Shown here in pieces: positions 1-64,000 of a stretch of 64,000 bases of DNA. The position numbers and the translations under genes are program-made. The number at the start of each line of letters is the position of its first letter. The first letter of the stretch is position 1. A model generated the notes under the pieces. That model was not told the origin of the DNA, made no database searches, and was given only the letters and a program-made list of their open reading frames with translations. Source of the stretch: Lolliginicoccus suaedae (GTDB taxonomy: Bacteria > Actinomycetota > Actinomycetes > Mycobacteriales > Mycobacteriaceae); the NCBI RefSeq assembly GCF_008312885.1, contig NZ_VSSO01000001.1:1054001-1118000 (forward strand), written 5' to 3'.

Positions 1-2
1 CC

Positions 3-1487
3 GGAGCCGCCGCTGATGCGAACACGATCGCTGCGGACGCGCCCGTGCTGCCAGCGGAGGATACTGCCCAGCCAGCGGCCAGCGATGCTGGCTCGACCAT
101 GCCATCGAAGCCGGCGGGACGTGCTCCCGCGGCGCGCAAGGCCACGCCTCGCAAGGCCGCCGCGACTGCTTCCAGCGACACGGCTGCTGCCGCCGAGGAG
201 AGCGCGAGCACGGAGGACGCCGCTCCTGCCCGCAAGACGGCCGCGCGCAAGTCGCCAGCGAAGAAGGCCGCCACCAAGCGAGCACCAGCCAAGAAGGCCG
301 CTGCCAAGGCTGCCCCAGCAAAGGCCGGGGCTGCCCCGGATGCCGCGGAAACCGGCGACGATGCCGCTATCGAGACCGAGCCCACCGACGACATGATCGC
401 CGAGCCTGACCTGGCGGACGTCGACGAGCCCGCCGCCCCGAAGCGGCGCGCGACGAAGCGGACCGCGGAGAAGGAGGAGAAGTCCACCGAGACTGATTCG
501 GACTTCGTGTGGGACGAGGAGGAGTCCGAGGCCCTGCGGCAGGCCCGCAAGGATGCCGAGCTGACGGCGTCCGCGGATTCGGTGCGCGCCTACCTCAAGC
601 AGATCGGCAAGGTCGCCCTGCTCAACGCGGAGGAGGAGGTCGAGCTCGCCAAGCGCATCGAGGCTGGCCTGTTCGCCGCGGAGAAGCTGCGGCGGGCCGC
701 GGAGGCGGGCGAGCGCACGAGCCCGCAGGCGCGGCAGAACCTCAGCTGGGTGACGCGTGACGGCAACCGGGCGAAGAACCACCTGCTCGAGGCGAACCTT
801 CGACTCGTGGTGTCGCTGGCCAAGCGCTACACCGGCCGCGGCATGGCTTTCCTGGATCTCATCCAGGAGGGCAACCTGGGCTTGATCCGCGCGGTGGAGA
901 AGTTCGACTACACCAAGGGCTACAAGTTCTCGACGTATGCGACGTGGTGGATCCGCCAGGCCATCACCAGGGCGATGGCGGACCAGGCCCGGACCATCCG
1001 TATCCCCGTGCATATGGTGGAGGTCATCAACAAGCTCGGTCGCATACAGCGCGAGCTGCTGCAGGATCTCGGCCGGGAGCCCACGCCGGAGGAGCTTGCC
1101 CGGGAGATGGACATCTCGCCGGAGAAGGTGCTGGAGATCCAGCAGTACGCGCGCGAGCCGATCTCCCTCGATCAGACGATCGGTGACGAGGGCGATAGCC
1201 AGCTTGGTGATTTCATCGAGGACAGCGAGGCCGTGGTAGCGGTCGATGCGGTGAGCTTCACCTTGCTCCAGGATCAGCTGCAGTCCGTGCTCGAGACGCT
1301 TTCCGAGCGTGAGGCGGGGGTGGTGCGGCTGCGCTTCGGCCTCACCGATGGCCAGCCCCGCACGCTCGATGAGATCGGACAGGTGTATGGGGTGACGCGC
1401 GAGCGGATCCGCCAGATCGAGTCGAAGACGATGTCGAAGCTGCGCCATCCGAGCCGCAGCCAGGTACTGCGCGACTACCTGGACTGA
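3..1487 (+). CDS. sigA: Primary sigma factor SigA (RpoD/HrdB), 5' end outside the window
   Basis: Housekeeping sigma factor that directs RNA polymerase to ordinary promoters. The reading frame is open to the left edge, so the first codons are probably missing; a GTG at 45 is the first possible start inside the window. The N-terminal 150 residues are Ala/Lys/Pro-rich and then acidic, the extension typical of actinobacterial SigA. From about 540 the conserved core begins with [18 protein letters not shown] (region 1.2), followed by region 2 ([27 protein letters not shown]), region 3 and region 4 ending [20 protein letters not shown] and a terminal RDYLD. Residues from [13 protein letters not shown] onward match mycobacterial SigA as I remember it almost position for position. 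A strong hairpin follows at 1521. Identity is certain; only the start is unknown. Confidence 0.97.
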
Positions 1488-1520
1488 CCATCCGGCCAAC
1501 GAGCAACGTTTCCCCGCCCT

Positions 1521-1560
1521 GATCATCCCCAGTGTGCTGGATGTCACACTGGGGATGATC
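1521..1560 (+). terminator. Hairpin terminator after sigA
   Basis: A perfect 16-bp inverted repeat (GATCATCCCCAGTGTG, then its complement) with an 8-base loop begins 33 bases after the sigA stop. No T-run follows, as is common in actinobacteria, so termination is inferred from stem strength and position. Confidence 0.75.
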
Positions 1561-1684
1561 CGGGAACAATGTGGGCTTCCCGTTCGTCTATCCCTATGAC
1601 AGGAGATGCGATCCCGCGATCCCCGGTGTTCCACGATCGCATCGCCGAACCCCAGGTGCCCACGGGCTCCGGAATGGAGGAGAC

Positions 1685-1876
1685 ATGACCGCACCAGCTA
1701 CCACCGTCCGGCTCACCGCTACCGACCGTTGCGACCGCTGCGGTGCCCGCGCGCGCGTGCTGGCGACCCTCCCTTCCGGGGGCGAGCTCCTGTTCTGCCA
1801 GCACCACGCCAATGAGTTCGAGGCGCGCCTGAAGGACATGGACGCGCATGTCGTCGTGGCGGCAGAGGAATCCTGA
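1685..1876 (+). CDS. Small zinc-ribbon protein, DUF7455 family
   Basis: 63 residues. The centre reads TDRCDRCGARARVLATLP and then LLFCQHHANEFEARL. The CxxC plus CxxH arrangement looks like a one-metal zinc ribbon. Small proteins of this kind sit beside sigA in mycobacteria (DUF7455, by memory). The ATG at 1685 is chosen because GGAGGAGAC lies directly before it; an in-frame extension upstream to 1571 lacks such a site and crosses low-quality coding sequence. The gene stands alone between two hairpins (1521-1560 and 1893-1923), so it is probably a single-gene transcript. Function unknown; nucleic-acid or protein binding is a guess from the fold. Confidence 0.85.
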   Translation: MTAPATTVRLTATDRCDRCGARARVLATLPSGGELLFCQHHANEFEARLKDMDAHVVVAAEES

Positions 1877-1892
1877 TCCACCAATGACAACA

Positions 1893-1923
1893 GCGGGGCC
1901 CGGGCTTGAAGCCCGGGCCCCGC
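1893..1923. terminator. Strong hairpin between convergent genes
   Basis: A 14-bp perfect GC stem (GCGGGGCCCGGGCT and its complement) with a 3-base TGA loop, followed on the plus strand by TCTCGTTCC. It lies between the DUF7455 stop and the convergent helicase stop and could end transcription from both sides. The same TCTCGTTCC tail follows the hairpin at 60856-60894 on the minus strand. Confidence 0.8.
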
Positions 1924-1940
1924 TCTCGTTCCACGGGCGG

Positions 1941-3716
1941 CTAGGCGTTGCGCAGCAGCGCGATCCGGTCCTGCAATTGCTCCGCGGTGGCCGCACCTGT
2001 GGCGGGCCCGCCACAGGTGCGCCGCAGCTCGCCGTGGATGGCCCCGTGAGGCTTGCCGGTGCGGTGGTGGTGCATGGCAACGAGCTTGTTGAGCTCCCGG
2101 CGCAGATCAGCGAGCTGCGCGCCCGTGGTGGCTGATCGGATCGGCTCGGGCCGAGGCTCCTTCTCCGCGGCCTCCTTCTGCGCGATGAGCTGCTCGGTGT
2201 TGCGCTGTATCTGGTCGGCCTGCCGTTGCCTCAGCAGCGCTCGCATCTGCTCGGCATCGAGCAGGCCAGGCAGGCCCAGGTAGTCCGCTTCCTCGTCGCT
2301 GCCCGAGAACGTTGCCGAGCCGAACGATGAGCCGTCATAGATGACCTGATCGAGCTCTGCCTCCGCACCGAGGGAGGTGAACGCCTTCTCCCGATCCCCC
2401 GGCTCATCCTTGGCCTGGTTGGCTTGCGCGAGCAGCTCGTCGTCGAATCCGTCCTTCTCGCGGTGCGGCTTGCCCAGCACATGATCGCGCTGCTTCTCGA
2501 GCTTCGCGGCAAGGTCGAGCAGTACCGGCACCGAGGGCAGGAAAACGCTGGCGGTCTCGCCAGGTTGCCGGGCACGCACGAACCGTCCGATGGCCTGGGC
2601 GAAGTACAACGGTGTCGAGGCACTGGTGGCATAGACCCCCACCGCGAGGCGTGGCACGTCCACGCCCTCCGACACCATCCGCACGGCCACCATCCAGGCG
2701 CTCGTGCCGTCGCCGAACTCCTTGATGCGATCCGATGAGCCCGGATCGTCGGAGAGCACCAGGGTGGGCTTCTCGCCCGTGATGCGCTCGAGAGCCTGCG
2801 CGTACGCGCGAGCCATCGTCTGGTCCGAGGCGATCACTAGTCCGCCCGCGTCCGGCACGCCACCGGCGCGCAGCTGGCCGAGCCGGGTGTGCGCGGCCGT
2901 CAGGACGGACGGGATCCACTCCCCCGCCGGGTCGAGCGCGGTGCGCCACGCCCGCGCGGTCTGCTCGGCGTTGAGGGGCTGGCCGAGCCGGGCGGTGAAC
3001 TCCTCGCCCGCGCTGGTGCGCCAGCGTGCCTCGCCGGAGTAGGCAAGGAACACCACGGGCCGCACCACGCCGTCGGCGAGCGCATCGGAGTAGCCATACG
3101 AGTGGTCGGACTTGGAGCGCTTGATCCCGCCCGGCTCCGGCTCATAGGTGACGAACGGGATCGGGCTGTCATCGCTGCGGAATGGTGTTCCGGTCAGCGA
3201 GAGCCGGCGAGTGGCGTCCGAGAATGCCTCTGTCAAGGCGTCGCCCCAGCTCTTGGCGTCCCCGGCGTGGTGGATCTCGTCGAGGATCACGAGAGTGCGC
3301 CGGGCCACGGTGCGGGCACGGTGCTTGAAGGGGTGGGACGCCACCTGGGCGTAGGTGACCACGACGCCGTGGAAGTCCGAGGATGTCTGGCCGGCCGTAT
3401 TGGTGAAGTTCGGATCCAGCGCGATGCCCTGGCGGGCGGCGGACTCGGCCCACTGATGCTTGAGATGCTCGGTCGGCGCAACGACGGTGACCTGGTCGAC
3501 GGTGCGGTCCTTGAGCAACTCCGCGGCCACCCGGAGGGCGAAGGTGGTCTTTCCGGCGCCCGGCGTCGCGACGGCGAGGAAGTCCCGTGGCTTGGTGGCC
3601 AAGTACTTGGTCAGGGCCCGGCGCTGCCAGCTCCTGAGCCGTCCCGCGCTCGATCCTCCAGCGCTCGGTTCCCCGGCCGCGGGATTCGCAGTGGATGGAC
3701 GTGACTCGGATGACAC
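1941..3716 (-). CDS. DEAD/DEAH-box helicase, superfamily II
   Basis: A two-domain SF2 helicase of about 591 residues. Visible motifs in order: an upstream Q-like segment SWQRRALTKYLATKPRDF, Walker A ATPGAGKTTF (about residue 50), Walker B/DEIH in LVILDEIHHAGD, motif III SLTGTPFRSDD, and in the C-terminal half VRMVSEGVDVPRLAVGVYAT and FAQAIGRFVRARQPGE (motifs V-VI). This is the family found near sigA in mycobacteria and resembles RadD-like helicases. The C-terminal 150 residues are charged and helical. Start is uncertain: the frame continues to 3971, but the N-terminal 85 residues are non-helicase-like, so I placed it at the GTG 3716, which has no clear ribosome site. It is divergent from yihY, and its 5' leader may overlap that promoter. 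Confidence 0.85.
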   Translation of the reverse strand: MSSESRPSTANPAAGEPSAGGSSAGRLRSWQRRALTKYLATKPRDFLAVATPGAGKTTFALRVAAELLKDRTVDQVTVVAPTEHLKHQWAESAARQGIALDPNFTNTAGQTSSDFHGVVVTYAQVASHPFKHRARTVARRTLVILDEIHHAGDAKSWGDALTEAFSDATRRLSLTGTPFRSDDSPIPFVTYEPEPGGIKRSKSDHSYGYSDALADGVVRPVVFLAYSGEARWRTSAGEEFTARLGQPLNAEQTARAWRTALDPAGEWIPSVLTAAHTRLGQLRAGGVPDAGGLVIASDQTMARAYAQALERITGEKPTLVLSDDPGSSDRIKEFGDGTSAWMVAVRMVSEGVDVPRLAVGVYATSASTPLYFAQAIGRFVRARQPGETASVFLPSVPVLLDLAAKLEKQRDHVLGKPHREKDGFDDELLAQANQAKDEPGDREKAFTSLGAEAELDQVIYDGSSFGSATFSGSDEEADYLGLPGLLDAEQMRALLRQRQADQIQRNTEQLIAQKEAAEKEPRPEPIRSATTGAQLADLRRELNKLVAMHHHRTGKPHGAIHGELRRTCGGPATGAATAEQLQDRIALLRNA

Positions 3717-3992
3717 GGCTGCGGCTTGCACACACGCTCCTAGCTCGGCTCGACTCCAGGAAACTCCCCCGGCGCTCCGCGGTGGCCGCCCAGGCCTGTG
3801 CTCGCCATCACGCCCGGCACGCAGGCGGTTCAGGCCCAGGACCGAGCGGTCGCGATCTACGCTGGAGCGACCCCATTGTTCCACCGAACGGCGGGCGAGG
3901 CACAGCATGACACAGTACCGCACCCCCTCACCGTGAGCCGGTCGCGCGAAGCCCAGCGATCCCGCTTCCACTCAGCGCCCAGGAAGACACCG

Positions 3993-5114
3993 ATGAGCCA
4001 AGCCGCCACCGCTCTCGTAGCTCGTGCTGCCACGCTGCCGCGCCTCGTCGGCTCGCTGGCCTGGCAGACCATCGCGCGAGCGTGGAACGATTCGATCTTC
4101 GCGCTCGCCGCTTCCGCCGCGTTCTGGCAGGTACTGTCGCTGCCACCGCTGCTGCTCGGCTTGCTCGGCGCGGTCGCCTATGTCGCGGACTGGTTCGGCC
4201 CCGATACCGTCGCGATCATCGAATCGCGGATCGTATCGTTCAGCGGCGACATCTTCACCGACAGCGTCGTCGATCAGATCATCGCTCCCACCATCAGCGA
4301 TGTCCTGCAGCAAGGCCGCCTCGACCTGGTCTCCATTGGCTTCCTGCTGTCCCTGTGGGCAGGCTCGTCCGCGGTCGCCTCGTTCGTCGATGCCATCGCG
4401 CGGGCGCACGAGCAGAACGAGCATCGCCATCCGGTGTGGCATCGCCTCTTCGCGGTCCTGCTCTATGTCGGGTTCCTCGTGCTCGCCGTGGTCACCCTGC
4501 CCCTCGTCGCGCTCGGTCCAGCGCTGCTGCTCGAGCTGATCCCCGCGAGCTGGGGCACGGTCTTCGAGGAGCTCGTGGCCACGCTCTACTACCCGGCTGT
4601 GGGGATCCTGCTGATCATCGGCCTGACGCTGCTCTACAAGGTGGCGCTGCCCCGGAGGCTGCCGTGGCACCGCCTGCTGGCCGGCTCGATCGTTGCCGGG
4701 GCGGTGTTCTACGCGGCGAGCGCTGGATTGCGCTTCTACCTCTCCGGGATCGCCCGCACCGGCTACACCTACGGTGCCCTCGCGACTCCCATCGCGTTCC
4801 TGCTGTTCGCGTTCTTCCTCGGCTTCTCCATCGTCATCGGCGCCGAGTTCAATGCCGTCGTGCAGGAGCGCTGGCCAGCGCGCGCCACGCGCATCGAGCA
4901 GATGAGGAAATGGCTGGCCGAGCAGTCCGAGCAGTCCGGCAGCGAGGACGGGCCCGCGAGCGCGCGATTTTACCGGCTCGCATCGGGCTCGGTGCGCGTG
5001 CTGCCAGCCACGCGAGCGCGCGACGAGAGCAAGCGCGGCAAGCACGAGGCCAGCGAGGACGCCGACGATGACATCTCCGGGCCTCCGGGGACGCCCGGCA
5101 CCGGCCGCGGCTAG
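3993..5114 (+). CDS. YihY/BrkB-family inner-membrane protein
   Basis: 373 residues with about six hydrophobic segments, the first in LAASAAFWQVLSLPPLLLG and the last in IAFLLFAFFLGFSIVIGAEFNAVV. The GAEFNAVVQ ending of the last helix is a hallmark of the YihY/UPF0761 (formerly BrkB) family, once mislabelled ribonuclease BN. Its biochemical role is not known. The tail of about 90 residues is soluble, Ser/Glu/Arg-rich and probably cytoplasmic. ATG 3993 is preceded by AGGAAGACACCG, a good ribosome site; reading further upstream gives low-complexity sequence antisense to the helicase leader. It converges on the DUF3039 gene 20 bases away. Confidence 0.9.
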   Translation: MSQAATALVARAATLPRLVGSLAWQTIARAWNDSIFALAASAAFWQVLSLPPLLLGLLGAVAYVADWFGPDTVAIIESRIVSFSGDIFTDSVVDQIIAPTISDVLQQGRLDLVSIGFLLSLWAGSSAVASFVDAIARAHEQNEHRHPVWHRLFAVLLYVGFLVLAVVTLPLVALGPALLLELIPASWGTVFEELVATLYYPAVGILLIIGLTLLYKVALPRRLPWHRLLAGSIVAGAVFYAASAGLRFYLSGIARTGYTYGALATPIAFLLFAFFLGFSIVIGAEFNAVVQERWPARATRIEQMRKWLAEQSEQSGSEDGPASARFYRLASGSVRVLPATRARDESKRGKHEASEDADDDISGPPGTPGTGRG

Positions 5115-5134
5115 CCCGCGACCGTCAGGTCAGG

Positions 5135-5365
5135 TCAGGTGCGCATGTTCTCGTAGATGCGCTTGCAGTCCGGGCATACCGGGGAGCCCGGCTTGGCCGA
5201 GCGTGTCACGGGGAAGACCTCGCCGCAGAGCGCCACGACGTAGGTTCCTGTCACCGCGCTCTCGGTGATCTTGTCCTTGCGCACGTAGTGGAAGAACTTC
5301 GGGGTGTCGTCGTCGGTCGTTTCCGCCGGCGTGGTTTCCGGGCGTTCCTTGGTATCAGTGCTCAC
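5135..5365 (-). CDS. DUF3039 protein (small zinc-ribbon-like)
   Basis: 76 residues. After an acidic Thr-rich N-terminus come FFHYVRKDKITESAV, VVALCGEVF and CPDCKRIYENM, the pattern of the actinobacterial DUF3039 family. One Cys in ALCGE and the CPDC pair could hold a metal, so a zinc site is inferred. The start is GTG 5365, followed by STDTKE. It is divergent from the DUF3099 gene across about 120 bases. Function unknown, but the family is conserved near sigA/sigB in this order. Confidence 0.9.
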   Translation of the reverse strand: MSTDTKERPETTPAETTDDDTPKFFHYVRKDKITESAVTGTYVVALCGEVFPVTRSAKPGSPVCPDCKRIYENMRT

Positions 5366-5487
5366 GCATCAATGATGCCGCATATGCGGGGGATCGCTCC
5401 ACTGCCCATGCGGCGCGCTGCGGTGTCTACACTGGAAGGTGGAGCTACTGGCGGGCAGGGCGGCCTATCGTCGACGGGAAGAGATAC

Positions 5488-5889
5488 ATGATGGCTAGAG
5501 ATCCGCATGCCTCGCGGGGCGGGTTCTTCACGGGGGACGAGGACGCGGCCCGGCACTATGGCGGCGCGTCCGAGGCATACCTCATCACGCGTGCCCCAGA
5601 ATCGTTCGAGGCCCAGCAACGGGCCCGTATCCGCAAGTACACGATCCTCATGTCGATGCGCGTGCCCGCGCTGATCCTGGCCGGCGTCGCGTTCGCCGCG
5701 ACGGGCAGCGGCCTGCTCGCGCTGCTCATCGTGGCAGCCTCGATCCCGCTGCCGTGGATCGCGGTGCTCATCGCCAACGATCGGCCACCGCGCCGCGACG
5801 ATGAGGTCAGCGAGTACGCGGAGCGTCGGCGCGCCCGGGCCGAGCGTCGCGCGCTGCAGCAGGAGCATCATGAAACCATTGATGGGTGA
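5488..5889 (+). CDS. DUF3099 small membrane protein
   Basis: 133 residues. A soluble N-terminus containing AYLITRAPESFEAQQRARIRKY precedes two adjacent hydrophobic segments (MRVPALILAGVAFAATGSG and LLALLIVAASIPLPWIAVLIA), then the ANDRPPR motif and an Arg/Glu tail. This matches the actinobacterial DUF3099 family. Two ATG codons are adjacent at 5488 and 5491, and GGGAAGAG lies just upstream. The stop overlaps the GTG of the following methyltransferase by four bases, so the two are probably translated together. Role unknown. Confidence 0.88.
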   Translation: MMARDPHASRGGFFTGDEDAARHYGGASEAYLITRAPESFEAQQRARIRKYTILMSMRVPALILAGVAFAATGSGLLALLIVAASIPLPWIAVLIANDRPPRRDDEVSEYAERRRARAERRALQQEHHETIDG

Positions 5890-7400
5890 CACTCACAGCC
5901 GCGCATGATCTTGTCCGTGCCGCTCCCGCGCTCCGCGAGGCCTTCGAGGCCCACGGCTATGACGCCGATGGCCTGATCGAGCTGCTGGGCTCGTCGGGCA
6001 TGGCTGCCCTCGATCGGGGCGAGCCCGCACCGATCCGCGCTGCGTGCGAGGGACATGGCCCGCTGGGCATCCTGACGCGGATGTTCATCCTCGGTGATGC
6101 AGTTGCCGAGAACGACGCCGCGGCCGCTCTCGCGCCGATGGATCTCGAGCATGCGATCACTGCCGGCTACGTCTCCCGGAGCGAAGCGGGCATCGCTGGC
6201 GAGTGGGACATCAGGCCGCTCGACGCGGGCTCGGGGACCCGATGGATGATCTCGGACCCCGACGGCTCGCTGCGCCTGCGCGAGCCGCGGCGCGACCACG
6301 TCCTGGGCGTTGGGGCAGCGTCGTTGTCGCTGCTGCGGGCCACGCCCGCGCGGCCTGTGGGCACCCTGCTCGATGTGGGGACAGGCTGCGGCATCCAGGC
6401 CATCCACGCCGCCACCTACAGCGACCGCATCGTGGCCACCGATGTGAGCGAGCGCGCGCTGCTCGTCACGCGGGCCGCTCTCGCGCTCAACGGGCTGGAG
6501 GCGGACGTCCGGCACGGTTCCTGGTTCGAGCCCGTGGCGGGCGAGCAGTTCGACCAGATCGTCGCTAATCCCCCGTTCGTGGTGGGCGGCACCGATGTGG
6601 AACTGGTGTACCGCGACTCTGGCCTGGAGCTCGATGGAGCGAGCGAGGTCATGGTGCGCGACAGCATCGATCACCTGCGGCCCGGCGGAATAGCAGTGAT
6701 GCTCGCGTCCTGGGTGCACCTCGAGGACGAGGACTGGCGCGCACGCGTCGCCTCCTGGCTGCCCGCTCATGGCGTCGATGCCTGGATCGTGCAGCGCGAT
6801 GTGGCCGATCCGGACCTATACGTCTCGACATGGCTGCGCGACGCAGACGCGGACCTGCGCGACCCGCGCGGGCAGGAGCGCCAGCACCGCTGGCTGGCCT
6901 ACCTGCGCGAGCGCGGCGTCGAGGGGATCGGATTCGGGTTCGTCTTCCTCCGCCGCACCGATGCCCCCTCCGACATCCTGTGCGAGGACCTCATGCAGGG
7001 TTTTGAGGATCCCCTCGGCGACGAGGCGCTGGACTACCTCGACCGCGTCGCCTGGCTGCGCGACCACGATGTGCTCGACGCGAGGTTGGCGCTCAATCCC
7101 ACCGTCGCGCTGGAGAAGATCCTCGTGCCGGGCGAGGAGGGCTGGGTGCCTTCGGTGACGCGGGTGCATCGCGGCGATGGCCCGCGCTGGCAGCATGAGA
7201 TCGATGAGCTCGGCACGATGGTGCTGGCCGGAGTGCGGCCCGATGGCCTGCCGCTCGGCGAGGTGGTGGAGCTCGCCGCGCTCGCCACCGGCGAGGATCC
7301 GGACGAGGTGCTGCCGCGGGCCGTGGCGCTCGCGGAGGGCCTGGTGCGGCACGGGATCCTGGTTCCTGCTGACCTGGTGCAAAGCGGTGGCCAGGCATGA
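5886..7400 (+). CDS. Class I SAM-dependent methyltransferase with NPPF motif
   Basis: 504 residues. The middle carries the SAM-binding loop LLDVGTGCGIQAIHAA (about residue 165) and IVANPPFVVGG (about residue 225). An NPPF/NPPY motif marks enzymes that methylate planar nitrogens, such as glutamine in release factors or exocyclic amines of bases. The N-terminal 140 residues (DUF7059-like) and the C-terminal 200 residues are family-specific extensions of unknown role. The substrate cannot be read from sequence; a translation-factor or rRNA target is an inference. The gene starts with GTG inside the DUF3099 stop and ends in an ATGA overlap with dtd, so DUF3099, methyltransferase and dtd form one unit, which is compatible with a job in translation quality. 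Confidence 0.87.
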   Translation: MTLTAAHDLVRAAPALREAFEAHGYDADGLIELLGSSGMAALDRGEPAPIRAACEGHGPLGILTRMFILGDAVAENDAAAALAPMDLEHAITAGYVSRSEAGIAGEWDIRPLDAGSGTRWMISDPDGSLRLREPRRDHVLGVGAASLSLLRATPARPVGTLLDVGTGCGIQAIHAATYSDRIVATDVSERALLVTRAALALNGLEADVRHGSWFEPVAGEQFDQIVANPPFVVGGTDVELVYRDSGLELDGASEVMVRDSIDHLRPGGIAVMLASWVHLEDEDWRARVASWLPAHGVDAWIVQRDVADPDLYVSTWLRDADADLRDPRGQERQHRWLAYLRERGVEGIGFGFVFLRRTDAPSDILCEDLMQGFEDPLGDEALDYLDRVAWLRDHDVLDARLALNPTVALEKILVPGEEGWVPSVTRVHRGDGPRWQHEIDELGTMVLAGVRPDGLPLGEVVELAALATGEDPDEVLPRAVALAEGLVRHGILVPADLVQSGGQA

Positions 7401-7822
7401 TCGCGGTGGTCTCGCGCGTCGCCGGGGCGCGCGTGGTAGTGGACGGCGAGACTGTCGGCGAGATCAGCGGCGAGGGCTTGCTGGTGCTGCTCGGGGTCGC
7501 GCACGGCGACGATGAGGAGGCCGTCCGCACGATGGGGCGCAAGATCACCAGCCTTCGGCTGCTCCGCGACGACGCGAGCGTGCTGGAGAAGGAGGCCCCG
7601 GTGCTAGTGGTCAGCCAGTTCACGCTGCTCGGCAATACTCGCAAGGGGCGGCGCCCGTCCTGGTCGGCAGCCGCGCCACCGGAGGAGGCACGCGCACGGT
7701 ACGAGGACGTCGTTGCCGATATCCGCGGCCGCGGGGTTTTGGTCGCCACGGGAATGTTTGGCGCGGACATGGCGGTGGAATCCCTCAATGACGGCCCCTA
7801 CACGGTGCTTGTCCACGCGTAA
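7397..7822 (+). CDS. dtd: D-aminoacyl-tRNA deacylase
   Basis: 141 residues, the normal length for bacterial DTD. It removes D-amino acids (and glycine from tRNA-Ala) mischarged onto tRNA. Both active-site motifs are visible: SQFTLLGNTRKGRRPSW (about residue 75) and NDGPYTVLV near the C-terminus, where the Gly-Pro dipeptide forms the chiral filter. The more usual wording is NDGPVT; the Tyr is a mild variation. ATG 7397 overlaps the methyltransferase stop (ATGA). Downstream, AGTTGCT/AGCAACT at 7855-7873 makes a short 7-bp hairpin that may end the operon. Confidence 0.96.
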   Translation: MIAVVSRVAGARVVVDGETVGEISGEGLLVLLGVAHGDDEEAVRTMGRKITSLRLLRDDASVLEKEAPVLVVSQFTLLGNTRKGRRPSWSAAAPPEEARARYEDVVADIRGRGVLVATGMFGADMAVESLNDGPYTVLVHA

Positions 7823-7930
7823 TCGCCCCGAGCCTCCAGGCATTAGCAGCATAGAGTTGCTTTCTCAGCAACTTCTCAGCACGAAGGTTGCGTTCACGCA
7901 GGTAGACAGCATTGCGGCGGGTCCGGACCG

Positions 7931-7956
7931 GGAACTTTTCGTCCGCTCGGAGCGTT
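7931..7956 (+). promoter_or_regulatory. ECF (SigE/SigH-type) promoter of sigB
   Basis: GGAAC at 7931-7935 and CGTT at 7953-7956 are separated by 17 bases, fitting the GGAAC-N17-CGTT consensus of mycobacterial SigH/SigE promoters. It lies about 36 bases before the sigB start. In M. tuberculosis sigB is known to be transcribed from such a promoter. Confidence 0.7.
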
Positions 7957-7992
7957 GAACACAGTGAAAAGCGATCACTGAGGAGGCACGCA

Positions 7993-8976
7993 ATGACCAG
8001 CCCCGCAACCACGCGTCGCAGGACCACGGAGGCAGCGCGCAAGGCCGAACTCGATGCCCAGAGCCCTGCCGCCGACCTGGTGCGGGTGTACCTCAACGGG
8101 ATCGGGCGCACCGCCCTGCTCACGGCGGCCGATGAGGTGGACCTCGCCAAGCGCATCGAGGCTGGCCTGTACGCGACCCACCTGTTGGCCGCGCAGCCGC
8201 GACTCACCCCGGCCAAGAAGCGCGACCTCGCGTTCATCGTGCGTGACGGGCAGAAGGCCCGCAATCACTTGCTCGAGGCAAACCTGCGGCTCGTCGTGTC
8301 GCTCGCCAAGCGCTACACCGGGCGTGGCATGCCCCTGCTCGACCTCATCCAGGAGGGCAACCTCGGGCTGATCCGCGCGATGGAGAAGTTCGACTACGCC
8401 AAGGGCTTCAAGTTCTCCACCTACGCCACCTGGTGGATCCGGCAGGCCATCACCCGCGGCATGGCGGACCAGTCCCGCACCATTCGCCTCCCCGTGCACC
8501 TCGTCGAGCAGGTCAACAAGCTCGCCCGCATCAAGCGGGAGATGCACCAGCAGCTCGGCCGGGAGGCCACCGAGGAGGAGCTGGCGCTCGAGTCCGGGAT
8601 CCCGCAGCACAAGATCCAGGACCTGCTCGACCACAGCCGCGACCCGGTGAGCCTCGACATGCCTGTCGGCAATGACGAGGAAGCCCCGCTCGGCGACTTC
8701 ATCGAGGACACGGGCGCCACTGACGCGGAGTCCTCCGTTATCGCGACGCTGCTCCACAGCGATATCCGCACCGTGCTCGATACCCTCGATGACCGGGAGC
8801 GCAACGTGATCCTGCTCCGCTACGGCCTCGATGATGGGCAGCCGCGCACGCTCGACCAGATCGGGCGGCACTTTGGGCTCTCCCGCGAGCGGGTCCGGCA
8901 GATCGAGCGCGAGGTCATGACCAAGCTGCGCCAGGGCGATCGCGCGGAGAAGCTGCGCGGCTACTCCTCCGACTAG
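7993..8976 (+). CDS. sigB: Principal-like sigma factor SigB
   Basis: 327 residues. A group 2 sigma factor: it has regions 1.2 to 4 like SigA but a short 25-residue N-terminus. Landmarks: [54 protein letters not shown], and the region 4 helix [18 protein letters not shown]. Group 2 factors such as mycobacterial SigB serve stress and stationary-phase regulons. ATG 7993 is chosen because GAGGAGGCACGCA precedes it; the longer frame from 7912 would run through the ECF-type promoter. It converges on the PatZ-like gene with only three bases between the stops. Confidence 0.96.
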
Positions 8977-8979
8977 CCG

Positions 8980-11715
8980 TCACCGCAACCGGCGCGGGCT
9001 GCCTTCGCCGCCCGTGCCGGGATCGTGGCCGATCCGCACCCGCGCGCCCAGGATCGCCGCGCCGCCGGGCGCGGCAAGCACGGGATGCAGCGATATCTCC
9101 CGCACCGCCGGCAGGTCCACCGCCAGTGCCGATACCCGTTGCAGCACCTCCACCAGCGCGGCCTTGTCGGCCAGTGGCGCCCCGCGGTAGCCCTCGAGCA
9201 GCGGCGCGAGCCGCGGGCCGTTGACCAGCGACCACGCCGAGTCCTCCGTCAGCGGCGGCACCCCGAACGCGCGATCACCGACGAGCTCGGAGATCACCCC
9301 GGCGATGCCGAACCGGATGAGCGTGCCGAATGACGGATCGTCCTGCAGGCCCACCACGCAGGCGATGCCCTTCGGTGCCATGCGCTGCACCCGCACCCGC
9401 TTCTCCCCGATGATGCGCGTGATCTCCCAGTACGCCACACGCACCGATTCCGCGCGCGTCAGGTCCAGGCGCACACCGAGGAGGTCGGTACGGAACTCCC
9501 ACTCGCTGCCCAGCGCCTTGACCGCTACGGGGTAGCCCAGATCCGCGGCAGCAGCGATGGCCTCCTCTGGGTCCTCCACGTCGCGATACTCCACGATGCC
9601 CAGCCCATAGCAACCGAGCAGATCCTGCGCCTGGCGATCATCGAGCCAGCCCTCGGGCGCCGTCGGCAGCCATTCCTCGCACAGCTCCCGGGCCCGAGCC
9701 TCCTCGATGCCGTCGGGCCGCACCACCTTCGATGCGGGGGCATTGCGCCAGCGCGCGTACCGCCAGGCCCGCGACAACGCCGCCACCGCACGCTCCGGGC
9801 CCGGGTAGGACGGCACCGATCCGCGCACGGGTGACCCCGATGCATCGCGCACCACCAAGTCATCGGGTATGCCCTCGCCACCGAGGAACGTCGTCACCAC
9901 CGGCTTGGTCGCGCCGACGGACGCTGCGCGCAATGCTTCGGCGTACGGCTCGGACGGCAATGCCACCGGCGGCACGAAGACCACGATCACGGCATCGATC
10001 GCTGGGTCCGTCATGGCGGCGGACAATGCCGACGCGAGATCCTCGGGCGCGGCATGCGGCCCCACATCGAGCGGCTCGGATGCCTCCAGCCCCGCTCCGC
10101 GCGCCGCATCAACGGTCAGCACGCCCAGAGCGGTCGAGTTGCCCACCACCGCCACGCGCGGGCCCGTGGGCAACGGCTGATAGCTGAATAGCAGCGCGCA
10201 ATCGAACAGGTCGGAGATGCTATCGACCTGCACCACGCCGGACTGCTCGAACAATGCCCGCACGCTGTCATCGTCCAGGGTGACGCCTGTCGCGGCGAGC
10301 GCGAACGGCGCGGCATGGCGCCCGCTCTTGACCGCGATCACCGGCTTGGCGCGGGCCACCCGGCGCGCGATGCGGGAGAACTTGCGCGGATTGCCGAAGC
10401 TCTCGAGGTACAGCAGCACCACTTCGGTGCGCGGATCGGAGTCCCAGTACTGCAAGAGGTCGTTGCCGGATACGTCGGCGCGGTTGCCCGCGGACACGAA
10501 GGCGGACAGCCCAAGCTGGCGGCGACGCGCCGTGTCAAGGATCGCGATGCCCAGCGCGCCCGACTGGCAGAAGAAGCCCACCTTCCCTGGCGGCGGCAGG
10601 ACCGGCACCAGCGAGGCATTCATGCCTACGGCGGGGTCGGTGTTGATCACGCCGAGCGCGTTGGGGCCGATCACCCGCATGCCGTGGGCGCGGGCCGCGC
10701 GCACCAGCCGCCGCTCCGCCGCGATCCCCTCGGGGCCAGCCTCGCCGAAGCCCGCCGAGACCACCACCAGTGCCTTAACCCGCTTGGCGAGGCAATCATC
10801 GAGCACCTCATCGATCAGCGGCGAGGGCACTGCGACGACCGCGAGGTCCACTTCGTCGGGAATATCGCGCACCGTCGGATAGGCCCGCACTCCATGCACC
10901 GAGCGCCGCTCGGGGTTTACCGGGAATACGGGGCCGGTGAACCCCGCCGCAAGCAGGTTGCGCAGCACGACGCCGCCGACCTTGGTGACATCCCCCGAGG
11001 CGCCGATCACCGCGATCGACCGTGGATGCAGGACATTGCCGACGCTGCGCGCCTCCGAAACACGTTCCCGCGAGTCCCGCACCGCTAAGCGCGCCTCGGT
11101 GGGGTCGATATCGAACTCGAGATGGACGATGCTGCCGTCGTAGCTGCGCGAGACCTCGTAGCCGGCATCGCGGAACACCGAGATCATGCCGCGGTTCTCC
11201 GAGAGCACCTCCGCCTCGAACCGCGTGAAGCCATTCTGCGCGGCGGCGTTGGCGAGGTGCTCGAGCAGGATCGAGCCGAACCCGCGCCCCTGGTGCTCGT
11301 CGGCGACGACGAACGCCACCTCCGCGGCGGCGGAATCCTCGCCGCGCGACAACAGCTCGTAGAGGCCCACTCCGACGATGTCATCGCCGAGGGTGAGGAC
11401 GAACGACACCCGGTCACGATGATCGACGTGGGTGAACCGGTGCACGTCACGCTCGGGCATGCGCGGATAGGGGCCGAAGTAGCGGAGGTAGCGGGTCCGC
11501 TCGGACAGGCCCTCGTGGAACCGGACCAGCCGCTCGGCGTCCTCGGGGGCGATGGGGCGCAAGTGCACGGTGCCGCCATCGGAGGCCAGCACATCGGCCT
11601 CCCACTCGGGCGGGTACGGGATAGCGGAGGGACTGGTTTCCGGGCCAGGGGTGCTCGAAGTTCCGGGGGCGCTAGAGGTTCCTGGGGTGCTCGTGGGTTC
11701 AGTCACGGGGATCAT
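8980..11715 (-). CDS. PatZ-like protein acetyltransferase: GNAT fused to an ADP-forming acyl-CoA synthetase-like module
   Basis: 911 residues. Order: a Pro/Thr/Ser linker (1-35), a GNAT domain (about 45-200, acetyl-CoA loop DEHQGRGFGS), a CoA-binding Rossmann domain starting HPRSIAVIGASG (about 230), succinyl-CoA-ligase-like domains (VGFFCQSGALGIAI), and an ATP-grasp domain (YPVAVKALGS). Such proteins acetylate lysines, classically of acyl-CoA synthetases. GNAT is N-terminal here, opposite to E. coli PatZ. Where active ADP-forming synthetases have SHTG with the phospho-accepting His, this protein reads AATG, so the synthetase half is probably non-catalytic and may sense acyl-CoA or nucleotide. 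ATG 11715 lies inside the end of acuC (17-base overlap), indicating coupled translation; a GTG at 11706 is an alternative start. Confidence 0.9.
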   Translation of the reverse strand: MIPVTEPTSTPGTSSAPGTSSTPGPETSPSAIPYPPEWEADVLASDGGTVHLRPIAPEDAERLVRFHEGLSERTRYLRYFGPYPRMPERDVHRFTHVDHRDRVSFVLTLGDDIVGVGLYELLSRGEDSAAAEVAFVVADEHQGRGFGSILLEHLANAAAQNGFTRFEAEVLSENRGMISVFRDAGYEVSRSYDGSIVHLEFDIDPTEARLAVRDSRERVSEARSVGNVLHPRSIAVIGASGDVTKVGGVVLRNLLAAGFTGPVFPVNPERRSVHGVRAYPTVRDIPDEVDLAVVAVPSPLIDEVLDDCLAKRVKALVVVSAGFGEAGPEGIAAERRLVRAARAHGMRVIGPNALGVINTDPAVGMNASLVPVLPPPGKVGFFCQSGALGIAILDTARRRQLGLSAFVSAGNRADVSGNDLLQYWDSDPRTEVVLLYLESFGNPRKFSRIARRVARAKPVIAVKSGRHAAPFALAATGVTLDDDSVRALFEQSGVVQVDSISDLFDCALLFSYQPLPTGPRVAVVGNSTALGVLTVDAARGAGLEASEPLDVGPHAAPEDLASALSAAMTDPAIDAVIVVFVPPVALPSEPYAEALRAASVGATKPVVTTFLGGEGIPDDLVVRDASGSPVRGSVPSYPGPERAVAALSRAWRYARWRNAPASKVVRPDGIEEARARELCEEWLPTAPEGWLDDRQAQDLLGCYGLGIVEYRDVEDPEEAIAAAADLGYPVAVKALGSEWEFRTDLLGVRLDLTRAESVRVAYWEITRIIGEKRVRVQRMAPKGIACVVGLQDDPSFGTLIRFGIAGVISELVGDRAFGVPPLTEDSAWSLVNGPRLAPLLEGYRGAPLADKAALVEVLQRVSALAVDLPAVREISLHPVLAAPGGAAILGARVRIGHDPGTGGEGSPRRLR

Positions 11716-12952
11716 CCGGGTCCAGGCCGAGCAGCGGATACACCACGCGGCGGGTCTCGAGGATCGCGCTATCGACGCGGGCGATGTCTCGCTCCCGGCT
11801 TGCCGGGCCTGTTGTCGTGCCCACCACCGAGCCGCCCCACGGCGGGAAGCTCGCCTCTCCCCCGTCGCCCATCGTCGTGGGCGCTTCGAGGCGGGTCCTG
11901 TCCCGCACGAGCTGCTGCCATTCCAGCGGCGTCGCTGCCGCGGGGTCGATCTCGCTGCCGGTGATCAGTCCGATCAGGTGCGCCCAGGAGCGGGGAACCA
12001 CGCTGTGCAGCGAATAGCCACCCCCGCCGACCGCGAGCCAGCGGCCCTCGCACACCTCGTCGGCAAGCTCGCGCATCGCAGCGAAGGCAGCCCGCTGGCC
12101 GTCGACGGTCAGCGCGAGGTCCGCGAGCGGGTCATCGCGGTGCGAGTCCACCCCGCACTGGCTGACGATGATGTCGGGGCCGAAGGCACGGACCGCGCCG
12201 GGCACCACCGCGTGGAAGGCCCGCAGCCAGAATTCATCGCTGGTTCCCGGCAGCAGCGGCAGGTTGATCGACGTGCCCTCGGCCTTTCCCTGGCCTGCCT
12301 CCGCCGGCCAGCCCGTGCCGGGCCACAGCGTGGCGGGATGCTGGTGCAGCGAGATGGTCATGACGCGCGGATCGTCGTAGAAGGCCCGCTGCACCCCATC
12401 GCCGTGATGCACGTCGACGTCGATGTAGACGATGCGCTTGTGCCCTTGCTCGAGGAGCCAGTCGATCGCGATGGCGCAATCGTTGTACACGCAGAACCCG
12501 GCACCGTGGTCGGGCATGGCATGGTGCATGCCGCCGGCGATGGAGACGGCCCGGGTGGCTCGACGGTGGTGTATTTCGCGGGCCGCGTCGAGGGATCCTC
12601 CGGTGACGATCGCGGCGGCATCGTGCATGCGCGGGAAGATGGGGGTGTCGTCGGTGCCGAGCCCGTGCGCACGGGCAAGGATGGGGGTCTCCCGTCGGTT
12701 CGCGGCGTCCGGGTCGGACATGTGCTTGACCGCGCCCATGTAGGCGACGGTGTGCACGCGCAGGATGTCCCGCTCGCCTGCCCGGACCGGGGTGATCCGC
12801 TCGGCCTCCCCGAGCGCGCCGAGCTGCTCGGCGAGGGCCATGGCTAGCTCGAGCCGGACGGGATTCATCGGATGCGTCGCGCCGAGCCGATAGGTGAGGA
12901 ACTCCGGTGACCAGACGACGGTGCTTGGCACGGATGCGCTGTTGCGGCCCAT
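11699..12952 (-). CDS. acuC: AcuC-type class I histone-deacetylase-fold lysine deacetylase
   Basis: 417 residues. A zinc-dependent deacetylase of the arginase/HDAC fold; AcuC removes acetyl groups from acetyl-CoA synthetase in Bacillus. The active-site series is complete: GGMHHAMPDHGAGFCVYND (His-His dyad), VYIDVDVHHGDG (Asp and His zinc ligands), QCGVDSHRDDPLAD (second Asp ligand), and VGGGGYSLHSVVPRSW. ATG 12952 (MGRNSASVPSTVVWSPEF) is chosen because AcuC homologues begin near VVWSPEF; the frame stays open for another 290 codons upstream, but that stretch is antisense to ideR. Its 3' end overlaps the acetyltransferase by 17 bases, giving a writer-eraser pair on one transcript, divergent from ideR. 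Confidence 0.93.
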   Translation of the reverse strand: MGRNSASVPSTVVWSPEFLTYRLGATHPMNPVRLELAMALAEQLGALGEAERITPVRAGERDILRVHTVAYMGAVKHMSDPDAANRRETPILARAHGLGTDDTPIFPRMHDAAAIVTGGSLDAAREIHHRRATRAVSIAGGMHHAMPDHGAGFCVYNDCAIAIDWLLEQGHKRIVYIDVDVHHGDGVQRAFYDDPRVMTISLHQHPATLWPGTGWPAEAGQGKAEGTSINLPLLPGTSDEFWLRAFHAVVPGAVRAFGPDIIVSQCGVDSHRDDPLADLALTVDGQRAAFAAMRELADEVCEGRWLAVGGGGYSLHSVVPRSWAHLIGLITGSEIDPAAATPLEWQQLVRDRTRLEAPTTMGDGGEASFPPWGGSVVGTTTGPASRERDIARVDSAILETRRVVYPLLGLDPDDPRD

Positions 12953-13165
12953 GGTGCCCACGCTACCGATCGCAACGGCCGCGCGGGCGGTTCCGCGGCC
13001 GCTGGGGCATCGGCGCGGCTGGCAGCGGTGGGCTTCCTGGTGCTGCGCCCGCCCCGCGTTCTCGCCCTGCGCGAAATCGCGGGGCCGCGCGGGCGGACGG
13101 CGGTCGTGCCGTCCCCACAATGCTTCCGGTAAAGGTAAACTCGCGATCGACAGAGGGGTGTGAGA

Positions 13166-13852
13166 GTGAGAGAACTGGTCGACACTACGGAGATGTACCT
13201 CCGCACGGTCTATGAGCTTGAAGAGGAAGGCGTGGTGCCATTGCGGGCACGCATCGCCGAGCGGCTGGAGCAAAGCGGACCGACGGTGAGCCAGACGGTA
13301 GCAAGGATGGAGCGCGACGGCTTGATCGCCGTAGCCGGGGATCGTCACCTGGAGCTCACTCCGGCTGGCCGCGACCTGGCTATCGCGGTGATGCGCAAGC
13401 ATCGCCTCGCCGAGCGCTTGCTGGTGGATGTGATCGGCCTCGATTGGGAGAACGTGCACAACGAGGCGTGCCGCTGGGAGCATGTGATGAGCGAGGATGT
13501 GGAGCGGCGCCTCGTTTCCGTTCTCAACAATCCAACGTCGTCGCCGTATGGCAATCCGATCCCGGGGCTCGACAAGCTCGGCCTCGATGTGCCGCCTGCC
13601 TCGTCGACGGGCCTGACCCGCTTGTCGGACGTGCCCAAGGGCGCACCGACGAATGTCGTGATCCGGCGCCTTGCCGAGCATGTGCAGGTGGACGTGGATC
13701 TGATCTCCCGGCTGCGCGACGCGGGCGTGGTGCCGAACGCGCGGATCACGGTGCAGGCCCACAGTGGCGGCGTGCTGATCACCGCTCCGGGCCACGATGG
13801 CCTCGACATCCCTGAGGAGATGGCGCACGCCATCCAGGTAGAGCTCGTCTGA
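13166..13852 (+). CDS. ideR: Iron-dependent repressor IdeR/DtxR
   Basis: 228 residues, the length of IdeR. An N-terminal winged helix ([28 protein letters not shown]), a dimerisation and metal-binding domain ([15 protein letters not shown] with the Cys/Glu/His ligands), and a C-terminal SH3-like domain ending [12 protein letters not shown]. With Fe(II) it represses siderophore and uptake genes. GTG 13166 ([12 protein letters not shown]) is chosen since M. tuberculosis IdeR begins [12 protein letters not shown] and GAGGGG sits eight bases upstream; a GTG at 13160 is an alternative. No convincing IdeR box (TTAGGTTAGGCTAACC type) lies in the upstream 210 bases. Its TGA overlaps the galE ATG by one base. 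Confidence 0.96.
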
Positions 13853-14847
13853 TGCGGCTGCTGGTTACCGGTGGTGCGGGCTACGTCGGAAGCGTCATCG
13901 CCACCGTCCTGCTCGAGGCCGGCCATGACGTGGTGATCATCGATGACCTGTCCACCGGTAACCGCTATGCGGTGCCTGCTGGCGCGCGCTTCGTCGAGGG
14001 CGACGTTGCTGATCACGCCGATGCTGTTCTGGGCGCCGGTATCGACGGCGAGCCTTTCGATGGAGTAGTGCACTGCGCGGCCCGCTCCCTCGTTGGCGAG
14101 TCGGTAGAGGATCCCGCCCTGTACTGGCACGGCAATGTCATCACCTCGGTGCGATTGCTCGATGCGATGCGCAAGCATTCGGTGCCACGGCTGGTGTTCT
14201 CCTCCACGGCAGCGACCTACGGCGAGCCGGATGCCGTTCCCATCACCGAGGACATGCCGACGCGTCCGACCAATCCGTATGGCGCATCGAAGCTCGCCAT
14301 CGACCATGCCATCACCTCCTATGCGGTGGCCTACGGGCTCGGTGCGACGAGCCTGCGGTATTTCAACGTCGCTGGAGCGTATGGCAGCACTGGGGAGAAC
14401 CGTGTCGTGGAGACGCATATCATCCCGTTGATCCTGCAGGTCGCGATGGGCCAGCGCGAGCACATCTCAGTGTTCGGCACTGACTGGGACACGCGCGACG
14501 GTACTGCCGTGCGGGACTACATCCACGTCCGCGACCTCGCGGACGCGCACGTCCTCGCGCTGGAATCGAGCACGGCGGGAACGCACCGCATCTTCAACCT
14601 CGGCAGCGGCGAGGGCTTCACCGTGCGCGAGGTGATCGACGCGTGCCGCCGGGTCACTGGCCGCGGCATCCCCGCGATCGACTCGCCACGCAGGGCTGGT
14701 GATCCAGCAGTCCTGATCGCTTCGAGCGACCGCGCGATGAGCGAGCTCGGCTGGAAGCCCCAGCGCACCGACCTCGATACGATCGTGGGCGATGCCTGGG
14801 AGTTCACCCGGCAGCTCGGCGACCGGTCCCACGCCGCTCGGCGCTAA
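13852..14847 (+). CDS. galE: UDP-glucose 4-epimerase
   Basis: 331 residues. Extended short-chain dehydrogenase that interconverts UDP-glucose and UDP-galactose; in this order UDP-galactose feeds arabinogalactan and lipoarabinomannan synthesis. N-terminal NAD-binding loop TGGAGYVGS, catalytic Ser in FSSTAATYG and the YxxxK pair in [11 protein letters not shown], then [10 protein letters not shown] and [13 protein letters not shown], all typical of GalE. The start shares a base with the ideR stop, so the genes are cotranscribed; an ideR/dtxR-galE pair is also known in Corynebacterium. It converges on the DUF4192 gene across 66 bases. Confidence 0.95.
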
Positions 14848-14913
14848 CGGCGCGGGACCTGCCCCAGCCAGCGAGCCATCACGGCCGCCTTGGCGTGGCC
14901 TAGCCTGGCTGGC

Positions 14914-16107
14914 TTACGTGTCGTGACGGGATGCCACCGGTGGCAGTGCAACGCCGAGAGCTGCGGCGAGCTCCCACCCAACGTGGGCAATCTCCATGAT
15001 CTGCCGGGGCGGCAGACCTATGCGAAGCGACTGGTCCAGCATGACCGACATGCGATGCGTGTCGTCGATCTCGAGTGCAATGTCGATGGCGGATCCCGCG
15101 CATGCGCCGTCTCCCACTACGTACGCCGAGTAGGCGAGCAGGGTGGCTGCCTCGGCGCGAGCGGATCCACTGAGCAACTGGGTGAGCAGCATCCACAGCG
15201 CGTGAGCAGCATCGGCATCGTCAGTGAGCGCCAGGGTGAACAGGCAGTCGCGGACGAGGAGGCTGCTGATGTGTTGGCCGAGGGAGGCGATCTCGGTATT
15301 GGCCAGCTCCGCCCCTGATTGCACCTCGGCCACGGCGGACAGTACCGCGCGGAGCTTGTCGGCATCGGTTCCCGTGTGCTCGATGCTACTGGCGAGGCTG
15401 GAATCCGTAGCGATCGCGGCGATGCGCGCGTGATCTGGCGATGTCAATCCATCGACGATGTCGCGCCGGCTCCCGTGGATGGCCCTGCCGTCGAGGACGC
15501 GGTGGGCGGCCGCGGCCGAGCCCTGCGGATCGGGGATCAGGCCCGTGTGGTCGCTGCTCCTCGCCCGCGCGATCTCTTCGTCGACAATGCCACCTTGCAC
15601 CGCGTGCCATTGGTCCCCGGCAGCGATGCGCGCGCAGTGGTATGCGCTGGCGATCGTCACACCTCCATCCATGATGTGATCGGCGAGGGCATGGATGAGA
15701 TCCTCGCGGTGCTCCTCAGGGTTGCGGGAGTCCACGACCACCAGTGCGAGATGCTCGATCCCGTTGTTGAGGGCGAAGATGGCGAGCGAATGACTGAGGC
15801 CAGCCACCGCGAACCAGTCGAACGCTGTGCCCAGAGGCGACGCGCCGGAACCCGGGGCTGGGTTGCCGGAGCCTGCGGCGGGACCAAGCTCGGGCGCGCA
15901 GTGGCTCCATTCCTCATCGAGATCGTCGAGGTAGGGAATGTCCGCGCGGACGAAGCCACGCATCTCGGTGGCGCGGGGACCGCCCATGGCAATGCCAATG
16001 ATCGAGTCCTCCGGGTAGAAGCCGAGCATGGCGGGCAGTGCCGCGATGAGCTCACCGGGGTCAGTGAGGGTGATGCGGGGGGTCGCGGGGTGCGGAGCGT
16101 TTGTCAT
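14914..16107 (-). CDS. DUF4192 family protein
   Basis: 397 residues, soluble. The opening ITLTDPGELIAALPAMLGFYPEDSIIGIAM is the signature of the actinobacterial DUF4192 family, followed by FVRADIPYLDD, a stretch of alternating strands and helices (FALNNGIEHLALVVVDS), and a helical C-terminal half. No catalytic motif is recognisable and function is unknown. ATG 16107 lacks a Shine-Dalgarno site; an in-frame GTG at 16116 is possible. The start sits nine bases after a perfect 17-bp hairpin (16117-16160), so initiation or upstream transcription may be controlled there. It converges on galE. Confidence 0.87.
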   Translation of the reverse strand: MTNAPHPATPRITLTDPGELIAALPAMLGFYPEDSIIGIAMGGPRATEMRGFVRADIPYLDDLDEEWSHCAPELGPAAGSGNPAPGSGASPLGTAFDWFAVAGLSHSLAIFALNNGIEHLALVVVDSRNPEEHREDLIHALADHIMDGGVTIASAYHCARIAAGDQWHAVQGGIVDEEIARARSSDHTGLIPDPQGSAAAAHRVLDGRAIHGSRRDIVDGLTSPDHARIAAIATDSSLASSIEHTGTDADKLRAVLSAVAEVQSGAELANTEIASLGQHISSLLVRDCLFTLALTDDADAAHALWMLLTQLLSGSARAEAATLLAYSAYVVGDGACAGSAIDIALEIDDTHRMSVMLDQSLRIGLPPRQIMEIAHVGWELAAALGVALPPVASRHDT

Positions 16108-16116
16108 GGAGACCAC

Positions 16117-16160
16117 GATGCCTGCGCGCAGCAGGGAGATTGGTGCTGCGCGCAGGCATC
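16117..16160. repeat. Perfect 17-bp inverted repeat made of two palindromic sites
   Basis: Arms GATGCCTGCGCGCAGCA (16117-16133) and its exact complement (16144-16160) enclose a 10-base loop. Each arm contains CTGCGCGCAG, itself a 10-bp palindrome (16122-16131 and 16146-16155, centres 24 bp apart). It could be a double operator in DNA or a hairpin in the DUF4192 leader RNA. No T-run follows on either strand. Confidence 0.8.
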
Positions 16161-16187
16161 TGTGGATAACGGCCAGGTTGTGGATGG
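16161..16187. other. DnaA-box-like motifs
   Basis: TGTGGATAA at 16161-16169 is a perfect DnaA box (complement TTATCCACA); 18 bases on, TGTGGATGG at 16179-16187 matches seven of nine positions in the same orientation. They adjoin the 17-bp inverted repeat. Two sites are few, so a binding role is only suggested. Confidence 0.4.
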
Positions 16188-16258
16188 ACCAGCGACTGGC
16201 GTCGCAGTTGTCGGTAGTGCGTGGTATTCCGTCGCCCGCCATGGGGGCAGCAGGGATG

Positions 16259-17086
16259 CTAGATCGTGCGCTGGAGCTGATCGATGGCAGCGAGGAATGC
16301 CGCGTGGACCGGTTCGCTGGCGGGCCGCGACGAGGCATCGGAAACAGTCAGGGCGATCACTCGCGTGTTGCCCGCCTGCGCGGCGAGCCCCAGGATTACA
16401 TGGGCATCTCGGTCGCCGGAACGGGTGACCATGCGCTCCAGAGCGAGCGAATGATCAGCCTGGACCATCGGTCGGGGCAGCAGCACGGAGTCGATCTCGA
16501 TGATCCCGCTCGCCTCGGTCTGGATGCTCATGAAGCGGCAGTCACGCAGCCTCTCCTCCGCGGCTGCGAGCGGCGCATCGGCCTGCTGCAGGATGATCGC
16601 GATCGGATCATCCCCGTTCGTGGGCTCCACTAGCCGCATGGCGACAGCCTCGGTGTCGAGCCCCGGGAAGCATGCCGAGGGACTCACTGCCATGGGCTCG
16701 GCGATCCCCTGCATGGCCTGGTAGGCAGCGCGGGCGTCGCGGCCGCTGAGGTCGGTCACATCGCCCGCTGCGATGAGGCGAGCGGCCGGCATGTGCTTCC
16801 ACAAGGAGTCGCTCGGTGTCGCGACGAGCAGCTCCTCGACCGGCGTTGGCTGGACGACGCCGGTGGGCAGAGGAATCGAGGTCTGATGCGTCTCGCGCGC
16901 GGTGACATCCCCGGCCGGGGACGCTAGAGCGGGCATGGAGGTGGCACCGGCCAAGCCGAGGATAGCGATGCCGAGGACCGCGTGGCGCAACGGGTCATGG
17001 CGACCGGAGGAGGACTGCTCCCGGGTGCGGAGCGTTGAGGTGACGTGACGCAGGATGTGCACGTGAAGGGCCCCTTCCTTGCTCAT
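16259..17086 (-). CDS. Secreted protein of unknown function
   Basis: 275 residues. A long basic N-terminus (about 35 residues) precedes a hydrophobic stretch AVLGIAILGLAGATSMPALA with a likely signal-peptidase site after ALA (about residue 55), so export is expected. The mature part is about 220 residues with only two cysteines (SACFPG and RDCRFM), possibly a disulfide, and ends in a domain with ALERMVTRSGDRDAHVILGLAAQAGN. Architecture recalls the PknH extracellular sensor-type domains of mycobacteria, but I see no decisive motif. ATG 17086 is chosen because GGAGG lies seven bases upstream; the ATG at 17092 is too close to it. A promoter with a palindrome lies upstream (17156-17178). Confidence 0.7.
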   Translation of the reverse strand: MSKEGALHVHILRHVTSTLRTREQSSSGRHDPLRHAVLGIAILGLAGATSMPALASPAGDVTARETHQTSIPLPTGVVQPTPVEELLVATPSDSLWKHMPAARLIAAGDVTDLSGRDARAAYQAMQGIAEPMAVSPSACFPGLDTEAVAMRLVEPTNGDDPIAIILQQADAPLAAAEERLRDCRFMSIQTEASGIIEIDSVLLPRPMVQADHSLALERMVTRSGDRDAHVILGLAAQAGNTRVIALTVSDASSRPASEPVHAAFLAAIDQLQRTI

Positions 17087-17155
17087 GGTCATGCCTCCAC
17101 GATCCGGTGGAATCGCTTGGAGAGCAACGGATCTCGATACCGCTCGACCACGTCT

Positions 17156-17178
17156 AGTATATCCGTCCGAATGGACGG
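17156..17178 (-). promoter_or_regulatory. Candidate promoter -10 with palindromic operator
   Basis: On the minus strand TATACT (17161-17156) is a good -10 element, and the palindrome CCGTCC-ATTC-GGACGG (17178-17163) lies immediately upstream of it, where a repressor would block polymerase. No clear -35 is visible. It is 70-90 bases before the secreted-protein start. The rest of the 339-base gap to the PAC2 gene holds an 8-bp hairpin CGAGGTGG/CCACCTCG at 17255-17276 and otherwise nothing I recognise. Confidence 0.45.
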
Positions 17179-17425
17179 CCATGTGCCGCGATCATGGTGA
17201 AACACCAGCTAGGCGGTCACGGATGCGTTGCGATCCCGTCACACTCCCGTCGCGCGAGGTGGGGTGATCCACCTCGTCCCGGCGCACCGGAAACAAACCG
17301 GCCGTCCCGAGCGTTGATGCTTGTAGGCATGCGCATGGACGCAGCGCGCGCGATGCGCGATACTTCTTTGCCCGCGCTTCGCGCCCGACGCCACTGATCC
17401 CGTTTTAGAGAGGGGGACTTGCACC

Positions 17426-18388
17426 ATGGTCGACGACTCCCGCATTTACGAGCTTGAGTTCCCGAGCCCGAGCATCGAGCACACTGAGGGCAATGGCCCT
17501 GTGCTGCTGCATGGCCTGGAGGGCTTCGCTGATGCCGGCCATGCCGTGAGCATCGTGACGAACCACCTCCGCGAGAGCCTCGAGACCGAGCTCGTCGCGT
17601 CGTTCGCGGTCGATGAGCTGATCGACTATCGCTCGCGGCGCCCACCGATGACGTTCGTCTCCGATCACTTCTCCACCTATGACAAGCCGGAGCTGAGCCT
17701 GTACGCGGTGAAGGACCTGCAGGGCACCCCCTTCCTGCTGCTCGCCGGGCTCGAGCCCGACTTCAAGTGGGAGAAGTTCACCGCGGCGGTGCAGGTGCTC
17801 GCCGAGCGGTTCGGAGTGAGCCAGAGCGTCGGGCTGTCCGCGATCCCCATGGCCGTGCCGCATACCCGCCCACTGGGCGTGATCGGGCATGCCAGCGATC
17901 CGGGCAAGGTGCCAGCATCGGAGCGGCTCGGCACGGAAGTGCAAGTGCCTGGCAGCGCCTCGGCCCTGCTCGAGCTGCGCATGGGCCAGAATGGCTTCGA
18001 TGCGCGAGGATTCTCGGTGCACGTGCCGCACTACCTGTCCCAATCGCCGTATCCCGCGGCTGCCCTGAGGCTGCTCGCCAGCGTCACTGAGGTCACGGGC
18101 ATCTCGGTGCCGCTGCAAGCCCTCGAGGAGTCGGCGCGCACGATCGCTGAACAGGTGGACGAGCAGCTCGCTAGCAATGACGAGGCGGTCGCCGTGGTGC
18201 ATGCGCTCGAGAACCAGTACGACCTGACCCACCGCGGAAACGCGGCTCCATCGCTGCTCGAGTCCGGCCAGGAACTGCCCTCCGGCGACGAGCTCGGAGC
18301 GGAGTTCGAGCGCTTCCTCGCCGAGCAAGCGACCGGCAACGACGACGACAAGCCCGGCGGAACGGGCACCGAGCCAGGGACGGAGTAG
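17426..18388 (+). CDS. PAC2 (proteasome assembly chaperone 2) family protein
   Basis: 320 residues. The pattern LLHGLEGFADAGHAVSIVTNHL, DELIDYRSRRPPMTF, LLLAGLEPDFKWEKF and GLSAIPMAVPHTRP identifies the PAC2/ATP-grasp-like family conserved in actinobacteria; the mycobacterial member lies in the same region downstream of ideR. The fold resembles eukaryotic proteasome chaperones and purine phosphorylases. The bacterial role is not settled, and a proteasome link is a family inference, not shown here. GAGAGGGGGACTTGCACC provides the ribosome site for ATG 17426. A Glu/Asp/Gly-rich 30-residue tail ends the protein. The transglutaminase gene follows after 43 bases in the same direction. Confidence 0.92.
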   Translation: MVDDSRIYELEFPSPSIEHTEGNGPVLLHGLEGFADAGHAVSIVTNHLRESLETELVASFAVDELIDYRSRRPPMTFVSDHFSTYDKPELSLYAVKDLQGTPFLLLAGLEPDFKWEKFTAAVQVLAERFGVSQSVGLSAIPMAVPHTRPLGVIGHASDPGKVPASERLGTEVQVPGSASALLELRMGQNGFDARGFSVHVPHYLSQSPYPAAALRLLASVTEVTGISVPLQALEESARTIAEQVDEQLASNDEAVAVVHALENQYDLTHRGNAAPSLLESGQELPSGDELGAEFERFLAEQATGNDDDKPGGTGTEPGTE

Positions 18389-18431
18389 CCCGAGTGGCGG
18401 ATTCGGCGCGCAAGCCTCACAGTAGACAATT

Positions 18432-19262
18432 GTGAGCGCATCCAGTTCCTCGAAACCGCTGGTCCGGCGGGTCTATTCACGCGTGGAGATGAACGTCGTG
18501 CAGTCGGCGCGCATCTTCGCCCATGTCGCGGCGGCGCACCAGCCTGGCGCCACCGTCGAGGAGCACCTCGTCGCGACGAGGGATGGTCGCCCGGTGGATC
18601 TGCAGGAGATCCAGGCGCCGAACCGGGGCCGGCTGCACAAGCTCGTCTGCCCGCCGGGCCGGGTGGTCCTCGAGTACTCGGCGACGGTCACCGGGCTGGC
18701 AGACCCGATCCCCGTTGATCCATTCGACGAGGCGTTGTACCTGCGGCCGAGCCGGTACGCGGAATCCGATGAGCTCCTCGCCAAGGCCTACGAGGAGTTC
18801 TCCGGCCTGTCCTCACCGCGCGCGATACTGGACACCGTCACGGCCTGGGTGTGGTCGCACCTGAAGTATGTGCCCGGCAGCAGTGGCCCGACCGATGGCG
18901 CGAGCCAGACGATGCTGCACCGGGAAGGGGTGTGCCGGGACTACGCGCACCTGACGACGGCCCTGCTGCGCGCGCTCGACGTGCCAGCGAGGGTGGTCGG
19001 GGTGTATGCGCCCGGGATCAGCCCGATGGATTTCCATGCGGTGTGCGAGGCCCTCGTCGACGGCCAGTGGGTGATCGTCGATACGAGCAGGCTGGGGCCG
19101 CGCCAGTCGATGCTGCGCATGACCACGGGCCGGGATGCGGCGGATACCGCGTTCCTGTCCACCTACGGCGGCTATGTGGAGCTGGAGTCGATCGAGATCC
19201 GTGCGATCGTTGACGGCGGGCTCCCGGTCGACGATCACCAGGGAATCGTCGCGCTGCGATAG
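18432..19262 (+). CDS. Transglutaminase-like cysteine peptidase-fold protein
   Basis: 276 residues, no signal peptide. An N-terminal beta domain (about 1-110) is followed by a transglutaminase core with the full triad: Cys in REGVCRDYAHLTTALLRAL, His in SPMDFHAVCEALVDG, Asp in WVIVDTSRLGPR. Bacterial members of this type are usually proteases or amidases rather than cross-linking enzymes; the substrate is not evident. The start codon is GTG at 18432 and there is no strong ribosome site. It follows the PAC2 gene in the same direction and probably shares its transcript. A long inverted repeat (19300-19362) follows the stop. Confidence 0.85.
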   Translation: MSASSSSKPLVRRVYSRVEMNVVQSARIFAHVAAAHQPGATVEEHLVATRDGRPVDLQEIQAPNRGRLHKLVCPPGRVVLEYSATVTGLADPIPVDPFDEALYLRPSRYAESDELLAKAYEEFSGLSSPRAILDTVTAWVWSHLKYVPGSSGPTDGASQTMLHREGVCRDYAHLTTALLRALDVPARVVGVYAPGISPMDFHAVCEALVDGQWVIVDTSRLGPRQSMLRMTTGRDAADTAFLSTYGGYVELESIEIRAIVDGGLPVDDHQGIVALR

Positions 19263-19299
19263 GTCGCCTGCCGCGAGCCCCCTCCGCTAAACCCCACCG

Positions 19300-19362
19300 C
19301 CGCGAGTGTGCGAAAAGCGACACCTTCTGCGCTCAAGCCTGTCGTTTCTTGCACACTCGCGG
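19300..19362. repeat. Long imperfect inverted repeat (23-bp arms)
   Basis: CCGCGAGTGTGC at 19300-19311 pairs perfectly with GCACACTCGCGG at 19351-19362. Extending inward, 20 of 23 arm positions pair, leaving a 17-base loop (19323-19339). It begins 38 bases after the transglutaminase stop. It could be a terminator or one copy of a dispersed palindromic element. A similar-looking structure is at 50208-50277. Confidence 0.75.
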
Positions 19363-19437
19363 AGCATTTCCCGGCGCTGGCCCCAGCCCGGCCCAGAGGC
19401 AGCGCAGCGCTGCGCGAGGCGCAGGACACACGACCGC

Positions 19438-19470
19438 AAACTAGATGTAACAATGTGTTTCATCTAGTTT
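19438..19470. promoter_or_regulatory. Near-perfect 33-bp palindromic operator
   Basis: Arms AAACTAGATGTAACA (19438-19452) and TGTTTCATCTAGTTT (19456-19470) match at 14 of 15 positions around an ATG spacer. The core TGTAACA-N3-TGTTTCA has the shape of a TetR-family site. TTGTCC at 19469 could be a -35, with TAGCGT 18 bases later as -10, placing the palindrome over the alpha/beta hydrolase promoter. No regulator gene lies next to it. Confidence 0.6.
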
Positions 19471-19592
19471 TGTCCAGGCGCGGCCCACTGCGCTAGCGTG
19501 GTCCTCGGAGGCCCTCCTCGACCTGGGGACCGCCTGCCAATCGGGATCCCGCGTCCCCGGCGAGCCAGGGATAGCGACGACGAGGAGAGCCC

Positions 19593-20639
19593 ATGGACCG
19601 CAACGATTCCACCAGCGGGGTCACGCCCCGCCGCTCCGCTGCCCGCCTGCGTGCTGTGCCCAGCGACGAGCCCACGGTTTCCTTCCGCGTCATCCACGGC
19701 TACCGCCGCGCTTACCGCATCGCTGGCAGCGGGCCAGCCCTCCTGCTGCTCCACGGCATCGGGGATAACTCCTCCACCTGGAACGACATCATCCCCCGCC
19801 TCGCGGCGACGCACACCGTCATCGCCCCGGACATGCTGGGCCACGGGCTATCCGACAAGCCGCGCGCGGACTACTCGATCGCCGCGTTCGCCAATGGCAT
19901 CCGCGACCTGCTGTCCGTCCTCGACATCGACTCGGTGACCCTGGTCGGCCACTCGCTCGGCGGCGGGGTGGCCATGCAGTTCACCTACCAGTACCCCGAG
20001 CTCGTCGACCGCCTGGTGCTCGTGTGCACGGGCGGGATCACGCGGGAGGTCAACCCGCTCCTGCGAATGGCCTCGCTGCCCGGTTTCGCGCGGGCGGTCA
20101 GGCTGCTGCGCCTGCCCGGCGTCGCCCCAGCGGTGCACGCCGCCGCCTCCGCCGCCCGGCCCTTCACCCACCACCTGCACGACGCCAACGATCTGATGCG
20201 CATCGTCTCCTCGCTGCCGGACGCCGAGAACCGCACGGCGTTCGTCCGCACGCTCCGCTCGGTGATCGACATCCGCGGGCAGGTCGTCACGGGGCTGGAT
20301 CGCTGCTACCTGGCCGAGGCCATGCCCGTGCAGATCATCTGGGGCGAGCACGATAGCGTCGTCCCCGTCTCGCACGCGCACCTCGCCCACGCCGCCATGC
20401 CGAACTCGCGCCTCGAGATCTTCGGCAACTCCGCGCACTTCCCGTTCCGCGACGATCCCGAGCGCTTCACCACGCTCGTGGAGGACTTCATCGCCAGCAC
20501 GGCGCCGCACGAGTTCGATCACGCCCGGTGGCGTCGCCTCCTCAGCGAGGGAATGGGCGATCGCGCGCTCAAGGGCAACGATTGGACCCGCTCGGCAGTG
20601 CTCGACGCGATGGGCAGCGCCGAGCGCAGCGCAACCTGA
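19593..20639 (+). CDS. Alpha/beta hydrolase
   Basis: 348 residues. Alpha/beta-hydrolase fold with oxyanion-hole motif LLLHGIGDNSSTW, nucleophile elbow VGHSLGGG (Ser about residue 121), acid in IIWGEHDSVVPVSHA and His in IFGNSAHFPFRDDP. The set resembles the hydrolase found after the PAC2 gene in mycobacteria. The C-terminal 45 residues (SEGMGDRALKGNDWTRSAVLDAMGS) are an extension beyond the normal fold. No signal peptide; lipid or ester hydrolysis in the cytoplasm is the likely role, substrate unknown. ATG 19593 has GAGGAGAGCCC before it. The palindromic operator at 19438-19470 suggests ligand-controlled expression. Confidence 0.9.
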   Translation: MDRNDSTSGVTPRRSAARLRAVPSDEPTVSFRVIHGYRRAYRIAGSGPALLLLHGIGDNSSTWNDIIPRLAATHTVIAPDMLGHGLSDKPRADYSIAAFANGIRDLLSVLDIDSVTLVGHSLGGGVAMQFTYQYPELVDRLVLVCTGGITREVNPLLRMASLPGFARAVRLLRLPGVAPAVHAAASAARPFTHHLHDANDLMRIVSSLPDAENRTAFVRTLRSVIDIRGQVVTGLDRCYLAEAMPVQIIWGEHDSVVPVSHAHLAHAAMPNSRLEIFGNSAHFPFRDDPERFTTLVEDFIASTAPHEFDHARWRRLLSEGMGDRALKGNDWTRSAVLDAMGSAERSAT

Positions 20640-20710
20640 CCCTGCGCCACCCAGCCGCAGCGGCGATCGGTGGCGCGCGCCCTGCCGGTGCGAGCGGCTA
20701 GCCTGGAGCG

Positions 20711-23203
20711 GTGCTGAATCCTGACGAGATCCCGAATGTGCCCGAGGTCATCTATGACGCGTTCGAGGCGTGGGCCAGCGAGCAGGGAATCACGATGTAT
20801 CCCGCCCAGGAAGAAGCACTGCTCGAGATCGTCGCCGGCTCCAACGTCATCCTCGCCACCCCGACCGGCTCGGGGAAGTCACTGGTCGCCATGGCCGCGC
20901 ACTTCACCGCGATGGTGCAGGGAACGCGCACCTTCTACACCGCGCCGATCAAAGCGCTGGTGAGCGAGAAGTTCTTCGCGCTGTGCGAGGTCTTCGGCGC
21001 CGAGAACGTCGGCATGATGACCGGCGACGCGGCCGTCAACCCCTCCGCCCCCATCATCTGCGCCACCGCGGAGATCCTCGCCAACCTCGCGCTGCGCGAG
21101 GGCGCCGAGGCGAACGTCGGGCAGGTGGTGATGGACGAGTTCCACTTCTACTCCGAGCCCGACCGCGGATGGGCGTGGCAGGTGCCGATCATCGAGCTGA
21201 CCGGCGCGCAGTTCCTGCTGATGTCGGCCACCCTCGGCGACGTGCGATTCTTCCAGGAGGACCTGACGCGGCGCACCGGCCGCGAGACCGCGCACATCGC
21301 CGGGGCCGAGCGTCCCGTGCCCCTGGTGTTCTCCTACGCGATGACCCCGATCCACGAGACCATCGAGGAGCTCGTCACCACCCACCAGGCGCCCGTCTAC
21401 GTGGTGCACTTCACCCAGGCCTCAGCACTCGAGCGGGCCCAGTCGCTGACCAGCATCAACGTCGCCTCGCGGGAGGATCGCGACCGCATCTCCGAGGCTA
21501 TCCGCGGCTTCCGGTTCACCACCGGCTTCGGGCGGGTGCTCTCCCGGCTCATCAAGCACGGCATCGGGGTGCACCACGCGGGCATGCTGCCCAAGTACCG
21601 GCGCCTCGTCGAGAAGCTCGCCCAGGAGGGCCTGCTCAAGGTCATCTGCGGCACCGACACCCTCGGCGTCGGCATCAACGTGCCCATCCGCACGGTCCTG
21701 TTCACCGGGCTGACCAAGTTCGACGGCACCCGCAACCGGCTGCTGCGGGCGCGCGAGTTCCACCAGATCGCCGGGCGTGCCGGGCGCGCTGGGTTCGACA
21801 CCACCGGATCCGTGGTGGTGCAGGCCCCCGAGCACGAGATCGAGAACGCCCGCGCGCTCGCCAAGGCTGGCGATGATCCGAAGAAGCGGCGCAAGGTGCA
21901 GCGCAAGAAGGCCCCGGAGGGGGTGGTCAACTGGACCGAGCAGACCTTCGACAAGCTCGTCGCCGCGAGCCCCGAGCCGCTGGTCTCGCGGTTCCGCGTT
22001 ACCAACTCGCTGCTGCTCAATGTCATCGCCCGGCCGGGAAACTGCTTCACCGCCATGCGGCACCTGCTCGAGGACAGCCACGAGGCCCGGCCCGCCCAGC
22101 GCAAGCACATCCGGCAGGCGATCGCGCTGTACCGCGGGCTGCTCAACGCCCGGATCGTCGAGCGGCTCGACGAGCCCGACGAGAACGGCCGCTGGGCCAG
22201 GCTCACCGTGGAGCTGCAGCGCGATTTCGCGCTCAACCAGCCACTGTCACCGTTCGCTCTCGCCGCGATAGAGCTCCTCGACCGCGACTCCCCCGCCTAC
22301 GCCCTCGATGTCGTCTCCGTCATCGAGGCGACCCTCGATGATCCGCGTCCCCTGCTGATGGCGCAGCAGCACGCCGCCCGCGGCGAGGCCATCGGCGAGA
22401 TGAAATCCGAGGGCATCGAGTACAACGAGCGCATGGAGCTGCTCGACGAGATCACCTGGCCCAAGCCGCTGGAGGATCTGCTCGCGCCCGCCTTCGAGAC
22501 CTACCGGGCGGGCCACCCGTGGGTCGCGGAGTTCAGCCTCTCCCCCAAGGCAGTGGTGCGCGACATGGTGGAGAAGGGCATGACCTTCGCCGACCTGATC
22601 TCCGCCTACGGCCTCAACCGCTCCGAGGGTGTCGTCCTGCGCTACCTCGCCGATGCCTACCGCGCCCTGAAGCAGACCGTGCCCTCCGACGCTCGCGACG
22701 ACGAGCTCGACGATCTCATCGAGTGGCTCGGCGAGCTCATCCGGCAGGTCGACTCGAGCCTGCTCGACGAGTGGGAGCAACTCGTCAACCCCGCGGCCGA
22801 GGCACCCCAGCAGCAGGCGTTCGGCGAGGACTCGGTGCGGGCACTGACGTCGAACGCCCGGGCGTTCCGCCGCATGGTGCGCAACGCGATGTTCCGGCGC
22901 GTCGAGCTGGCCTCCCGCCGCAAGTGGGCGGAGCTAGCCGAACTTGGCGACATGACCGCCGAGGAATGGTTCGAGCAGCTCGTGCCCTACCTCAACGAGT
23001 ACGGCGAGATCGATGCCGGCCCGGATGCGCGCGGCCCGGCCCTGTTCCAGGTCGACGAGCAAGCGGGGCGCTGGGAGGTGCGGCAAGCACTGCATGATCC
23101 GGACGGTGACCTCGGCTGGGCATTCGTCGCGAGCATCGATCTGGCCGAGTGCGACAGCGCGGGCGAGGTAGTCATCGAGAACCTCACCATCGAGGAAGGA
23201 TAG
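20711..23203 (+). CDS. Ski2-like DEAD/DEAH-box RNA helicase with DUF3516 tail
   Basis: 830 residues. Helicase core: LATPTGSGKSLVAMAAH (Walker A, about residue 45), FYTAPIKALVSEKF, VVMDEFHFYSEPDRGWAWQ (Walker B as DEFH instead of DEVH/DEAH), LLMSATLGD, then in domain 2 GIGVHHAGMLPKYR, GTDTLGVGINVPIRTVLFT and FHQIAGRAGRAGFD. The second half (from about residue 400) is the DUF3516 region of actinobacterial helicases. Likely acts on structured RNA; the substrate is unknown. GTG 20711 (followed by LNPDEIP) is the start. A small membrane-protein gene follows eight bases after the stop. Confidence 0.92.
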   Translation: MLNPDEIPNVPEVIYDAFEAWASEQGITMYPAQEEALLEIVAGSNVILATPTGSGKSLVAMAAHFTAMVQGTRTFYTAPIKALVSEKFFALCEVFGAENVGMMTGDAAVNPSAPIICATAEILANLALREGAEANVGQVVMDEFHFYSEPDRGWAWQVPIIELTGAQFLLMSATLGDVRFFQEDLTRRTGRETAHIAGAERPVPLVFSYAMTPIHETIEELVTTHQAPVYVVHFTQASALERAQSLTSINVASREDRDRISEAIRGFRFTTGFGRVLSRLIKHGIGVHHAGMLPKYRRLVEKLAQEGLLKVICGTDTLGVGINVPIRTVLFTGLTKFDGTRNRLLRAREFHQIAGRAGRAGFDTTGSVVVQAPEHEIENARALAKAGDDPKKRRKVQRKKAPEGVVNWTEQTFDKLVAASPEPLVSRFRVTNSLLLNVIARPGNCFTAMRHLLEDSHEARPAQRKHIRQAIALYRGLLNARIVERLDEPDENGRWARLTVELQRDFALNQPLSPFALAAIELLDRDSPAYALDVVSVIEATLDDPRPLLMAQQHAARGEAIGEMKSEGIEYNERMELLDEITWPKPLEDLLAPAFETYRAGHPWVAEFSLSPKAVVRDMVEKGMTFADLISAYGLNRSEGVVLRYLADAYRALKQTVPSDARDDELDDLIEWLGELIRQVDSSLLDEWEQLVNPAAEAPQQQAFGEDSVRALTSNARAFRRMVRNAMFRRVELASRRKWAELAELGDMTAEEWFEQLVPYLNEYGEIDAGPDARGPALFQVDEQAGRWEVRQALHDPDGDLGWAFVASIDLAECDSAGEVVIENLTIEEG

Positions 23204-23211
23204 GAACCACT

Positions 23212-23460
23212 ATGAGCGGGCAGCACTACTCCGCGCGCAAGCGCCTGCGGGAGGCACAGCAGCGGGAGCAGCGCATGCGTGAGCTAGGGTTCTCCGACAC
23301 CCTGCCCGAGAGGGAGATCCCGCCCGCCCAGCTCGACCGACCACTAGCGGGGGTCTACCCACTGCCGTCCGGCACGCGGTACCGCGGCAGGGTCCTCGTG
23401 ATGGCTGCGATCTGCGTCGCGCCCGTGGTGATCTGGTTGATCCACACGGTCCTCACGTAG
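23212..23460 (+). CDS. Small membrane protein after the DUF3516 helicase
   Basis: 82 residues: a basic, helical N-terminus (SARKRLREAQQREQRMREL), the motif IPPAQLDRPLAGVYPLPSG, and a single C-terminal membrane segment VLVMAAICVAPVVIWLIHTVL. ATG 23212 follows GAAGGATAGGAACCACT and lies eight bases after the helicase stop, so it is likely cotranslated. Its last 117 bases overlap the convergent ctpC reading frame on the other strand. Function unknown. Confidence 0.65.
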   Translation: MSGQHYSARKRLREAQQREQRMRELGFSDTLPEREIPPAQLDRPLAGVYPLPSGTRYRGRVLVMAAICVAPVVIWLIHTVLT

Positions 23461-25665
23461 GGCCAGCGGTGAGCCGGCAGCGCCATCGGCCAGCCGGTAC
23501 CGGATCAGGCGTGAACTGTTCGCCACCACCGCCACCGACGACGCATTGTGCAGGATCGCCGCGAGCACCGGCGACAACGATCCCAGTGCGCTCAGCACCA
23601 GCCCAGCGGCGTTGACGGTGATCGACATGCCATAGTTCTGGCGGATCACCTCGACCGTGTGGCCGCCGAGCTCCCGCAGGTCCAGTAGCCGGTGCAGATC
23701 ATCGGTGGCCAGGGCGACATCCGCGGTCTCCACCGCCACATCGGTGCCCGCGATGCCCATCGCGATGCCGATGTCCGCGCCCGCCAAGGCAGGCGCATCA
23801 TTGGTGCCATCGCCCACCATCGCCACCGTGCAGCCCTCGGCGCGCAACGCCTCGATCACATCGAGCTTGTGCTCGGGCAGCACCTCGGCCCGCCACTCGG
23901 TGATGCCCAGCTCCCGCGCCACCGCCGCGGCCGTGTCGGGATGGTCCCCAGTGAGCATCACGAAGCGCGACACCCCGGCCGCGCGCAGCTCATCGATGAT
24001 GCCGCGCGCCTCGGGCCGGACCTGATCGCGCACGCTCACTAGCCCCACGAGCTCGCCATCGACCGACAGCAGCAGCGGGGTCTCCGCCTGCTTCCGCAAG
24101 CGGCCCACCCATGACCGGGCATCCTCGCCCACGGCGACGCCCTCGGCCTCGAGCAAGGCTGGACTGCCCAGCAGCAGCGTCCGGCCATCCGCCCACGTCC
24201 GCATGCCCAGGCCCACCAGCACCTCGCATTGCTCATGCGGCGGGATCATGATGCGACGCTCCTCCGTCGACCGGATCACCGCTTGCGCCAGCGGATGGCG
24301 CGAATGGATCTCCGAGCTCGCCGCGTACGCCAGCACATCGCTCGCGTCCCACTCGGGATGGAAGCTGACGATATTGGTCACCACGGGCCTGCCCACCGTC
24401 AAGGTGCCCGTCTTGTCCAGCACCATCACATCGACCCGCCCGGCGAGCTCGAGGTGCGAGCCACCCTTGATGAGGATGCCCCGTCGTGCCCCATTGCCGA
24501 TGGCAGCGCTGATCGCCGTCGGCGTCGACAATCCCACCGCGCAGGGGCACGCGATCAGCAGCATCGTCATGGCGCGCCGCACATCACGCGTGGCGAGCAG
24601 CGTCGCGCCCGCGAGCAGGAACGACGCGGGCACGAACCGGCGGGAGAAGTTCTCCCCGACCGTCTGGATCGGCGCCCGGTCCGCCTGGGCCTGCTCGACG
24701 CGACCGATGATGCGGCCGATCGCTGTGTCCTTGCCGACCGCCCGGGCCTCGACGACGATGCGGCCGCGCACGAGGACGGACCCGGCATGCACCTGCTGGC
24801 CCGCCACCACGGTCACCGGTAGCGGCTCGCCGGTAATAGCAGACTGGTCCACGATGCCATCGCCCTCGACGATCACACCATCGACGGGCAGGGCCACATG
24901 CTCGTGCACCACGACATGATCGCCCACGCCGACGGCATCGATATCGATCTGCACCTCGCTGCCATCGGGCGCGCGCACCCAGGTGGTGTCCTGCGCTCCG
25001 GTGAGCAGTTCCGAGATGGCCCGGCGTGTCCGCCGCAGGGTGAGATCCTGCAAGTACTCGCCGATGTTCAGCAGCCACAGAACGGTCAGGGCCACGACGT
25101 TCTCGCGCAGCAGCAGCGACGCCACCGTCGCCGCCGAGACCAGTGTGTCCGTGCCACCCACTGAGGATCGAGTGAGGGCCCGCACTGCGCCCCGGAGGAA
25201 CGGGTATCCCGTGATGATGGTGACACCGGTGGCCAGTAGCCGGCTGGTTGGTCCAAGGACAGGTGGGCGCAGCAGCACGTAGCGGCGGATCCCCAGCACG
25301 AGGAGCGCGCCCGCGCCGAGCGTCATGCGTGCTAGGTCCCCGGTGCCGACTTCCGCGGAATATGGCTCGCGGGCAGGGACGGCGCGGGCCTCGACCTGCT
25401 CCGTCCCAGTGATGGCAGCGACGAGGTCCAGTGGCGTGACCCGGTTCGGCGAGTACCACACCACGACCGACGCGGTCCGCGGGTAGGCATGGACGGCCCG
25501 CACCCCATGCACGACCTCCAGCGCGTCCTCGATCGCCACTGCCCGCGCGGGGCTGCGATGCAACCACGGGACCTTGGCGCGGAGCCGGCCCGCGGCGATG
25601 GCGATGATCTCCACGCCGCCGGTCGGATCGTCGGCCAGGTTCTCGATGTCCTCGGAGGCAGGCAT
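23344..25665 (-). CDS. ctpC: P1B-type metal-exporting ATPase CtpC
   Basis: 773 residues. All P-type ATPase landmarks are present: VDQSAITGEPLPV, membrane metal motif IACPCAVGLSTPT, phosphorylated Asp in VLDKTGTLTVGRP, MLTGDHP and MVGDGTNDAPAL. The N-terminus is a metal-binding-domain-like fold without CxxC, as in mycobacterial CtpC. Against my memory of M. tuberculosis CtpC (about 718 residues, ending IRYRLDR) it agrees throughout. CtpC exports Zn(II) and/or Mn(II) and gives zinc resistance in macrophages. The last 50 residues after RLIRYRL are extra, hydrophilic and His-rich, and overlap a small gene on the other strand. Start at ATG 25665, eleven bases after the pacL1 stop. Confidence 0.93.
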   Translation of the reverse strand: MPASEDIENLADDPTGGVEIIAIAAGRLRAKVPWLHRSPARAVAIEDALEVVHGVRAVHAYPRTASVVVWYSPNRVTPLDLVAAITGTEQVEARAVPAREPYSAEVGTGDLARMTLGAGALLVLGIRRYVLLRPPVLGPTSRLLATGVTIITGYPFLRGAVRALTRSSVGGTDTLVSAATVASLLLRENVVALTVLWLLNIGEYLQDLTLRRTRRAISELLTGAQDTTWVRAPDGSEVQIDIDAVGVGDHVVVHEHVALPVDGVIVEGDGIVDQSAITGEPLPVTVVAGQQVHAGSVLVRGRIVVEARAVGKDTAIGRIIGRVEQAQADRAPIQTVGENFSRRFVPASFLLAGATLLATRDVRRAMTMLLIACPCAVGLSTPTAISAAIGNGARRGILIKGGSHLELAGRVDVMVLDKTGTLTVGRPVVTNIVSFHPEWDASDVLAYAASSEIHSRHPLAQAVIRSTEERRIMIPPHEQCEVLVGLGMRTWADGRTLLLGSPALLEAEGVAVGEDARSWVGRLRKQAETPLLLSVDGELVGLVSVRDQVRPEARGIIDELRAAGVSRFVMLTGDHPDTAAAVARELGITEWRAEVLPEHKLDVIEALRAEGCTVAMVGDGTNDAPALAGADIGIAMGIAGTDVAVETADVALATDDLHRLLDLRELGGHTVEVIRQNYGMSITVNAAGLVLSALGSLSPVLAAILHNASSVAVVANSSRLIRYRLADGAAGSPLALREDRVDQPDHHGRDADRSHHEDPAAVPRAGRQWVDPR

Positions 25666-25676
25666 CTCGCGCTGGA

Positions 25677-25958
25677 CTAGTGGGTGTGCCCGTGGCCGAC
25701 GGGATGGCTCGGTGGCGGCGCATCCTCACCGATGCGCTCGCGCGCCTCTGCCACGATGTCGGCGGCGGCGAGGCGGACGTTCTCCGCGCCCTCCTCCGCC
25801 TTGCGCGCGCCCCGCAGGCCCACAGCGGTAGCGGTGACCGCGATCTCGCGGACCGGGGTATTGCGCACTGCCCAGCGGACACTGTTGTACGCGGCAGCAC
25901 CCACCACGCCCGTGACGAGCGTTCCCGCGGCCTTGCCGAGCAGGGCTCCGTGAATCAT
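25677..25958 (-). CDS. pacL1: PacL1-like DUF1490 partner of CtpC
   Basis: 93 residues. MIHGALLGKAAGTLVTGVVGAAAY is an N-terminal membrane segment; then VREIAVTATAVGLRGARKAEEGAENVRLAAADIVAEARERIGED, the DUF1490 helix; then a His-rich metal tail ending HPVGHGHTH. In M. tuberculosis the equivalent protein PacL1 binds zinc with its C-terminal tail, forms membrane patches and is needed with CtpC for zinc resistance. Placement directly upstream of ctpC supports the same role. ATG 25958 follows GGAGGAACGTCGC. The 244 bases to hrpA hold both divergent promoters; I see no recognisable metal-regulator site. Confidence 0.9.
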   Translation of the reverse strand: MIHGALLGKAAGTLVTGVVGAAAYNSVRWAVRNTPVREIAVTATAVGLRGARKAEEGAENVRLAAADIVAEARERIGEDAPPPSHPVGHGHTH

Positions 25959-26202
25959 GCGACGTTCCTCCGGCTTCTCGACTTCTCTTGGGAGCGGGGC
26001 TCCTCGGATACGATTGTGCCGCATCGCGGGCATCAGCGGGGAGGCACGAGTGTTTCTCCCGCCCGGCAGGAGCTGGATCGGGGTCATGGCCGCATGAAGT
26101 GGTCGCGGCGCCCGCCCTCCGGCGAGAAGCCCCGCCTCCCGGCCGAGCGAGGATTCCTGGCTGGACAGTGCTGCCTGGTGACCGCCTATCCTTGGTGGCA
26201 GC

Positions 26203-29200
26203 ATGAGATCATCCCAGCCGGTGCCCCGCGCAGAGTTACGCGACGCCCTCACCCAGCTCACCATCCGCGACGCGCACCGCCTCGGGCAGCGTCTCCGCCG
26301 TGCCCGCTCGGAGCAGGACCTCGACAAGATCGGCCGGGCCATCGAGCAGGCATCGTCGCTCGTGGAGCGGCGCCGTGCCGGGATGCCCACGATCACCTAT
26401 CCCGCCGAGCTGCCGGTCAGCGAGCGCCGCGACGACATCGCCGCCGCCATCCGCGATCACCAGGTCGTCATCGTCGCCGGGGAGACCGGCTCCGGCAAGA
26501 CCACCCAGCTGCCGAAGATCTGCCTCGAGCTTGGCCGCGGCGTGCATGGCACCATCGGCCACACCCAGCCGCGACGCCTCGCCGCCCGCTCCGTGTCCGA
26601 GCGCATCGCCGAGGAGCTCGATTGCGAGCTCGGCACCGCCGTCGGCTACGCCGTGCGGTTCACCGATAAGGTCTCCGACACCACGCTCGTGAAGCTGATG
26701 ACCGACGGCATCCTGCTCAACGAGATCCAGCGCGACCGCATGCTCCGCGCCTACGACACGATCATCATCGACGAGGCGCACGAGCGCAGCCTCAATATCG
26801 ACTTCCTGCTCGGCTACCTCAAGCAGCTGCTGCCGCGACGCCCCGACCTGAAGCTGATCATCACCTCCGCCACCATCGACCCGCAGCGCTTCGCCGCCCA
26901 CTTCGGCACGGAGGAATCCCCCGCGCCCATCGTGGAGGTCTCGGGCCGCACCTATCCGGTGGAGATGCGCTACCGGCCACTCGTCGACGAAGTGCCCGCC
27001 AGCGCCTCGGGCCGGAAGCGGGACCCCGATGAGGACCATGATGATTACTTTCTCATCGAGCGCGATCCCATCGAAGCGATCAGCGACGCCGTGGACGAGC
27101 TCGTCCGCGAGGGCCCCGGCGACATCCTCGTGTTCCTCTCCGGCGAGCGCGAGATCCGCGACACCGCCGATGCGCTGAACGACAAGAAGCTGCCCAGCAC
27201 CGAGATCGTGCCCCTCTACGCGCGGCTGTCCTCCTCCGAGCAGCATCGCGTGTTCACCCGCCACAGCGGCCGGCGCATCGTGCTCTCGACCAATGTCGCC
27301 GAGACCTCGCTGACCGTCCCGGGCATCCGCTACGTCATCGACCCAGGGTTCGCCCGCATCTCCCGCTACTCCCTGCGCACCAAGGTGCAGCGCCTGCCCA
27401 TCGAGCCGATCTCGCAGGCCTCGGCCCGGCAGCGAGCCGGACGATGCGGCCGTCTCTCCGACGGCATCTGCATCCGCCTGTACTCCGAGGACGACCACGA
27501 CGGGCGACCACCTTTCACTGATCCCGAGATCCTGCGCACCAACCTCGCGTCGGTGATCCTGCAGATGGCCAGCCTCGGCCTCGGAGACATCGCCGCGTTC
27601 CCGTTCATCGACAAGCCCGACGATCGCGCCATCCGCGACGGCGTGCGGCTGCTGCAGGAGCTCGGCGCGCTGGAATCCGGCAGGCCCGATGGGCATGTGA
27701 CCCTCACCGCGGCAGGTCGTCAGCTCGCGCAGCTCCCCGTCGATCCGCGCATGGCCCGCATGCTCGTCGAGGCCCGCACCACCGGCTGCCTCCACGAGGT
27801 GCTCACCATCGTTTCCGGCATGTCGATCCAGGATGCGCGCGAGCGCCCCACCGAGCACCAGCAGAAGGCTGACGAGCTGCACAAGCGCTTCACCGAATCA
27901 GGCTCGGACTTCCTCGCCTACCTCGCGCTGTGGGACTACATCCGCGAGCAGCGGGCAGAGCTTTCCTCCAGCCAGTTCCGCAAGATGTGCCGCAATGAGT
28001 TTCTGCACTGGCAGCGCATCCGCGAATGGCAGGACCTGCGCGGCCAGCTCCGCTCCATCTGCTCGGGCCTCGGCTGGGAGCCCAACGAGCAACCGGCCGG
28101 GCCCGACACCATCCACCAGGCGCTCCTCGCTGGGCTGCTCTCCCACATCGGGCTCCGGGAATCGGAGTCCCGCGAGTTCCTCGGGGCCCGCGGCGCCCGG
28201 TTCATGATCTTCCCCGGCTCGGTGCTGGCGAAGAAGCCACCGCAGTTCGTGATGGCCGCCGAGCTCGTGGAGACGTCGCGGCTGTGGGCACGCACCACCG
28301 CCCGCATCGAGCCGGGCTGGGCCGAGCAGCTCGCCGGCGACCTTGCCAAGCGCACCTACTCCGAGCCGCACTGGTCCACCAAGCAGGGCGCGGTCCTCGC
28401 CTACGAGCGCGTCACGCTGTTCGGGGTGCCGCTCGCCGCGCAGCGCCGCGTCAACTACGGCCGGATCGATCCCGAGACCGCCCGGGACCTGTTCCTCCGA
28501 CATGCCCTCGTGCAGGGCGAGTGGGAGTTCCGCCACGAGTTCTTCCACCGCAACCGGGCGCTGCTCGACGACGTGGAGGACCTGGAGAATCGTGCGCGGC
28601 GCCGCGGCATCGTCGTCACCGACGACGCGCTGTTCGACTTCTACGATGCCCGGGTTCCCGCCGATGTGGTATCGGTCCGGCATTTCGACTCCTGGTGGAA
28701 GAAGGCCAGCCGCACCGATCCTGGGCTGCTGCTGTTCACCGAGGACACCGTCGTCAACCCGCAGGCCGATCGCGTGCGCGCGCAGGACTTCCCCGATGCG
28801 TGGAAGCAGGGCGAGCTGCTGCTGCCGCTGTCGTACCGCTTCGAGCCAGGCCACCCCGAGGACGGCGTGACCGTGAGCGTTCCCCTCGCGCAGCTCCCGC
28901 AGGTGCGCACCATCGGCTTCGACTGGCTCGTTCCCGGCCTGCGCGAGGAGCTGGCTGCCGCGATGGTCAAGACGCTGCCGAAGAACGTGCGCCGCAACGT
29001 GGTGCCCGCGCCCGAATTCGGCTCCGCGGCGCTCGCCGCTCTCGCGCCGCGCCGCGAGCCGCTCGCGGTCGGCATGGCCCGGGAACTCTCCCGGCTCGGT
29101 GGCACGCGCATCGCCCCGGACAATTTCGATGCGACCGCGCTGCCCCCGCACCTGCGGATGACCTTCGCCGCCACCGATGACTCGGGAACCGTGGTGCGGA

Positions 29201-30168
29201 CGTCGAAGGATCTCGATGAGCTGCGCGATGCCCTTGCGGGAGATGTCTCGCGCGCGGTGGCCCGCGTCGGTGGATCCGTTTCGCGCCCCGGTGCCTGGGA
29301 ATGGACCGGTGCGACGCTGGGCACCATCCCGCGGGTGGTGGACCAGGATGTGCGCGGGCAGCGTGTCCGCGGATTCCCCTCACTGGTCGTGGGTGGCGAC
29401 GGTGTCTCGGTGCGGGTGCTGCCGACCCGTGCGGCCCAGGTGGCGGGAATGCGCGCGGGCACACGGGCCCTGGTCGCGCATGCTCTGGGGCCAGTGCCGA
29501 AGTCGGTGATGCAGGGCTTGTCCACGCCCCAGCGGCTATCGCTCAATGCCGCGCCCGGTGGTGGTGCTGGACCGTTGCTGGAGGATTGCCGTGGCTGCGC
29601 GATCGACGCGCTGGTGGCCGAGTACGGCGGCGTGGCGTGGGATGCCGATGAGTTCGCCGATCTGCTGGCCTGGTTGCGCCCGCGCATCGCGTCGCGCTCC
29701 CGGCAGGTGCTGTCGCTCGTGGTGCCGGTGATGGAGGAGGCACAGGCACTGGCGGTGGAGCTCGACGGCGCGCCGCGTGATGCGGTGTCTGCCGAGGCGG
29801 TCGAGGATGTTCGCGAGCAGCTGGCCGGGCTCATCCATGCAGGTTTTGTCACCGAGTGCGGGATGGGGAGGTTGCCGCATCTCGCGCGGCATCTGCTGGC
29901 CGCGCGCAAGCGCATCGCGGCACTACCGGGCAGCGCTAGGCGCGAGGCTCGTGGAATGGCCGCGCTGGATCGCGTGTACGGCGAGCTTGATCGCGTGCTC
30001 GGTGGCTTGCCCAGCGACGCGCGCGCCAGCGAGCCTGTCGTGGCCGTGCACTGGATGATCGAGGAACTGCGCGTCAGCCTGTTCGCGCAGGCCGTGGGCA
30101 CGGCAGGGCCAGTTTCGGAGCAGCGGGTGCTGGCCGCGATCACGGATCTCGCGCGCCGCCCCGGGTGA
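26203..30168 (+). CDS. hrpA: ATP-dependent RNA helicase HrpA
   Basis: 1321 residues, typical HrpA length. DEAH/RHA-type SF2 helicase: VAGETGSGKTTQLPK (Walker A, about residue 90), GHTQPRRLAARSV, IIIDEAHERSLNIDFLLG (DEAH), IITSATIDPQRF, STNVAETSLTVPGI and QRAGRCGRLSDG, followed by the winged-helix, ratchet and OB region, then the long HrpA-specific C-terminal half (LPKNVRRNVVPAPEF). HrpA family members unwind RNA and in E. coli resolve stalled ribosomes. ATG 26203 has no strong ribosome site but the protein begins as homologues do. It converges on nrdR. Third-position usage shifts from C-rich to G-rich near 29300, without a frame break. Confidence 0.96.
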   Translation: MRSSQPVPRAELRDALTQLTIRDAHRLGQRLRRARSEQDLDKIGRAIEQASSLVERRRAGMPTITYPAELPVSERRDDIAAAIRDHQVVIVAGETGSGKTTQLPKICLELGRGVHGTIGHTQPRRLAARSVSERIAEELDCELGTAVGYAVRFTDKVSDTTLVKLMTDGILLNEIQRDRMLRAYDTIIIDEAHERSLNIDFLLGYLKQLLPRRPDLKLIITSATIDPQRFAAHFGTEESPAPIVEVSGRTYPVEMRYRPLVDEVPASASGRKRDPDEDHDDYFLIERDPIEAISDAVDELVREGPGDILVFLSGEREIRDTADALNDKKLPSTEIVPLYARLSSSEQHRVFTRHSGRRIVLSTNVAETSLTVPGIRYVIDPGFARISRYSLRTKVQRLPIEPISQASARQRAGRCGRLSDGICIRLYSEDDHDGRPPFTDPEILRTNLASVILQMASLGLGDIAAFPFIDKPDDRAIRDGVRLLQELGALESGRPDGHVTLTAAGRQLAQLPVDPRMARMLVEARTTGCLHEVLTIVSGMSIQDARERPTEHQQKADELHKRFTESGSDFLAYLALWDYIREQRAELSSSQFRKMCRNEFLHWQRIREWQDLRGQLRSICSGLGWEPNEQPAGPDTIHQALLAGLLSHIGLRESESREFLGARGARFMIFPGSVLAKKPPQFVMAAELVETSRLWARTTARIEPGWAEQLAGDLAKRTYSEPHWSTKQGAVLAYERVTLFGVPLAAQRRVNYGRIDPETARDLFLRHALVQGEWEFRHEFFHRNRALLDDVEDLENRARRRGIVVTDDALFDFYDARVPADVVSVRHFDSWWKKASRTDPGLLLFTEDTVVNPQADRVRAQDFPDAWKQGELLLPLSYRFEPGHPEDGVTVSVPLAQLPQVRTIGFDWLVPGLREELAAAMVKTLPKNVRRNVVPAPEFGSAALAALAPRREPLAVGMARELSRLGGTRIAPDNFDATALPPHLRMTFAATDDSGTVVRTSKDLDELRDALAGDVSRAVARVGGSVSRPGAWEWTGATLGTIPRVVDQDVRGQRVRGFPSLVVGGDGVSVRVLPTRAAQVAGMRAGTRALVAHALGPVPKSVMQGLSTPQRLSLNAAPGGGAGPLLEDCRGCAIDALVAEYGGVAWDADEFADLLAWLRPRIASRSRQVLSLVVPVMEEAQALAVELDGAPRDAVSAEAVEDVREQLAGLIHAGFVTECGMGRLPHLARHLLAARKRIAALPGSARREARGMAALDRVYGELDRVLGGLPSDARASEPVVAVHWMIEELRVSLFAQAVGTAGPVSEQRVLAAITDLARRPG

Positions 30169-30193
30169 CGCGGGCTAGGCCCCCGCTGGAGCT

Positions 30194-30673
30194 CTAGCGG
30201 TGCGCGGGGTGGCGTTGCTCGTGCGCGGCTCGATGCTTGCGGAGGGTCTCGATCTCCCTCTCGAAGTCATCGGCCGAGGTGAAGGACCGGTAGACCGAGG
30301 CGAACCGCAGGTAGGCCACTTCATCGAGATCACGGAGCGGACCAAGGATCGCCAGGCCGATCTCGTGGCTGGGGATCTCTGCCGCGCCGCTCGCGCGAAC
30401 AGTGTCCTCGACCTGCTGCGCCAGGAGATGGAGCGCATCCTCGGCGACATCGCGGCCCTGGCACGCCGAGCGGACTCCCCGGATGACCTTGTCACGGCTG
30501 AATGGCTCGGTGACGCCGCTACGCTTGAGCACCGCGAGCACTGCCGTCTCCACGGTCGTGAACCGACGTCCGCAATCGGTGCAGGAGCGTCGACGCCGGA
30601 TGGCCTGCCCCTCGTCCGCCTCGCGCGAATCGACGACGCGCGAGTTGGTGGACTTGCAGAAGGGGCAGCGCAT
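30194..30673 (-). CDS. nrdR: Transcriptional repressor NrdR
   Basis: 159 residues. Zinc ribbon [16 protein letters not shown] ... [12 protein letters not shown] (four Cys, residues 3-34), then an ATP-cone ([20 protein letters not shown] ... [11 protein letters not shown]). NrdR senses ATP/dATP and represses ribonucleotide reductase genes. ATG 30673 is chosen since homologues begin MxCPFC; GAGGAG lies five bases upstream, and the adjacent ATG 30676 is too close. It follows, with a gap of about 280 bases, the putative DivS-position gene, the arrangement seen in mycobacteria and corynebacteria. The gap (30674-30951) shows no clear NrdR box. Confidence 0.95.
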
Positions 30674-30951
30674 CATCACTCCTCGGTGTTGTTCACTCGG
30701 CGCGGCGCGCGGCGCAGGTGCCGTCCGTGCCTGGCCCATCATCTCGCGCGGCTCTCTCTGGCACAGCCCCGCGACGCCAGGATCCTGCGCGAGCAAGATC
30801 CAGTTGCGCGCCTGGTCCATGTCATCGCCGAGTCGCACAAGACCTGCATAACGCGTGCACGCTCGATGTTGAACGTATGCTGTGCAACGCTTTGTCGCAA
30901 GTATCGGCAATTCGGGCATCGCTGCCGGAACCCCGGGATCGGCGTCCCGGA

Positions 30952-31548
30952 TCATTCCACTGTCCCCGTGCCAAGCTGCACCTGGCCCGCGACGGTTCCC
31001 CGGATATCGGACGGTCCAGGCGTCGAGACCAACCCGGGAACGGGCCCGAGCGCGCCCCACAGCAGGACCGACGCCATGGCCGTCACGACGAGCGCGAACA
31101 AGAGGACACAAGCCATCCCGGACTCCCCCCGTGGCGCTGCGGCGCGCGGCGGCACCTGGCACGCCAAGGCCTGTCGTGACCGCGGCGCCGAAGGGCGCTG
31201 CAGGCCCTGCGCCAGCGAGCACGACGGGCGACGCGTCGGCGGCCGTCCACCTGGCAACGAGGCGGGAGCCCCAGTGCCCCGGCGCGGCCGCGCGTGCCGG
31301 GGCAGCGCGCGGCCCGGGGATGGCCTGCGCCCATCGCCGGGGCCCGGCATTCCCGCCTGGCGCGGCCCGGGAACCTGCCGGTGCCCCGGCGCGGCCGAAC
31401 GCCCTGGCAGGTCCGCGCGCGGCAGGTTGCGCCGCCGCGGGCTGACCGGGCACCGGTGAGCGGCGGGCCCGCTGCCGCCGTGATCGAGAGCGCCCCCGCG
31501 CGCATCCTGCTGGCCCTGCCTCGATCGTGGTGCGTCGCTATCGATCAT
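30952..31548 (-). CDS. Membrane protein in the DivS/ChiZ (Rv2719c) position, without a LysM domain
   Basis: 198 residues. A cytoplasmic-looking Pro/Arg/Gly-rich stretch of about 140 residues precedes one membrane segment ([24 protein letters not shown]) and a tail of only about 30 residues ending [14 protein letters not shown]. In M. tuberculosis and C. glutamicum the gene between lexA and nrdR encodes an SOS-induced division inhibitor with a membrane segment and, in Rv2719c, a C-terminal LysM domain. Here the stop falls about where LysM would begin, and neither other frame after the stop reads as LysM. ATG 31548 follows GGAAGGATCCGCACC, a good site. It is divergent from lexA with the SOS box between. 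The N-terminal half is low complexity, so the frame there is less certain. Confidence 0.5.
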
Positions 31549-31666
31549 GGTGCGGATCCTTCCCGTGGACTCCAAAGCCAGTTGGCCTCCCGAGCACGCC
31601 ACTCGCTCAGGTGTTCGATTTCTACCACGGCGGACCGACACTTTTTCGCCAAACGCGGCAACCGCA

Positions 31667-31682
31667 TCGAACGTTTGTTTGA
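31667..31682. promoter_or_regulatory. LexA (SOS) box upstream of lexA
   Basis: TCGAAC-GTTT-GTTTGA matches the actinobacterial SOS consensus TCGAAC-N4-GTTCGA with one change. It lies 71 bases before lexA and 119 before the divergent membrane-protein gene, so it can autoregulate lexA and control both. Confidence 0.8.
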
Positions 31683-31752
31683 ATTATCCGGGCGACCTGG
31701 ATATTGTCGCTCTAGCCCCCGTTGGATGCCCCGCACGAGGAGGATGGATTCG

Positions 31753-32508
31753 ATGCCACCGCAGAAGAGGAGCTCGCGCACCGCGCCGGTCGCGATCGTC
31801 GAGCCCGTGGCACCAGAGAATGGCCTCCCGCCCCTGACTGATCGGCAGCAAGCAGTCCTGACGGTCATCCGGGAGTCGGTCGAGCACCGTGGCTACGCAC
31901 CGAGCGTCCGTGAGATCGGTGAATCCGTGGGCCTCACCTCCACCTCCTCCGTGACCCACCAGCTCCGTGCCCTCGAGAAGAAGGGCTACCTGCGCCGCGA
32001 CCCGAACCGGCCCCGCGCCGTCGATGCCCGGGGTTCCGATCCTGCACCCGGCAGCGAGCAGGGCCGGCAACGAACCGGAACGTTCCGCCAGGTCCACTCC
32101 GTGGATAACGCCGACGACCACACCAATGCTCCGACCGCGGTGTACGTGCCCCTCGTTGGCCGCATCGCAGCAGGCGGCCCGATCCTCGCGGAGCAATCGA
32201 TCGAGGACGTGTTCCCCCTCCCGCAGGAACTCGTCGGGCATGGGGCGCACTTCCTGCTCAAGGTGGTCGGCGAGTCGATGACCGATGCCGCGATCTGCGA
32301 CGGCGACTGGGTGGTCGTGCGCCAGCAGGAGGATGCGGTCAACGGGGACATCGTCGCCGCGATGATCGATGGCGATGCCACGGTGAAGACGTTCAAGCGG
32401 GACGGCTCGACGGTCTGGCTGATGCCGCACAACCCGCACTTCCACCCGATATGTGGGGATGATGCCACGATCCTGGGAAAGGTCGTATCCGTCATCCGCA
32501 AGCTCTGA
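31753..32508 (+). CDS. lexA: SOS repressor LexA
   Basis: 251 residues. An N-terminal winged helix ([28 protein letters not shown], then [22 protein letters not shown]) and a C-terminal S24 self-cleaving domain. The cleavage dyad is Ala140-Gly141 in GRIAAGGPI, with catalytic Ser175 (VVGESMTDA) and Lys212 (ATVKTFK). On DNA damage RecA filaments trigger cleavage and derepression. An unusual 25-residue acidic/polar linker separates the domains. ATG 31753 is preferred over ATG 31744 because GAGGAGG (31737-31743) is nine bases upstream of it and abuts the other. An SOS box lies at 31667. Confidence 0.96.
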
Positions 32509-32535
32509 GGATTGGGCTAGCGATCGCCCAGAGCA

Positions 32536-33717
32536 CTAGCTCGAGCGGCGACGCACGAAGAACGCCACGGTCACAGCGAGAATGCCAAGCAGCACCACCC
32601 CGGCTGCACTGATCGCGACCACCGGCGCCCAGCTGGCCGGGGAACTGCTGGCCCGGTCCGCATCATCCACGCCATCCTGGTCATCCTCGGCCGCCGCACC
32701 CCCCGGCACGAGGGACGGTGTTGTGCCACCCCGCTGCGCGAGAGCATCCCAGGCGATCTGGTCCGCACCCCTGACCACACCGATCGGAGGCAGCTCCGTG
32801 GTCGCCGAGCCCTCGGAATCCAGAGCGGCATCACCCACTTCCGAGCCGGTGAGCAGGTCGCCCCCTGCGGTGAACGCGATCGCCTCTCCCTGGGGCTCGC
32901 CAGGCAGAGGCACCCGCACCGCCTCCTTGGTCAAGGCATGCACGAGATCACCACCCGCATCGGCAAACAGGTAGGCATCGGTGTACGTCCGCACCGCAGC
33001 GATGGTGCGGGACTCGTTCACCGCTCCACCTGTCGCTAGGGTCGAGCCGACCGAGCCGAGCGGACCGCCCGACGTGCTGGTCATGGGGAATGCCATCTCC
33101 CCGCGATACTCCAGGGTCGTCGTGCCACCGGCGGGCAGCTCCGACACCGAGAGCCCACCGCGTGGCACGAATACCTCGCCCACGCCGAACCACTTCGACA
33201 CGAGGATCGGCATCCCGCTCGCATCGATGAGGAGCGTCTCCACATCGCGGGGCCGACCATCCGGGAACTCGAAGCGATGCACTGACGTCTCGGCCGACAC
33301 TGGATCGACACGGATCAGCGCGATCGTCTCACGGGCGCGCGCGTTGTCACCGAAGTCGCCGATCCACAGGTCGCCGCCGTAGGAAGCGAGATCCTCGGGA
33401 TCGAAGGGATCCGCAGCACCCCGGATCCAGCGGGTCACCTCGCACGTGCCATCCAAGGCTCCTTCGAGGACCGCGATGCGCGCCTCATCACCACCGTCAG
33501 GCATGGCATAGACAACCCCGTCCATGACGGTGAGGCCAGACAGCTCGCCCAGTTCGGCGTCGTCAGGCGTGCAGAGCCGCTCGGTCGCAGGCGCCTCCTC
33601 GATGGGAGGCGCCTGCGCCTGCGCGATCCCGCCGAGCGGGTGCGCGCACAATGCCGCGGCCAGCAAGCCTCCTGCTGCGCGAGCGCGCGCTCGTCCTGCC
33701 ATCATGCCGCGCAGCAT
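32536..33717 (-). CDS. Secreted, membrane-anchored beta-propeller-like protein
   Basis: 393 residues. Signal peptide (AAGGLLAAALCAHPLGGIAQAQA, cleavage near AQA), a large exported domain, a Ser/Ala/Asp linker, and a C-terminal membrane anchor VVAISAAGVVLLGILAVTVAFFV followed by RRRSS. The exported part has repeated strand-turn units such as LSGLTVMDGVVYAMPDGGD, DLASYGGDLWIGDFGDNARAR and EAIAFTAGGDLLTGSEVGD, which look like blades of a beta-propeller of the NHL/phytase-like kind. The anchor and basic tail place it on the outer face of the membrane. Function unknown. Convergent with lexA and only 12 bases from hflX in the same direction (hflX upstream). Confidence 0.8.
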   Translation of the reverse strand: MLRGMMAGRARARAAGGLLAAALCAHPLGGIAQAQAPPIEEAPATERLCTPDDAELGELSGLTVMDGVVYAMPDGGDEARIAVLEGALDGTCEVTRWIRGAADPFDPEDLASYGGDLWIGDFGDNARARETIALIRVDPVSAETSVHRFEFPDGRPRDVETLLIDASGMPILVSKWFGVGEVFVPRGGLSVSELPAGGTTTLEYRGEMAFPMTSTSGGPLGSVGSTLATGGAVNESRTIAAVRTYTDAYLFADAGGDLVHALTKEAVRVPLPGEPQGEAIAFTAGGDLLTGSEVGDAALDSEGSATTELPPIGVVRGADQIAWDALAQRGGTTPSLVPGGAAAEDDQDGVDDADRASSSPASWAPVVAISAAGVVLLGILAVTVAFFVRRRSS

Positions 33718-33729
33718 AACCGAGAGGCT

Positions 33730-35232
33730 CTACAGCCCATAGTCCACGAGCACCGAGGCAAGCGCGGGCGGCACGTGCGCCCGGATCCGCGTCCCCTCGG
33801 ACTCATGGGTTTCCGCGCTGACCGTTCCCTCCGCGTGAATGCGCGAGACCAGGTCGCCGCGCGAGTACGGGACCTCCACGAGCACCTCGACATCGGTGCG
33901 AGTGAGCATCTCCGCGATCCGCGTCCGCAAGCCGGGAATCCCGGCCTTCGTATGCGCCGAGACGAACACGGCATCGGGCAGCGTGCGGCGCAGCTTCGCG
34001 AGCGCCACGGGGTCCGCGGCATCAATCTTGTTGATCACCAGCATCTCCGGCGGAGCTGGGGCCTCCTGCTCCCGCACCACGTCATCGATGACCTGGCGGA
34101 CAGCGTTGATCTGCTCGAGCGGGAACTCATCCGAGCCATCCACCACATGGACCAGCACGTCCGCGCTGGTCACTTCCTCCAGGGTGGAGCGGAAAGCCTC
34201 GACGAGCTGCGTGGGCAGGTGCCGCACGAATCCCACCGTGTCGGTGAGCACATACTCGCGGCCATCATCGAGCTCGGCGCGGCGCGTCGTCGGATCAAGA
34301 GTGGCGAACAGCGCGTTCTGCACCAGCACGCCCGCATCGGTGAGCGCATTGAGCAAGCTGGACTTGCCCGCGTTCGTGTAACCGACGATCGCCACCGCGG
34401 GCACCTGGTTGCGCTGCCGCCGGGCACGCTTGGTATCGCGCGAGCTCTTCATGGCCTGGATCTCGCGACGCAGCTTCGCCATCCGCTCGCGGATGCGCCG
34501 ACGATCCGTCTCGATCTTCGTCTCGCCAGGGCCACGAAGGCCCACGCCGCCATTGCTGCCCGCGCGGCCACCGGCCTGCCGGGACAGGGCCTCGCCCCAG
34601 CCACGCAGCCGGGGCAGCATGTACTCCATCTGCGCGAGCGACACCTGGGCCTTGCCCTCCCGCGACGTCGCATGCTGGGCAAAGATATCGAGGATCAACG
34701 CGGTGCGATCGACCACCTTGACCTTGACGATCTTCTCCAGCGCCGTCAGCTGCGCCGGGGTGAGCTCGCCGTCGCAAATGACGGTATCCGCGCCGGTGGC
34801 CTCAACGATCTCGCGCAGCTCCGCGGCCTTGCCGGAACCAAGGTACGTCGCCGCATCCGGCTTGTCGCGGCGCTGGATGAGCCCCTCGAGCACGACCGAA
34901 CCAGCAGTCTCGGCCAGTGCCGCGAGCTCCCGCAGGCTCGCCTCCGCATGGGCGGCCGAGCCGGACGTCCACACCCCGGCAAGAACCACCTGCTCGAGGC
35001 GCAACTGCCGGTACTCGACCTCGGTGACGTCGGTGAGCTCGGTGGACAGCCCGCGCACGCGGCGCAACGAGGTCCGTTCCTCGAGCTGCATGTCACCGGT
35101 GGAAGGATCAGCACGATGGCTGGATTGATGCGCTGGAATGGGTTCGCCGGACAGCTCGATGGCGCTTTCGCCAGCGGGAACGTCATGACCGGACGGGAGA
35201 GAGTTCACTGATTGCCGCAAAGAAGCGGTCAC
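33730..35232 (-). CDS. hflX: GTPase HflX
   Basis: 500 residues. Ribosome-splitting GTPase that rescues stalled 70S ribosomes under heat or antibiotic stress. The N-terminal HflX domain (LEGLIQRRDKPDAATYLGSG, TVICDGELTPAQL, DRTALILDIFAQHA, GLRGPGETKIETDRR) is followed by the G domain with G1 GYTNAGKSSL, G3 LTDTVGFV and G4 VINKID. From residue 50 it tracks M. tuberculosis HflX closely. The start is GTG 35232; the ribosome site is weak, and a GTG at 35208 is an alternative. The propeller-like gene follows; dapF ends 57 bases upstream. Confidence 0.95.
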   Translation of the reverse strand: MTASLRQSVNSLPSGHDVPAGESAIELSGEPIPAHQSSHRADPSTGDMQLEERTSLRRVRGLSTELTDVTEVEYRQLRLEQVVLAGVWTSGSAAHAEASLRELAALAETAGSVVLEGLIQRRDKPDAATYLGSGKAAELREIVEATGADTVICDGELTPAQLTALEKIVKVKVVDRTALILDIFAQHATSREGKAQVSLAQMEYMLPRLRGWGEALSRQAGGRAGSNGGVGLRGPGETKIETDRRRIRERMAKLRREIQAMKSSRDTKRARRQRNQVPAVAIVGYTNAGKSSLLNALTDAGVLVQNALFATLDPTTRRAELDDGREYVLTDTVGFVRHLPTQLVEAFRSTLEEVTSADVLVHVVDGSDEFPLEQINAVRQVIDDVVREQEAPAPPEMLVINKIDAADPVALAKLRRTLPDAVFVSAHTKAGIPGLRTRIAEMLTRTDVEVLVEVPYSRGDLVSRIHAEGTVSAETHESEGTRIRAHVPPALASVLVDYGL

Positions 35233-35289
35233 CCCTTTATCTACTGATGTGATGCTTCCGATGATACGGGCATCCGCCAGGTAGTGCGA

Positions 35290-36165
35290 TCAAATATCAG
35301 ACCACCACTGCCTGCTCAGCATTCCCTCGCCCACCAGCACCGATGGACCACGCAACCAGGCGCGCCCGCCCTCGACCGTGACCGTGACCGTCCCGCCAGG
35401 GATCGTGACCTCCACCGCGCCATCCTGCGCCCCGGATCGCAGCAGCGCCGCTGCCGCCGCCGCCACCGTGCCCGTGCCGCACGAGCGCGTCTCGCCGACA
35501 CCGCGCTCGTTGACCCGCATGGAAACAGCCCCCTCGACCAGGGGCGTCACGATCTCGATGTTCACGCCATGAGGGAAGAACTCGTGATCGAACACCGGGT
35601 CATCGAGATCCAGCCGGCCTAGTTCGTCCGGGCCCATGCCCTCGACCACGCACGCCAGATGTGGATTGCCCACATCGATACCGATGCCCGAGAACTCGCG
35701 GCCACCCACCGAAGCGCGGCTCTCCCCCAGCTGGCGAACCATGCCCATGTCCACCGTCACCTCGCCGAACGTGGCACCAGCCTCGTGAACCGTCACCGGG
35801 CGAGCACCAGCCCTGCTGCCCACCGTGAACGCAGCGCGCTCCTCCAGGCCCGATGCCCGCAGGTAGTGCGCGAACACCCGCACGCCGTTGCCGCACATCT
35901 CCGCGATCGAGCCATCGGCGTTGCGGTAGTCCATGAACCAATCGTCCGCGTGCACGCCCTCGGGCAGGCCCGGCAGCACACCCGCCTCGACCAGCGCGCC
36001 AGCCCGCGCGACCCGCAGCACCCCATCAGCACCGATGCCCTGCTGCCGGTCGCACAAGCGCGCCACGACCCGCGGATCGAGCTCGAGCTCCACGGCCGTA
36101 TCCGGCAGGATCACGAAATCGTTCTGCGTGCCATGGCCCTTGCTGAACGGGATTGCTGGATGCAT
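35290..36165 (-). CDS. dapF: Diaminopimelate epimerase
   Basis: 291 residues. Converts LL- to meso-diaminopimelate for peptidoglycan and lysine. Both active-site cysteines are visible in their motifs: [17 protein letters not shown] and [16 protein letters not shown]. Other landmarks are [14 protein letters not shown] at the N-terminus and [10 protein letters not shown] in the middle. ATG 36165 ([12 protein letters not shown]) is the start used by homologues; the frame runs open for 100 codons upstream without conserved sequence. dapA lies at the far end of the window. miaA is nearby as in mycobacteria, but GrpB and a MaoC-FabG pair sit between. Confidence 0.96.
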
Positions 36166-36274
36166 GTGGTCAACGATACTGGCTGGCGCTGGCTTGCCGT
36201 GCTGCAAGACTGGCCGGATCCGGTTGCGCCGGGGCTCCCCGTGCCGACGAGGTGGTGGGTGGATCGCCGGTGAG

Positions 36275-36760
36275 CTACGCCCGGTACAGGATGGCGAGAG
36301 TCTCGGCGACGCACACGGGCCGGGCATCCGCTCCGCCCTCGGGATGCTCGCGCTCGATGGTGGCTCGCACGGTGAGCTGCTGGCCCCCGGACTTCGCGAC
36401 GGTGCAGAGGAGCTCTGCGTGGGCTCGCACGCGCGAACCGACGGGCAGCGGAGCCGGGAACCGCACATTGTTGCTGCCGTAGTTCACCGCCATGCGGAGC
36501 CCGTCCACGCGGTACACCGTCCGCATCAGCAGGGGTAGCAGCGACAGGGTGAGGTAGCCGTGCGCGATCGTGCCACCGAAGGGGCCGCTCGCCGCCCGCT
36601 CGGGGTCGGTGTGGATCCACTGGTGGTCACCGGTGGCCTCCGCGAACAGATCCACCGCATGCTGGGTGACCTCGTGCCACTCCCCCGTGCCGAGGGGCAA
36701 TGGCCCGTCTGCGGATGCGTGGGCGTGGAGGAGCTCGTCGAGACTGGCGAAAACCTGCAT
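36275..36760 (-). CDS. MaoC-like (R)-specific enoyl-CoA hydratase
   Basis: 161 residues, a single hot-dog domain. The hydratase motif is intact: [21 protein letters not shown] followed by [17 protein letters not shown], with the catalytic Asp and His in ATGDHQWIH. Such enzymes hydrate trans-2-enoyl thioesters to (R)-3-hydroxyacyl thioesters. Family resemblance is to the mycobacterial HtdZ/NodN-like proteins. It follows the fabG stop by four bases (TAG CACG ATG), so translation is coupled, and the two would catalyse successive steps: FabG makes or oxidises the (R)-3-hydroxyacyl thioester that MaoC dehydrates or forms. Confidence 0.9.
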
Positions 36761-36764
36761 CGTG

Positions 36765-37544
36765 CTAGTCCTTCGGCCCGCCAGCGACATAGATGACCTG
36801 GCCCGAGACGAAACCAGCACCCTCGGATGCCAGGAAGGAGGCAGTGTGCGCGATGTCGTCGGGCACACCAACCCGGCCGACAGGGATCTGCGCGGCGGTG
36901 GCCTTCTTGAACTCGTCGAAGCCCATGCCGATGCGCTCAGCGGTGGCTGCGGTCATGTCGGTGGCGATGAATCCGGGCGCGATGGCGTTGGCGGTCACAC
37001 CGAATCGGCCGAGCTCGAGGGCGAGCGTCTTGGTGAGACCTTGCATGCCGGCTTTCGCGGCGGAGTAGTTGGCTTGGCCGCGATTGCCCAGAGCGGATGT
37101 GGACGACAGGTTGACGATGCGGCCGTAGCCCGCCTCGACCATGTGCTTCTGCACGGCCCGCGCCATGAGGAACGCCCCGCGCAGATGAACGCCCATCACC
37201 GAGTCCCAGTCATCAACAGTCATCTTGAACAGCAGGTTGTCCCGGATGATGCCCGCATTGTTGACCAGGACGGTGGGTGCTCCGAGACCTTCAGCGACGG
37301 CTGCGACCGCGTCAGTGACGGACTGCTCATCCGCGACATTGGCCCCCACAGCGAGGGCTTTGCCACCAGCCGACGTGATGGCCTCGACCGTGCTGCCGCA
37401 AGCATCCTGGTCCAGATCGAGTACGGCGACCGCCATGCCATCGGCAGCGAGCCGATCGGCGATGGCGGCACCGATCCCGCGGGCCGCGCCCGTGACGATA
37501 GCGACGCGCTCGGTGGCAGCGGCGTGGTTGTCATGCTCGGTCAC
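36765..37544 (-). CDS. 3-oxoacyl-thioester reductase, SDR family (FabG-like)
   Basis: 259 residues. Short-chain dehydrogenase with NADP(H)-binding VTGAARGIGAAIAD, VNNAGI, catalytic Ser-Tyr-Lys in LSSTSALGNRGQANYSAAKAG, and a C-terminal SGQVIYVAGGPKD. The residue pattern fits FabG/acetoacetyl-CoA reductases. GTG 37544 (VTEHDNHAAATERV) is chosen because AAGGAG lies seven bases upstream. It forms a two-gene unit with the MaoC hydratase, a combination used for fatty-acid or polyhydroxyalkanoate-type C2 elongation. Divergent from the GrpB gene across 142 bases. Confidence 0.9.
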   Translation of the reverse strand: MTEHDNHAAATERVAIVTGAARGIGAAIADRLAADGMAVAVLDLDQDACGSTVEAITSAGGKALAVGANVADEQSVTDAVAAVAEGLGAPTVLVNNAGIIRDNLLFKMTVDDWDSVMGVHLRGAFLMARAVQKHMVEAGYGRIVNLSSTSALGNRGQANYSAAKAGMQGLTKTLALELGRFGVTANAIAPGFIATDMTAATAERIGMGFDEFKKATAAQIPVGRVGVPDDIAHTASFLASEGAGFVSGQVIYVAGGPKD

Positions 37545-37686
37545 GGGCAGTCTCCTTGATCGCGCGGCGGGGCTATGCCGTGAGGCTAGCGGATGCGCGC
37601 CAGCAAGCCTCGTAGCGGCTCGCGGCACAACACGGACGGCGGACCAGTGCAGTGGGCAAGCACCGAGCACTTGCTAGGGTCCGATC

Positions 37687-38253
37687 GTGACGAACGATGC
37701 GGAGTTGATCGGTGGGGTCGAGAAGCGCGACCTCACGCTCGTTCCCCACGATCCGCAGTGGTTCCACCGGTTCCGCATCGAGCAAGACCGCATCGTCAAC
37801 GCGCTCGGCGCGAGCGCGCATCGCATCGATCACATTGGTTCCACAGCTGTCGCAGGCCTTGACGCCAAGCCGATCGTCGATATCAACATCAGCGTCGCGG
37901 ATCCCGACGAGGAGGACACCTACCTTCCCCGTTTGCTCGAGGCCGGTTATTTGCTGCGCGTGCGCGAGCCCCGGCATCGAATGCTCCGCACCCCGGATCT
38001 CGGTGTCCACGTTCACGCCTGCGCGGCTGGAAGCGACTGGGAACGGCGCCACCTGCTGTTCCGCGACTGGCTGCGCCTCGACCGCGCCGATCGCGACCTG
38101 TACGCACACGTCAAGCGCGAGCTCGTGCGTCGCGACTGGCCCGACATGAACGCCTATGCGGCGGCCAAGTCCGAGGTGATCGCGAGCATCACGCAGCGGG
38201 CCGAGGCGTGGGCGCTCGCGACCGGATGGTCCGTGAGCCTCTCCAGGCCCTGA
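37687..38253 (+). CDS. GrpB/UPF0157 family protein
   Basis: 188 residues. LVPHDPQWFHRFRIEQDRI and HRIDHIGSTAVAGLDAKPIVDINISV are the signature of the GrpB (UPF0157) nucleotidyltransferase-fold family; the GST plus DINI segment corresponds to the nucleotidyltransferase GS...D pattern. Some members are fused to dephospho-CoA kinase, but this is a stand-alone copy and its activity is not established. The start is GTG 37687 with no strong ribosome site. It converges on miaA across 37 bases. Confidence 0.88.
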   Translation: MTNDAELIGGVEKRDLTLVPHDPQWFHRFRIEQDRIVNALGASAHRIDHIGSTAVAGLDAKPIVDINISVADPDEEDTYLPRLLEAGYLLRVREPRHRMLRTPDLGVHVHACAAGSDWERRHLLFRDWLRLDRADRDLYAHVKRELVRRDWPDMNAYAAAKSEVIASITQRAEAWALATGWSVSLSRP

Positions 38254-38290
38254 GCCGAATCCGATCACTAGTCGATGCGGCCGATCCGCC

Positions 38291-39199
38291 CTACAGCAAG
38301 CGCACGACGTCCTCGGCGAGCCCGGCGGCTCCGCCATCGAACCAGTGGATGCGGTGATCGCGCTTGAACCAGGATCGTTGCCTGCGCACGTAGCGGCGGG
38401 TCCCTTGGGTGGTCAGCTCGGCCGCAGCAGCGAGGTCATGCGTCCCGTCGACGGCGGCGAGCACCTGCGCGTACCCGATGGCGCGGGAGGCGGTCACTCC
38501 CTCGCGAAGGCCGGCTCCGAGAAGCTCACGCACCTCGTCGACGAGCCCCTCGGCGAACATCTGCTCGGTGCGCTGCGCGATGCGCGCATCAAGCTCGGTG
38601 GTGTCGCGGTCCACACCGACGATGAGGGTGTTCCATCGCGGCTCGCCGATCGTGGGCGCGGATGCCGCGAAGGGCTTCCCGGTCAGCTCGATGACTTCGA
38701 GGGCGCGGACGGTGCGGCGCGGGTCGGTCGGCAGGATGGTCGTGGCGGCGTCGGGGTCGATGCGCGCGAGCTCCTGGTGCAGCGCCCGCACTCCGATCTC
38801 GGCGAGGCGGGCTTCCCACTTGGCGCGCACCTCTGCATCGGTGGCTGGAAACTGCCAGTCGTCGAGGAGCGACTGGATGTACATCATCGAGCCCCCCACG
38901 ATGATGGGCGCCTTGCCCTGATCGAGGAGGGTCTCGACGTCGGTGGTCGCGGCGTCCTTGTAGCGGGCAACGGTGGCGGTCTCGGTGACGTCGAGGGTGT
39001 CGATCTGATGGTGCGGGATGCCGCGGCGCTCACCGATGGGCAGCTTGGCGGTGCCGATGTCCATGCCGCGGTATTGCTGCATCGCGTCGATGTTGATGAT
39101 CTCGCCACCGAGTTGCTCGGCGAGGTCGAGCGCGAGCGCGGACTTGCCAGTAGCGGTGGGGCCGATGACGGCGATGGGCCGGGTCGCTGGTTTCGTCAC
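38291..39199 (-). CDS. miaA: tRNA dimethylallyltransferase
   Basis: 302 residues. Adds the isopentenyl group to A37 of tRNAs that read codons starting with U; MiaB (42015-43571) then methylthiolates it. P-loop [17 protein letters not shown] at the N-terminus, [41 protein letters not shown] and [11 protein letters not shown] follow the family order. The C-terminal [19 protein letters not shown] completes the tRNA-binding core. GTG 39199 overlaps the upstream stop (GTGA). Confidence 0.96.
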
Positions 39200-39909
39200 G
39201 GCAGCCACATCCCCACGTGGTAGCCCACCCCGTAGGGGGCGCTGTCGTGCCGGTCGGTGACGCTCGACGGTCCGTCGGGGAAGAGCCCGGCGAGGATGGT
39301 CCAGGCGGCCCGGTCGGCGATGCCCATTTCCTGGCACGCGCTGGCGTCGAGCGTGGCGAGGAACTGCTGATCGCCTGTGTCGAGCGCTGCGGCGAGGCGG
39401 TCCTCCCAATCCACCGCGCGGGGATCGAGCGAGCCTGGCGCCTTCTCGGTGAGGCGCATGGAGCCATCGGCGACGAGAAGCACCCCGATGGCCCTGGGCT
39501 CCGCGCCCAGCTCTGCCCGGAGCGCCCTCCCCCACGCCTGGGCCTCGCTCGCGGTCATCGCGGCATCGACTATCCGCGCCTCGCACGTGCCCTCCGGTGC
39601 CACCTGTTCGCGGATCCAGCCGCCGATGAGCACGGGCAGCGGCAGCATCGGGTCCGGCTCGATGCCCTCCTGCCCGAGAGTGACGATCACTTCGCGGCCG
39701 TAGCCCCCGAACGTGCCGACCGTGCCTGGGCCGTAGTCCGCACCAGCAACATCGGTGCCGACGATGATCCAGTGCCGTGCTCGTTCGGCCAGTACCGAGG
39801 CGGCGCGCAGCACGATCGCGCGCAGGTCGGCGGTCTCGCTGGCTGCGGCACCGGCAAGCTCCGGCACGAGCAGCGGGGGGCCAGGGACCACGGCGGCAGC
39901 AGCAAGCAC
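39196..39909 (-). CDS. Class III extradiol-dioxygenase-fold protein (Rv2728c-like)
   Basis: 237 residues. Begins [19 protein letters not shown] and continues [45 protein letters not shown] and ends GYHVGMWLP. This matches the small protein that precedes miaA in mycobacteria, which has the fold of class III extradiol dioxygenases/MEMO. The usual metal-binding His residues of active dioxygenases are not evident in the N-terminal motif, so catalysis is doubtful. GTG 39909 is the likely start. Four-base overlap with miaA implies coupled translation. Role unknown. The 233 bases to the DUF349 gene hold the divergent promoters and no motif I recognise. Confidence 0.85.
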
Positions 39910-40142
39910 GGCACAACGCTACCGAGCAGGATCGCGCGATGCGAAACGAGCGCGTCACTAGCAGGCCACCGCAGTGCGTTCGGCCGGAGAAACACGCTTC
40001 TGGCAGGATTTGATGGCCTCGCCGACCTGTTCACGGTTGAATGGAGGTGGTGTCGTCGATCCACCACGACATGACCATCGCAGGTCCGCCCCTCCACCGG
40101 GCGGGGCACGGCAGCCGTGACGCGCGGCAGAGATGAGGAACC

Positions 40143-41435
40143 ATGACCGGGACCACCCCGCACGAGCAGGGAAACGTCACCCCCCTGACCGGCCACGAGA
40201 ATGCCACAGCGGCCACGCCGCACTCGCCCACCGAGTTCGGGCGCATCGATGATGACGGCACCGTGTGGCTGATCACCAAGGACGGGGAGCGGCAGATCGG
40301 GTCCTGGCATGCCGGCGACCGCTCCGAGGGGCTCGCGCACTTCGCGCGCCGCTTCGAGGATCTCGCCACGGAGGTGGAACTGCTCGAGACGCGCCTCGCG
40401 AAGGGCGCTGGCGAACCGAAGAAGACCAGGACGGCTGCCGGGCATCTCCTCGAGACCTTGCCCACTGCCGCGGTCATCGGTGACATCGACGCCCTCGAGG
40501 CCCGCCTCCACGGCATCATCTCGGGCGCGGACGCTGCGGCGGAGCGGGCTCAGCACCGGCGCGAGGAGGAACGTGCCGCGCAGGTCGCCCGCAAGGAAGC
40601 GCTGTGCGTCGAGGCCGAGGACATCGCGGAGAACTCCACGCAGTGGAAGGCTGCCGGTGACCGGCTCCGCACGATGTTCGATGAGTGGAAGACCATCCGC
40701 GGCATCGACCGCAAGACCGACGATGCGTTGTGGAAGCGATTCTCCAAGGCCCGCGACAGCTTCAACCGGCGGCGCGGGGCGCACTTCGCGGAGCTTGATC
40801 GCGAGCGCGTCCATGCCAAGGCGGTGAAGGAAGAGCTGGTGGCCCGCGCGGAGGCGCTGTCGTCCTCCACTGAATGGGGCGAGACGGCCGGGGCCTACCG
40901 CGACCTGATGAAGGAATGGAAGGCGGCCGGGCGGGCGCCGAAGGAGGCGGATGACGCCTTGTGGAAGCGCTTCAAGGCCGCCCAGGACACCTTCTTCGCG
41001 GCCCGGAATGCTGCGGCATCGGAGCGCGACGCGGAGTTCGCGGAGAACGCGACCGCGAAGGAGGCGCTGCTCGCGCAGGCCGAGTCGCTCGATCCATCCA
41101 AGGATCTCGAGGCCGCGCGTGCCGAGCTGAGGCGCTTCCAGGAGCGCTGGGAGGCCATCGGCAAGGTCCCGCGCGACCGCATCCATGATCTCGAGGCCCG
41201 GTTCAAGGCCATCGAGTCCCGGGTGCGGGACGCGGTGGACTCGCAGTGGCGCCGCACCGACCCGGAGGCCGAGGCCCGGGCCGCGCAGTTCCGCGAGCGC
41301 GTGCAGCAGCTCGAGGAGCAGGCCGCCAAGGCAGAGGCTGCCGGGCGGGCGAAGGACGCGGCGAAGGCGCGCGCCCAGGCCCAGCAGTGGCGGGAGTGGG
41401 CCGCTACCGCCGAGGATGCGCTGACCTCCCGCTAG
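40143..41435 (+). CDS. DUF349 coiled-coil protein
   Basis: 430 residues, almost wholly helical and charged. Three or four DUF349 repeats are readable from the recurring [57 protein letters not shown] and [18 protein letters not shown]. The conserved member next to miaA/miaB in mycobacteria has the same layout. DUF349 proteins are of unknown function; the repeats suggest a long rod or scaffold. ATG 40143 lies in GATGAGGAACC. The protein is flanked by convergent or divergent genes, so it is probably monocistronic. Confidence 0.92.
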
Positions 41436-41481
41436 ACCATGCCAGGAACGCGGGCTAGCCTCCCTGGATGACCAGGGGTGG

Positions 41482-42015
41482 CTAGCCCGCGTGCTGCTGC
41501 GGGGCGGGCACCCGGCTGACGGCCACGGTGAACCACGTCAGGAACAACGCTGCTAGTGCCGCGAGTCCCAGGACCAGCCCGGCTCCCGGGCCCGCGTCGC
41601 TCGCCGCGGCGAGATCGGCGGCGGTGGGGGTCTGTCGCGACCACACGGCCAGCATCCCTAGCACCGCACCGACGAACGATCCGCCCGCAGCGACCAGTGC
41701 CGCCACCCAGCGGCGCGAGATCAGGCTGATGATGGAGAACCCCGCGCCGAAGACGAGCGCGAACCAGACGAACAGCTGCGACATGATCTTCACCGACTGC
41801 TCGCGCGCTGCCTCCGAGCCGACGAGCACGTCCCAGCCGTTCGCGGCACCGGTGTGCGGCAGCGCGAAGGAACCCACGAGCACGAGCACGAGCACCGCGG
41901 CCACCAAGGCGCGGATGCCCGGGTCGATCTCCACCGACGCGCCGTCCCGCGTTCCGGTGGTGCCGGGCGCGAAGCTCTCGGCGGGGTCAGGAATCCGGGG
42001 CGTGTGAGCGGCCAT
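41482..42015 (-). CDS. Four-helix membrane protein after miaB (Rv2732c-like)
   Basis: 177 residues. A soluble N-terminus of about 35 residues and four membrane segments: ALVAAVLVLVLVGSFALP, IMSQLFVWFALVFGAGFSIISLI, WVAALVAAGGSFVGAVLGMLAVW and GLVLGLAALAALFLTWFTVAV. Position and topology match the conserved membrane protein downstream of miaB in mycobacteria. ATG 42015 shares a base with the miaB stop (TGATG), so it is cotranslated; an ATG at 42024 is possible. No functional motif. Confidence 0.85.
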   Translation of the reverse strand: MAAHTPRIPDPAESFAPGTTGTRDGASVEIDPGIRALVAAVLVLVLVGSFALPHTGAANGWDVLVGSEAAREQSVKIMSQLFVWFALVFGAGFSIISLISRRWVAALVAAGGSFVGAVLGMLAVWSRQTPTAADLAAASDAGPGAGLVLGLAALAALFLTWFTVAVSRVPAPQQHAG

Positions 42016-43571
42016 CAGCAGCATCCTGTCGTCTGGGGGGCGGGGGCCGGGGCGCCGAGCCGCGGCATCCCCAGCCCGACACCGGTCGGGGTTGTATCGA
42101 TCGGCGGGGTCTTCGGCGTGTGGCCGGCAGCCGCGGCATCGCCTGCCCGGGTACGGCGGTGCGCCAGGATCGGCGCGTCAGCGACCAGGTGGTGGGGCGC
42201 GGCGGAGGTAACGGTGGTCGTCACGATGTCTCCGGGACGGATCGCCTGGTCGACGGCACCATCGGGGCGGAAGTGAACCAGCCTGCCGTCGCGGGCCCGT
42301 CCGCTCATCCGCCGGGTCGCGGCATCCTTGCGACCCTCCCCCGTAGCGACGAGAAGCTCGACGGTCGAGCCGATGATCCTCGTGTTCTCCTCGAGGCTGA
42401 CCTGCTCCTGCAGGGCGATCAACCGGTCATAGCGTTCCTGCACCACATGCTTGGGCACCTGGTCCGCCATGTCGGCCGCGGGAGTGCCGGGCCGCTTGGA
42501 GTACTGGAAGGTGAAGGCGCTGGAGAACCGGGCCTGGCGCACCACATCGAGGGTGTGCTCGAAGTCCTCCTCCGTCTCGCCGGGGAAGCCCACGATGATG
42601 TCGGTGGTGATGGCCGCATGCGGCATCGCCTCGCGCACCCGCTCGATGATGCCGAGGAACCGCTCCTTGCGGTACGAGCGGCGCATCGCCCGAAGGATGC
42701 GGTCGGATCCCGATTGCAGCGGCATGTGCAGTTGGGGGCACACGTTCGGGGTCTCGGCCATCGCCGCGATCACATCGTCGGTGAACTCCGCGGGGTGCGG
42801 CGAGGTGAACCGCACCCGCTCGAGCCCCTCGATGCTGCCGCAGGCGCGCAGCAGGTCCGCGAACGCGCCACGGCTGCGCGGGATCTCCGGATCAGCGAAC
42901 GAGCGGCCATACGAGTTGACGTTCTGCCCGAGCAGCGTCACCTCGAGCACGCCCTCCGAGACGAGCGCCTGCACCTCGGCGAGGATGTCCCCGGGGCGAC
43001 GGTCCACTTCCTTGCCGCGCAGCGCGGGCACGATGCAGAACGTGCAGGTGTTGTTGCAGCCCACCGAGATCGACACCCAGCCCGAGTAGGCGGAATCACG
43101 CTTGGCCGGGAGACCGGACGGGAACGCCTCGAGCGCCTCGATGATCTCCACCTGCGCCTCCGCGTTGTGCCGCGCACGCTCGAGCAGGGCAGGAAGCGCC
43201 CCGATATTGTGCGTGCCGAACACGACATCCACCCACGGCGCGCGCTTGACCACGACGTCGCGGTCCTTCTGCGCGAGGCATCCGCCCACCGCGATCTGCA
43301 TGCCCGGGTTCGCGTCCTTCGACGGCCGCAGGTGACCGAGGTTGCCATACAGCTTGTTGTCCGCGTTCTCCCGCACCGCGCAGGTATTGAACACCACCAG
43401 GTCCGGCTCGCTGCCCCCATCGACGGGTACGTAGCCCGACTCCTCGAGCAGGCCCGCGAGCCGCTCGGAATCGTGCACGTTCATCTGGCATCCATAAGTG
43501 CGGATCTGGTACGTGCGCTGCTGCGGCGCGATAGCCTCGCTGGCCTCGCTGATGTCCTCGGTAGTGCTCAC
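42015..43571 (-). CDS. miaB: tRNA methylthiotransferase MiaB
   Basis: 518 residues. Radical-SAM enzyme that adds methylthio to i6A37 of tRNA. Auxiliary-cluster cysteines 28 ([13 protein letters not shown]), 64 (FNTCAVREN) and 98 (VGGCLAQKD); radical-SAM cluster CNNTCTFC (172, 176, 179); TRAM domain near [29 protein letters not shown] 43571 ([10 protein letters not shown]) is chosen because conserved sequence starts at QIRTYGC about 20 residues later. After TRAM there is a 60-residue Pro/Ala/Thr tail ending TTGCC that is not part of the usual enzyme. Substrate is made by MiaA (38291-39199). Confidence 0.96.
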
Positions 43572-43916
43572 GACCGCCCAGTGTACGGGAGCGGCGCATC
43601 CCCGACCAAGCCTGCTACCACTGCTTTTGCCCATCCGCACGGCGTCATGGCCGCTCGCTGGCATGCCTCGCGACGCCGCGTGCCCGGTTCGGGCCGCCCC
43701 TCCGGCCGGGGGCAACGGATCACGCCGCCCGCTAGGCCGTCACGGGGTTGTTACCGCAATTCGTCCGTTTCCGTGGCCGATCTGGTCAAGACTGGGACAG
43801 GCATGCCCCGGGGCCGGGCCAGGGCTCGACGGCACTGTCGCTCCCGGGGTCCCCGGCACGAGATGCACGAGGCCCCGCTACCGTGGGCCAACCGCAAGGA
43901 GAGGACTAGCTTTCCC
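43572..43916. other. 345-base intergenic region
   Basis: Holds the divergent promoters of miaB and the TRAP operon. I see no credible reading frame, hairpin terminator or known operator. CGGTTCGGGCCGCCCC/CCGGCCGGGG near 43690 is GC-rich with partial symmetry. The TRAP ribosome site AAGGAGAGGA is at 43896. Confidence 0.5.
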
Positions 43917-44918
43917 ATGACCATTACCCCATCCCACTGGCCGGGCACCGCGCGCCGCATGGTCGCTGCGGCAACCGCGGGCGTGGCCACGCTCGCGCTC
44001 GCCGGCTGCGCCGTCGGCGGGGAGAACGACCTCACCCTCGCCACCGGTTCCACGGGCGGCACGTACTACCCGCTCGGCGGCGAGATCGCCAGCCTCTGGA
44101 GCGACAACCTCGAGGACTACTCGATCACCGCCACTGTCGGCGGCGCCTCCGTGGACAACCTTCGCCAGCTCGACCAGGGCGAGGTGGAGCTCGCGATGGC
44201 CGTCAACGCGACCGCGGCCGATGCGGTGGCCAGCGCCGGCGACTTCGAGGAGAACCCGCTGGGCGACCCGGCTGGCATCCGGTCGCTGGGCAACATCTAC
44301 CCGGAGATCCTGCAGGTCGTCACCGTCGAGGGCACGGGCATCACCTCCATCGAGGACCTGCGGGGCAAGCGCGTGGAGATGGGACCGCTGGGCAGCGCGA
44401 CCAATACGCTCTCCGGGCAGGTGCTCGAGGCATACGGCATTGATCCCGATGAGGATCTCGCCGAGCAGTTCGACAGCAGCTTCGGCGACGCTGCCACCAA
44501 CCTCGGCGACGGTGTCGTCGATGCCGCGTTCGGCATCCTGTCCGCGCCGACGAGCAGCATCGAGCAGCTCGCCACCACCAACGATGTGCGGATGCTCAAC
44601 ATCCAGGGCGCGGCGCTCGACCGGCTCCTCTCCGAGAACCCTTTGCTGTCGCCGCATGTCATCCCGGGCGGTACCTACTCGGGGGTCGATGGCTCGAACA
44701 ACACGGTCACCGCATGGGCCACTCTCTACGCGAAGGCTGATCTCGATGAGCAGCTCGCCTACGACCTGACGCGCGTGATGTACGAGAACTCCCGCGACGT
44801 CCAGCACTCCGCTGGCGATGACATCATCCTTAACACGGCCGTCGATGGCCTTGGCCCGGTGCAGCTGCACCCCGGCGCGGCCCGGTACTTCGAGGAGAAC
44901 GGCATCAGCGTGCCGTGA
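43917..44918 (+). CDS. TAXI-family TRAP transporter substrate-binding lipoprotein
   Basis: 333 residues. Signal peptide with lipobox LAGC (Cys31), so it is a lipoprotein on the outer face. The mature part opens LTLATGSTGGTYYPLGGEIASLW, the TAXI signature, and continues VELAMAVNATAADAV and YPEILQVVTVEGTGITSIEDLRGKRV. TAXI proteins deliver acidic ligands such as glutamate or other carboxylates to a fused TRAP permease; the substrate is not readable here. ATG 43917 is followed by the signal peptide; AAGGAGAGGA lies about 12 bases before it. Overlaps DUF1850 by four bases (GTGA), then the permease: a three-gene operon. Confidence 0.93.
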   Translation: MTITPSHWPGTARRMVAAATAGVATLALAGCAVGGENDLTLATGSTGGTYYPLGGEIASLWSDNLEDYSITATVGGASVDNLRQLDQGEVELAMAVNATAADAVASAGDFEENPLGDPAGIRSLGNIYPEILQVVTVEGTGITSIEDLRGKRVEMGPLGSATNTLSGQVLEAYGIDPDEDLAEQFDSSFGDAATNLGDGVVDAAFGILSAPTSSIEQLATTNDVRMLNIQGAALDRLLSENPLLSPHVIPGGTYSGVDGSNNTVTAWATLYAKADLDEQLAYDLTRVMYENSRDVQHSAGDDIILNTAVDGLGPVQLHPGAARYFEENGISVP

Positions 44919-45472
44919 CGAGCCCCGTCCGCCACTGCGGGGGCATCCGGTCGCACCGGGTGCCCCCGCATCGCGCGTTGCTGGCCCTGATGCTTGGCGC
45001 CCTGGCCAGCCTCGCGGGCGGTGCCTGCGCCAGCCCCGAGGAGCAACTTCGCTTCGAGGTCTACTCGCACGAGACCGACGAGGTCGTGTACTCCGCTCCC
45101 CTCTCGCCCGGCGAGCCGATCACCCTCGACCACATCCATTCGGTGCACAAGCGCCCCGTCCACGAGGTGTTCTCCGTCAACGAGGAGGGCGAGCTGACCA
45201 TGCGGGAGATGGTGTTCGACCGCATCGGAGCGAACCTGCCCGGAGGCCCCGAGACCATCGGCGGCACCACCACCACGTTCCTCGTCGAGGACGGCCGGTT
45301 CCGCGTTCTGCACCATGATCGGCCGCTCGGCATCGTGCCCATGATCGTGGGCAACCCGTCGGTGGATCATACGATTACCGTGCCTGATGGCACCGTCGTC
45401 CGGCTGCTCGATCTTGTCCGCGCCGGCGCCCGCGTCGATCTGCGAACCAATCACGCCACCACCACGAGGTAA
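44915..45472 (+). CDS. DUF1850 protein of the TRAP operon
   Basis: 185 residues. An N-terminal hydrophobic segment LLALMLGALASLAGGACA suggests export; a Cys (GGAC) may be lipid-modified but the lipobox is imperfect. The exported part has the DUF1850 pattern ITLDHIHSVHKRPVHEVFSV and beta-rich sequence. DUF1850 genes occur between the binding protein and permease in many TAXI operons; role not known. The GTG start is inside the upstream stop. The permease begins seven bases after this stop. Confidence 0.85.
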   Translation: MTSPVRHCGGIRSHRVPPHRALLALMLGALASLAGGACASPEEQLRFEVYSHETDEVVYSAPLSPGEPITLDHIHSVHKRPVHEVFSVNEEGELTMREMVFDRIGANLPGGPETIGGTTTTFLVEDGRFRVLHHDRPLGIVPMIVGNPSVDHTITVPDGTVVRLLDLVRAGARVDLRTNHATTTR

Positions 45473-45479
45473 AGCCACC

Positions 45480-48155
45480 GTGCCCGCCACGCCACCACCC
45501 CGCGACGCCAGCCTGAGCACCGACATCGCCGAGCTCGAGCACCACAATGCCCTCGAATCGACCGAGCACACCCGCGTCGACGCGGTTCCCGCCTGGAAGT
45601 GGGCGGTGTTCGTGGTGGCGCTGGCGTTCGCGCTGTTCCACATCCTGACCTCGCCCCTGTTCGAGGGCTCCCTGCCCGCGCGGCAACAGGGCCCTTTCCA
45701 TGTATCCCTCGCCGTCGCACTGATCTTCCTGCTCTATCCGGCGAAGCCGCGGACCTCGCTGCGCCGGCAGCGCATGGGCACTGGGCTCGTGGTGGCCGGT
45801 GTGCTGATCGTCGCGGCATTGCTCGCCCAAGGCATCGCCGGGATGCACATCGTGGCCCCGGCCCTGCTCGTGATCGTGCTCACCCAGGTGGCACGCCATC
45901 TCCCTCTGCGGCTCGGTGGCGTGCCCGTCGGCGATGTGGCGATGGCCGCGCTCAGCGTGCTCGTCGGCTACTACGTCTTCGCCAACTACGAGACGATCCT
46001 GCGCACTGCGGGAATCCTGGACCCCGCGAACATCGCCGTCGGCACCGCAGGCCTGCTGCTCATCCTCGTCGCAGCGCAGCGGGTCCTTGGCCCAGCGCTG
46101 GTGGTGCTTGCCTCGTTGATGCTGGCCTATGCGTACTACGGTCCGGTGCTGCCTGGGTTCCTCGGCCACAGCGGCCACAGCCTTGATCGCATCGTCAATG
46201 TCTCGTTCTTCACCGACGAGGCCGTCTTTGGCACTCCAGTACGGGTGTCCGCAACGGTGATCTTCCTGTTCCTGGTCTTTGCCGCGATCCTGCAGCGCAC
46301 CGGCATGGAGCGGTTCTTCACCGACGCCGCGCTGGGAGCCACTGGCTGGTCGCGGGGTGGCACGGCCAAGGTCGGAGTGGCGACGAGCGCGTTCTCGGGC
46401 ACCATCACCGGCTCGTCGGTCGCCAATACCGTCAGCAATGGCGCGTTCACGATCCCGATGATGAAGAAGTCGGGGTACTCACCGAACTATGCGGGCGCGG
46501 TGGAGGCATCGTCGTCGACGGGCGGGCAGATCGCCCCGCCGATCATGGGTGCGGGCGCGTTCATCATGATGGAGATCACCGGCATCCCGTACGCGGAGAT
46601 CCTGAAGGCCGCGATCATCCCCGCAGTGCTCTTCTTCGTCGCCCAGTTCGTGGTGATCCACTTCGATGCGCGGCGCCTCGGCATCGGGGGCATCCCGAAG
46701 CCGATGCTGCCGAGCGTCCGGCAGATCATGGCGGCCAAGGGGTACTTGCTGGTGCCGATCGTGGCGATCTTCATCCTGCTGTCGATGGGATTCAGCCCGG
46801 GCTTCGCGGCGATGGCCTCGATCTCCATCGCGATCGGCATCAACGTGCTGGTGCAGCTGCTTCATCCTCTCGTGGTGGCGGTCTCGCCAGGTACGGGCCT
46901 GGTCGCGGCCCCGCGTCCATCGACCAGCCGGGCGCGGGGCGCGCTGTCACTGCTGGGCTGGACATCGGTGACCGTCGCGGGAGCGGCGACGCTGCATTGG
47001 CTGGTGGGAGCATTGCTGCCGGACTTGTCGTCGTTGTTGCGGATGGCGGTGGTCGCGCTGGTGCTCGGAGTGCTGGTAGCGGTGCTGGCCCAGGTGGTGG
47101 CGCGCAAGCGAGGGTTCGCCCCGGACAGTGACGCCGCGGAGCCGCTACCGGTGGCGATGCGGCAGTCCTGGCGGTTGATCGTTCCTTTCGGTGTGGTGCT
47201 GACGGCGATGTGGCTGGTCGATCTCTCGGTGGATGCGGCGCTGCCGGATCTGTCGCGAGCGTGGTCGATCGTGGTGACGTCGTTCCTGCTCGCGCTAGTC
47301 GTGACACCGCTGGTCGCGCTGTTCGCGGGCTGGGGCCGGGCCTCCGACGAGAAGCTCTCGGTGGCAAGCCTCGCCGATGGCCTCGTGGGGGCGACCCGGA
47401 TCGCGCTGCCGATCGTTGTGGCGTGCGCGGCGGCTGGGATCCTGGCCGGGATGATCACCTTGACGGGCTTGGGCCACAAGCTCGCTGATGGCTTGATCGG
47501 GCTGGGCGGGGGCTATCTGATCCCGGTGCTGGCGCTATCCATGCTCGCTTGCTTGATCCTGGGCATTGGCCTGCCGACCACGGCGAACTATGTGGTCACC
47601 GCGACCTTGGCGGCACCAGCGATCGTCGTGCTGCTCCAGGGCGACCTTCCTGACGCGACAGTGGCGATGATCCTCTCGGCGCACTTGTTCGTGTTCTATT
47701 TCGGCGTGATGGCGGACATCACGCCGCCGGTGTGCCTGGCGGCGTACGCGGCGTGCGGGATCTCGGGAGGCGATCCGATCCGCACCGGTGGCCATGCGGT
47801 GCGGATCGCGGTGTCGGGATTCGTGGTGCCATTCCTGTTCGTGATCAGTCCCGAGTTGCTGCTCCAGGATGTGAACTGGGGGCAGGGGATCCTCGCGATG
47901 GTGTCCTCGCTCGCTGGGGTGTTCTTCCTGGGCATCGCTGTGGTCGGTTTCCTGCATGAGCGAATCAGCTGGGCCGAGCGTGCGGCTCTGGGCGCCGCGG
48001 GCCTGATGCTGGTGCACTACGGGGTATTTACCGACGTCACGGGCTTGGCGATCGGACTGATTGTCATGAGCCTGCACGCGCGCGGCATCCGGAAGGCTGC
48101 CGGGGCGATGAGCGAGCGGCCGACAGTGCCGGAGCAGGCTGGTCCAGCGAGCTAG
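45480..48155 (+). CDS. TRAP transporter permease, fused DctQ-DctM type
   Basis: 891 residues with close to twenty membrane segments. The N-terminal third has four segments (AVFVVALAFALFHILTSPL onward) corresponding to the small DctQ-like part, and the rest is DctM-like. Motifs typical of DctM: GTITGSSVANTVSNGAFTIPMMKKSGYSPNYAGAVEASSSTGGQIAPPIMGAGAF, and GIGLPTTANYVVTA and VMADITPPVCLAAYAACGISGGDP. GTG 45480 follows ACGAGGTAAAGCCACC. Uptake is driven by a sodium or proton gradient, with the TAXI lipoprotein as receptor. The stop overlaps the convergent recX stop by four bases (48152-48155). Confidence 0.93.
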   Translation: MPATPPPRDASLSTDIAELEHHNALESTEHTRVDAVPAWKWAVFVVALAFALFHILTSPLFEGSLPARQQGPFHVSLAVALIFLLYPAKPRTSLRRQRMGTGLVVAGVLIVAALLAQGIAGMHIVAPALLVIVLTQVARHLPLRLGGVPVGDVAMAALSVLVGYYVFANYETILRTAGILDPANIAVGTAGLLLILVAAQRVLGPALVVLASLMLAYAYYGPVLPGFLGHSGHSLDRIVNVSFFTDEAVFGTPVRVSATVIFLFLVFAAILQRTGMERFFTDAALGATGWSRGGTAKVGVATSAFSGTITGSSVANTVSNGAFTIPMMKKSGYSPNYAGAVEASSSTGGQIAPPIMGAGAFIMMEITGIPYAEILKAAIIPAVLFFVAQFVVIHFDARRLGIGGIPKPMLPSVRQIMAAKGYLLVPIVAIFILLSMGFSPGFAAMASISIAIGINVLVQLLHPLVVAVSPGTGLVAAPRPSTSRARGALSLLGWTSVTVAGAATLHWLVGALLPDLSSLLRMAVVALVLGVLVAVLAQVVARKRGFAPDSDAAEPLPVAMRQSWRLIVPFGVVLTAMWLVDLSVDAALPDLSRAWSIVVTSFLLALVVTPLVALFAGWGRASDEKLSVASLADGLVGATRIALPIVVACAAAGILAGMITLTGLGHKLADGLIGLGGGYLIPVLALSMLACLILGIGLPTTANYVVTATLAAPAIVVLLQGDLPDATVAMILSAHLFVFYFGVMADITPPVCLAAYAACGISGGDPIRTGGHAVRIAVSGFVVPFLFVISPELLLQDVNWGQGILAMVSSLAGVFFLGIAVVGFLHERISWAERAALGAAGLMLVHYGVFTDVTGLAIGLIVMSLHARGIRKAAGAMSERPTVPEQAGPAS

Positions 48156-48706
48156 AACGGCTCATCGAGCAGGCCATCGCTTGCCCCACCGTGGTGCGGC
48201 AGCGCTTCGGTGACGACGCTGTAGGAGATGGAGGGGCCATACCCCCGCCGTGCGAGCATGCCAACCAGCCGTTGGATGATGCGTTGCTTCTCCCGCTGAT
48301 CGGTCCAGTCGACGGACGCGATGGAGCGAAGTCGTTTATCCACGAGTTCCCGGGCCCGGTCTCGCTCGTCCTCGTCGCTGATGGTGCTCAGCGCGTTCTG
48401 GGCATCCGCGTCATCAACCCCCTTGCGCCTCAGCTCGTTGGCGATCGCTCGCTTGCCCTTGCCCGCGTACTGGTGCCGGGAGCGTGCCCACGCATGGGCG
48501 AACTCGGCATCGTCGATGAGCTTGACCTCGGCGAAACGCTCGAGAACAGAATCGCTCACAGCGCTGGGGATACCCTTGGCCTCGAGCTTGTTCCGCAGCT
48601 CGTCACGAGTGTGGGCACGCATGCCGAGCCAGCGCAGGCACAAGTTCTTGGCATGTGCCTGCCACTCCTCTGGCGACTTCTCCTGCTCCTCCGCGCCCGG
48701 ACGCAT
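48152..48706 (-). CDS. recX: RecA regulator RecX
   Basis: 184 residues, three-helix tandem repeats characteristic of RecX (WLGMRAHTRDELRNKLEAKGI, VKLIDDAEFAHAWARSRHQYAGKGKRAIANELRRKGV, RDRARELVDKRLRS). RecX limits RecA filament growth. ATG 48706 overlaps the recA stop by one base, the usual recA-recX arrangement, so both are SOS-controlled. The stop overlaps the TRAP permease stop on the other strand. Confidence 0.95.
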   Translation of the reverse strand: MRPGAEEQEKSPEEWQAHAKNLCLRWLGMRAHTRDELRNKLEAKGIPSAVSDSVLERFAEVKLIDDAEFAHAWARSRHQYAGKGKRAIANELRRKGVDDADAQNALSTISDEDERDRARELVDKRLRSIASVDWTDQREKQRIIQRLVGMLARRGYGPSISYSVVTEALPHHGGASDGLLDEPF

Positions 48707-49743
48707 CAGAACTCCGCAGCGGGCGCTTCCACCTCGGCATCAAGCACTGCACCGATACCGAGCTTCTCCTTGACCTTCTTCTCGATCTCGTCGCCCACCT
48801 CGGGGTTCTCGATCAGGTACTTGCGGGCGTTCTCCTTGCCCTGACCGAGCTGGTCGCCCTCGTAGGTGAACCAGGAGCCGGACTTGCGGATGAAGCCATG
48901 CGTCACGCCCATGTCGATGAGCGAGCCCTCGCGGCTGATGCCGTGCCCGTACAGGATGTCGAACTCTGCCTGCTTGAACGGGGGCGAGACCTTGTTCTTG
49001 ACGACCTTCACCCGAGTACGGTTGCCGACGGCATCCGTTCCGTCCTTGAGGGTCTCGATGCGGCGCACGTCGAGACGGATCGATGAGTAGAACTTCAAGG
49101 CCTTGCCGCCCGTGGTGGTCTCGGGCGAGCCGAACATCACACCGATCTTCTCGCGGAGCTGGTTGATGAAGATGGCGGTGGTCCCGGCCGAGCTGAGCGC
49201 CGAGGTCATCTTCCGCAGCGCCTGGCTCATCAAGCGCGCCTGCAGGCCGACATGGCTATCTCCCATCTCGCCCTCGATCTCGGCGCGGGGCACGAGCGCG
49301 GCAACCGAGTCAATGACGAGGATGTCGAGGGCGCCCGAGCGAACCAGCATGTCGGCGATCTCGAGGGCCTGCTCGCCGGTGTCCGGCTGGGAGACCAGCA
49401 GTGCGTCGGTATCGACGCCAAGGGCACGCGCGTAGTCAGGGTCGAGCGCATGCTCGGCATCGATGAACGCCGCGATGCCACCGGCCTTCTGCGCGTTGGC
49501 GACTGCGTGCAGCGCCACGGTCGTCTTGCCGGAGGACTCGGGACCGTAGATCTCCACGACCCTGCCGCGTGGCAATCCGCCAATGCCCAGAGCCACGTCG
49601 AGCGCGATGGAGCCCGTGGGGATCACCGCGATGGGCTGCCGCGGCTCATCACCGAGCCTCATTACCGAGCCCTTGCCGAAGGACTTGTCGATCTGCGCGA
49701 GAGCGAGCTCGAGCGCCTTCTCGCGATCATATGCGGGTGCCAT
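48706..49743 (-). CDS. recA: Recombinase RecA
   Basis: 345 residues. Strand exchange in homologous recombination and co-protease for LexA cleavage. Walker [10 protein letters not shown] (67-75), [55 protein letters not shown], the L2 region [21 protein letters not shown], and [18 protein letters not shown]. No intein interrupts the sequence, unlike M. tuberculosis RecA. ATG 49743 follows AAGGAGAATTCAGAC. An SOS box lies 230 bases upstream, and recX follows in the same unit. Confidence 0.98.
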
Positions 49744-49966
49744 GTCTGAATTCTCCTTGGACTAGATGCGCGGCGGCAGTGTGCCTGTCAGTGAGGACTG
49801 GCAGTGCCCCACTCATGGCTACCGTACGACCGGCCACTGACAATTTTGCGTTCCCGCGCCCACGCTGTGGATAACCACATCACCGTGCACAGGCTGGGAT
49901 TCGACGCTGAGGCGCGTTGTTGATGGGCACGCCTCGGCGCGCGGCCGATCCGGTACGACTGGCACC

Positions 49967-49988
49967 ACTATACCGAACACACGTTCGA
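49967..49988 (-). promoter_or_regulatory. SOS promoter of recA
   Basis: On the minus strand TCGAACGTGTGTTCGG (49988-49973) is a LexA box, 15 of 16 positions of TCGAAC-N4-GTTCGA, followed directly by TATAGT (49972-49967), a good -10. It sits between DUF3046 and recA. A perfect DnaA-box word TGTGGATAA occurs at 49866-49874 in the recA leader. Confidence 0.85.
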
Positions 49989-49991
49989 ATG

Positions 49992-50186
49992 CTAGCGGTG
50001 CAGCTCCGGGACATCGAACTCGTCGCAGAGCGCTCGCCATACCTCGCGCAGCGAGACCCCGCTGCTCATGGCTCGCTCTGCCGTGAGGCCCCCGAGGGAG
50101 GTCAGCACATGGTCGCGCAGGAGGGTAGGGCCAAGCCGGGCGCCGAGGCAGCTCTCGACCTTGTCGTGGAAATCGGTCAGACGCAC
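49992..50186 (-). CDS. DUF3046 protein
   Basis: 64 residues: RLTDFHDKVESCLGARLGPTLLRDHVLTSLGGLTAERAMSSGVSLREVWRALCDEFDVPELHR pattern in pieces (MRLTDFHDKVE, LREVWRALCDEFDVPE) is the actinobacterial DUF3046 family, always next to recA in mycobacteria. The start is GTG 50186. Its stop is four bases from the recA SOS box. Function unknown; conserved linkage with recA suggests a link to recombination or its control. Confidence 0.9.
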   Translation of the reverse strand: MRLTDFHDKVESCLGARLGPTLLRDHVLTSLGGLTAERAMSSGVSLREVWRALCDEFDVPELHR

Positions 50187-50207
50187 GGCCCCACCCTACT
50201 ACTGCGG

Positions 50208-50277
50208 AAATCTGCAAGCGGAAGTCAACCAATCACGCCCCGGAATCGGACATCTGTTGACTTGCGCTCGCAGATTC
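50208..50277. repeat. Imperfect inverted repeat (22-bp arms)
   Basis: AAATCTGCAAGCGGAAGTCAAC at 50208-50229 pairs with 50256-50277 at 19 of 22 positions; the loop is 26 bases. It fills the 107-base gap between the glycosyltransferase and DUF3046 genes (both minus strand). It may end the upstream transcript or carry a promoter. Its layout recalls the repeat at 19300-19362. Confidence 0.7.
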
Positions 50278-50293
50278 GGCAAGGGGACCTACA

Positions 50294-51487
50294 TCAGACC
50301 TGGCTGCCCGTGATCAGTTCCTCGCAGATCGAGAGGGGGTCCCGCACCTCCCGCGCCGTGCTGGCCGCCTCCTGGGCCGCGGCCCGGTATCGCGGATCGC
50401 CCACCACGCGCTCGATGGCAGCGCGCACGGCCGCTGGATCCAGCTCGCCCCCGGGCCCCGTTCGCACGATCTCGGCGACGCCCCGGCGCTGCGCCCGCGC
50501 GGCGAGCTCCCGCTGGTCGCCGCCACCGGGGATGATCACCATCGGGGTGCCCGCGAGCAGCGCGCGGGCAAGCATGCCGTGCCCCCCGCCGCACACCAGA
50601 ACTGCGGCCTGATCGAGCAGTGGCCCCTGCCTGCCTTGGCCTGCGACGCACCAATCGGGCAGGTCGAGCTGCTGCCCGCCGAGCACTGTGGCGACCATGC
50701 GCCATTTCGTGGCCGGGTCGCTATTGCCGCGCAGCGCCTCGACAACAGCGTCGATCATGCCCTGCACGCCGCCACGGCTCGCGGTCGACGGCGACACCAT
50801 GACCAGAGGGCCCTCACCGGGCGGCAGCTCGATGTCACGGCTCGCGGGCTCCCAGATGAGCGGCCCCACGAGATGCGCGGTGCCTGGCCAATCAGGCCTG
50901 GCCACCTCCATCGCTGGCAGGGTCGCGATGAGTCGCGCGCGGGGCCCGGGATCCCGCTCGGGCATCCCGACGGATGCTCGTGCCCGGCCCCGCTGGAGGC
51001 GACCGCGCCGAATGTCCCTGGCCACGAACGCCCGCAGCATGGCGTCCCTGGCCCGCCCGGACAGTCCGGTCCCTGGCTCGAGACCGCTTCCCACGGGTGG
51101 CAGCCCGCGCGAGGGCAAGTACAAGGGGTGCGGCGACAGCTCGGCCCAGGGAATGCCGAGTCGCTCGGCGGCAAGGCCTCCCGCCACGGTGATGACATCA
51201 CTAACCACGAGGTCAGGCATCAGCTGATTGAGCGCGGGCAGGAGCTGGGTGGACATCGATGCCGCCCGCTCGTGGATGCGATGGCCGGCGTCGACGTCGA
51301 GATCCTCCGCGCCGCGCCCGAGGCCTGGCAGCTCGCGCGCATCAAGCCCGGCCGCGCGCGCATGGTCGAGCCAGCGGGTCCCGGTGAACACCACCGCCTC
51401 GCCGCCGCTGTCGGCGACACGCCTGGCCAGTGCCATGGCGGGGAACGCGTGCCCCGGGTCGGGTCCAGCGACGACAGCGATGCGCAT
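50294..51487 (-). CDS. GT1-family (UDP-glycosyltransferase-like) glycosyltransferase
   Basis: 397 residues. A GT-B fold transferase of the macrolide/glycolipid type: N-terminal RIAVVAGPDPGHAFPAMALARRV acceptor domain and C-terminal nucleotide-sugar site VLVCGGGHGMLARALLAGTPMVIIPGGGDQRELAARAQ. The conserved gene upstream of recA/DUF3046 in mycobacteria is the counterpart (Rv2739c-like). Acceptor is unknown; a cell-envelope glycolipid is a plausible guess. ATG 51487 has TAGGAG eight bases before it; the longer frame upstream overlaps the 59-residue membrane-protein gene out of frame. Confidence 0.85.
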   Translation of the reverse strand: MRIAVVAGPDPGHAFPAMALARRVADSGGEAVVFTGTRWLDHARAAGLDARELPGLGRGAEDLDVDAGHRIHERAASMSTQLLPALNQLMPDLVVSDVITVAGGLAAERLGIPWAELSPHPLYLPSRGLPPVGSGLEPGTGLSGRARDAMLRAFVARDIRRGRLQRGRARASVGMPERDPGPRARLIATLPAMEVARPDWPGTAHLVGPLIWEPASRDIELPPGEGPLVMVSPSTASRGGVQGMIDAVVEALRGNSDPATKWRMVATVLGGQQLDLPDWCVAGQGRQGPLLDQAAVLVCGGGHGMLARALLAGTPMVIIPGGGDQRELAARAQRRGVAEIVRTGPGGELDPAAVRAAIERVVGDPRYRAAAQEAASTAREVRDPLSICEELITGSQV

Positions 51488-51516
51488 GCGTGTTGCTCCT
51501 AGCTGTGGAGGGCTGC

Positions 51517-51696
51517 CTAGAGCCTCGTGGAGGGCGTGGTCGGGGTGCGGGGCCCGGCGAAGAATCGGTAGATCAAGTACGCGGCTGTCGCGATGAGCGC
51601 GAGGGTGATGACTGTTGACAACACATCGAACAGCGCGCCGAGCACGATGATGGCAAGCCACGCGATGATGATGGCGGCCACGATGCGGAGGACCAT
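51517..51696 (-). CDS. 59-residue membrane protein in the psp cluster
   Basis: 59 residues, two close hydrophobic stretches: RIVAAIIIAWLAIIVLGAL and VITLALIATAAYLIYRFF, then a short Pro/Thr/Arg tail. ATG 51696 follows GGGAGTCATC, a clear ribosome site. It lies between pspM and the glycosyltransferase, in the same direction and 29 bases upstream of the transferase start. In M. tuberculosis the corresponding slot after pspM holds pspN, to which I see no resemblance. Small psp-associated membrane proteins elsewhere (PspB, PspG) also have one or two helices, so a role in envelope stress is possible but unproven. Confidence 0.7.
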   Translation of the reverse strand: MVLRIVAAIIIAWLAIIVLGALFDVLSTVITLALIATAAYLIYRFFAGPRTPTTPSTRL

Positions 51697-51843
51697 GATG
51701 ACTCCCGTACTAGTTGGGCGGTGCGCCAGGCGTTCTGCCCTGGCCTTCCTCCAGCATGCGCGACCGGCAGGGCATTGTCAGCACGCGGGCGCGGAGTTCA
51801 GGGTGCGTTTCAGGGAGCACCCCTAGCTGGGGGCGGATCCTGC

Positions 51844-52824
51844 TCAGGCAGTGTGCCAGGGGCGCTCGTCGCGTCTCCCCGGGCCTGCGCGCCCTGGATC
51901 CCTCCTCATGCTTGGCGCGATGGCGGGATCCGGAGCGGCCAGCGGGTCGATGCGTTGGGAGCGGGCACCGTGCATCGCCATCGGCTCCTCGGCGGCTGGC
52001 CAGCGCAGGGCGTTGAGCTCGCGCAGCCCGTGAGCGAGCCCCTCGAGCCGGTCGGCCGCGTCCAGGAGCTCGGCTCGGCGCTTGTCCATGGCTTCGACCA
52101 CGCGCCCTCCCGGCTGAGCGGGCCGGGAGCGATCAAAGACTGCCTCGGTCATCTGGCTTGCGGCCCTAGCGAGTGCCTCGATCTCCTCGACACCCTCGGT
52201 GACCTGATCCGCGAGGGCGCTGATGGGCAGGCGGAGATCATGCTGGGCACCTGGTGCGCCCCGACGCTGCCCGCGGCCCCGCAGTGCTTTCTGCGCGTGC
52301 TCCATCTCGACGACATCGCGGGCCGTGGCCTCGAGCGCATCGCCGGCGGCGGCGCTCGTCACCGAGATCTCCTCGAGGTCCGAATGCGGCACGACCTCGG
52401 CGCGGGAGAGGACGGTCAGCATGCGGTAGAGGCTTTGCTCGGCGTCACCGAGCCGGAGCATGGCGTCGTAGGCGGCCGAGGAGTAGGCCGGATGGAATCG
52501 CCTGGCTGGCCGTACTGGCGGCAGTGGTTGCGTCCTGTACGTGCGGAAGCGTTGCCAGGCCATGACCGCGGGAACCGCGAACAGGGCCGTGGCTCCCCCG
52601 CCTGCGATGATCGTCCAGTCCGGAGCACTGCTGGCAATGGCGAGACCGACCGTCCCTGTGCCAGTGATGCCCGATGCGGCACCAAGGCGGACCGACCGGC
52701 GCCTGGCCTTTCTGGTGCGGCGGATCTGCTTCTCGCGCGGGTCGGTGAAGCGGGTCACAGCATCGGTGACCCGACCGTGGACATCGCGGAGGAACTGCCC
52801 GGCACCGCCAGCTCGGGACGTCAC
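51844..52824 (-). CDS. pspM: Phage-shock envelope-stress protein PspM
   Basis: 326 residues. Soluble helical N-terminus (TDAVTRFTDPREKQIRRTRKARRRSVRLG), two hydrophobic segments (GITGTGTVGLAIASSAPDW and TIIAGGGATALFAVPAVMAW) and a long coiled-coil domain with repeated Ala/Glu/Arg residues (DAEQSLYRMLTVLS, MEHAQKALRGRG, LDAADRLEGLAHGLRELNALRW). The family is the actinobacterial PspM that ties PspA to the membrane. GTG 52824 follows GAGGAGGCCCAGGCC. The C-terminus is an extra, disordered 40 residues. In an operon with pspA and, further upstream, clgR. Confidence 0.88.
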   Translation of the reverse strand: MTSRAGGAGQFLRDVHGRVTDAVTRFTDPREKQIRRTRKARRRSVRLGAASGITGTGTVGLAIASSAPDWTIIAGGGATALFAVPAVMAWQRFRTYRTQPLPPVRPARRFHPAYSSAAYDAMLRLGDAEQSLYRMLTVLSRAEVVPHSDLEEISVTSAAAGDALEATARDVVEMEHAQKALRGRGQRRGAPGAQHDLRLPISALADQVTEGVEEIEALARAASQMTEAVFDRSRPAQPGGRVVEAMDKRRAELLDAADRLEGLAHGLRELNALRWPAAEEPMAMHGARSQRIDPLAAPDPAIAPSMRRDPGRAGPGRRDERPWHTA

Positions 52825-52849
52825 GGCCTGGGCCTCCTCGCTCCTTCTG

Positions 52850-53668
52850 TCAGCCTGCCGCGTTGGGCTCCGCCTGCCCGTGCTGCTGCGGCTTGTCCGC
52901 CGCGGGCTGGGGGGCGCTGGCGGATTCGGGCGCGCTGCTGATCTGGTTGCCCTTCATCGATGCCCGGATCTGCTCGAGGCGGCTGTGCCCGGCCATCTCC
53001 ACCGTGGACTGCTGCACCTCCATCATCCGGCCCTGCACGGAGCTCTTGTGCAGCTCGGTGGTGCCGAGGGCGTTGGCATAGCGCTGCTCGATCTTGTCAC
53101 GCACGGCATCGAGGTTCGGGGTGTTGCCGGGGGCGGAGAGCTCCGACATCGAGCGCAGCGAGTTGCCGACCTGCTCCTGCATCTTGGCCTGCTCGAGCTG
53201 GCTGAGCAGCTTGGTGCGCTCGGCGAGCTTCTGCTGGAGCATCATCGCGTTCTGCTCGACAGCGTTCTTGGCCTGCTGCGCCGCGCCCACGGCCTGGTCA
53301 TGCAGGGCCTTGAGATCCTCGATGTTGCTCTCGGCGGTGACGAGCTGCGCCGCGAACGCCTCAGCGGCGTTCTCGTACTGCTGCGCCTTCTGGGTATCGC
53401 CCTGGCCGGCGGCCTTCTCCGACATCTGCAGCGCCTGGCGGGTACTGGCCTGGAGCTTCTCGACCTCGGCGATCTGGCGGTTGAGCCGCATCTCGAGCTG
53501 GCGCTGGTTGCCGATCACGGCTGCGGCCTGCTGGGACAGGGCCTGGTGCTGCCGCTGCGCTTCCTCGATGGCCTGCTGGATCTGGATCTTGGGGTCGGCG
53601 TTCTCATCGATGGAGGCATTCATCTTGGCTTTCATGTAGTGCCACCACTTCGCAAACGGGTTCGCCAT
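52850..53668 (-). CDS. pspA: Phage shock protein PspA/IM30
   Basis: 272 residues. N-terminal amphipathic helix [17 protein letters not shown], then an uninterrupted coiled coil ([21 protein letters not shown] through [20 protein letters not shown]) typical of the IM30/PspA/Vipp1 family, and an extra 50-residue Ala/Pro/Gln-rich tail. PspA polymerises on stressed membrane. In mycobacteria it binds ClgR to silence it until stress releases it. ATG 53668 follows GGAGGGATGGGGCT. The 220-base gap to clgR carries a palindrome GCGCTC-N5-GAGCGC at 53753-53769 that could be an operator. Confidence 0.94.
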
Positions 53669-53888
53669 AGCCCCATCCCTCCAAGTCTGATTGTCGGTCC
53701 CTCGTGCCGCGATTCTACCCGGACGGACCAGCACGAGCCTCCGCCGCGGGCCGCGCTCATGGAGAGCGCAGTCACGCATGTCGAATCTATCCCGGATCGG
53801 ATAGCCGCGCATCGGGGATTCCACCGATGTGCCGCTCCTCGCATCCCGTGCCGCGAACGGCGTGCTGGATGGATGCTCCGGGCACCCG

Positions 53889-54227
53889 CTACGCGGCGAC
53901 CAGTTCCTCGGCCGCGCTCGCGACCTTCTCCGCCGAGCGCTGCGGGATCACGAACCGCGCGGTGCGCTCATCAACGCCACCCGGGGCAGCGGATTCGCTA
54001 GCAAGCAGGGAGCTGACATCGAACAGGACATCGGCAAGCTCGACATCGAGCGCATCGCAGATGGAGGCGAGCAGCTCGCTCGATGCTTCCTTGCGGCCGC
54101 GCTCCACCTCCGACAAGTAGCCGAGGCTCACCCGGGCCATGCTCGACACCTCGCGTAGTGTCCTGCTCTGGGACACCCGGACGCGCCGCAGGCTGTCACC
54201 GAGCGCTTCCCGTAGCAGCAGCGCCAT
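53889..54227 (-). CDS. clgR: Transcriptional activator ClgR
   Basis: 112 residues. Cro/C1-type helix-turn-helix: [48 protein letters not shown], followed by a short tail of about 45 residues. ClgR activates clp protease genes and, in mycobacteria, its own psp operon. The C-terminal region ([11 protein letters not shown]) matches the family tail that Clp proteases recognise. ATG 54227 follows GGAGGAGCGAC (54235-54228 region). Upstream gap to cinA is 135 bases. Confidence 0.92.
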
Positions 54228-54292
54228 GTCGCTCCTCCATCCTCATTGTTCTCCACAGGCAACGGCACCAATAGCCGCGAGGCCTAGCACCG

Positions 54293-54345
54293 CCTCTCGC
54301 GGGCGGGCAACTCACACAGGGTGAACGCGCAGCGACCGCGAGAGG
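54293..54345. repeat. 10-bp inverted repeat between cinA and clgR
   Basis: CCTCTCGCGG (54293-54302) and CCGCGAGAGG (54336-54345) are perfect complements 33 bases apart, 66 bases upstream of clgR. The spacing is long for a hairpin terminator and fits either a two-site operator or a weak stem. Confidence 0.4.
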
Positions 54346-54362
54346 TTCCCAGACACCTGACT

Positions 54363-54860
54363 CTAGACCTGTTGACCGTCAACTTCGACGACTAACGCGG
54401 CAAACGCGCGCCTGCTCACTGCGACACGCACATCCCAGCGGGGCCCGGGAACCGACAGCTCCAGCACTGATTCACGGCCTGGTCCGGCGATTCCCACGAA
54501 CGCCGTGCCCACCGGCTTGCCTTCCTGCTCGTCCGGGCCCGCCACCCCGGTCAGTCCCAGGCCCCAGTCCGCGCCGAGCAGCTTCCTCGCTCCGCGCGCG
54601 AGCTCGATGGCTGTCTCCGCGGAGACAGCACCATGCTGGGCCAAGGTCTCCTCGGCGACGCCTGCCAGCGAGGCCTTCGCTTCCGTCGCATACACGACCA
54701 GCCCGCCGCGCATCACTTCGCTCGCGCCGGGCATTCCCCCGATAGCCGCGCTCGCCATGCCCGCGGTCAGGGATTCGGCGATGGCCACGGTCTGGCGCCG
54801 CGCAAGGAGGGCGGACACAAGGGCTTCCGGCTCGGTGGCGGAGACCAGTGGATCGCCCAT
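54363..54860 (-). CDS. cinA: Nicotinamide-nucleotide amidase, CinA C-terminal domain
   Basis: 165 residues, only the C-terminal (PncC-like) domain of CinA; the N-terminal MoaB-like domain is absent. It hydrolyses nicotinamide mononucleotide in pyridine-nucleotide recycling in organisms that have the enzyme form. Motifs: VAIAESLTAGMASAAIGGMPGASEVMRGGLVVYATEAK and GLTGVAGPDEQEGKPVGTAF. ATG 54860 lies one base after the pgsA stop; upstream in-frame ATGs (54890, 54926) fall within pgsA. Located between pgsA and clgR as in mycobacteria. Confidence 0.92.
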   Translation of the reverse strand: MGDPLVSATEPEALVSALLARRQTVAIAESLTAGMASAAIGGMPGASEVMRGGLVVYATEAKASLAGVAEETLAQHGAVSAETAIELARGARKLLGADWGLGLTGVAGPDEQEGKPVGTAFVGIAGPGRESVLELSVPGPRWDVRVAVSRRAFAALVVEVDGQQV

Positions 54861-54861
54861 G

Positions 54862-55485
54862 TCAGCGGCCAGATTGGCTGGCGATTCCATCGCGCCGCAG
54901 GCGCAGTGCCTGGACGACGTAGTCAAGGCCCGTGGCCACAGTGACGATGACCGCGGCGGCCATCAGAATCGCGCTGATCGGGAACACCCAGCCCGGCAGC
55001 GGGAATATGAAGAAGCAGATCGCGACGATCTGGATGACCGTCTTGAGCTTGCCGCCACGACCGGCCGGCATCACGCCATGCCGGATCACCCAGAACCGCA
55101 GCACGGTGATGCCGAGCTCGCGGAACAGGATGATGCCGGTGATCCACCAGCTGAGGTCGCCGAGGATCGACAGTCCGATCAGGGCACCGCCCATCAATGC
55201 CTTGTCAGCGATCGGGTCCGCGATCTTGCCGAAATCAGTGATGAGCCCATGCTTGCGCGCCAGGTGACCGTCGTAGCGGTCGGTGACTGCGGCGAGGATG
55301 AACAACGCGCCCGCGGTGATGCGCCACATGGTGGACTCACCGTCCTCGATGAGCAGCGCGACAAGGAACACCGGAACGATCAGGATCCTCAGCACGGTCA
55401 ACACGTTGGCCACGTTGAGCACGGGCACGGGCTCGGTCACGCCATCGGCGTGCCCGGGGATTCCTCGATCGTCACTGTTCGCCAC
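54862..55485 (-). CDS. pgsA: CDP-diacylglycerol-glycerol-3-phosphate 3-phosphatidyltransferase
   Basis: 207 residues, six membrane segments. The CDP-alcohol phosphatidyltransferase signature D-G-x2-A-R-x8-G-x3-D-x3-D is exact: DGHLARKHGLITDFGKIADPIAD. Catalyses the committed step to phosphatidylglycerol and cardiolipin. The N-terminal 20 residues are soluble. GTG 55485 is the start; the divergent argA begins 43 bases away. Followed at once by cinA. Confidence 0.93.
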   Translation of the reverse strand: MANSDDRGIPGHADGVTEPVPVLNVANVLTVLRILIVPVFLVALLIEDGESTMWRITAGALFILAAVTDRYDGHLARKHGLITDFGKIADPIADKALMGGALIGLSILGDLSWWITGIILFRELGITVLRFWVIRHGVMPAGRGGKLKTVIQIVAICFFIFPLPGWVFPISAILMAAAVIVTVATGLDYVVQALRLRRDGIASQSGR

Positions 55486-55527
55486 CTGTCCAGACTATCT
55501 GGCCGGGTTCCGGTTAGTCTTGCCGAC

Positions 55528-56064
55528 ATGACAAATCACGGCGGCGCGGACCCGGCGCCGACGGCGAGCACCGGGATGCTGGTGCGGCGCGCCCGCACCG
55601 CGGACGTGCCCGCGATCAAGTCGCTGGTCGATTTCTATGCCCCCAAGATCCTGCTGGAGAAGAACCTCGTCACGCTGTACGAGTCGATCCAGGAGTTCTG
55701 GGTGGCCGAGCACAATGGCTCGATCATCGCGTGCGGCGCCCTGCACGTCCTGTGGTCCGACCTCGGCGAGGTGCGCACCGTCGCTGTCGACCCGCGCTAC
55801 AAGGGCCACGGCGCGGGCCATGCGGTGGTGGCACAGCTGATCGAGATTGCCCGTGACCTCGGGCTCAAGCGCGTGTTCGTGCTCACCTTCGAGGTCCAGT
55901 TCTTCGCTCGCCACGGCTTCCGCGAGATCAGTGGCACACCCGTCTCCTCCGACGTGTTCAGCGAGATGCGGCGGTCGTACGATACTGGCGTCGCGGAGTT
56001 CCTCGATCTCAGCTACGCCAAGCCCAACACTCTCGGCAACACCCGCATGCTGCTCACCTTGTGA
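55528..56064 (+). CDS. argA: Amino-acid N-acetyltransferase (ArgA, Rv2747-type)
   Basis: 178 residues. GNAT that acetylates L-glutamate, the first step of arginine synthesis. Motifs: VRRARTADVPAIKSLVDFYA, the substrate loop KILLEKNLVTLYESIQEFWVAE, ALHVLWSDLGEVRTVAVDP, the acetyl-CoA loop YKGHGAGHAVV, and FEVQFFARHGFREI, all close to my memory of M. tuberculosis Rv2747. It is a short single-domain ArgA, unlike the two-domain kinase-like enterobacterial protein. ATG 55528 is divergent from pgsA. Confidence 0.93.
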   Translation: MTNHGGADPAPTASTGMLVRRARTADVPAIKSLVDFYAPKILLEKNLVTLYESIQEFWVAEHNGSIIACGALHVLWSDLGEVRTVAVDPRYKGHGAGHAVVAQLIEIARDLGLKRVFVLTFEVQFFARHGFREISGTPVSSDVFSEMRRSYDTGVAEFLDLSYAKPNTLGNTRMLLTL

Positions 56065-56129
56065 GCCCCGCCCCTGGATAGTGATGCCAGGCCCCACGAA
56101 GGCCAGGCCCCACGAAAGGAACAGCACGA

Positions 56130-56420
56130 ATGGATCTGCTCGCGATTCGCTACCGGTACGAGCCCTCGGAGTCCACGCGGCGCGACGAGCACCGGCCGGC
56201 CCACCGGGAGTGGCTGCGCGGCCAGCTCGCGGACGGCGTAGTGGTCTCGGCGGGCGCTTTCGGTGATGGGAGCGGCGCGTTGATCCTGCTGGACTCTGGG
56301 CGCGCGGGCGGGATCGAGGGCGCTCGCGCGCTGCTCGGGAGCGATCCCTTCGTCGCACAGGATCTCGCCCACGGCATCGAGGTGACCGCGTGGTCACCGG
56401 TGATGGGGGCATTCAGCTGA
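56130..56420 (+). CDS. YciI family protein
   Basis: 96 residues. Ferredoxin-like YciI fold: LLAIRYRYEPSESTRRDEHRPAHREWLRGQL, then VVSAGAFGDGSGALILL and DPFVAQDLAHGIEVTAWSPV. The His-Asp residues (HR...DPFV) sit where a YciI active site is proposed. Enzymatic role not known. GAAAGGAACAGCACGA precedes ATG 56130. It follows argA in the same direction and converges on terC. The 151 bases to terC contain a small perfect hairpin GTGCG-GTTT-CGCAC at 56434-56447. Confidence 0.88.
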   Translation: MDLLAIRYRYEPSESTRRDEHRPAHREWLRGQLADGVVVSAGAFGDGSGALILLDSGRAGGIEGARALLGSDPFVAQDLAHGIEVTAWSPVMGAFS

Positions 56421-56571
56421 ACGGGGCAGTTCTGTGCGGTTTCGCACCCCCGCACGGCTTCGAAAAGGTGCAAAACGTAACACTTCCGAACTGGCCCCAA
56501 GCAGCTAGTCCCCAGCGCCGCGAACCGGGGCCGAAGCCGCGGCGAGCGCGCTGCAACCCAGCCTGAGCAGC

Positions 56572-57663
56572 CTAGGTCCGGTCGTCCTCGGACGAGCGCT
56601 CCCGCGCCGATTCGACAGCAGCGCGGTCCTCCGCTGCTCGCTCCTCGGTCGCTCTCTCCTCGGCAGCGTTCTCCTCGTCGAGCTCGATCTTCTCGTGACG
56701 GGTCTTGACCAGGCTCGCGACAGTGACGATGACAAGCACCGAGACGATGATCAGCATGGATAGGCCCGTGGAGATTTCCGGCACAGCGACGTGCTCGCCA
56801 CCGTTGATGAACCCAAGCTCGTTCTCATGGAGCGCGTGGAGGATCAGCTTGACGCCGATGAAGCCGAGAATGATCGACAGGCCGTGCGAGAGGTAGACGA
56901 GCCGCTCGAGCAGGCCGCCGATGAGGAAGAACAGTTGCCGCAGGCCCATCAGCGCGAAGGCGTTGGCGGTGAAGACGATGTAGGGCTCGCGGGTGAGGCC
57001 ATAGATCGCGGGGATCGAGTCGAGCGCGAAGAGCAGGTCGGTGAGGCCGATGACGACGAGGGCGAGAGCGAGCGGGGTGAGCACGCGCTTGCCGTCGATC
57101 TTGGTGATGATTCGGTCGCCGTCGTAGGTCTCGGTGGTGGGAAGGACCTTGCGGGCGAACTGGATGATCTTGGATTCCTTCTGCTCCGCGCTCTCGTGCC
57201 CGCCGGACATCGCGTCCTGGAGGAGCTTGAACGCCGTGTAGAGCAGGAAGATCCCGAACAGGTAGAACACCCAGCTGAAGGTGTTGATCGCCGCCGCGCC
57301 CGCGGCGATGAAGATGCCGCGCATGACCAGTGCCATCGCGATACCGATCAGCAGGACCTTCTGCTGGTACTCGCGAGGTATGGAGAACGCGGCCATGATG
57401 ACGACGAAGATGAACAGGTTATCGACCGACAGGGCCTTCTCGGTGATGAAGCCCGCGAAGTACTCGCCGCCGTACCGGGTGCCCCACACTCCCATGACCA
57501 CGAAGCCGAAGATGATGGCGAATCCGATATAGATGGCCGACCACATCCCGGATTCGCGCAGCGTCGGCGCGTGCGGGGTCCTGACGTGGGAGTAGAAGTC
57601 GAACACGAACAGCGCGATGATCACGCCGATCGTCACGAGCCAGATCCACATGGGGACATTCAT
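56572..57663 (-). CDS. TerC-family membrane protein, manganese-related
   Basis: 363 residues, eight to nine membrane segments. TerC hallmarks: FITEKALSVDNLFIFVVIMAAF, LDSIPAIYG and FALMGLRQLFFLIGGLLERLVYLSHGLSIILGFIGVKL. The intracellular C-terminus is 45 residues of Glu/Arg repeats. TerC/Alx proteins export Mn(II) (E. coli Alx, Bacillus homologues) or assist metalation of exoenzymes. ATG 57663 lies ten bases after GGAGG; a TTG at 57672 is unlikely. A candidate yybP-ykoY (Mn) riboswitch lies in the leader at 57697-57797, which is the usual control of this family. Confidence 0.93.
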   Translation of the reverse strand: MNVPMWIWLVTIGVIIALFVFDFYSHVRTPHAPTLRESGMWSAIYIGFAIIFGFVVMGVWGTRYGGEYFAGFITEKALSVDNLFIFVVIMAAFSIPREYQQKVLLIGIAMALVMRGIFIAAGAAAINTFSWVFYLFGIFLLYTAFKLLQDAMSGGHESAEQKESKIIQFARKVLPTTETYDGDRIITKIDGKRVLTPLALALVVIGLTDLLFALDSIPAIYGLTREPYIVFTANAFALMGLRQLFFLIGGLLERLVYLSHGLSIILGFIGVKLILHALHENELGFINGGEHVAVPEISTGLSMLIIVSVLVIVTVASLVKTRHEKIELDEENAAEERATEERAAEDRAAVESARERSSEDDRT

Positions 57664-57696
57664 CAGTGCCAAACCTCCGGGTCACAGGACGGAACT

Positions 57697-57797
57697 CCGG
57701 AGGTCTCTCCCATTAGCATGATCAGCTAACCAATGGCACCGGACTGCTCTCGCGGTCGTGATGACGACACCATCGTTCTCGGGATACTCCCCTTCGG
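57697..57797 (-). promoter_or_regulatory. yybP-ykoY manganese riboswitch of terC
   Basis: The minus-strand leader contains the two conserved blocks: AAGGGGAGTA near the 5' end (57795-57785) and GAGAGACC near the 3' end. They close on P1, CCGAAGG (57797-57791) with CCTCCGG (57703-57697), one A-C mismatch. Between them TTAGC-TGATCAT-GCTAA makes a hairpin next to GAGAGACC. The 3' P1 strand CCUCCGG is also an exact complement of the terC Shine-Dalgarno CCGGAGG (57680-57674), suggesting that Mn binding frees it. Confidence 0.75.
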
Positions 57798-57809
57798 TGC
57801 CCTCATTAA

Positions 57810-57844
57810 ACCATCCCTGGACGCTCGCGGCATCCAGGGATGGT
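57810..57844 (-). terminator. Terminator after ftsK
   Basis: A perfect 12-bp stem ACCATCCCTGGA/TCCAGGGATGGT with an 11-base loop, followed on the minus strand by TTAATGA. It lies 23 bases after the ftsK stop and separates ftsK from the terC leader. Confidence 0.8.
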
Positions 57845-57866
57845 CGACGACACACCTCTACGAGGC

Positions 57867-60641
57867 CTAGGTCACGCTCTCGGCACCATTGCGGACAGCC
57901 TCGAGCACGGATTCGAGATCGTCGGACTTGACGAGCACATCGCGCGCCTTGGAGCCCTCGCTCGGTCCGACGATGCCGCGGGTCTCCATCAGGTCCATCA
58001 ACCGACCGGCCTTGGCGAACCCGACGCGCAGCTTGCGCTGCAGCATCGACGTGGAGCCGAACTGGCTGCTCACCACGAGCTCGATGGCGGAGAGCAGGTG
58101 ATCGAGGTCGTCACCGACATCGGAGTCGATATCCTTCTTGTCGCCCGGCTTGGCGGTGGTGACGCCCTCCTGGTAGTCGGGCTCGCCCTGCTTCTTCGCG
58201 TACTCGACGATCCGCTGGATCTCCTCGTCGGTGACGAACGCGCCCTGCAACCGGGTGGGCTTGCCCGCGCCCATCGGCAGGTACAGGCCATCGCCCATGC
58301 CGATGAGCTTCTCGGCGCCCGGCTGGTCGAGGATGACGCGCGAGTCCGTCAGCGAGGAGGTGGCGAACGCGAGCCGGGAGGGCACGTTCGTCTTGATCAG
58401 GCCGGTGACCACGTCGACCGAGGGCCGCTGCGTGGCGAGCACGAGGTGGATGCCTGCCGCGCGCGCCTTCTGCGTGATGCGCACGATCGCTTCCTCGACC
58501 TCGCGCGGGGCGGTCATCATGAGGTCGGCGAGCTCGTCGACGATCGCGAGGATGTACGGGTAGGGGCGGTACTCCCGCTCGCTGCCGGGCGGGGTCTTGA
58601 TCTCGCCCGAGCGCACCTTGTCATTGAAGTCATCGATGTGCCGCACGCGGCTGGCCTGCATGTCCTGGTAGCGCTGCTCCATCTCCTCGACGAGCCAGGC
58701 GAGCGCGGACGCTGCCTTCTTCGGCTGGGTGATGATGGGCGTGATCAGGTGCGGGATGCCCTCGTACGGGGTGAGCTCGACCATCTTGGGGTCGATGAGG
58801 ATCATCCGCACCTCGTCCGGGGTGCAGCGCGCGAGCAGCGAGACGAGCATCGAGTTGACGAAGCTCGACTTGCCGGACCCCGTGGAGCCCGCGACGAGCA
58901 TGTGCGGCATCTTCGACAGGTTCGCGGCGACGAACTCGCCCTCGATGTCCTTGCCAAGCCCGATGACGAGCGGGTGGTGATCCCGGCGCGTCGAGGGAGC
59001 GGCCAGGACATCGGCCAGTCGCACCATCTCGCGGTCGGTGTTGGGCACCTCGATGCCCACGGCCGACTTGCCAGGGATGGGCGCGAGCAGCCGCACGTTG
59101 TCGGTGGCGACTGCGTAGGCGATGTTGCGGGCGAGCTGGGTGATCTTCTCGACCTTCACGCCCGGCCCGAGCTCGACCTCGTAGCGGGTCACGGTCGGGC
59201 CGCGGGTGTACCCGGTGACGGCCGCGTCGATCTTGAACTGCTCGAGAACGTTGGTGATCGCATCGATCATCGCGTCGTTGGCAGGGCCGCCGAGCTTGGG
59301 CGGATCGCCCTGGATGAGCAGCTTGCCGGGGGGCAGCTTGTAGTTGCCCACGGGCTTGCGGTCGACGATCTTGCCCGCGGACTTCTCCGCGCGTGGCGCC
59401 TTGGGCGCGGTCGATGCAGCGCTGGCCGCATCACGGGCCTGGTTGTTGCCGCGCCCGCCGATCGGGAAGCGCAGTTGCAGCCGCCGGTGCTCCTTCTTCG
59501 AGGCCGCCTCGCTACCGGAGGGGCTCTCCGAGGGAGATTCCTCGAGGGGCACCTCATCGAGGGTGTGCTGCGCGGCGTCCGCCTGGTCCTGGTCGCGCTG
59601 CGCGGGAGCAGGCGCTCCATTGATGGGCTCGTCGTTGATGGGCTGCGCGTCGCCCTGGCGCGTGCCGGGCTGGATCGCTTGCGGTCGCTTGCGCGCGGGG
59701 CGCTTGGGCTTGGTGGGCTCATCAGCCTCCGGCGCCGCGGGAGCCGCGTCCCTGCTCGCGGCATCGGCATGCGTGAGCCTTGCTACGACACGGGCGAGAG
59801 CGTCGGCGACCTGGCGCATCGTGGTTCCGGTGAGCAGCAGGATGCCGTAGAGGAGCGCTAGGACGAGCAACGGCGTGGCCAGCCAGACGGTGAGGCCCTC
59901 GGTCAGGGGCCATCCGGCGACATAGCCGAGGATGCCGCCGGCCGCGCGCTGTCCCTCGATGGTGGCGGGGAGGCCGGAGAGGACGTGCCACAGGCCCAGG
60001 GTTCCCGCGCCGACGAGCCCGCTGCCGAGCACGAGGCGTGGCCGTGCTTCGGGATGCGGCTCCGTGCGCATGAGCATGACACCGAGCATCCCGAGGATGA
60101 GCGGGACGAGCGCGGTGGGAGAACCGAAGACCGAGCGGAAGGCCAGGTTGACCCACTCCCCCACCGGGCCGCCGGCGTCGAACCAGACGCTGACCGCGAC
60201 GATGAGCCCGACGGAGATGAGCGCGAGCCCGGCACCATCCCGGCGGTGCGCGGTATCGATGTCGTGAGCCTTGCCCACGGTGCGGGCTGTCGCGCCGACG
60301 CCGCGCGCCGTGAGGGTCCAGGAGGCCGCGATGCCCTTGCCGAGGAGGCTGGCGATCGAGGGGCCGGTGCTCGCGCGGCGGGCCGGGGCGCGACCCTTGC
60401 GCTGGCGGCTTGCTCCCGTCCGGCCGGAGCCTCCGGCGTGGGTACGAGCGCGGGTGGACCGTGTCGCTGAGGAGCGAGACGAGGAGGACCGTGTCGCTGC
60501 GGAACGGGTTGCGGTGGACCGGGAGGCGGAAGCCTTCGCCCCGGTCGAGCCGCTGCGGGCAGGGCTACCTGATGCGCGCGTTCCAGCACCGCGTGCAGTC
60601 GACTGCGTGCGGGTGGAACGGGCTTGAGTCCTGGCTGGCAT
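57867..60641 (-). CDS. ftsK: DNA translocase FtsK/SpoIIIE
   Basis: 924 residues. A Ser/Arg/Thr/Ala-rich basic N-terminus of about 100 residues, four membrane segments (residues about 140-300, e.g. ALVPLILGMLGVMLM), an acidic/Pro linker, and the motor: Walker A VAGSTGSGKSSFVNSM, MILIDPKMVELTPYEGIPHLITP, ILAIVDELADLMM and ATQRPSVDVVTGLIKTN. The C-terminal gamma domain (STSMLQRKLRVGFAKAGRLMDLMETRGIVG) reads KOPS sites. It moves chromosome DNA through the closing septum. ATG 60641 is selected; upstream codons have no conserved sequence. The 339 bases to RNase J hold the terminator at 60856 and two short, unconvincing reading frames. Confidence 0.95.
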   Translation of the reverse strand: MPARTQARSTRTQSTARGAGTRASGSPARSGSTGAKASASRSTATRSAATRSSSSRSSATRSTRARTHAGGSGRTGASRQRKGRAPARRASTGPSIASLLGKGIAASWTLTARGVGATARTVGKAHDIDTAHRRDGAGLALISVGLIVAVSVWFDAGGPVGEWVNLAFRSVFGSPTALVPLILGMLGVMLMRTEPHPEARPRLVLGSGLVGAGTLGLWHVLSGLPATIEGQRAAGGILGYVAGWPLTEGLTVWLATPLLVLALLYGILLLTGTTMRQVADALARVVARLTHADAASRDAAPAAPEADEPTKPKRPARKRPQAIQPGTRQGDAQPINDEPINGAPAPAQRDQDQADAAQHTLDEVPLEESPSESPSGSEAASKKEHRRLQLRFPIGGRGNNQARDAASAASTAPKAPRAEKSAGKIVDRKPVGNYKLPPGKLLIQGDPPKLGGPANDAMIDAITNVLEQFKIDAAVTGYTRGPTVTRYEVELGPGVKVEKITQLARNIAYAVATDNVRLLAPIPGKSAVGIEVPNTDREMVRLADVLAAPSTRRDHHPLVIGLGKDIEGEFVAANLSKMPHMLVAGSTGSGKSSFVNSMLVSLLARCTPDEVRMILIDPKMVELTPYEGIPHLITPIITQPKKAASALAWLVEEMEQRYQDMQASRVRHIDDFNDKVRSGEIKTPPGSEREYRPYPYILAIVDELADLMMTAPREVEEAIVRITQKARAAGIHLVLATQRPSVDVVTGLIKTNVPSRLAFATSSLTDSRVILDQPGAEKLIGMGDGLYLPMGAGKPTRLQGAFVTDEEIQRIVEYAKKQGEPDYQEGVTTAKPGDKKDIDSDVGDDLDHLLSAIELVVSSQFGSTSMLQRKLRVGFAKAGRLMDLMETRGIVGPSEGSKARDVLVKSDDLESVLEAVRNGAESVT

Positions 60642-60855
60642 GACTGTCACGTTAGCCGCTTGGCCCCCACGAGGACCATACGCCCCAGCGGTCACAACCA
60701 AGTCGTAATGGTTCTTGTGCGGCATATCACCGGTTCGCGGCACGATAGCCGTTGCGCATCAGCATGATCGAGCGCTCGCTGCGGGCGTGGCACGAGCGCG
60801 TCGTCGCAGCATGGAGGCTCCCCGATGAGGCATCGCTCAAGGCGCCGGAACGAGA

Positions 60856-60894
60856 GCGGGCGCGCATGCTTGTGATTAAGCCATGCGCGCCCGC
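60856..60894 (-). terminator. Terminator of the dapA-RNase J operon
   Basis: Perfect 13-bp stem GCGGGCGCGCATG/CATGCGCGCCCGC, extended by CTT/AAG past a one-base bulge, loop GTGATT. On the minus strand it is followed by TCTCGTTCC, the same tail seen after the hairpin at 1893-1923. It lies about 90 bases after the RNase J stop (60981). The remainder of 60642-60980 shows no gene I can support. Confidence 0.8.
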
Positions 60895-60980
60895 GTCCAG
60901 TGAGTTGCGCGACACCATCGTGACCGTATCGTTAGGCCCTCGAGCATGCTGCCGCGCGTGCCACTACATCTCAGTAGTGG

Positions 60981-62794
60981 CTACCGCTCGACCTCGATGA
61001 CCGTGGGCACGATCATGGGCTTGCGCCGATAGGTCTCGGCGACCCACTTGCCGACTGCGCGGCGCGCGGCCTGGGCGATCCGGTGCGTGTCCGTGACACC
61101 ATCCGCCTCGAGCCGGCGCAGCTCGGATTGCACGCGGCGGACCGCGGCCTCGAACACGTCGGGGTCATCGGAGAAGCCGCGCGCCGAGATCTCGGGACGG
61201 GTGATGACCTTGCCGGTGCGCGGATCGATCGCCACTGTCACGGCGACGAACCCGCCCTCGCTGAGGGTCAGTCGGTCCGCGAGCGTGGGCTCGCCCACAT
61301 CGCCGACCGCGAGGCCATCGACGTAGACGTGTCCGACCGGGTAGCGACCCGTGATCGAGGCGACGCCATCGATGAGATCGACGACCACGCCGTCCTCGAC
61401 GAGCATGACCCGCTCGCGCGGCACGCCCGTGGATTCGGCGAGAGCACCGTTGGCGCGCAGGTGCCGCCATTGCCCGTGCACCGGCATGACATGGCGCGGC
61501 CGCAGCGCGTTGTAGATGAAGAGCAGCTCGCCGGCCGAAGCATGGCCCGAGACATGGATCTTCGCCTCAGCGTTCGTCACGACCTTTGCCCCGCGGTGGG
61601 CGAGGCCATTGATCACCGCGTGCACGGAGGTCTCGTTGCCGGGGATGAGGGAGGCCGCGAGGATGACCGTGTCGTCGGCGCGGATAGTGATACTGCGATG
61701 CTCGCCGCGGGAGATCCGCGACAGCGCGGCCAGCGGCTCGCCCTGCGAGCCGGTGCACACGATCGCCACCTGGTTCTCCGGCAGGCGCGCGGCCTCGTCG
61801 AGATCCACCTCGATGCCTTCTGGCAGGTCGAGGTAGCCGAGGTCCGAGGCGATCTGCATGTTGCGCACCATCGACCGGCCCACGAACACGACCTTGCGGC
61901 CATTCTTGTGCGCCGCATCGATCACGTACTGGATCCGGTGGACGTTGCTGGCGAAGGACGCCACGATGACGCGCTTGGGCGCGCGGGAGATGACGACGTC
62001 GAGCGCGATCCCCACCTCGCGCTCCGGGGTGAGCACGCCTGGGCGCTCGGAGTTCGTGGAGTCGATCATCAGCATGTCCACGCCCTCGTCCCCGAGCCTG
62101 CTGAACCCAGCGAGGTCGGTGAGCCGCCCATCGAGCGGCACCTGGTCGAGCTTGATGTCGCCGGTATGGAGGAACGTGCCCGCCGAGGTCCGGATGCCGA
62201 CCGCGAGCGCGTCGGGAATGGAGTGGTTGACCGCGAAGAACTCGAGATCGAACGGGCCATAGGTGACGCGATCGCCCTCGGCGACCTCGTTGAAGCGCCC
62301 CTTGACCCGATGCTCGCGCAGCTTGGCCGACAGCAGCGCGAGGGTGAATCGCGCGCTGACGATCGGGATGTCCTCGCGCATCTTGAGCAGGAACGGGATC
62401 GCGCCGATGTGGTCCTCGTGGCCGTGCGTGACCACGCACGCGACGACGTCGTCGAGGCGGTCCTCGATCGGCCGGAAATCAGGCAGGATCAGGTCCACGC
62501 CGGGCTGCTGGTCAGCAGGGAAGAGCACACCGCAGTCGATGATGAGCAGCTTGCCCTGGTGCTCGAGAACGGTCATGTTGCGACCGATCTCCTTGATGCC
62601 ACCGAGCCCATAGAAGCGCACGCCGCGTGGCTCGGCGGGCGGTGGCGCGCCAAGCTGGGCGGTGGATGAATCAAACACTATTGGTTCCGTTCGGGTTGGA
62701 TTGGCGCGGGCGCGCGGCGCCGGTGCGACCGGGGGCTCCGGCGGACCGGCCGTGCGCGTCACCCGACGACCGCGGCGGCTGTTCTCGCTAGCCA

Positions 62795-62795
<1 letters not shown>
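60981..62795 (-). CDS. rnj: Ribonuclease J
   Basis: 604 residues. Metallo-beta-lactamase/beta-CASP nuclease with 5' exonuclease and endonuclease activity in RNA maturation and decay. The zinc site VTHGHEDHIGAIPFLLKM (His124, His126, Asp128, His129), HSIPDALAVGI, TGDIKLD, DSTNSERPG, and the beta-CASP motifs SFASNVHRIQ, TGSQGEP, HVSGHASAGEL and RPRHVMPVHGQ are all present. A Pro/Arg-rich 50-residue N-terminus precedes the core (VRFYGLGGIKEIGRNM). ATG 62795 overlaps the dapA stop by one base (TAATG), so the two are cotranslated. A hairpin terminator follows at 60856. Confidence 0.96.
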
Positions 62796-63832
<1,037 letters not shown>

Positions 63833-64000
63833 TCAGCCCTCGGTGACGAACGGGCTCGTCGCGACCTCGCTGCCGTCGAGCAGCGTGCCGATCTCGAAGT
63901 CGCCGAACACGTTGGGCGCGACGCCCTGCAGCTGGCGCAGGCACTCGATCGCGAGCTCGCGGATCTCCACATCGGCATGCTCGGTGGCGCGCATCCCGAT
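63833..64000 (-). CDS. thyX: Flavin-dependent thymidylate synthase, C-terminal end only
   Basis: 55 codons before the TGA (63833-63835); the rest lies past the window edge. The visible C-terminus reads [48 protein letters not shown], close to the C-terminus of M. tuberculosis ThyX, including the conserved LAIECLRQL helix. ThyX makes dTMP with FAD and folate. Its position next to dapA is the mycobacterial arrangement. No active-site residue is inside the window, so the call rests on the tail alone and on synteny. Confidence 0.8.

Follow-up and report, generated by a model that had tools for sequence, protein, structure and literature searches.

The question raised by this locus is whether the leader of terC in Lolliginicoccus suaedae is a metal-sensing riboswitch and, if so, at which step of gene expression it would act. 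The window, here the whole stretch of 64,000 nucleotides that was analysed (contig NZ_VSSO01000001.1, positions 1,054,001 to 1,118,000), encodes TerC on its minus strand from an ATG at 57663 to position 56572 (Pfam TerC, E 1.8e-50), with ftsK upstream on the same strand. This ATG is kept among relatives, the product is 86-90% identical to Lolliginicoccus TerC, and a search of the whole source genome returned this TerC gene only, with no MntP and no GDT1 gene found. The Shine-Dalgarno (SD) sequence CCGGAGG is situated at 57680-57674 (minus strand), 10 nt upstream of the ATG; a TTG at 57672, only 1 nt from the SD, was considered as the start codon and ruled out. The leader is very probably a Mn2+ riboswitch of the yybP-ykoY class that switches terC translation ON. 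The aptamer fold, the class membership and two mutually exclusive pairings, along with their conservation, are supported by the sequence and by comparison with its relatives, and both the ligand (Mn2+) and the switching direction are adopted by analogy with the class. The features of the locus are as follows.

57805-57810, minus strand: putative -10-like hexamer TTTAAT, read from the sequence
57673-57797, minus strand: terC leader RNA, yybP-ykoY-like aptamer plus SD arm
57791-57797, minus strand: P1.1 5' strand CCGAAGG, pairing with 57697-57703
57785-57790, minus strand: L1 5' strand GGAGUA, invariant in 37 leaders, role by homology (PMC6754395)
57781-57784, minus strand: P1.2 5' strand UCCC, pairing with 57708-57711
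57731-57775, minus strand: P3/L3/P3.2 hairpin, with L3 (UCAUCAC) at 57764-57758
57712-57730, minus strand: P4 hairpin GUUAGC/GCUAAU
57704-57711, minus strand: P1.2 3' strand GGGA (57711-57708) and L1 3' strand GAGA (57707-57704), from the 37-leader alignment
57697-57703, minus strand: P1.1 3' strand CCUCCGG, the predicted anti-SD switch strand, complementary to the SD arm here and in most related leaders
57673-57680, minus strand: SD arm CCGGAGGU, pairing with ACCUCCGG at 57704-57697
56572-57663, minus strand: terC coding sequence

Every core element of a yybP-ykoY aptamer is present in the leader, namely P1.1, both L1 strands, P1.2, P3 with L3, and P4. An earlier note on this DNA had recognised two sequence blocks of the class, and these are indeed found on the minus strand at 57794-57785 (AAGGGGAGTA) and 57709-57702 (GAGAGACC). 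The same note had the blocks closed by a P1 helix, CCGAAGG/CCTCCGG; this helix exists but is imperfect, with six of its seven pairs formed and an internal mismatch (A57794.C57700). In an alignment of 37 leaders, onto which the structure was drawn by hand, the homologous helix is 82% paired and shows changes on both sides in four of seven pairs. The L1 strands, GGGGAGUA and GAGACC, are flanked by P1.1 and P1.2, and A57788 of the 5' strand is by homology the counterpart of A10, which makes an A-minor contact in yybP-ykoY crystal structures (PMC6754395). P1.2 is 98% paired among relatives, with exchanges of the types UA/AU/CG and CG/UA; P3 and P3.2 are 89% and 93% paired, respectively, with many compensatory changes in the alignment; and P4 is 71% paired, all six of its pairs having changed on both sides in relatives. 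The asymmetric L3 loop on P3 contains an adenosine, A57762 in the window, that is invariant across the 37 leaders within the local context CG-UCAUCAC. The L3 adenosine, A41 or A48, coordinates Mn2+ in the crystal structures, and A57762, which matches UCA41 of Lactococcus lactis, is the predicted Mn-coordinating residue (PMC6754395).

The pattern GGGGAGTA-N50-80-GAGAGACC occurs in 39 of 201 genomes of the family, compared with one match for the backward pattern, and most of its matches are terC leaders; further leaders were added by way of terC homologues. Several strict pattern matches (L001, L002, L003, L013, L019, L021 and L022) have no L3 core and were set aside as chance. Over the 37 leaders, 86% of cells are paired against 70% in shuffled alignments, and both-side changes are seen in 27/32 pairs. 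The covariation score is 0.48, as opposed to 0.19 for shuffled and 0.07-0.14 for slid alignments, and GGGAGUA is kept in 37/37 leaders.

A covariance-model search, which the earlier note had suggested as a check and whose failure it had named as refuting, gave opposite outcomes with the two models used. RF00080 of Rfam 15 leaves the terC leader unmatched, both at its gathering cut-off and even at E 10. This is uninformative for the window leader because RF00080 likewise fails outright to match the leader of E. coli alx, itself an established class member, and scores E. coli mntP at 41.6 bits, below its own cut-off of 45. The printed consensus of RF00080 starts 5' of GGGGAGUAG and stops at P4; the 3' GAGACC block is missing from it. 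The second model, R1, was built from the 37 actinobacterial terC leaders, with alx and Dechloromonas terC outside the training set. R1 scores the window at 85 bits, where it marks the one significant site of the source genome, and recovers both alx (55.5 bits, E 3e-12) and Dechloromonas terC (50 bits, E 7e-11); it has no match to E. coli mntP. Membership of the yybP-ykoY class, also proposed in the earlier note, is supported by structure, covariation, gene context and the covariance-model match to alx. RF00080 of Rfam 15 probably undercounts the class widely, with 0/61 genomes of the family over its cut-off against R1 matches at E 0.01 in 266/395 genomes of the class, although these are different genome samples.

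A terC gene lies downstream in 30/30 of the top R1 loci and in 18/20 further R1 loci; among the latter, one of the two remaining loci precedes GDT1 (L128:1978-2565 and upstream). At the other, L124:332, the aptamer match is good and nothing recognisable as a gene follows it. An RF00080/R1 match in L086 (1505-1623) precedes mntP; L128 and L086 both come from other actinobacteria. TerC, GDT1 and MntP are all Mn-homeostasis families.

Of the systems already described, alx and mntP of E. coli, both translational ON switches, contain the same L1/L3 core as the window leader, and alx, which R1 finds, likewise stands before a TerC-family gene. The leader of cg2157 (terC) in Corynebacterium glutamicum is, as in the window, an actinobacterial terC leader; Rfam of 2013 predicted it as yybP-ykoY with 49.1 bits, and RNA-seq detected it, the transcript beginning at the aptamer 5' end (PMC3890552). 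The class also appears in PMC3890534. The Xanthomonas oryzae and L. lactis aptamers known from crystal structures (PMC6754395) share the P1.1-L1-P1.2 and P3-L3 legs and the invariant L3 adenosine. Their junction is four-way, however, whereas the multi-helix junction of the window RNA, supported by covariation, is three-way and lacks P2, apparently as in alx according to the R1 alignment. In addition, their proposed platform is a transcription terminator, unlike that of the window leader.

The window leader instead offers a strand that can be shared between aptamer and ribosome site. As the earlier note claimed, CCUCCGG (57703-57697) is a perfect complement of CCGGAGG (57680-57674), and the helix even reaches 8 bp (ACCUCCGG/CCGGAGGU) with an extra pair, A57704-U57673; the spacing between the two segments is 16 bases rather than the 17 reported. 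The P1.1 3' strand thus complements the SD, this pairing and P1.1 are mutually exclusive, and a terminator scan of the terC leader returned no intrinsic terminator. In the ligand-free fold, the whole SD is paired with the P1.1 3' strand at a probability of 0.99-1.0. With the aptamer core and the helices fixed, the OFF and ON forms have energies of -38.6 and -33.2 kcal/mol (the sequestered form being 5.4 more stable), and with the remainder free to fold these become -52.7 and -46.1 kcal/mol (6.6 more stable), all of them values that omit Mn-dependent L1-L3 docking. In the X. oryzae RNA, such docking stabilises P1.1 (PMC6754395). The unconstrained fold has a z of -2.7, and the free minimum-energy structure disrupts the aptamer core.

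At low Mn, the P1.1 3' strand would accordingly be expected to pair with the SD, and the resulting 8-bp hairpin would block initiation. At high Mn, L1 and L3 would dock around Mn2+ and stabilise P1.1, which would then reclaim the CCUCCGG strand and free the SD. In E. coli mntP, the SD is likewise masked and is freed by Mn, with Rho adding polarity (PMC11647493). The terC leader differs in that its P1.1 3' strand would itself be the direct partner of the SD, at a distance of 16 nt within a short leader, whereas the mntP leader spans 229 nt.

The mntP precedent, where Rho-dependent termination is linked to the OFF state (PMC11647493), also lends itself to another account, that the switch acts chiefly on transcription, either because a hidden SD exposes untranslated mRNA to Rho or because the hairpin terminates directly. 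Rho could be involved in the terC leader in addition to SD masking, but a mainly transcriptional switch is unlikely. The terminator scan is empty and no U-run was found after the sequestor hairpin, and 57/58 leaders have at most four T in the 8 nt that follow it, which makes intrinsic termination unlikely; moreover, the conserved helix is directed at the SD.

A further alternative is that the anti-SD match is incidental, with CCUCC kept only for P1.1 and GGAGG only as the SD. Each of these motifs is expected independently, and tails swapped among leaders still reach at least 7 bp in 48% of pairs, a figure explained by most leaders sharing one type. An incidental match is nevertheless very improbable in view of the conservation of both partners. 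A helix uninterrupted over at least 7 bp, beginning at the invariant CC and reaching into the SD, is found in 56/81 leaders as opposed to 1.6% of shuffled sequences. Conservation of the tail extends past P1.1 (p4, p5), and that of the arm past the SD core (CC). Across 53 distinct combinations, and with the SD anchored regardless of pairing, tail positions pair with the SD arm in 83% (p4) and 85% (p5) of cases, compared with 68% and 40% with P1.1; the conservation of p4 and p5 is best explained by the sequestor, since arm pairing exceeds P1.1 pairing. Compensatory variants of tail and arm include CCUCCAG/CUGGAGG, CCUUCGG/CCGAAGG and CCUCACGG/CCGUGAGG, and lineages that altered the tail altered the arm too, as in CCUCCAGUUC/GAACUGGAGG, CCUUCGGUC/GACCGAAGG, CCUCACGG/CCGUGAGG, CCUCCGACC/GGUCGGAGG and CUUGUGG/CCACAAG. 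In six leaders of one genus (L004-L010), the helix extends to 10-12 bp with one bulged A. Per-column covariation between tail and arm reaches 0.89 at p2 against a null maximum of 0.85, and the remaining columns fall inside the null range; so small a margin over shuffled data reflects the dominance of one tail/arm type and the high conservation of the bases. The argument for the sequestor is accordingly carried by the compensatory cases and not by per-column covariation. The claim of the earlier note that the P1 strand can sequester the SD is thereby borne out at the level of sequence comparison, the P1.1 3' strand being conserved across the class as an SD complement, including bases that P1.1 hardly uses. 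Nocardioides-like, Kocuria and Brachybacterium leaders (L062, L067, L099, L105, L049 and L048) keep the aptamer, and their SD pairing is weaker or different.

That the aptamer senses a divalent metal other than Mn2+, altered specificity having been suggested for some yybP variants (review, PMC7266159), is scarcely credible against the invariance of L1 and of the L3 adenosine and the position of its relatives before TerC, GDT1 and MntP genes.

Taking the leader as a translational Mn2+ switch, a broader proposal is favoured with some reserve: most actinomycete terC genes may share one compact switch of this kind, in which a single strand complements both the P1.1 5' strand and the SD arm, lineages change the three segments together, and current Rfam misses nearly all cases. 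It predicts Mn-responsive production of TerC throughout most of the class, mycobacteria-related lineages among them. The riboswitch class, the link to Corynebacterium terC (PMC3890552) and the translational mode (mntP) are already known, and the terC leader is in this respect a good but expected case of a known switch type. New are the assignment of the window leader to the class, the comparative evidence for its platform and the Rfam blind spot. A literature search, with subscription papers mostly outside its reach and thus giving weak evidence of absence, found no paper on the actinobacterial platform. In the literature found, the class seems merely catalogued in actinobacteria, for which this leader provides a clean and testable translational Mn switch.

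With respect to transcription of the leader, TTTAAT at 57805-57810 would place the predicted terC start near the P1 5' end. Hexamers resembling a -10 lie 8-20 nt upstream of GGGGAGTA in 35/82 leaders, compared with a shuffled mean of 4.6. Just upstream, 3' of ftsK, a strong hairpin (CCAUCCCUGGA/UCCAGGGAUGG) is followed by UUUAAU (57843-57811, minus strand); it is likely the ftsK terminator, whose U-rich foot may also serve as the -10 of terC. The mycobacterial terC loci L039, L041, L044 and L045 are without the riboswitch, and in these a -10-like TAATGG or TAGTAT lies immediately upstream of the start codon, an arrangement resembling that of leaderless mRNAs. Two other loci contain a pair of aptamers ~1.2-1.3 kb apart. 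In L123 (276 and 1558, minus strand), each precedes its own terC copy, and in L068 (1376 and 2532), the second copy is followed by an SD and a start codon.
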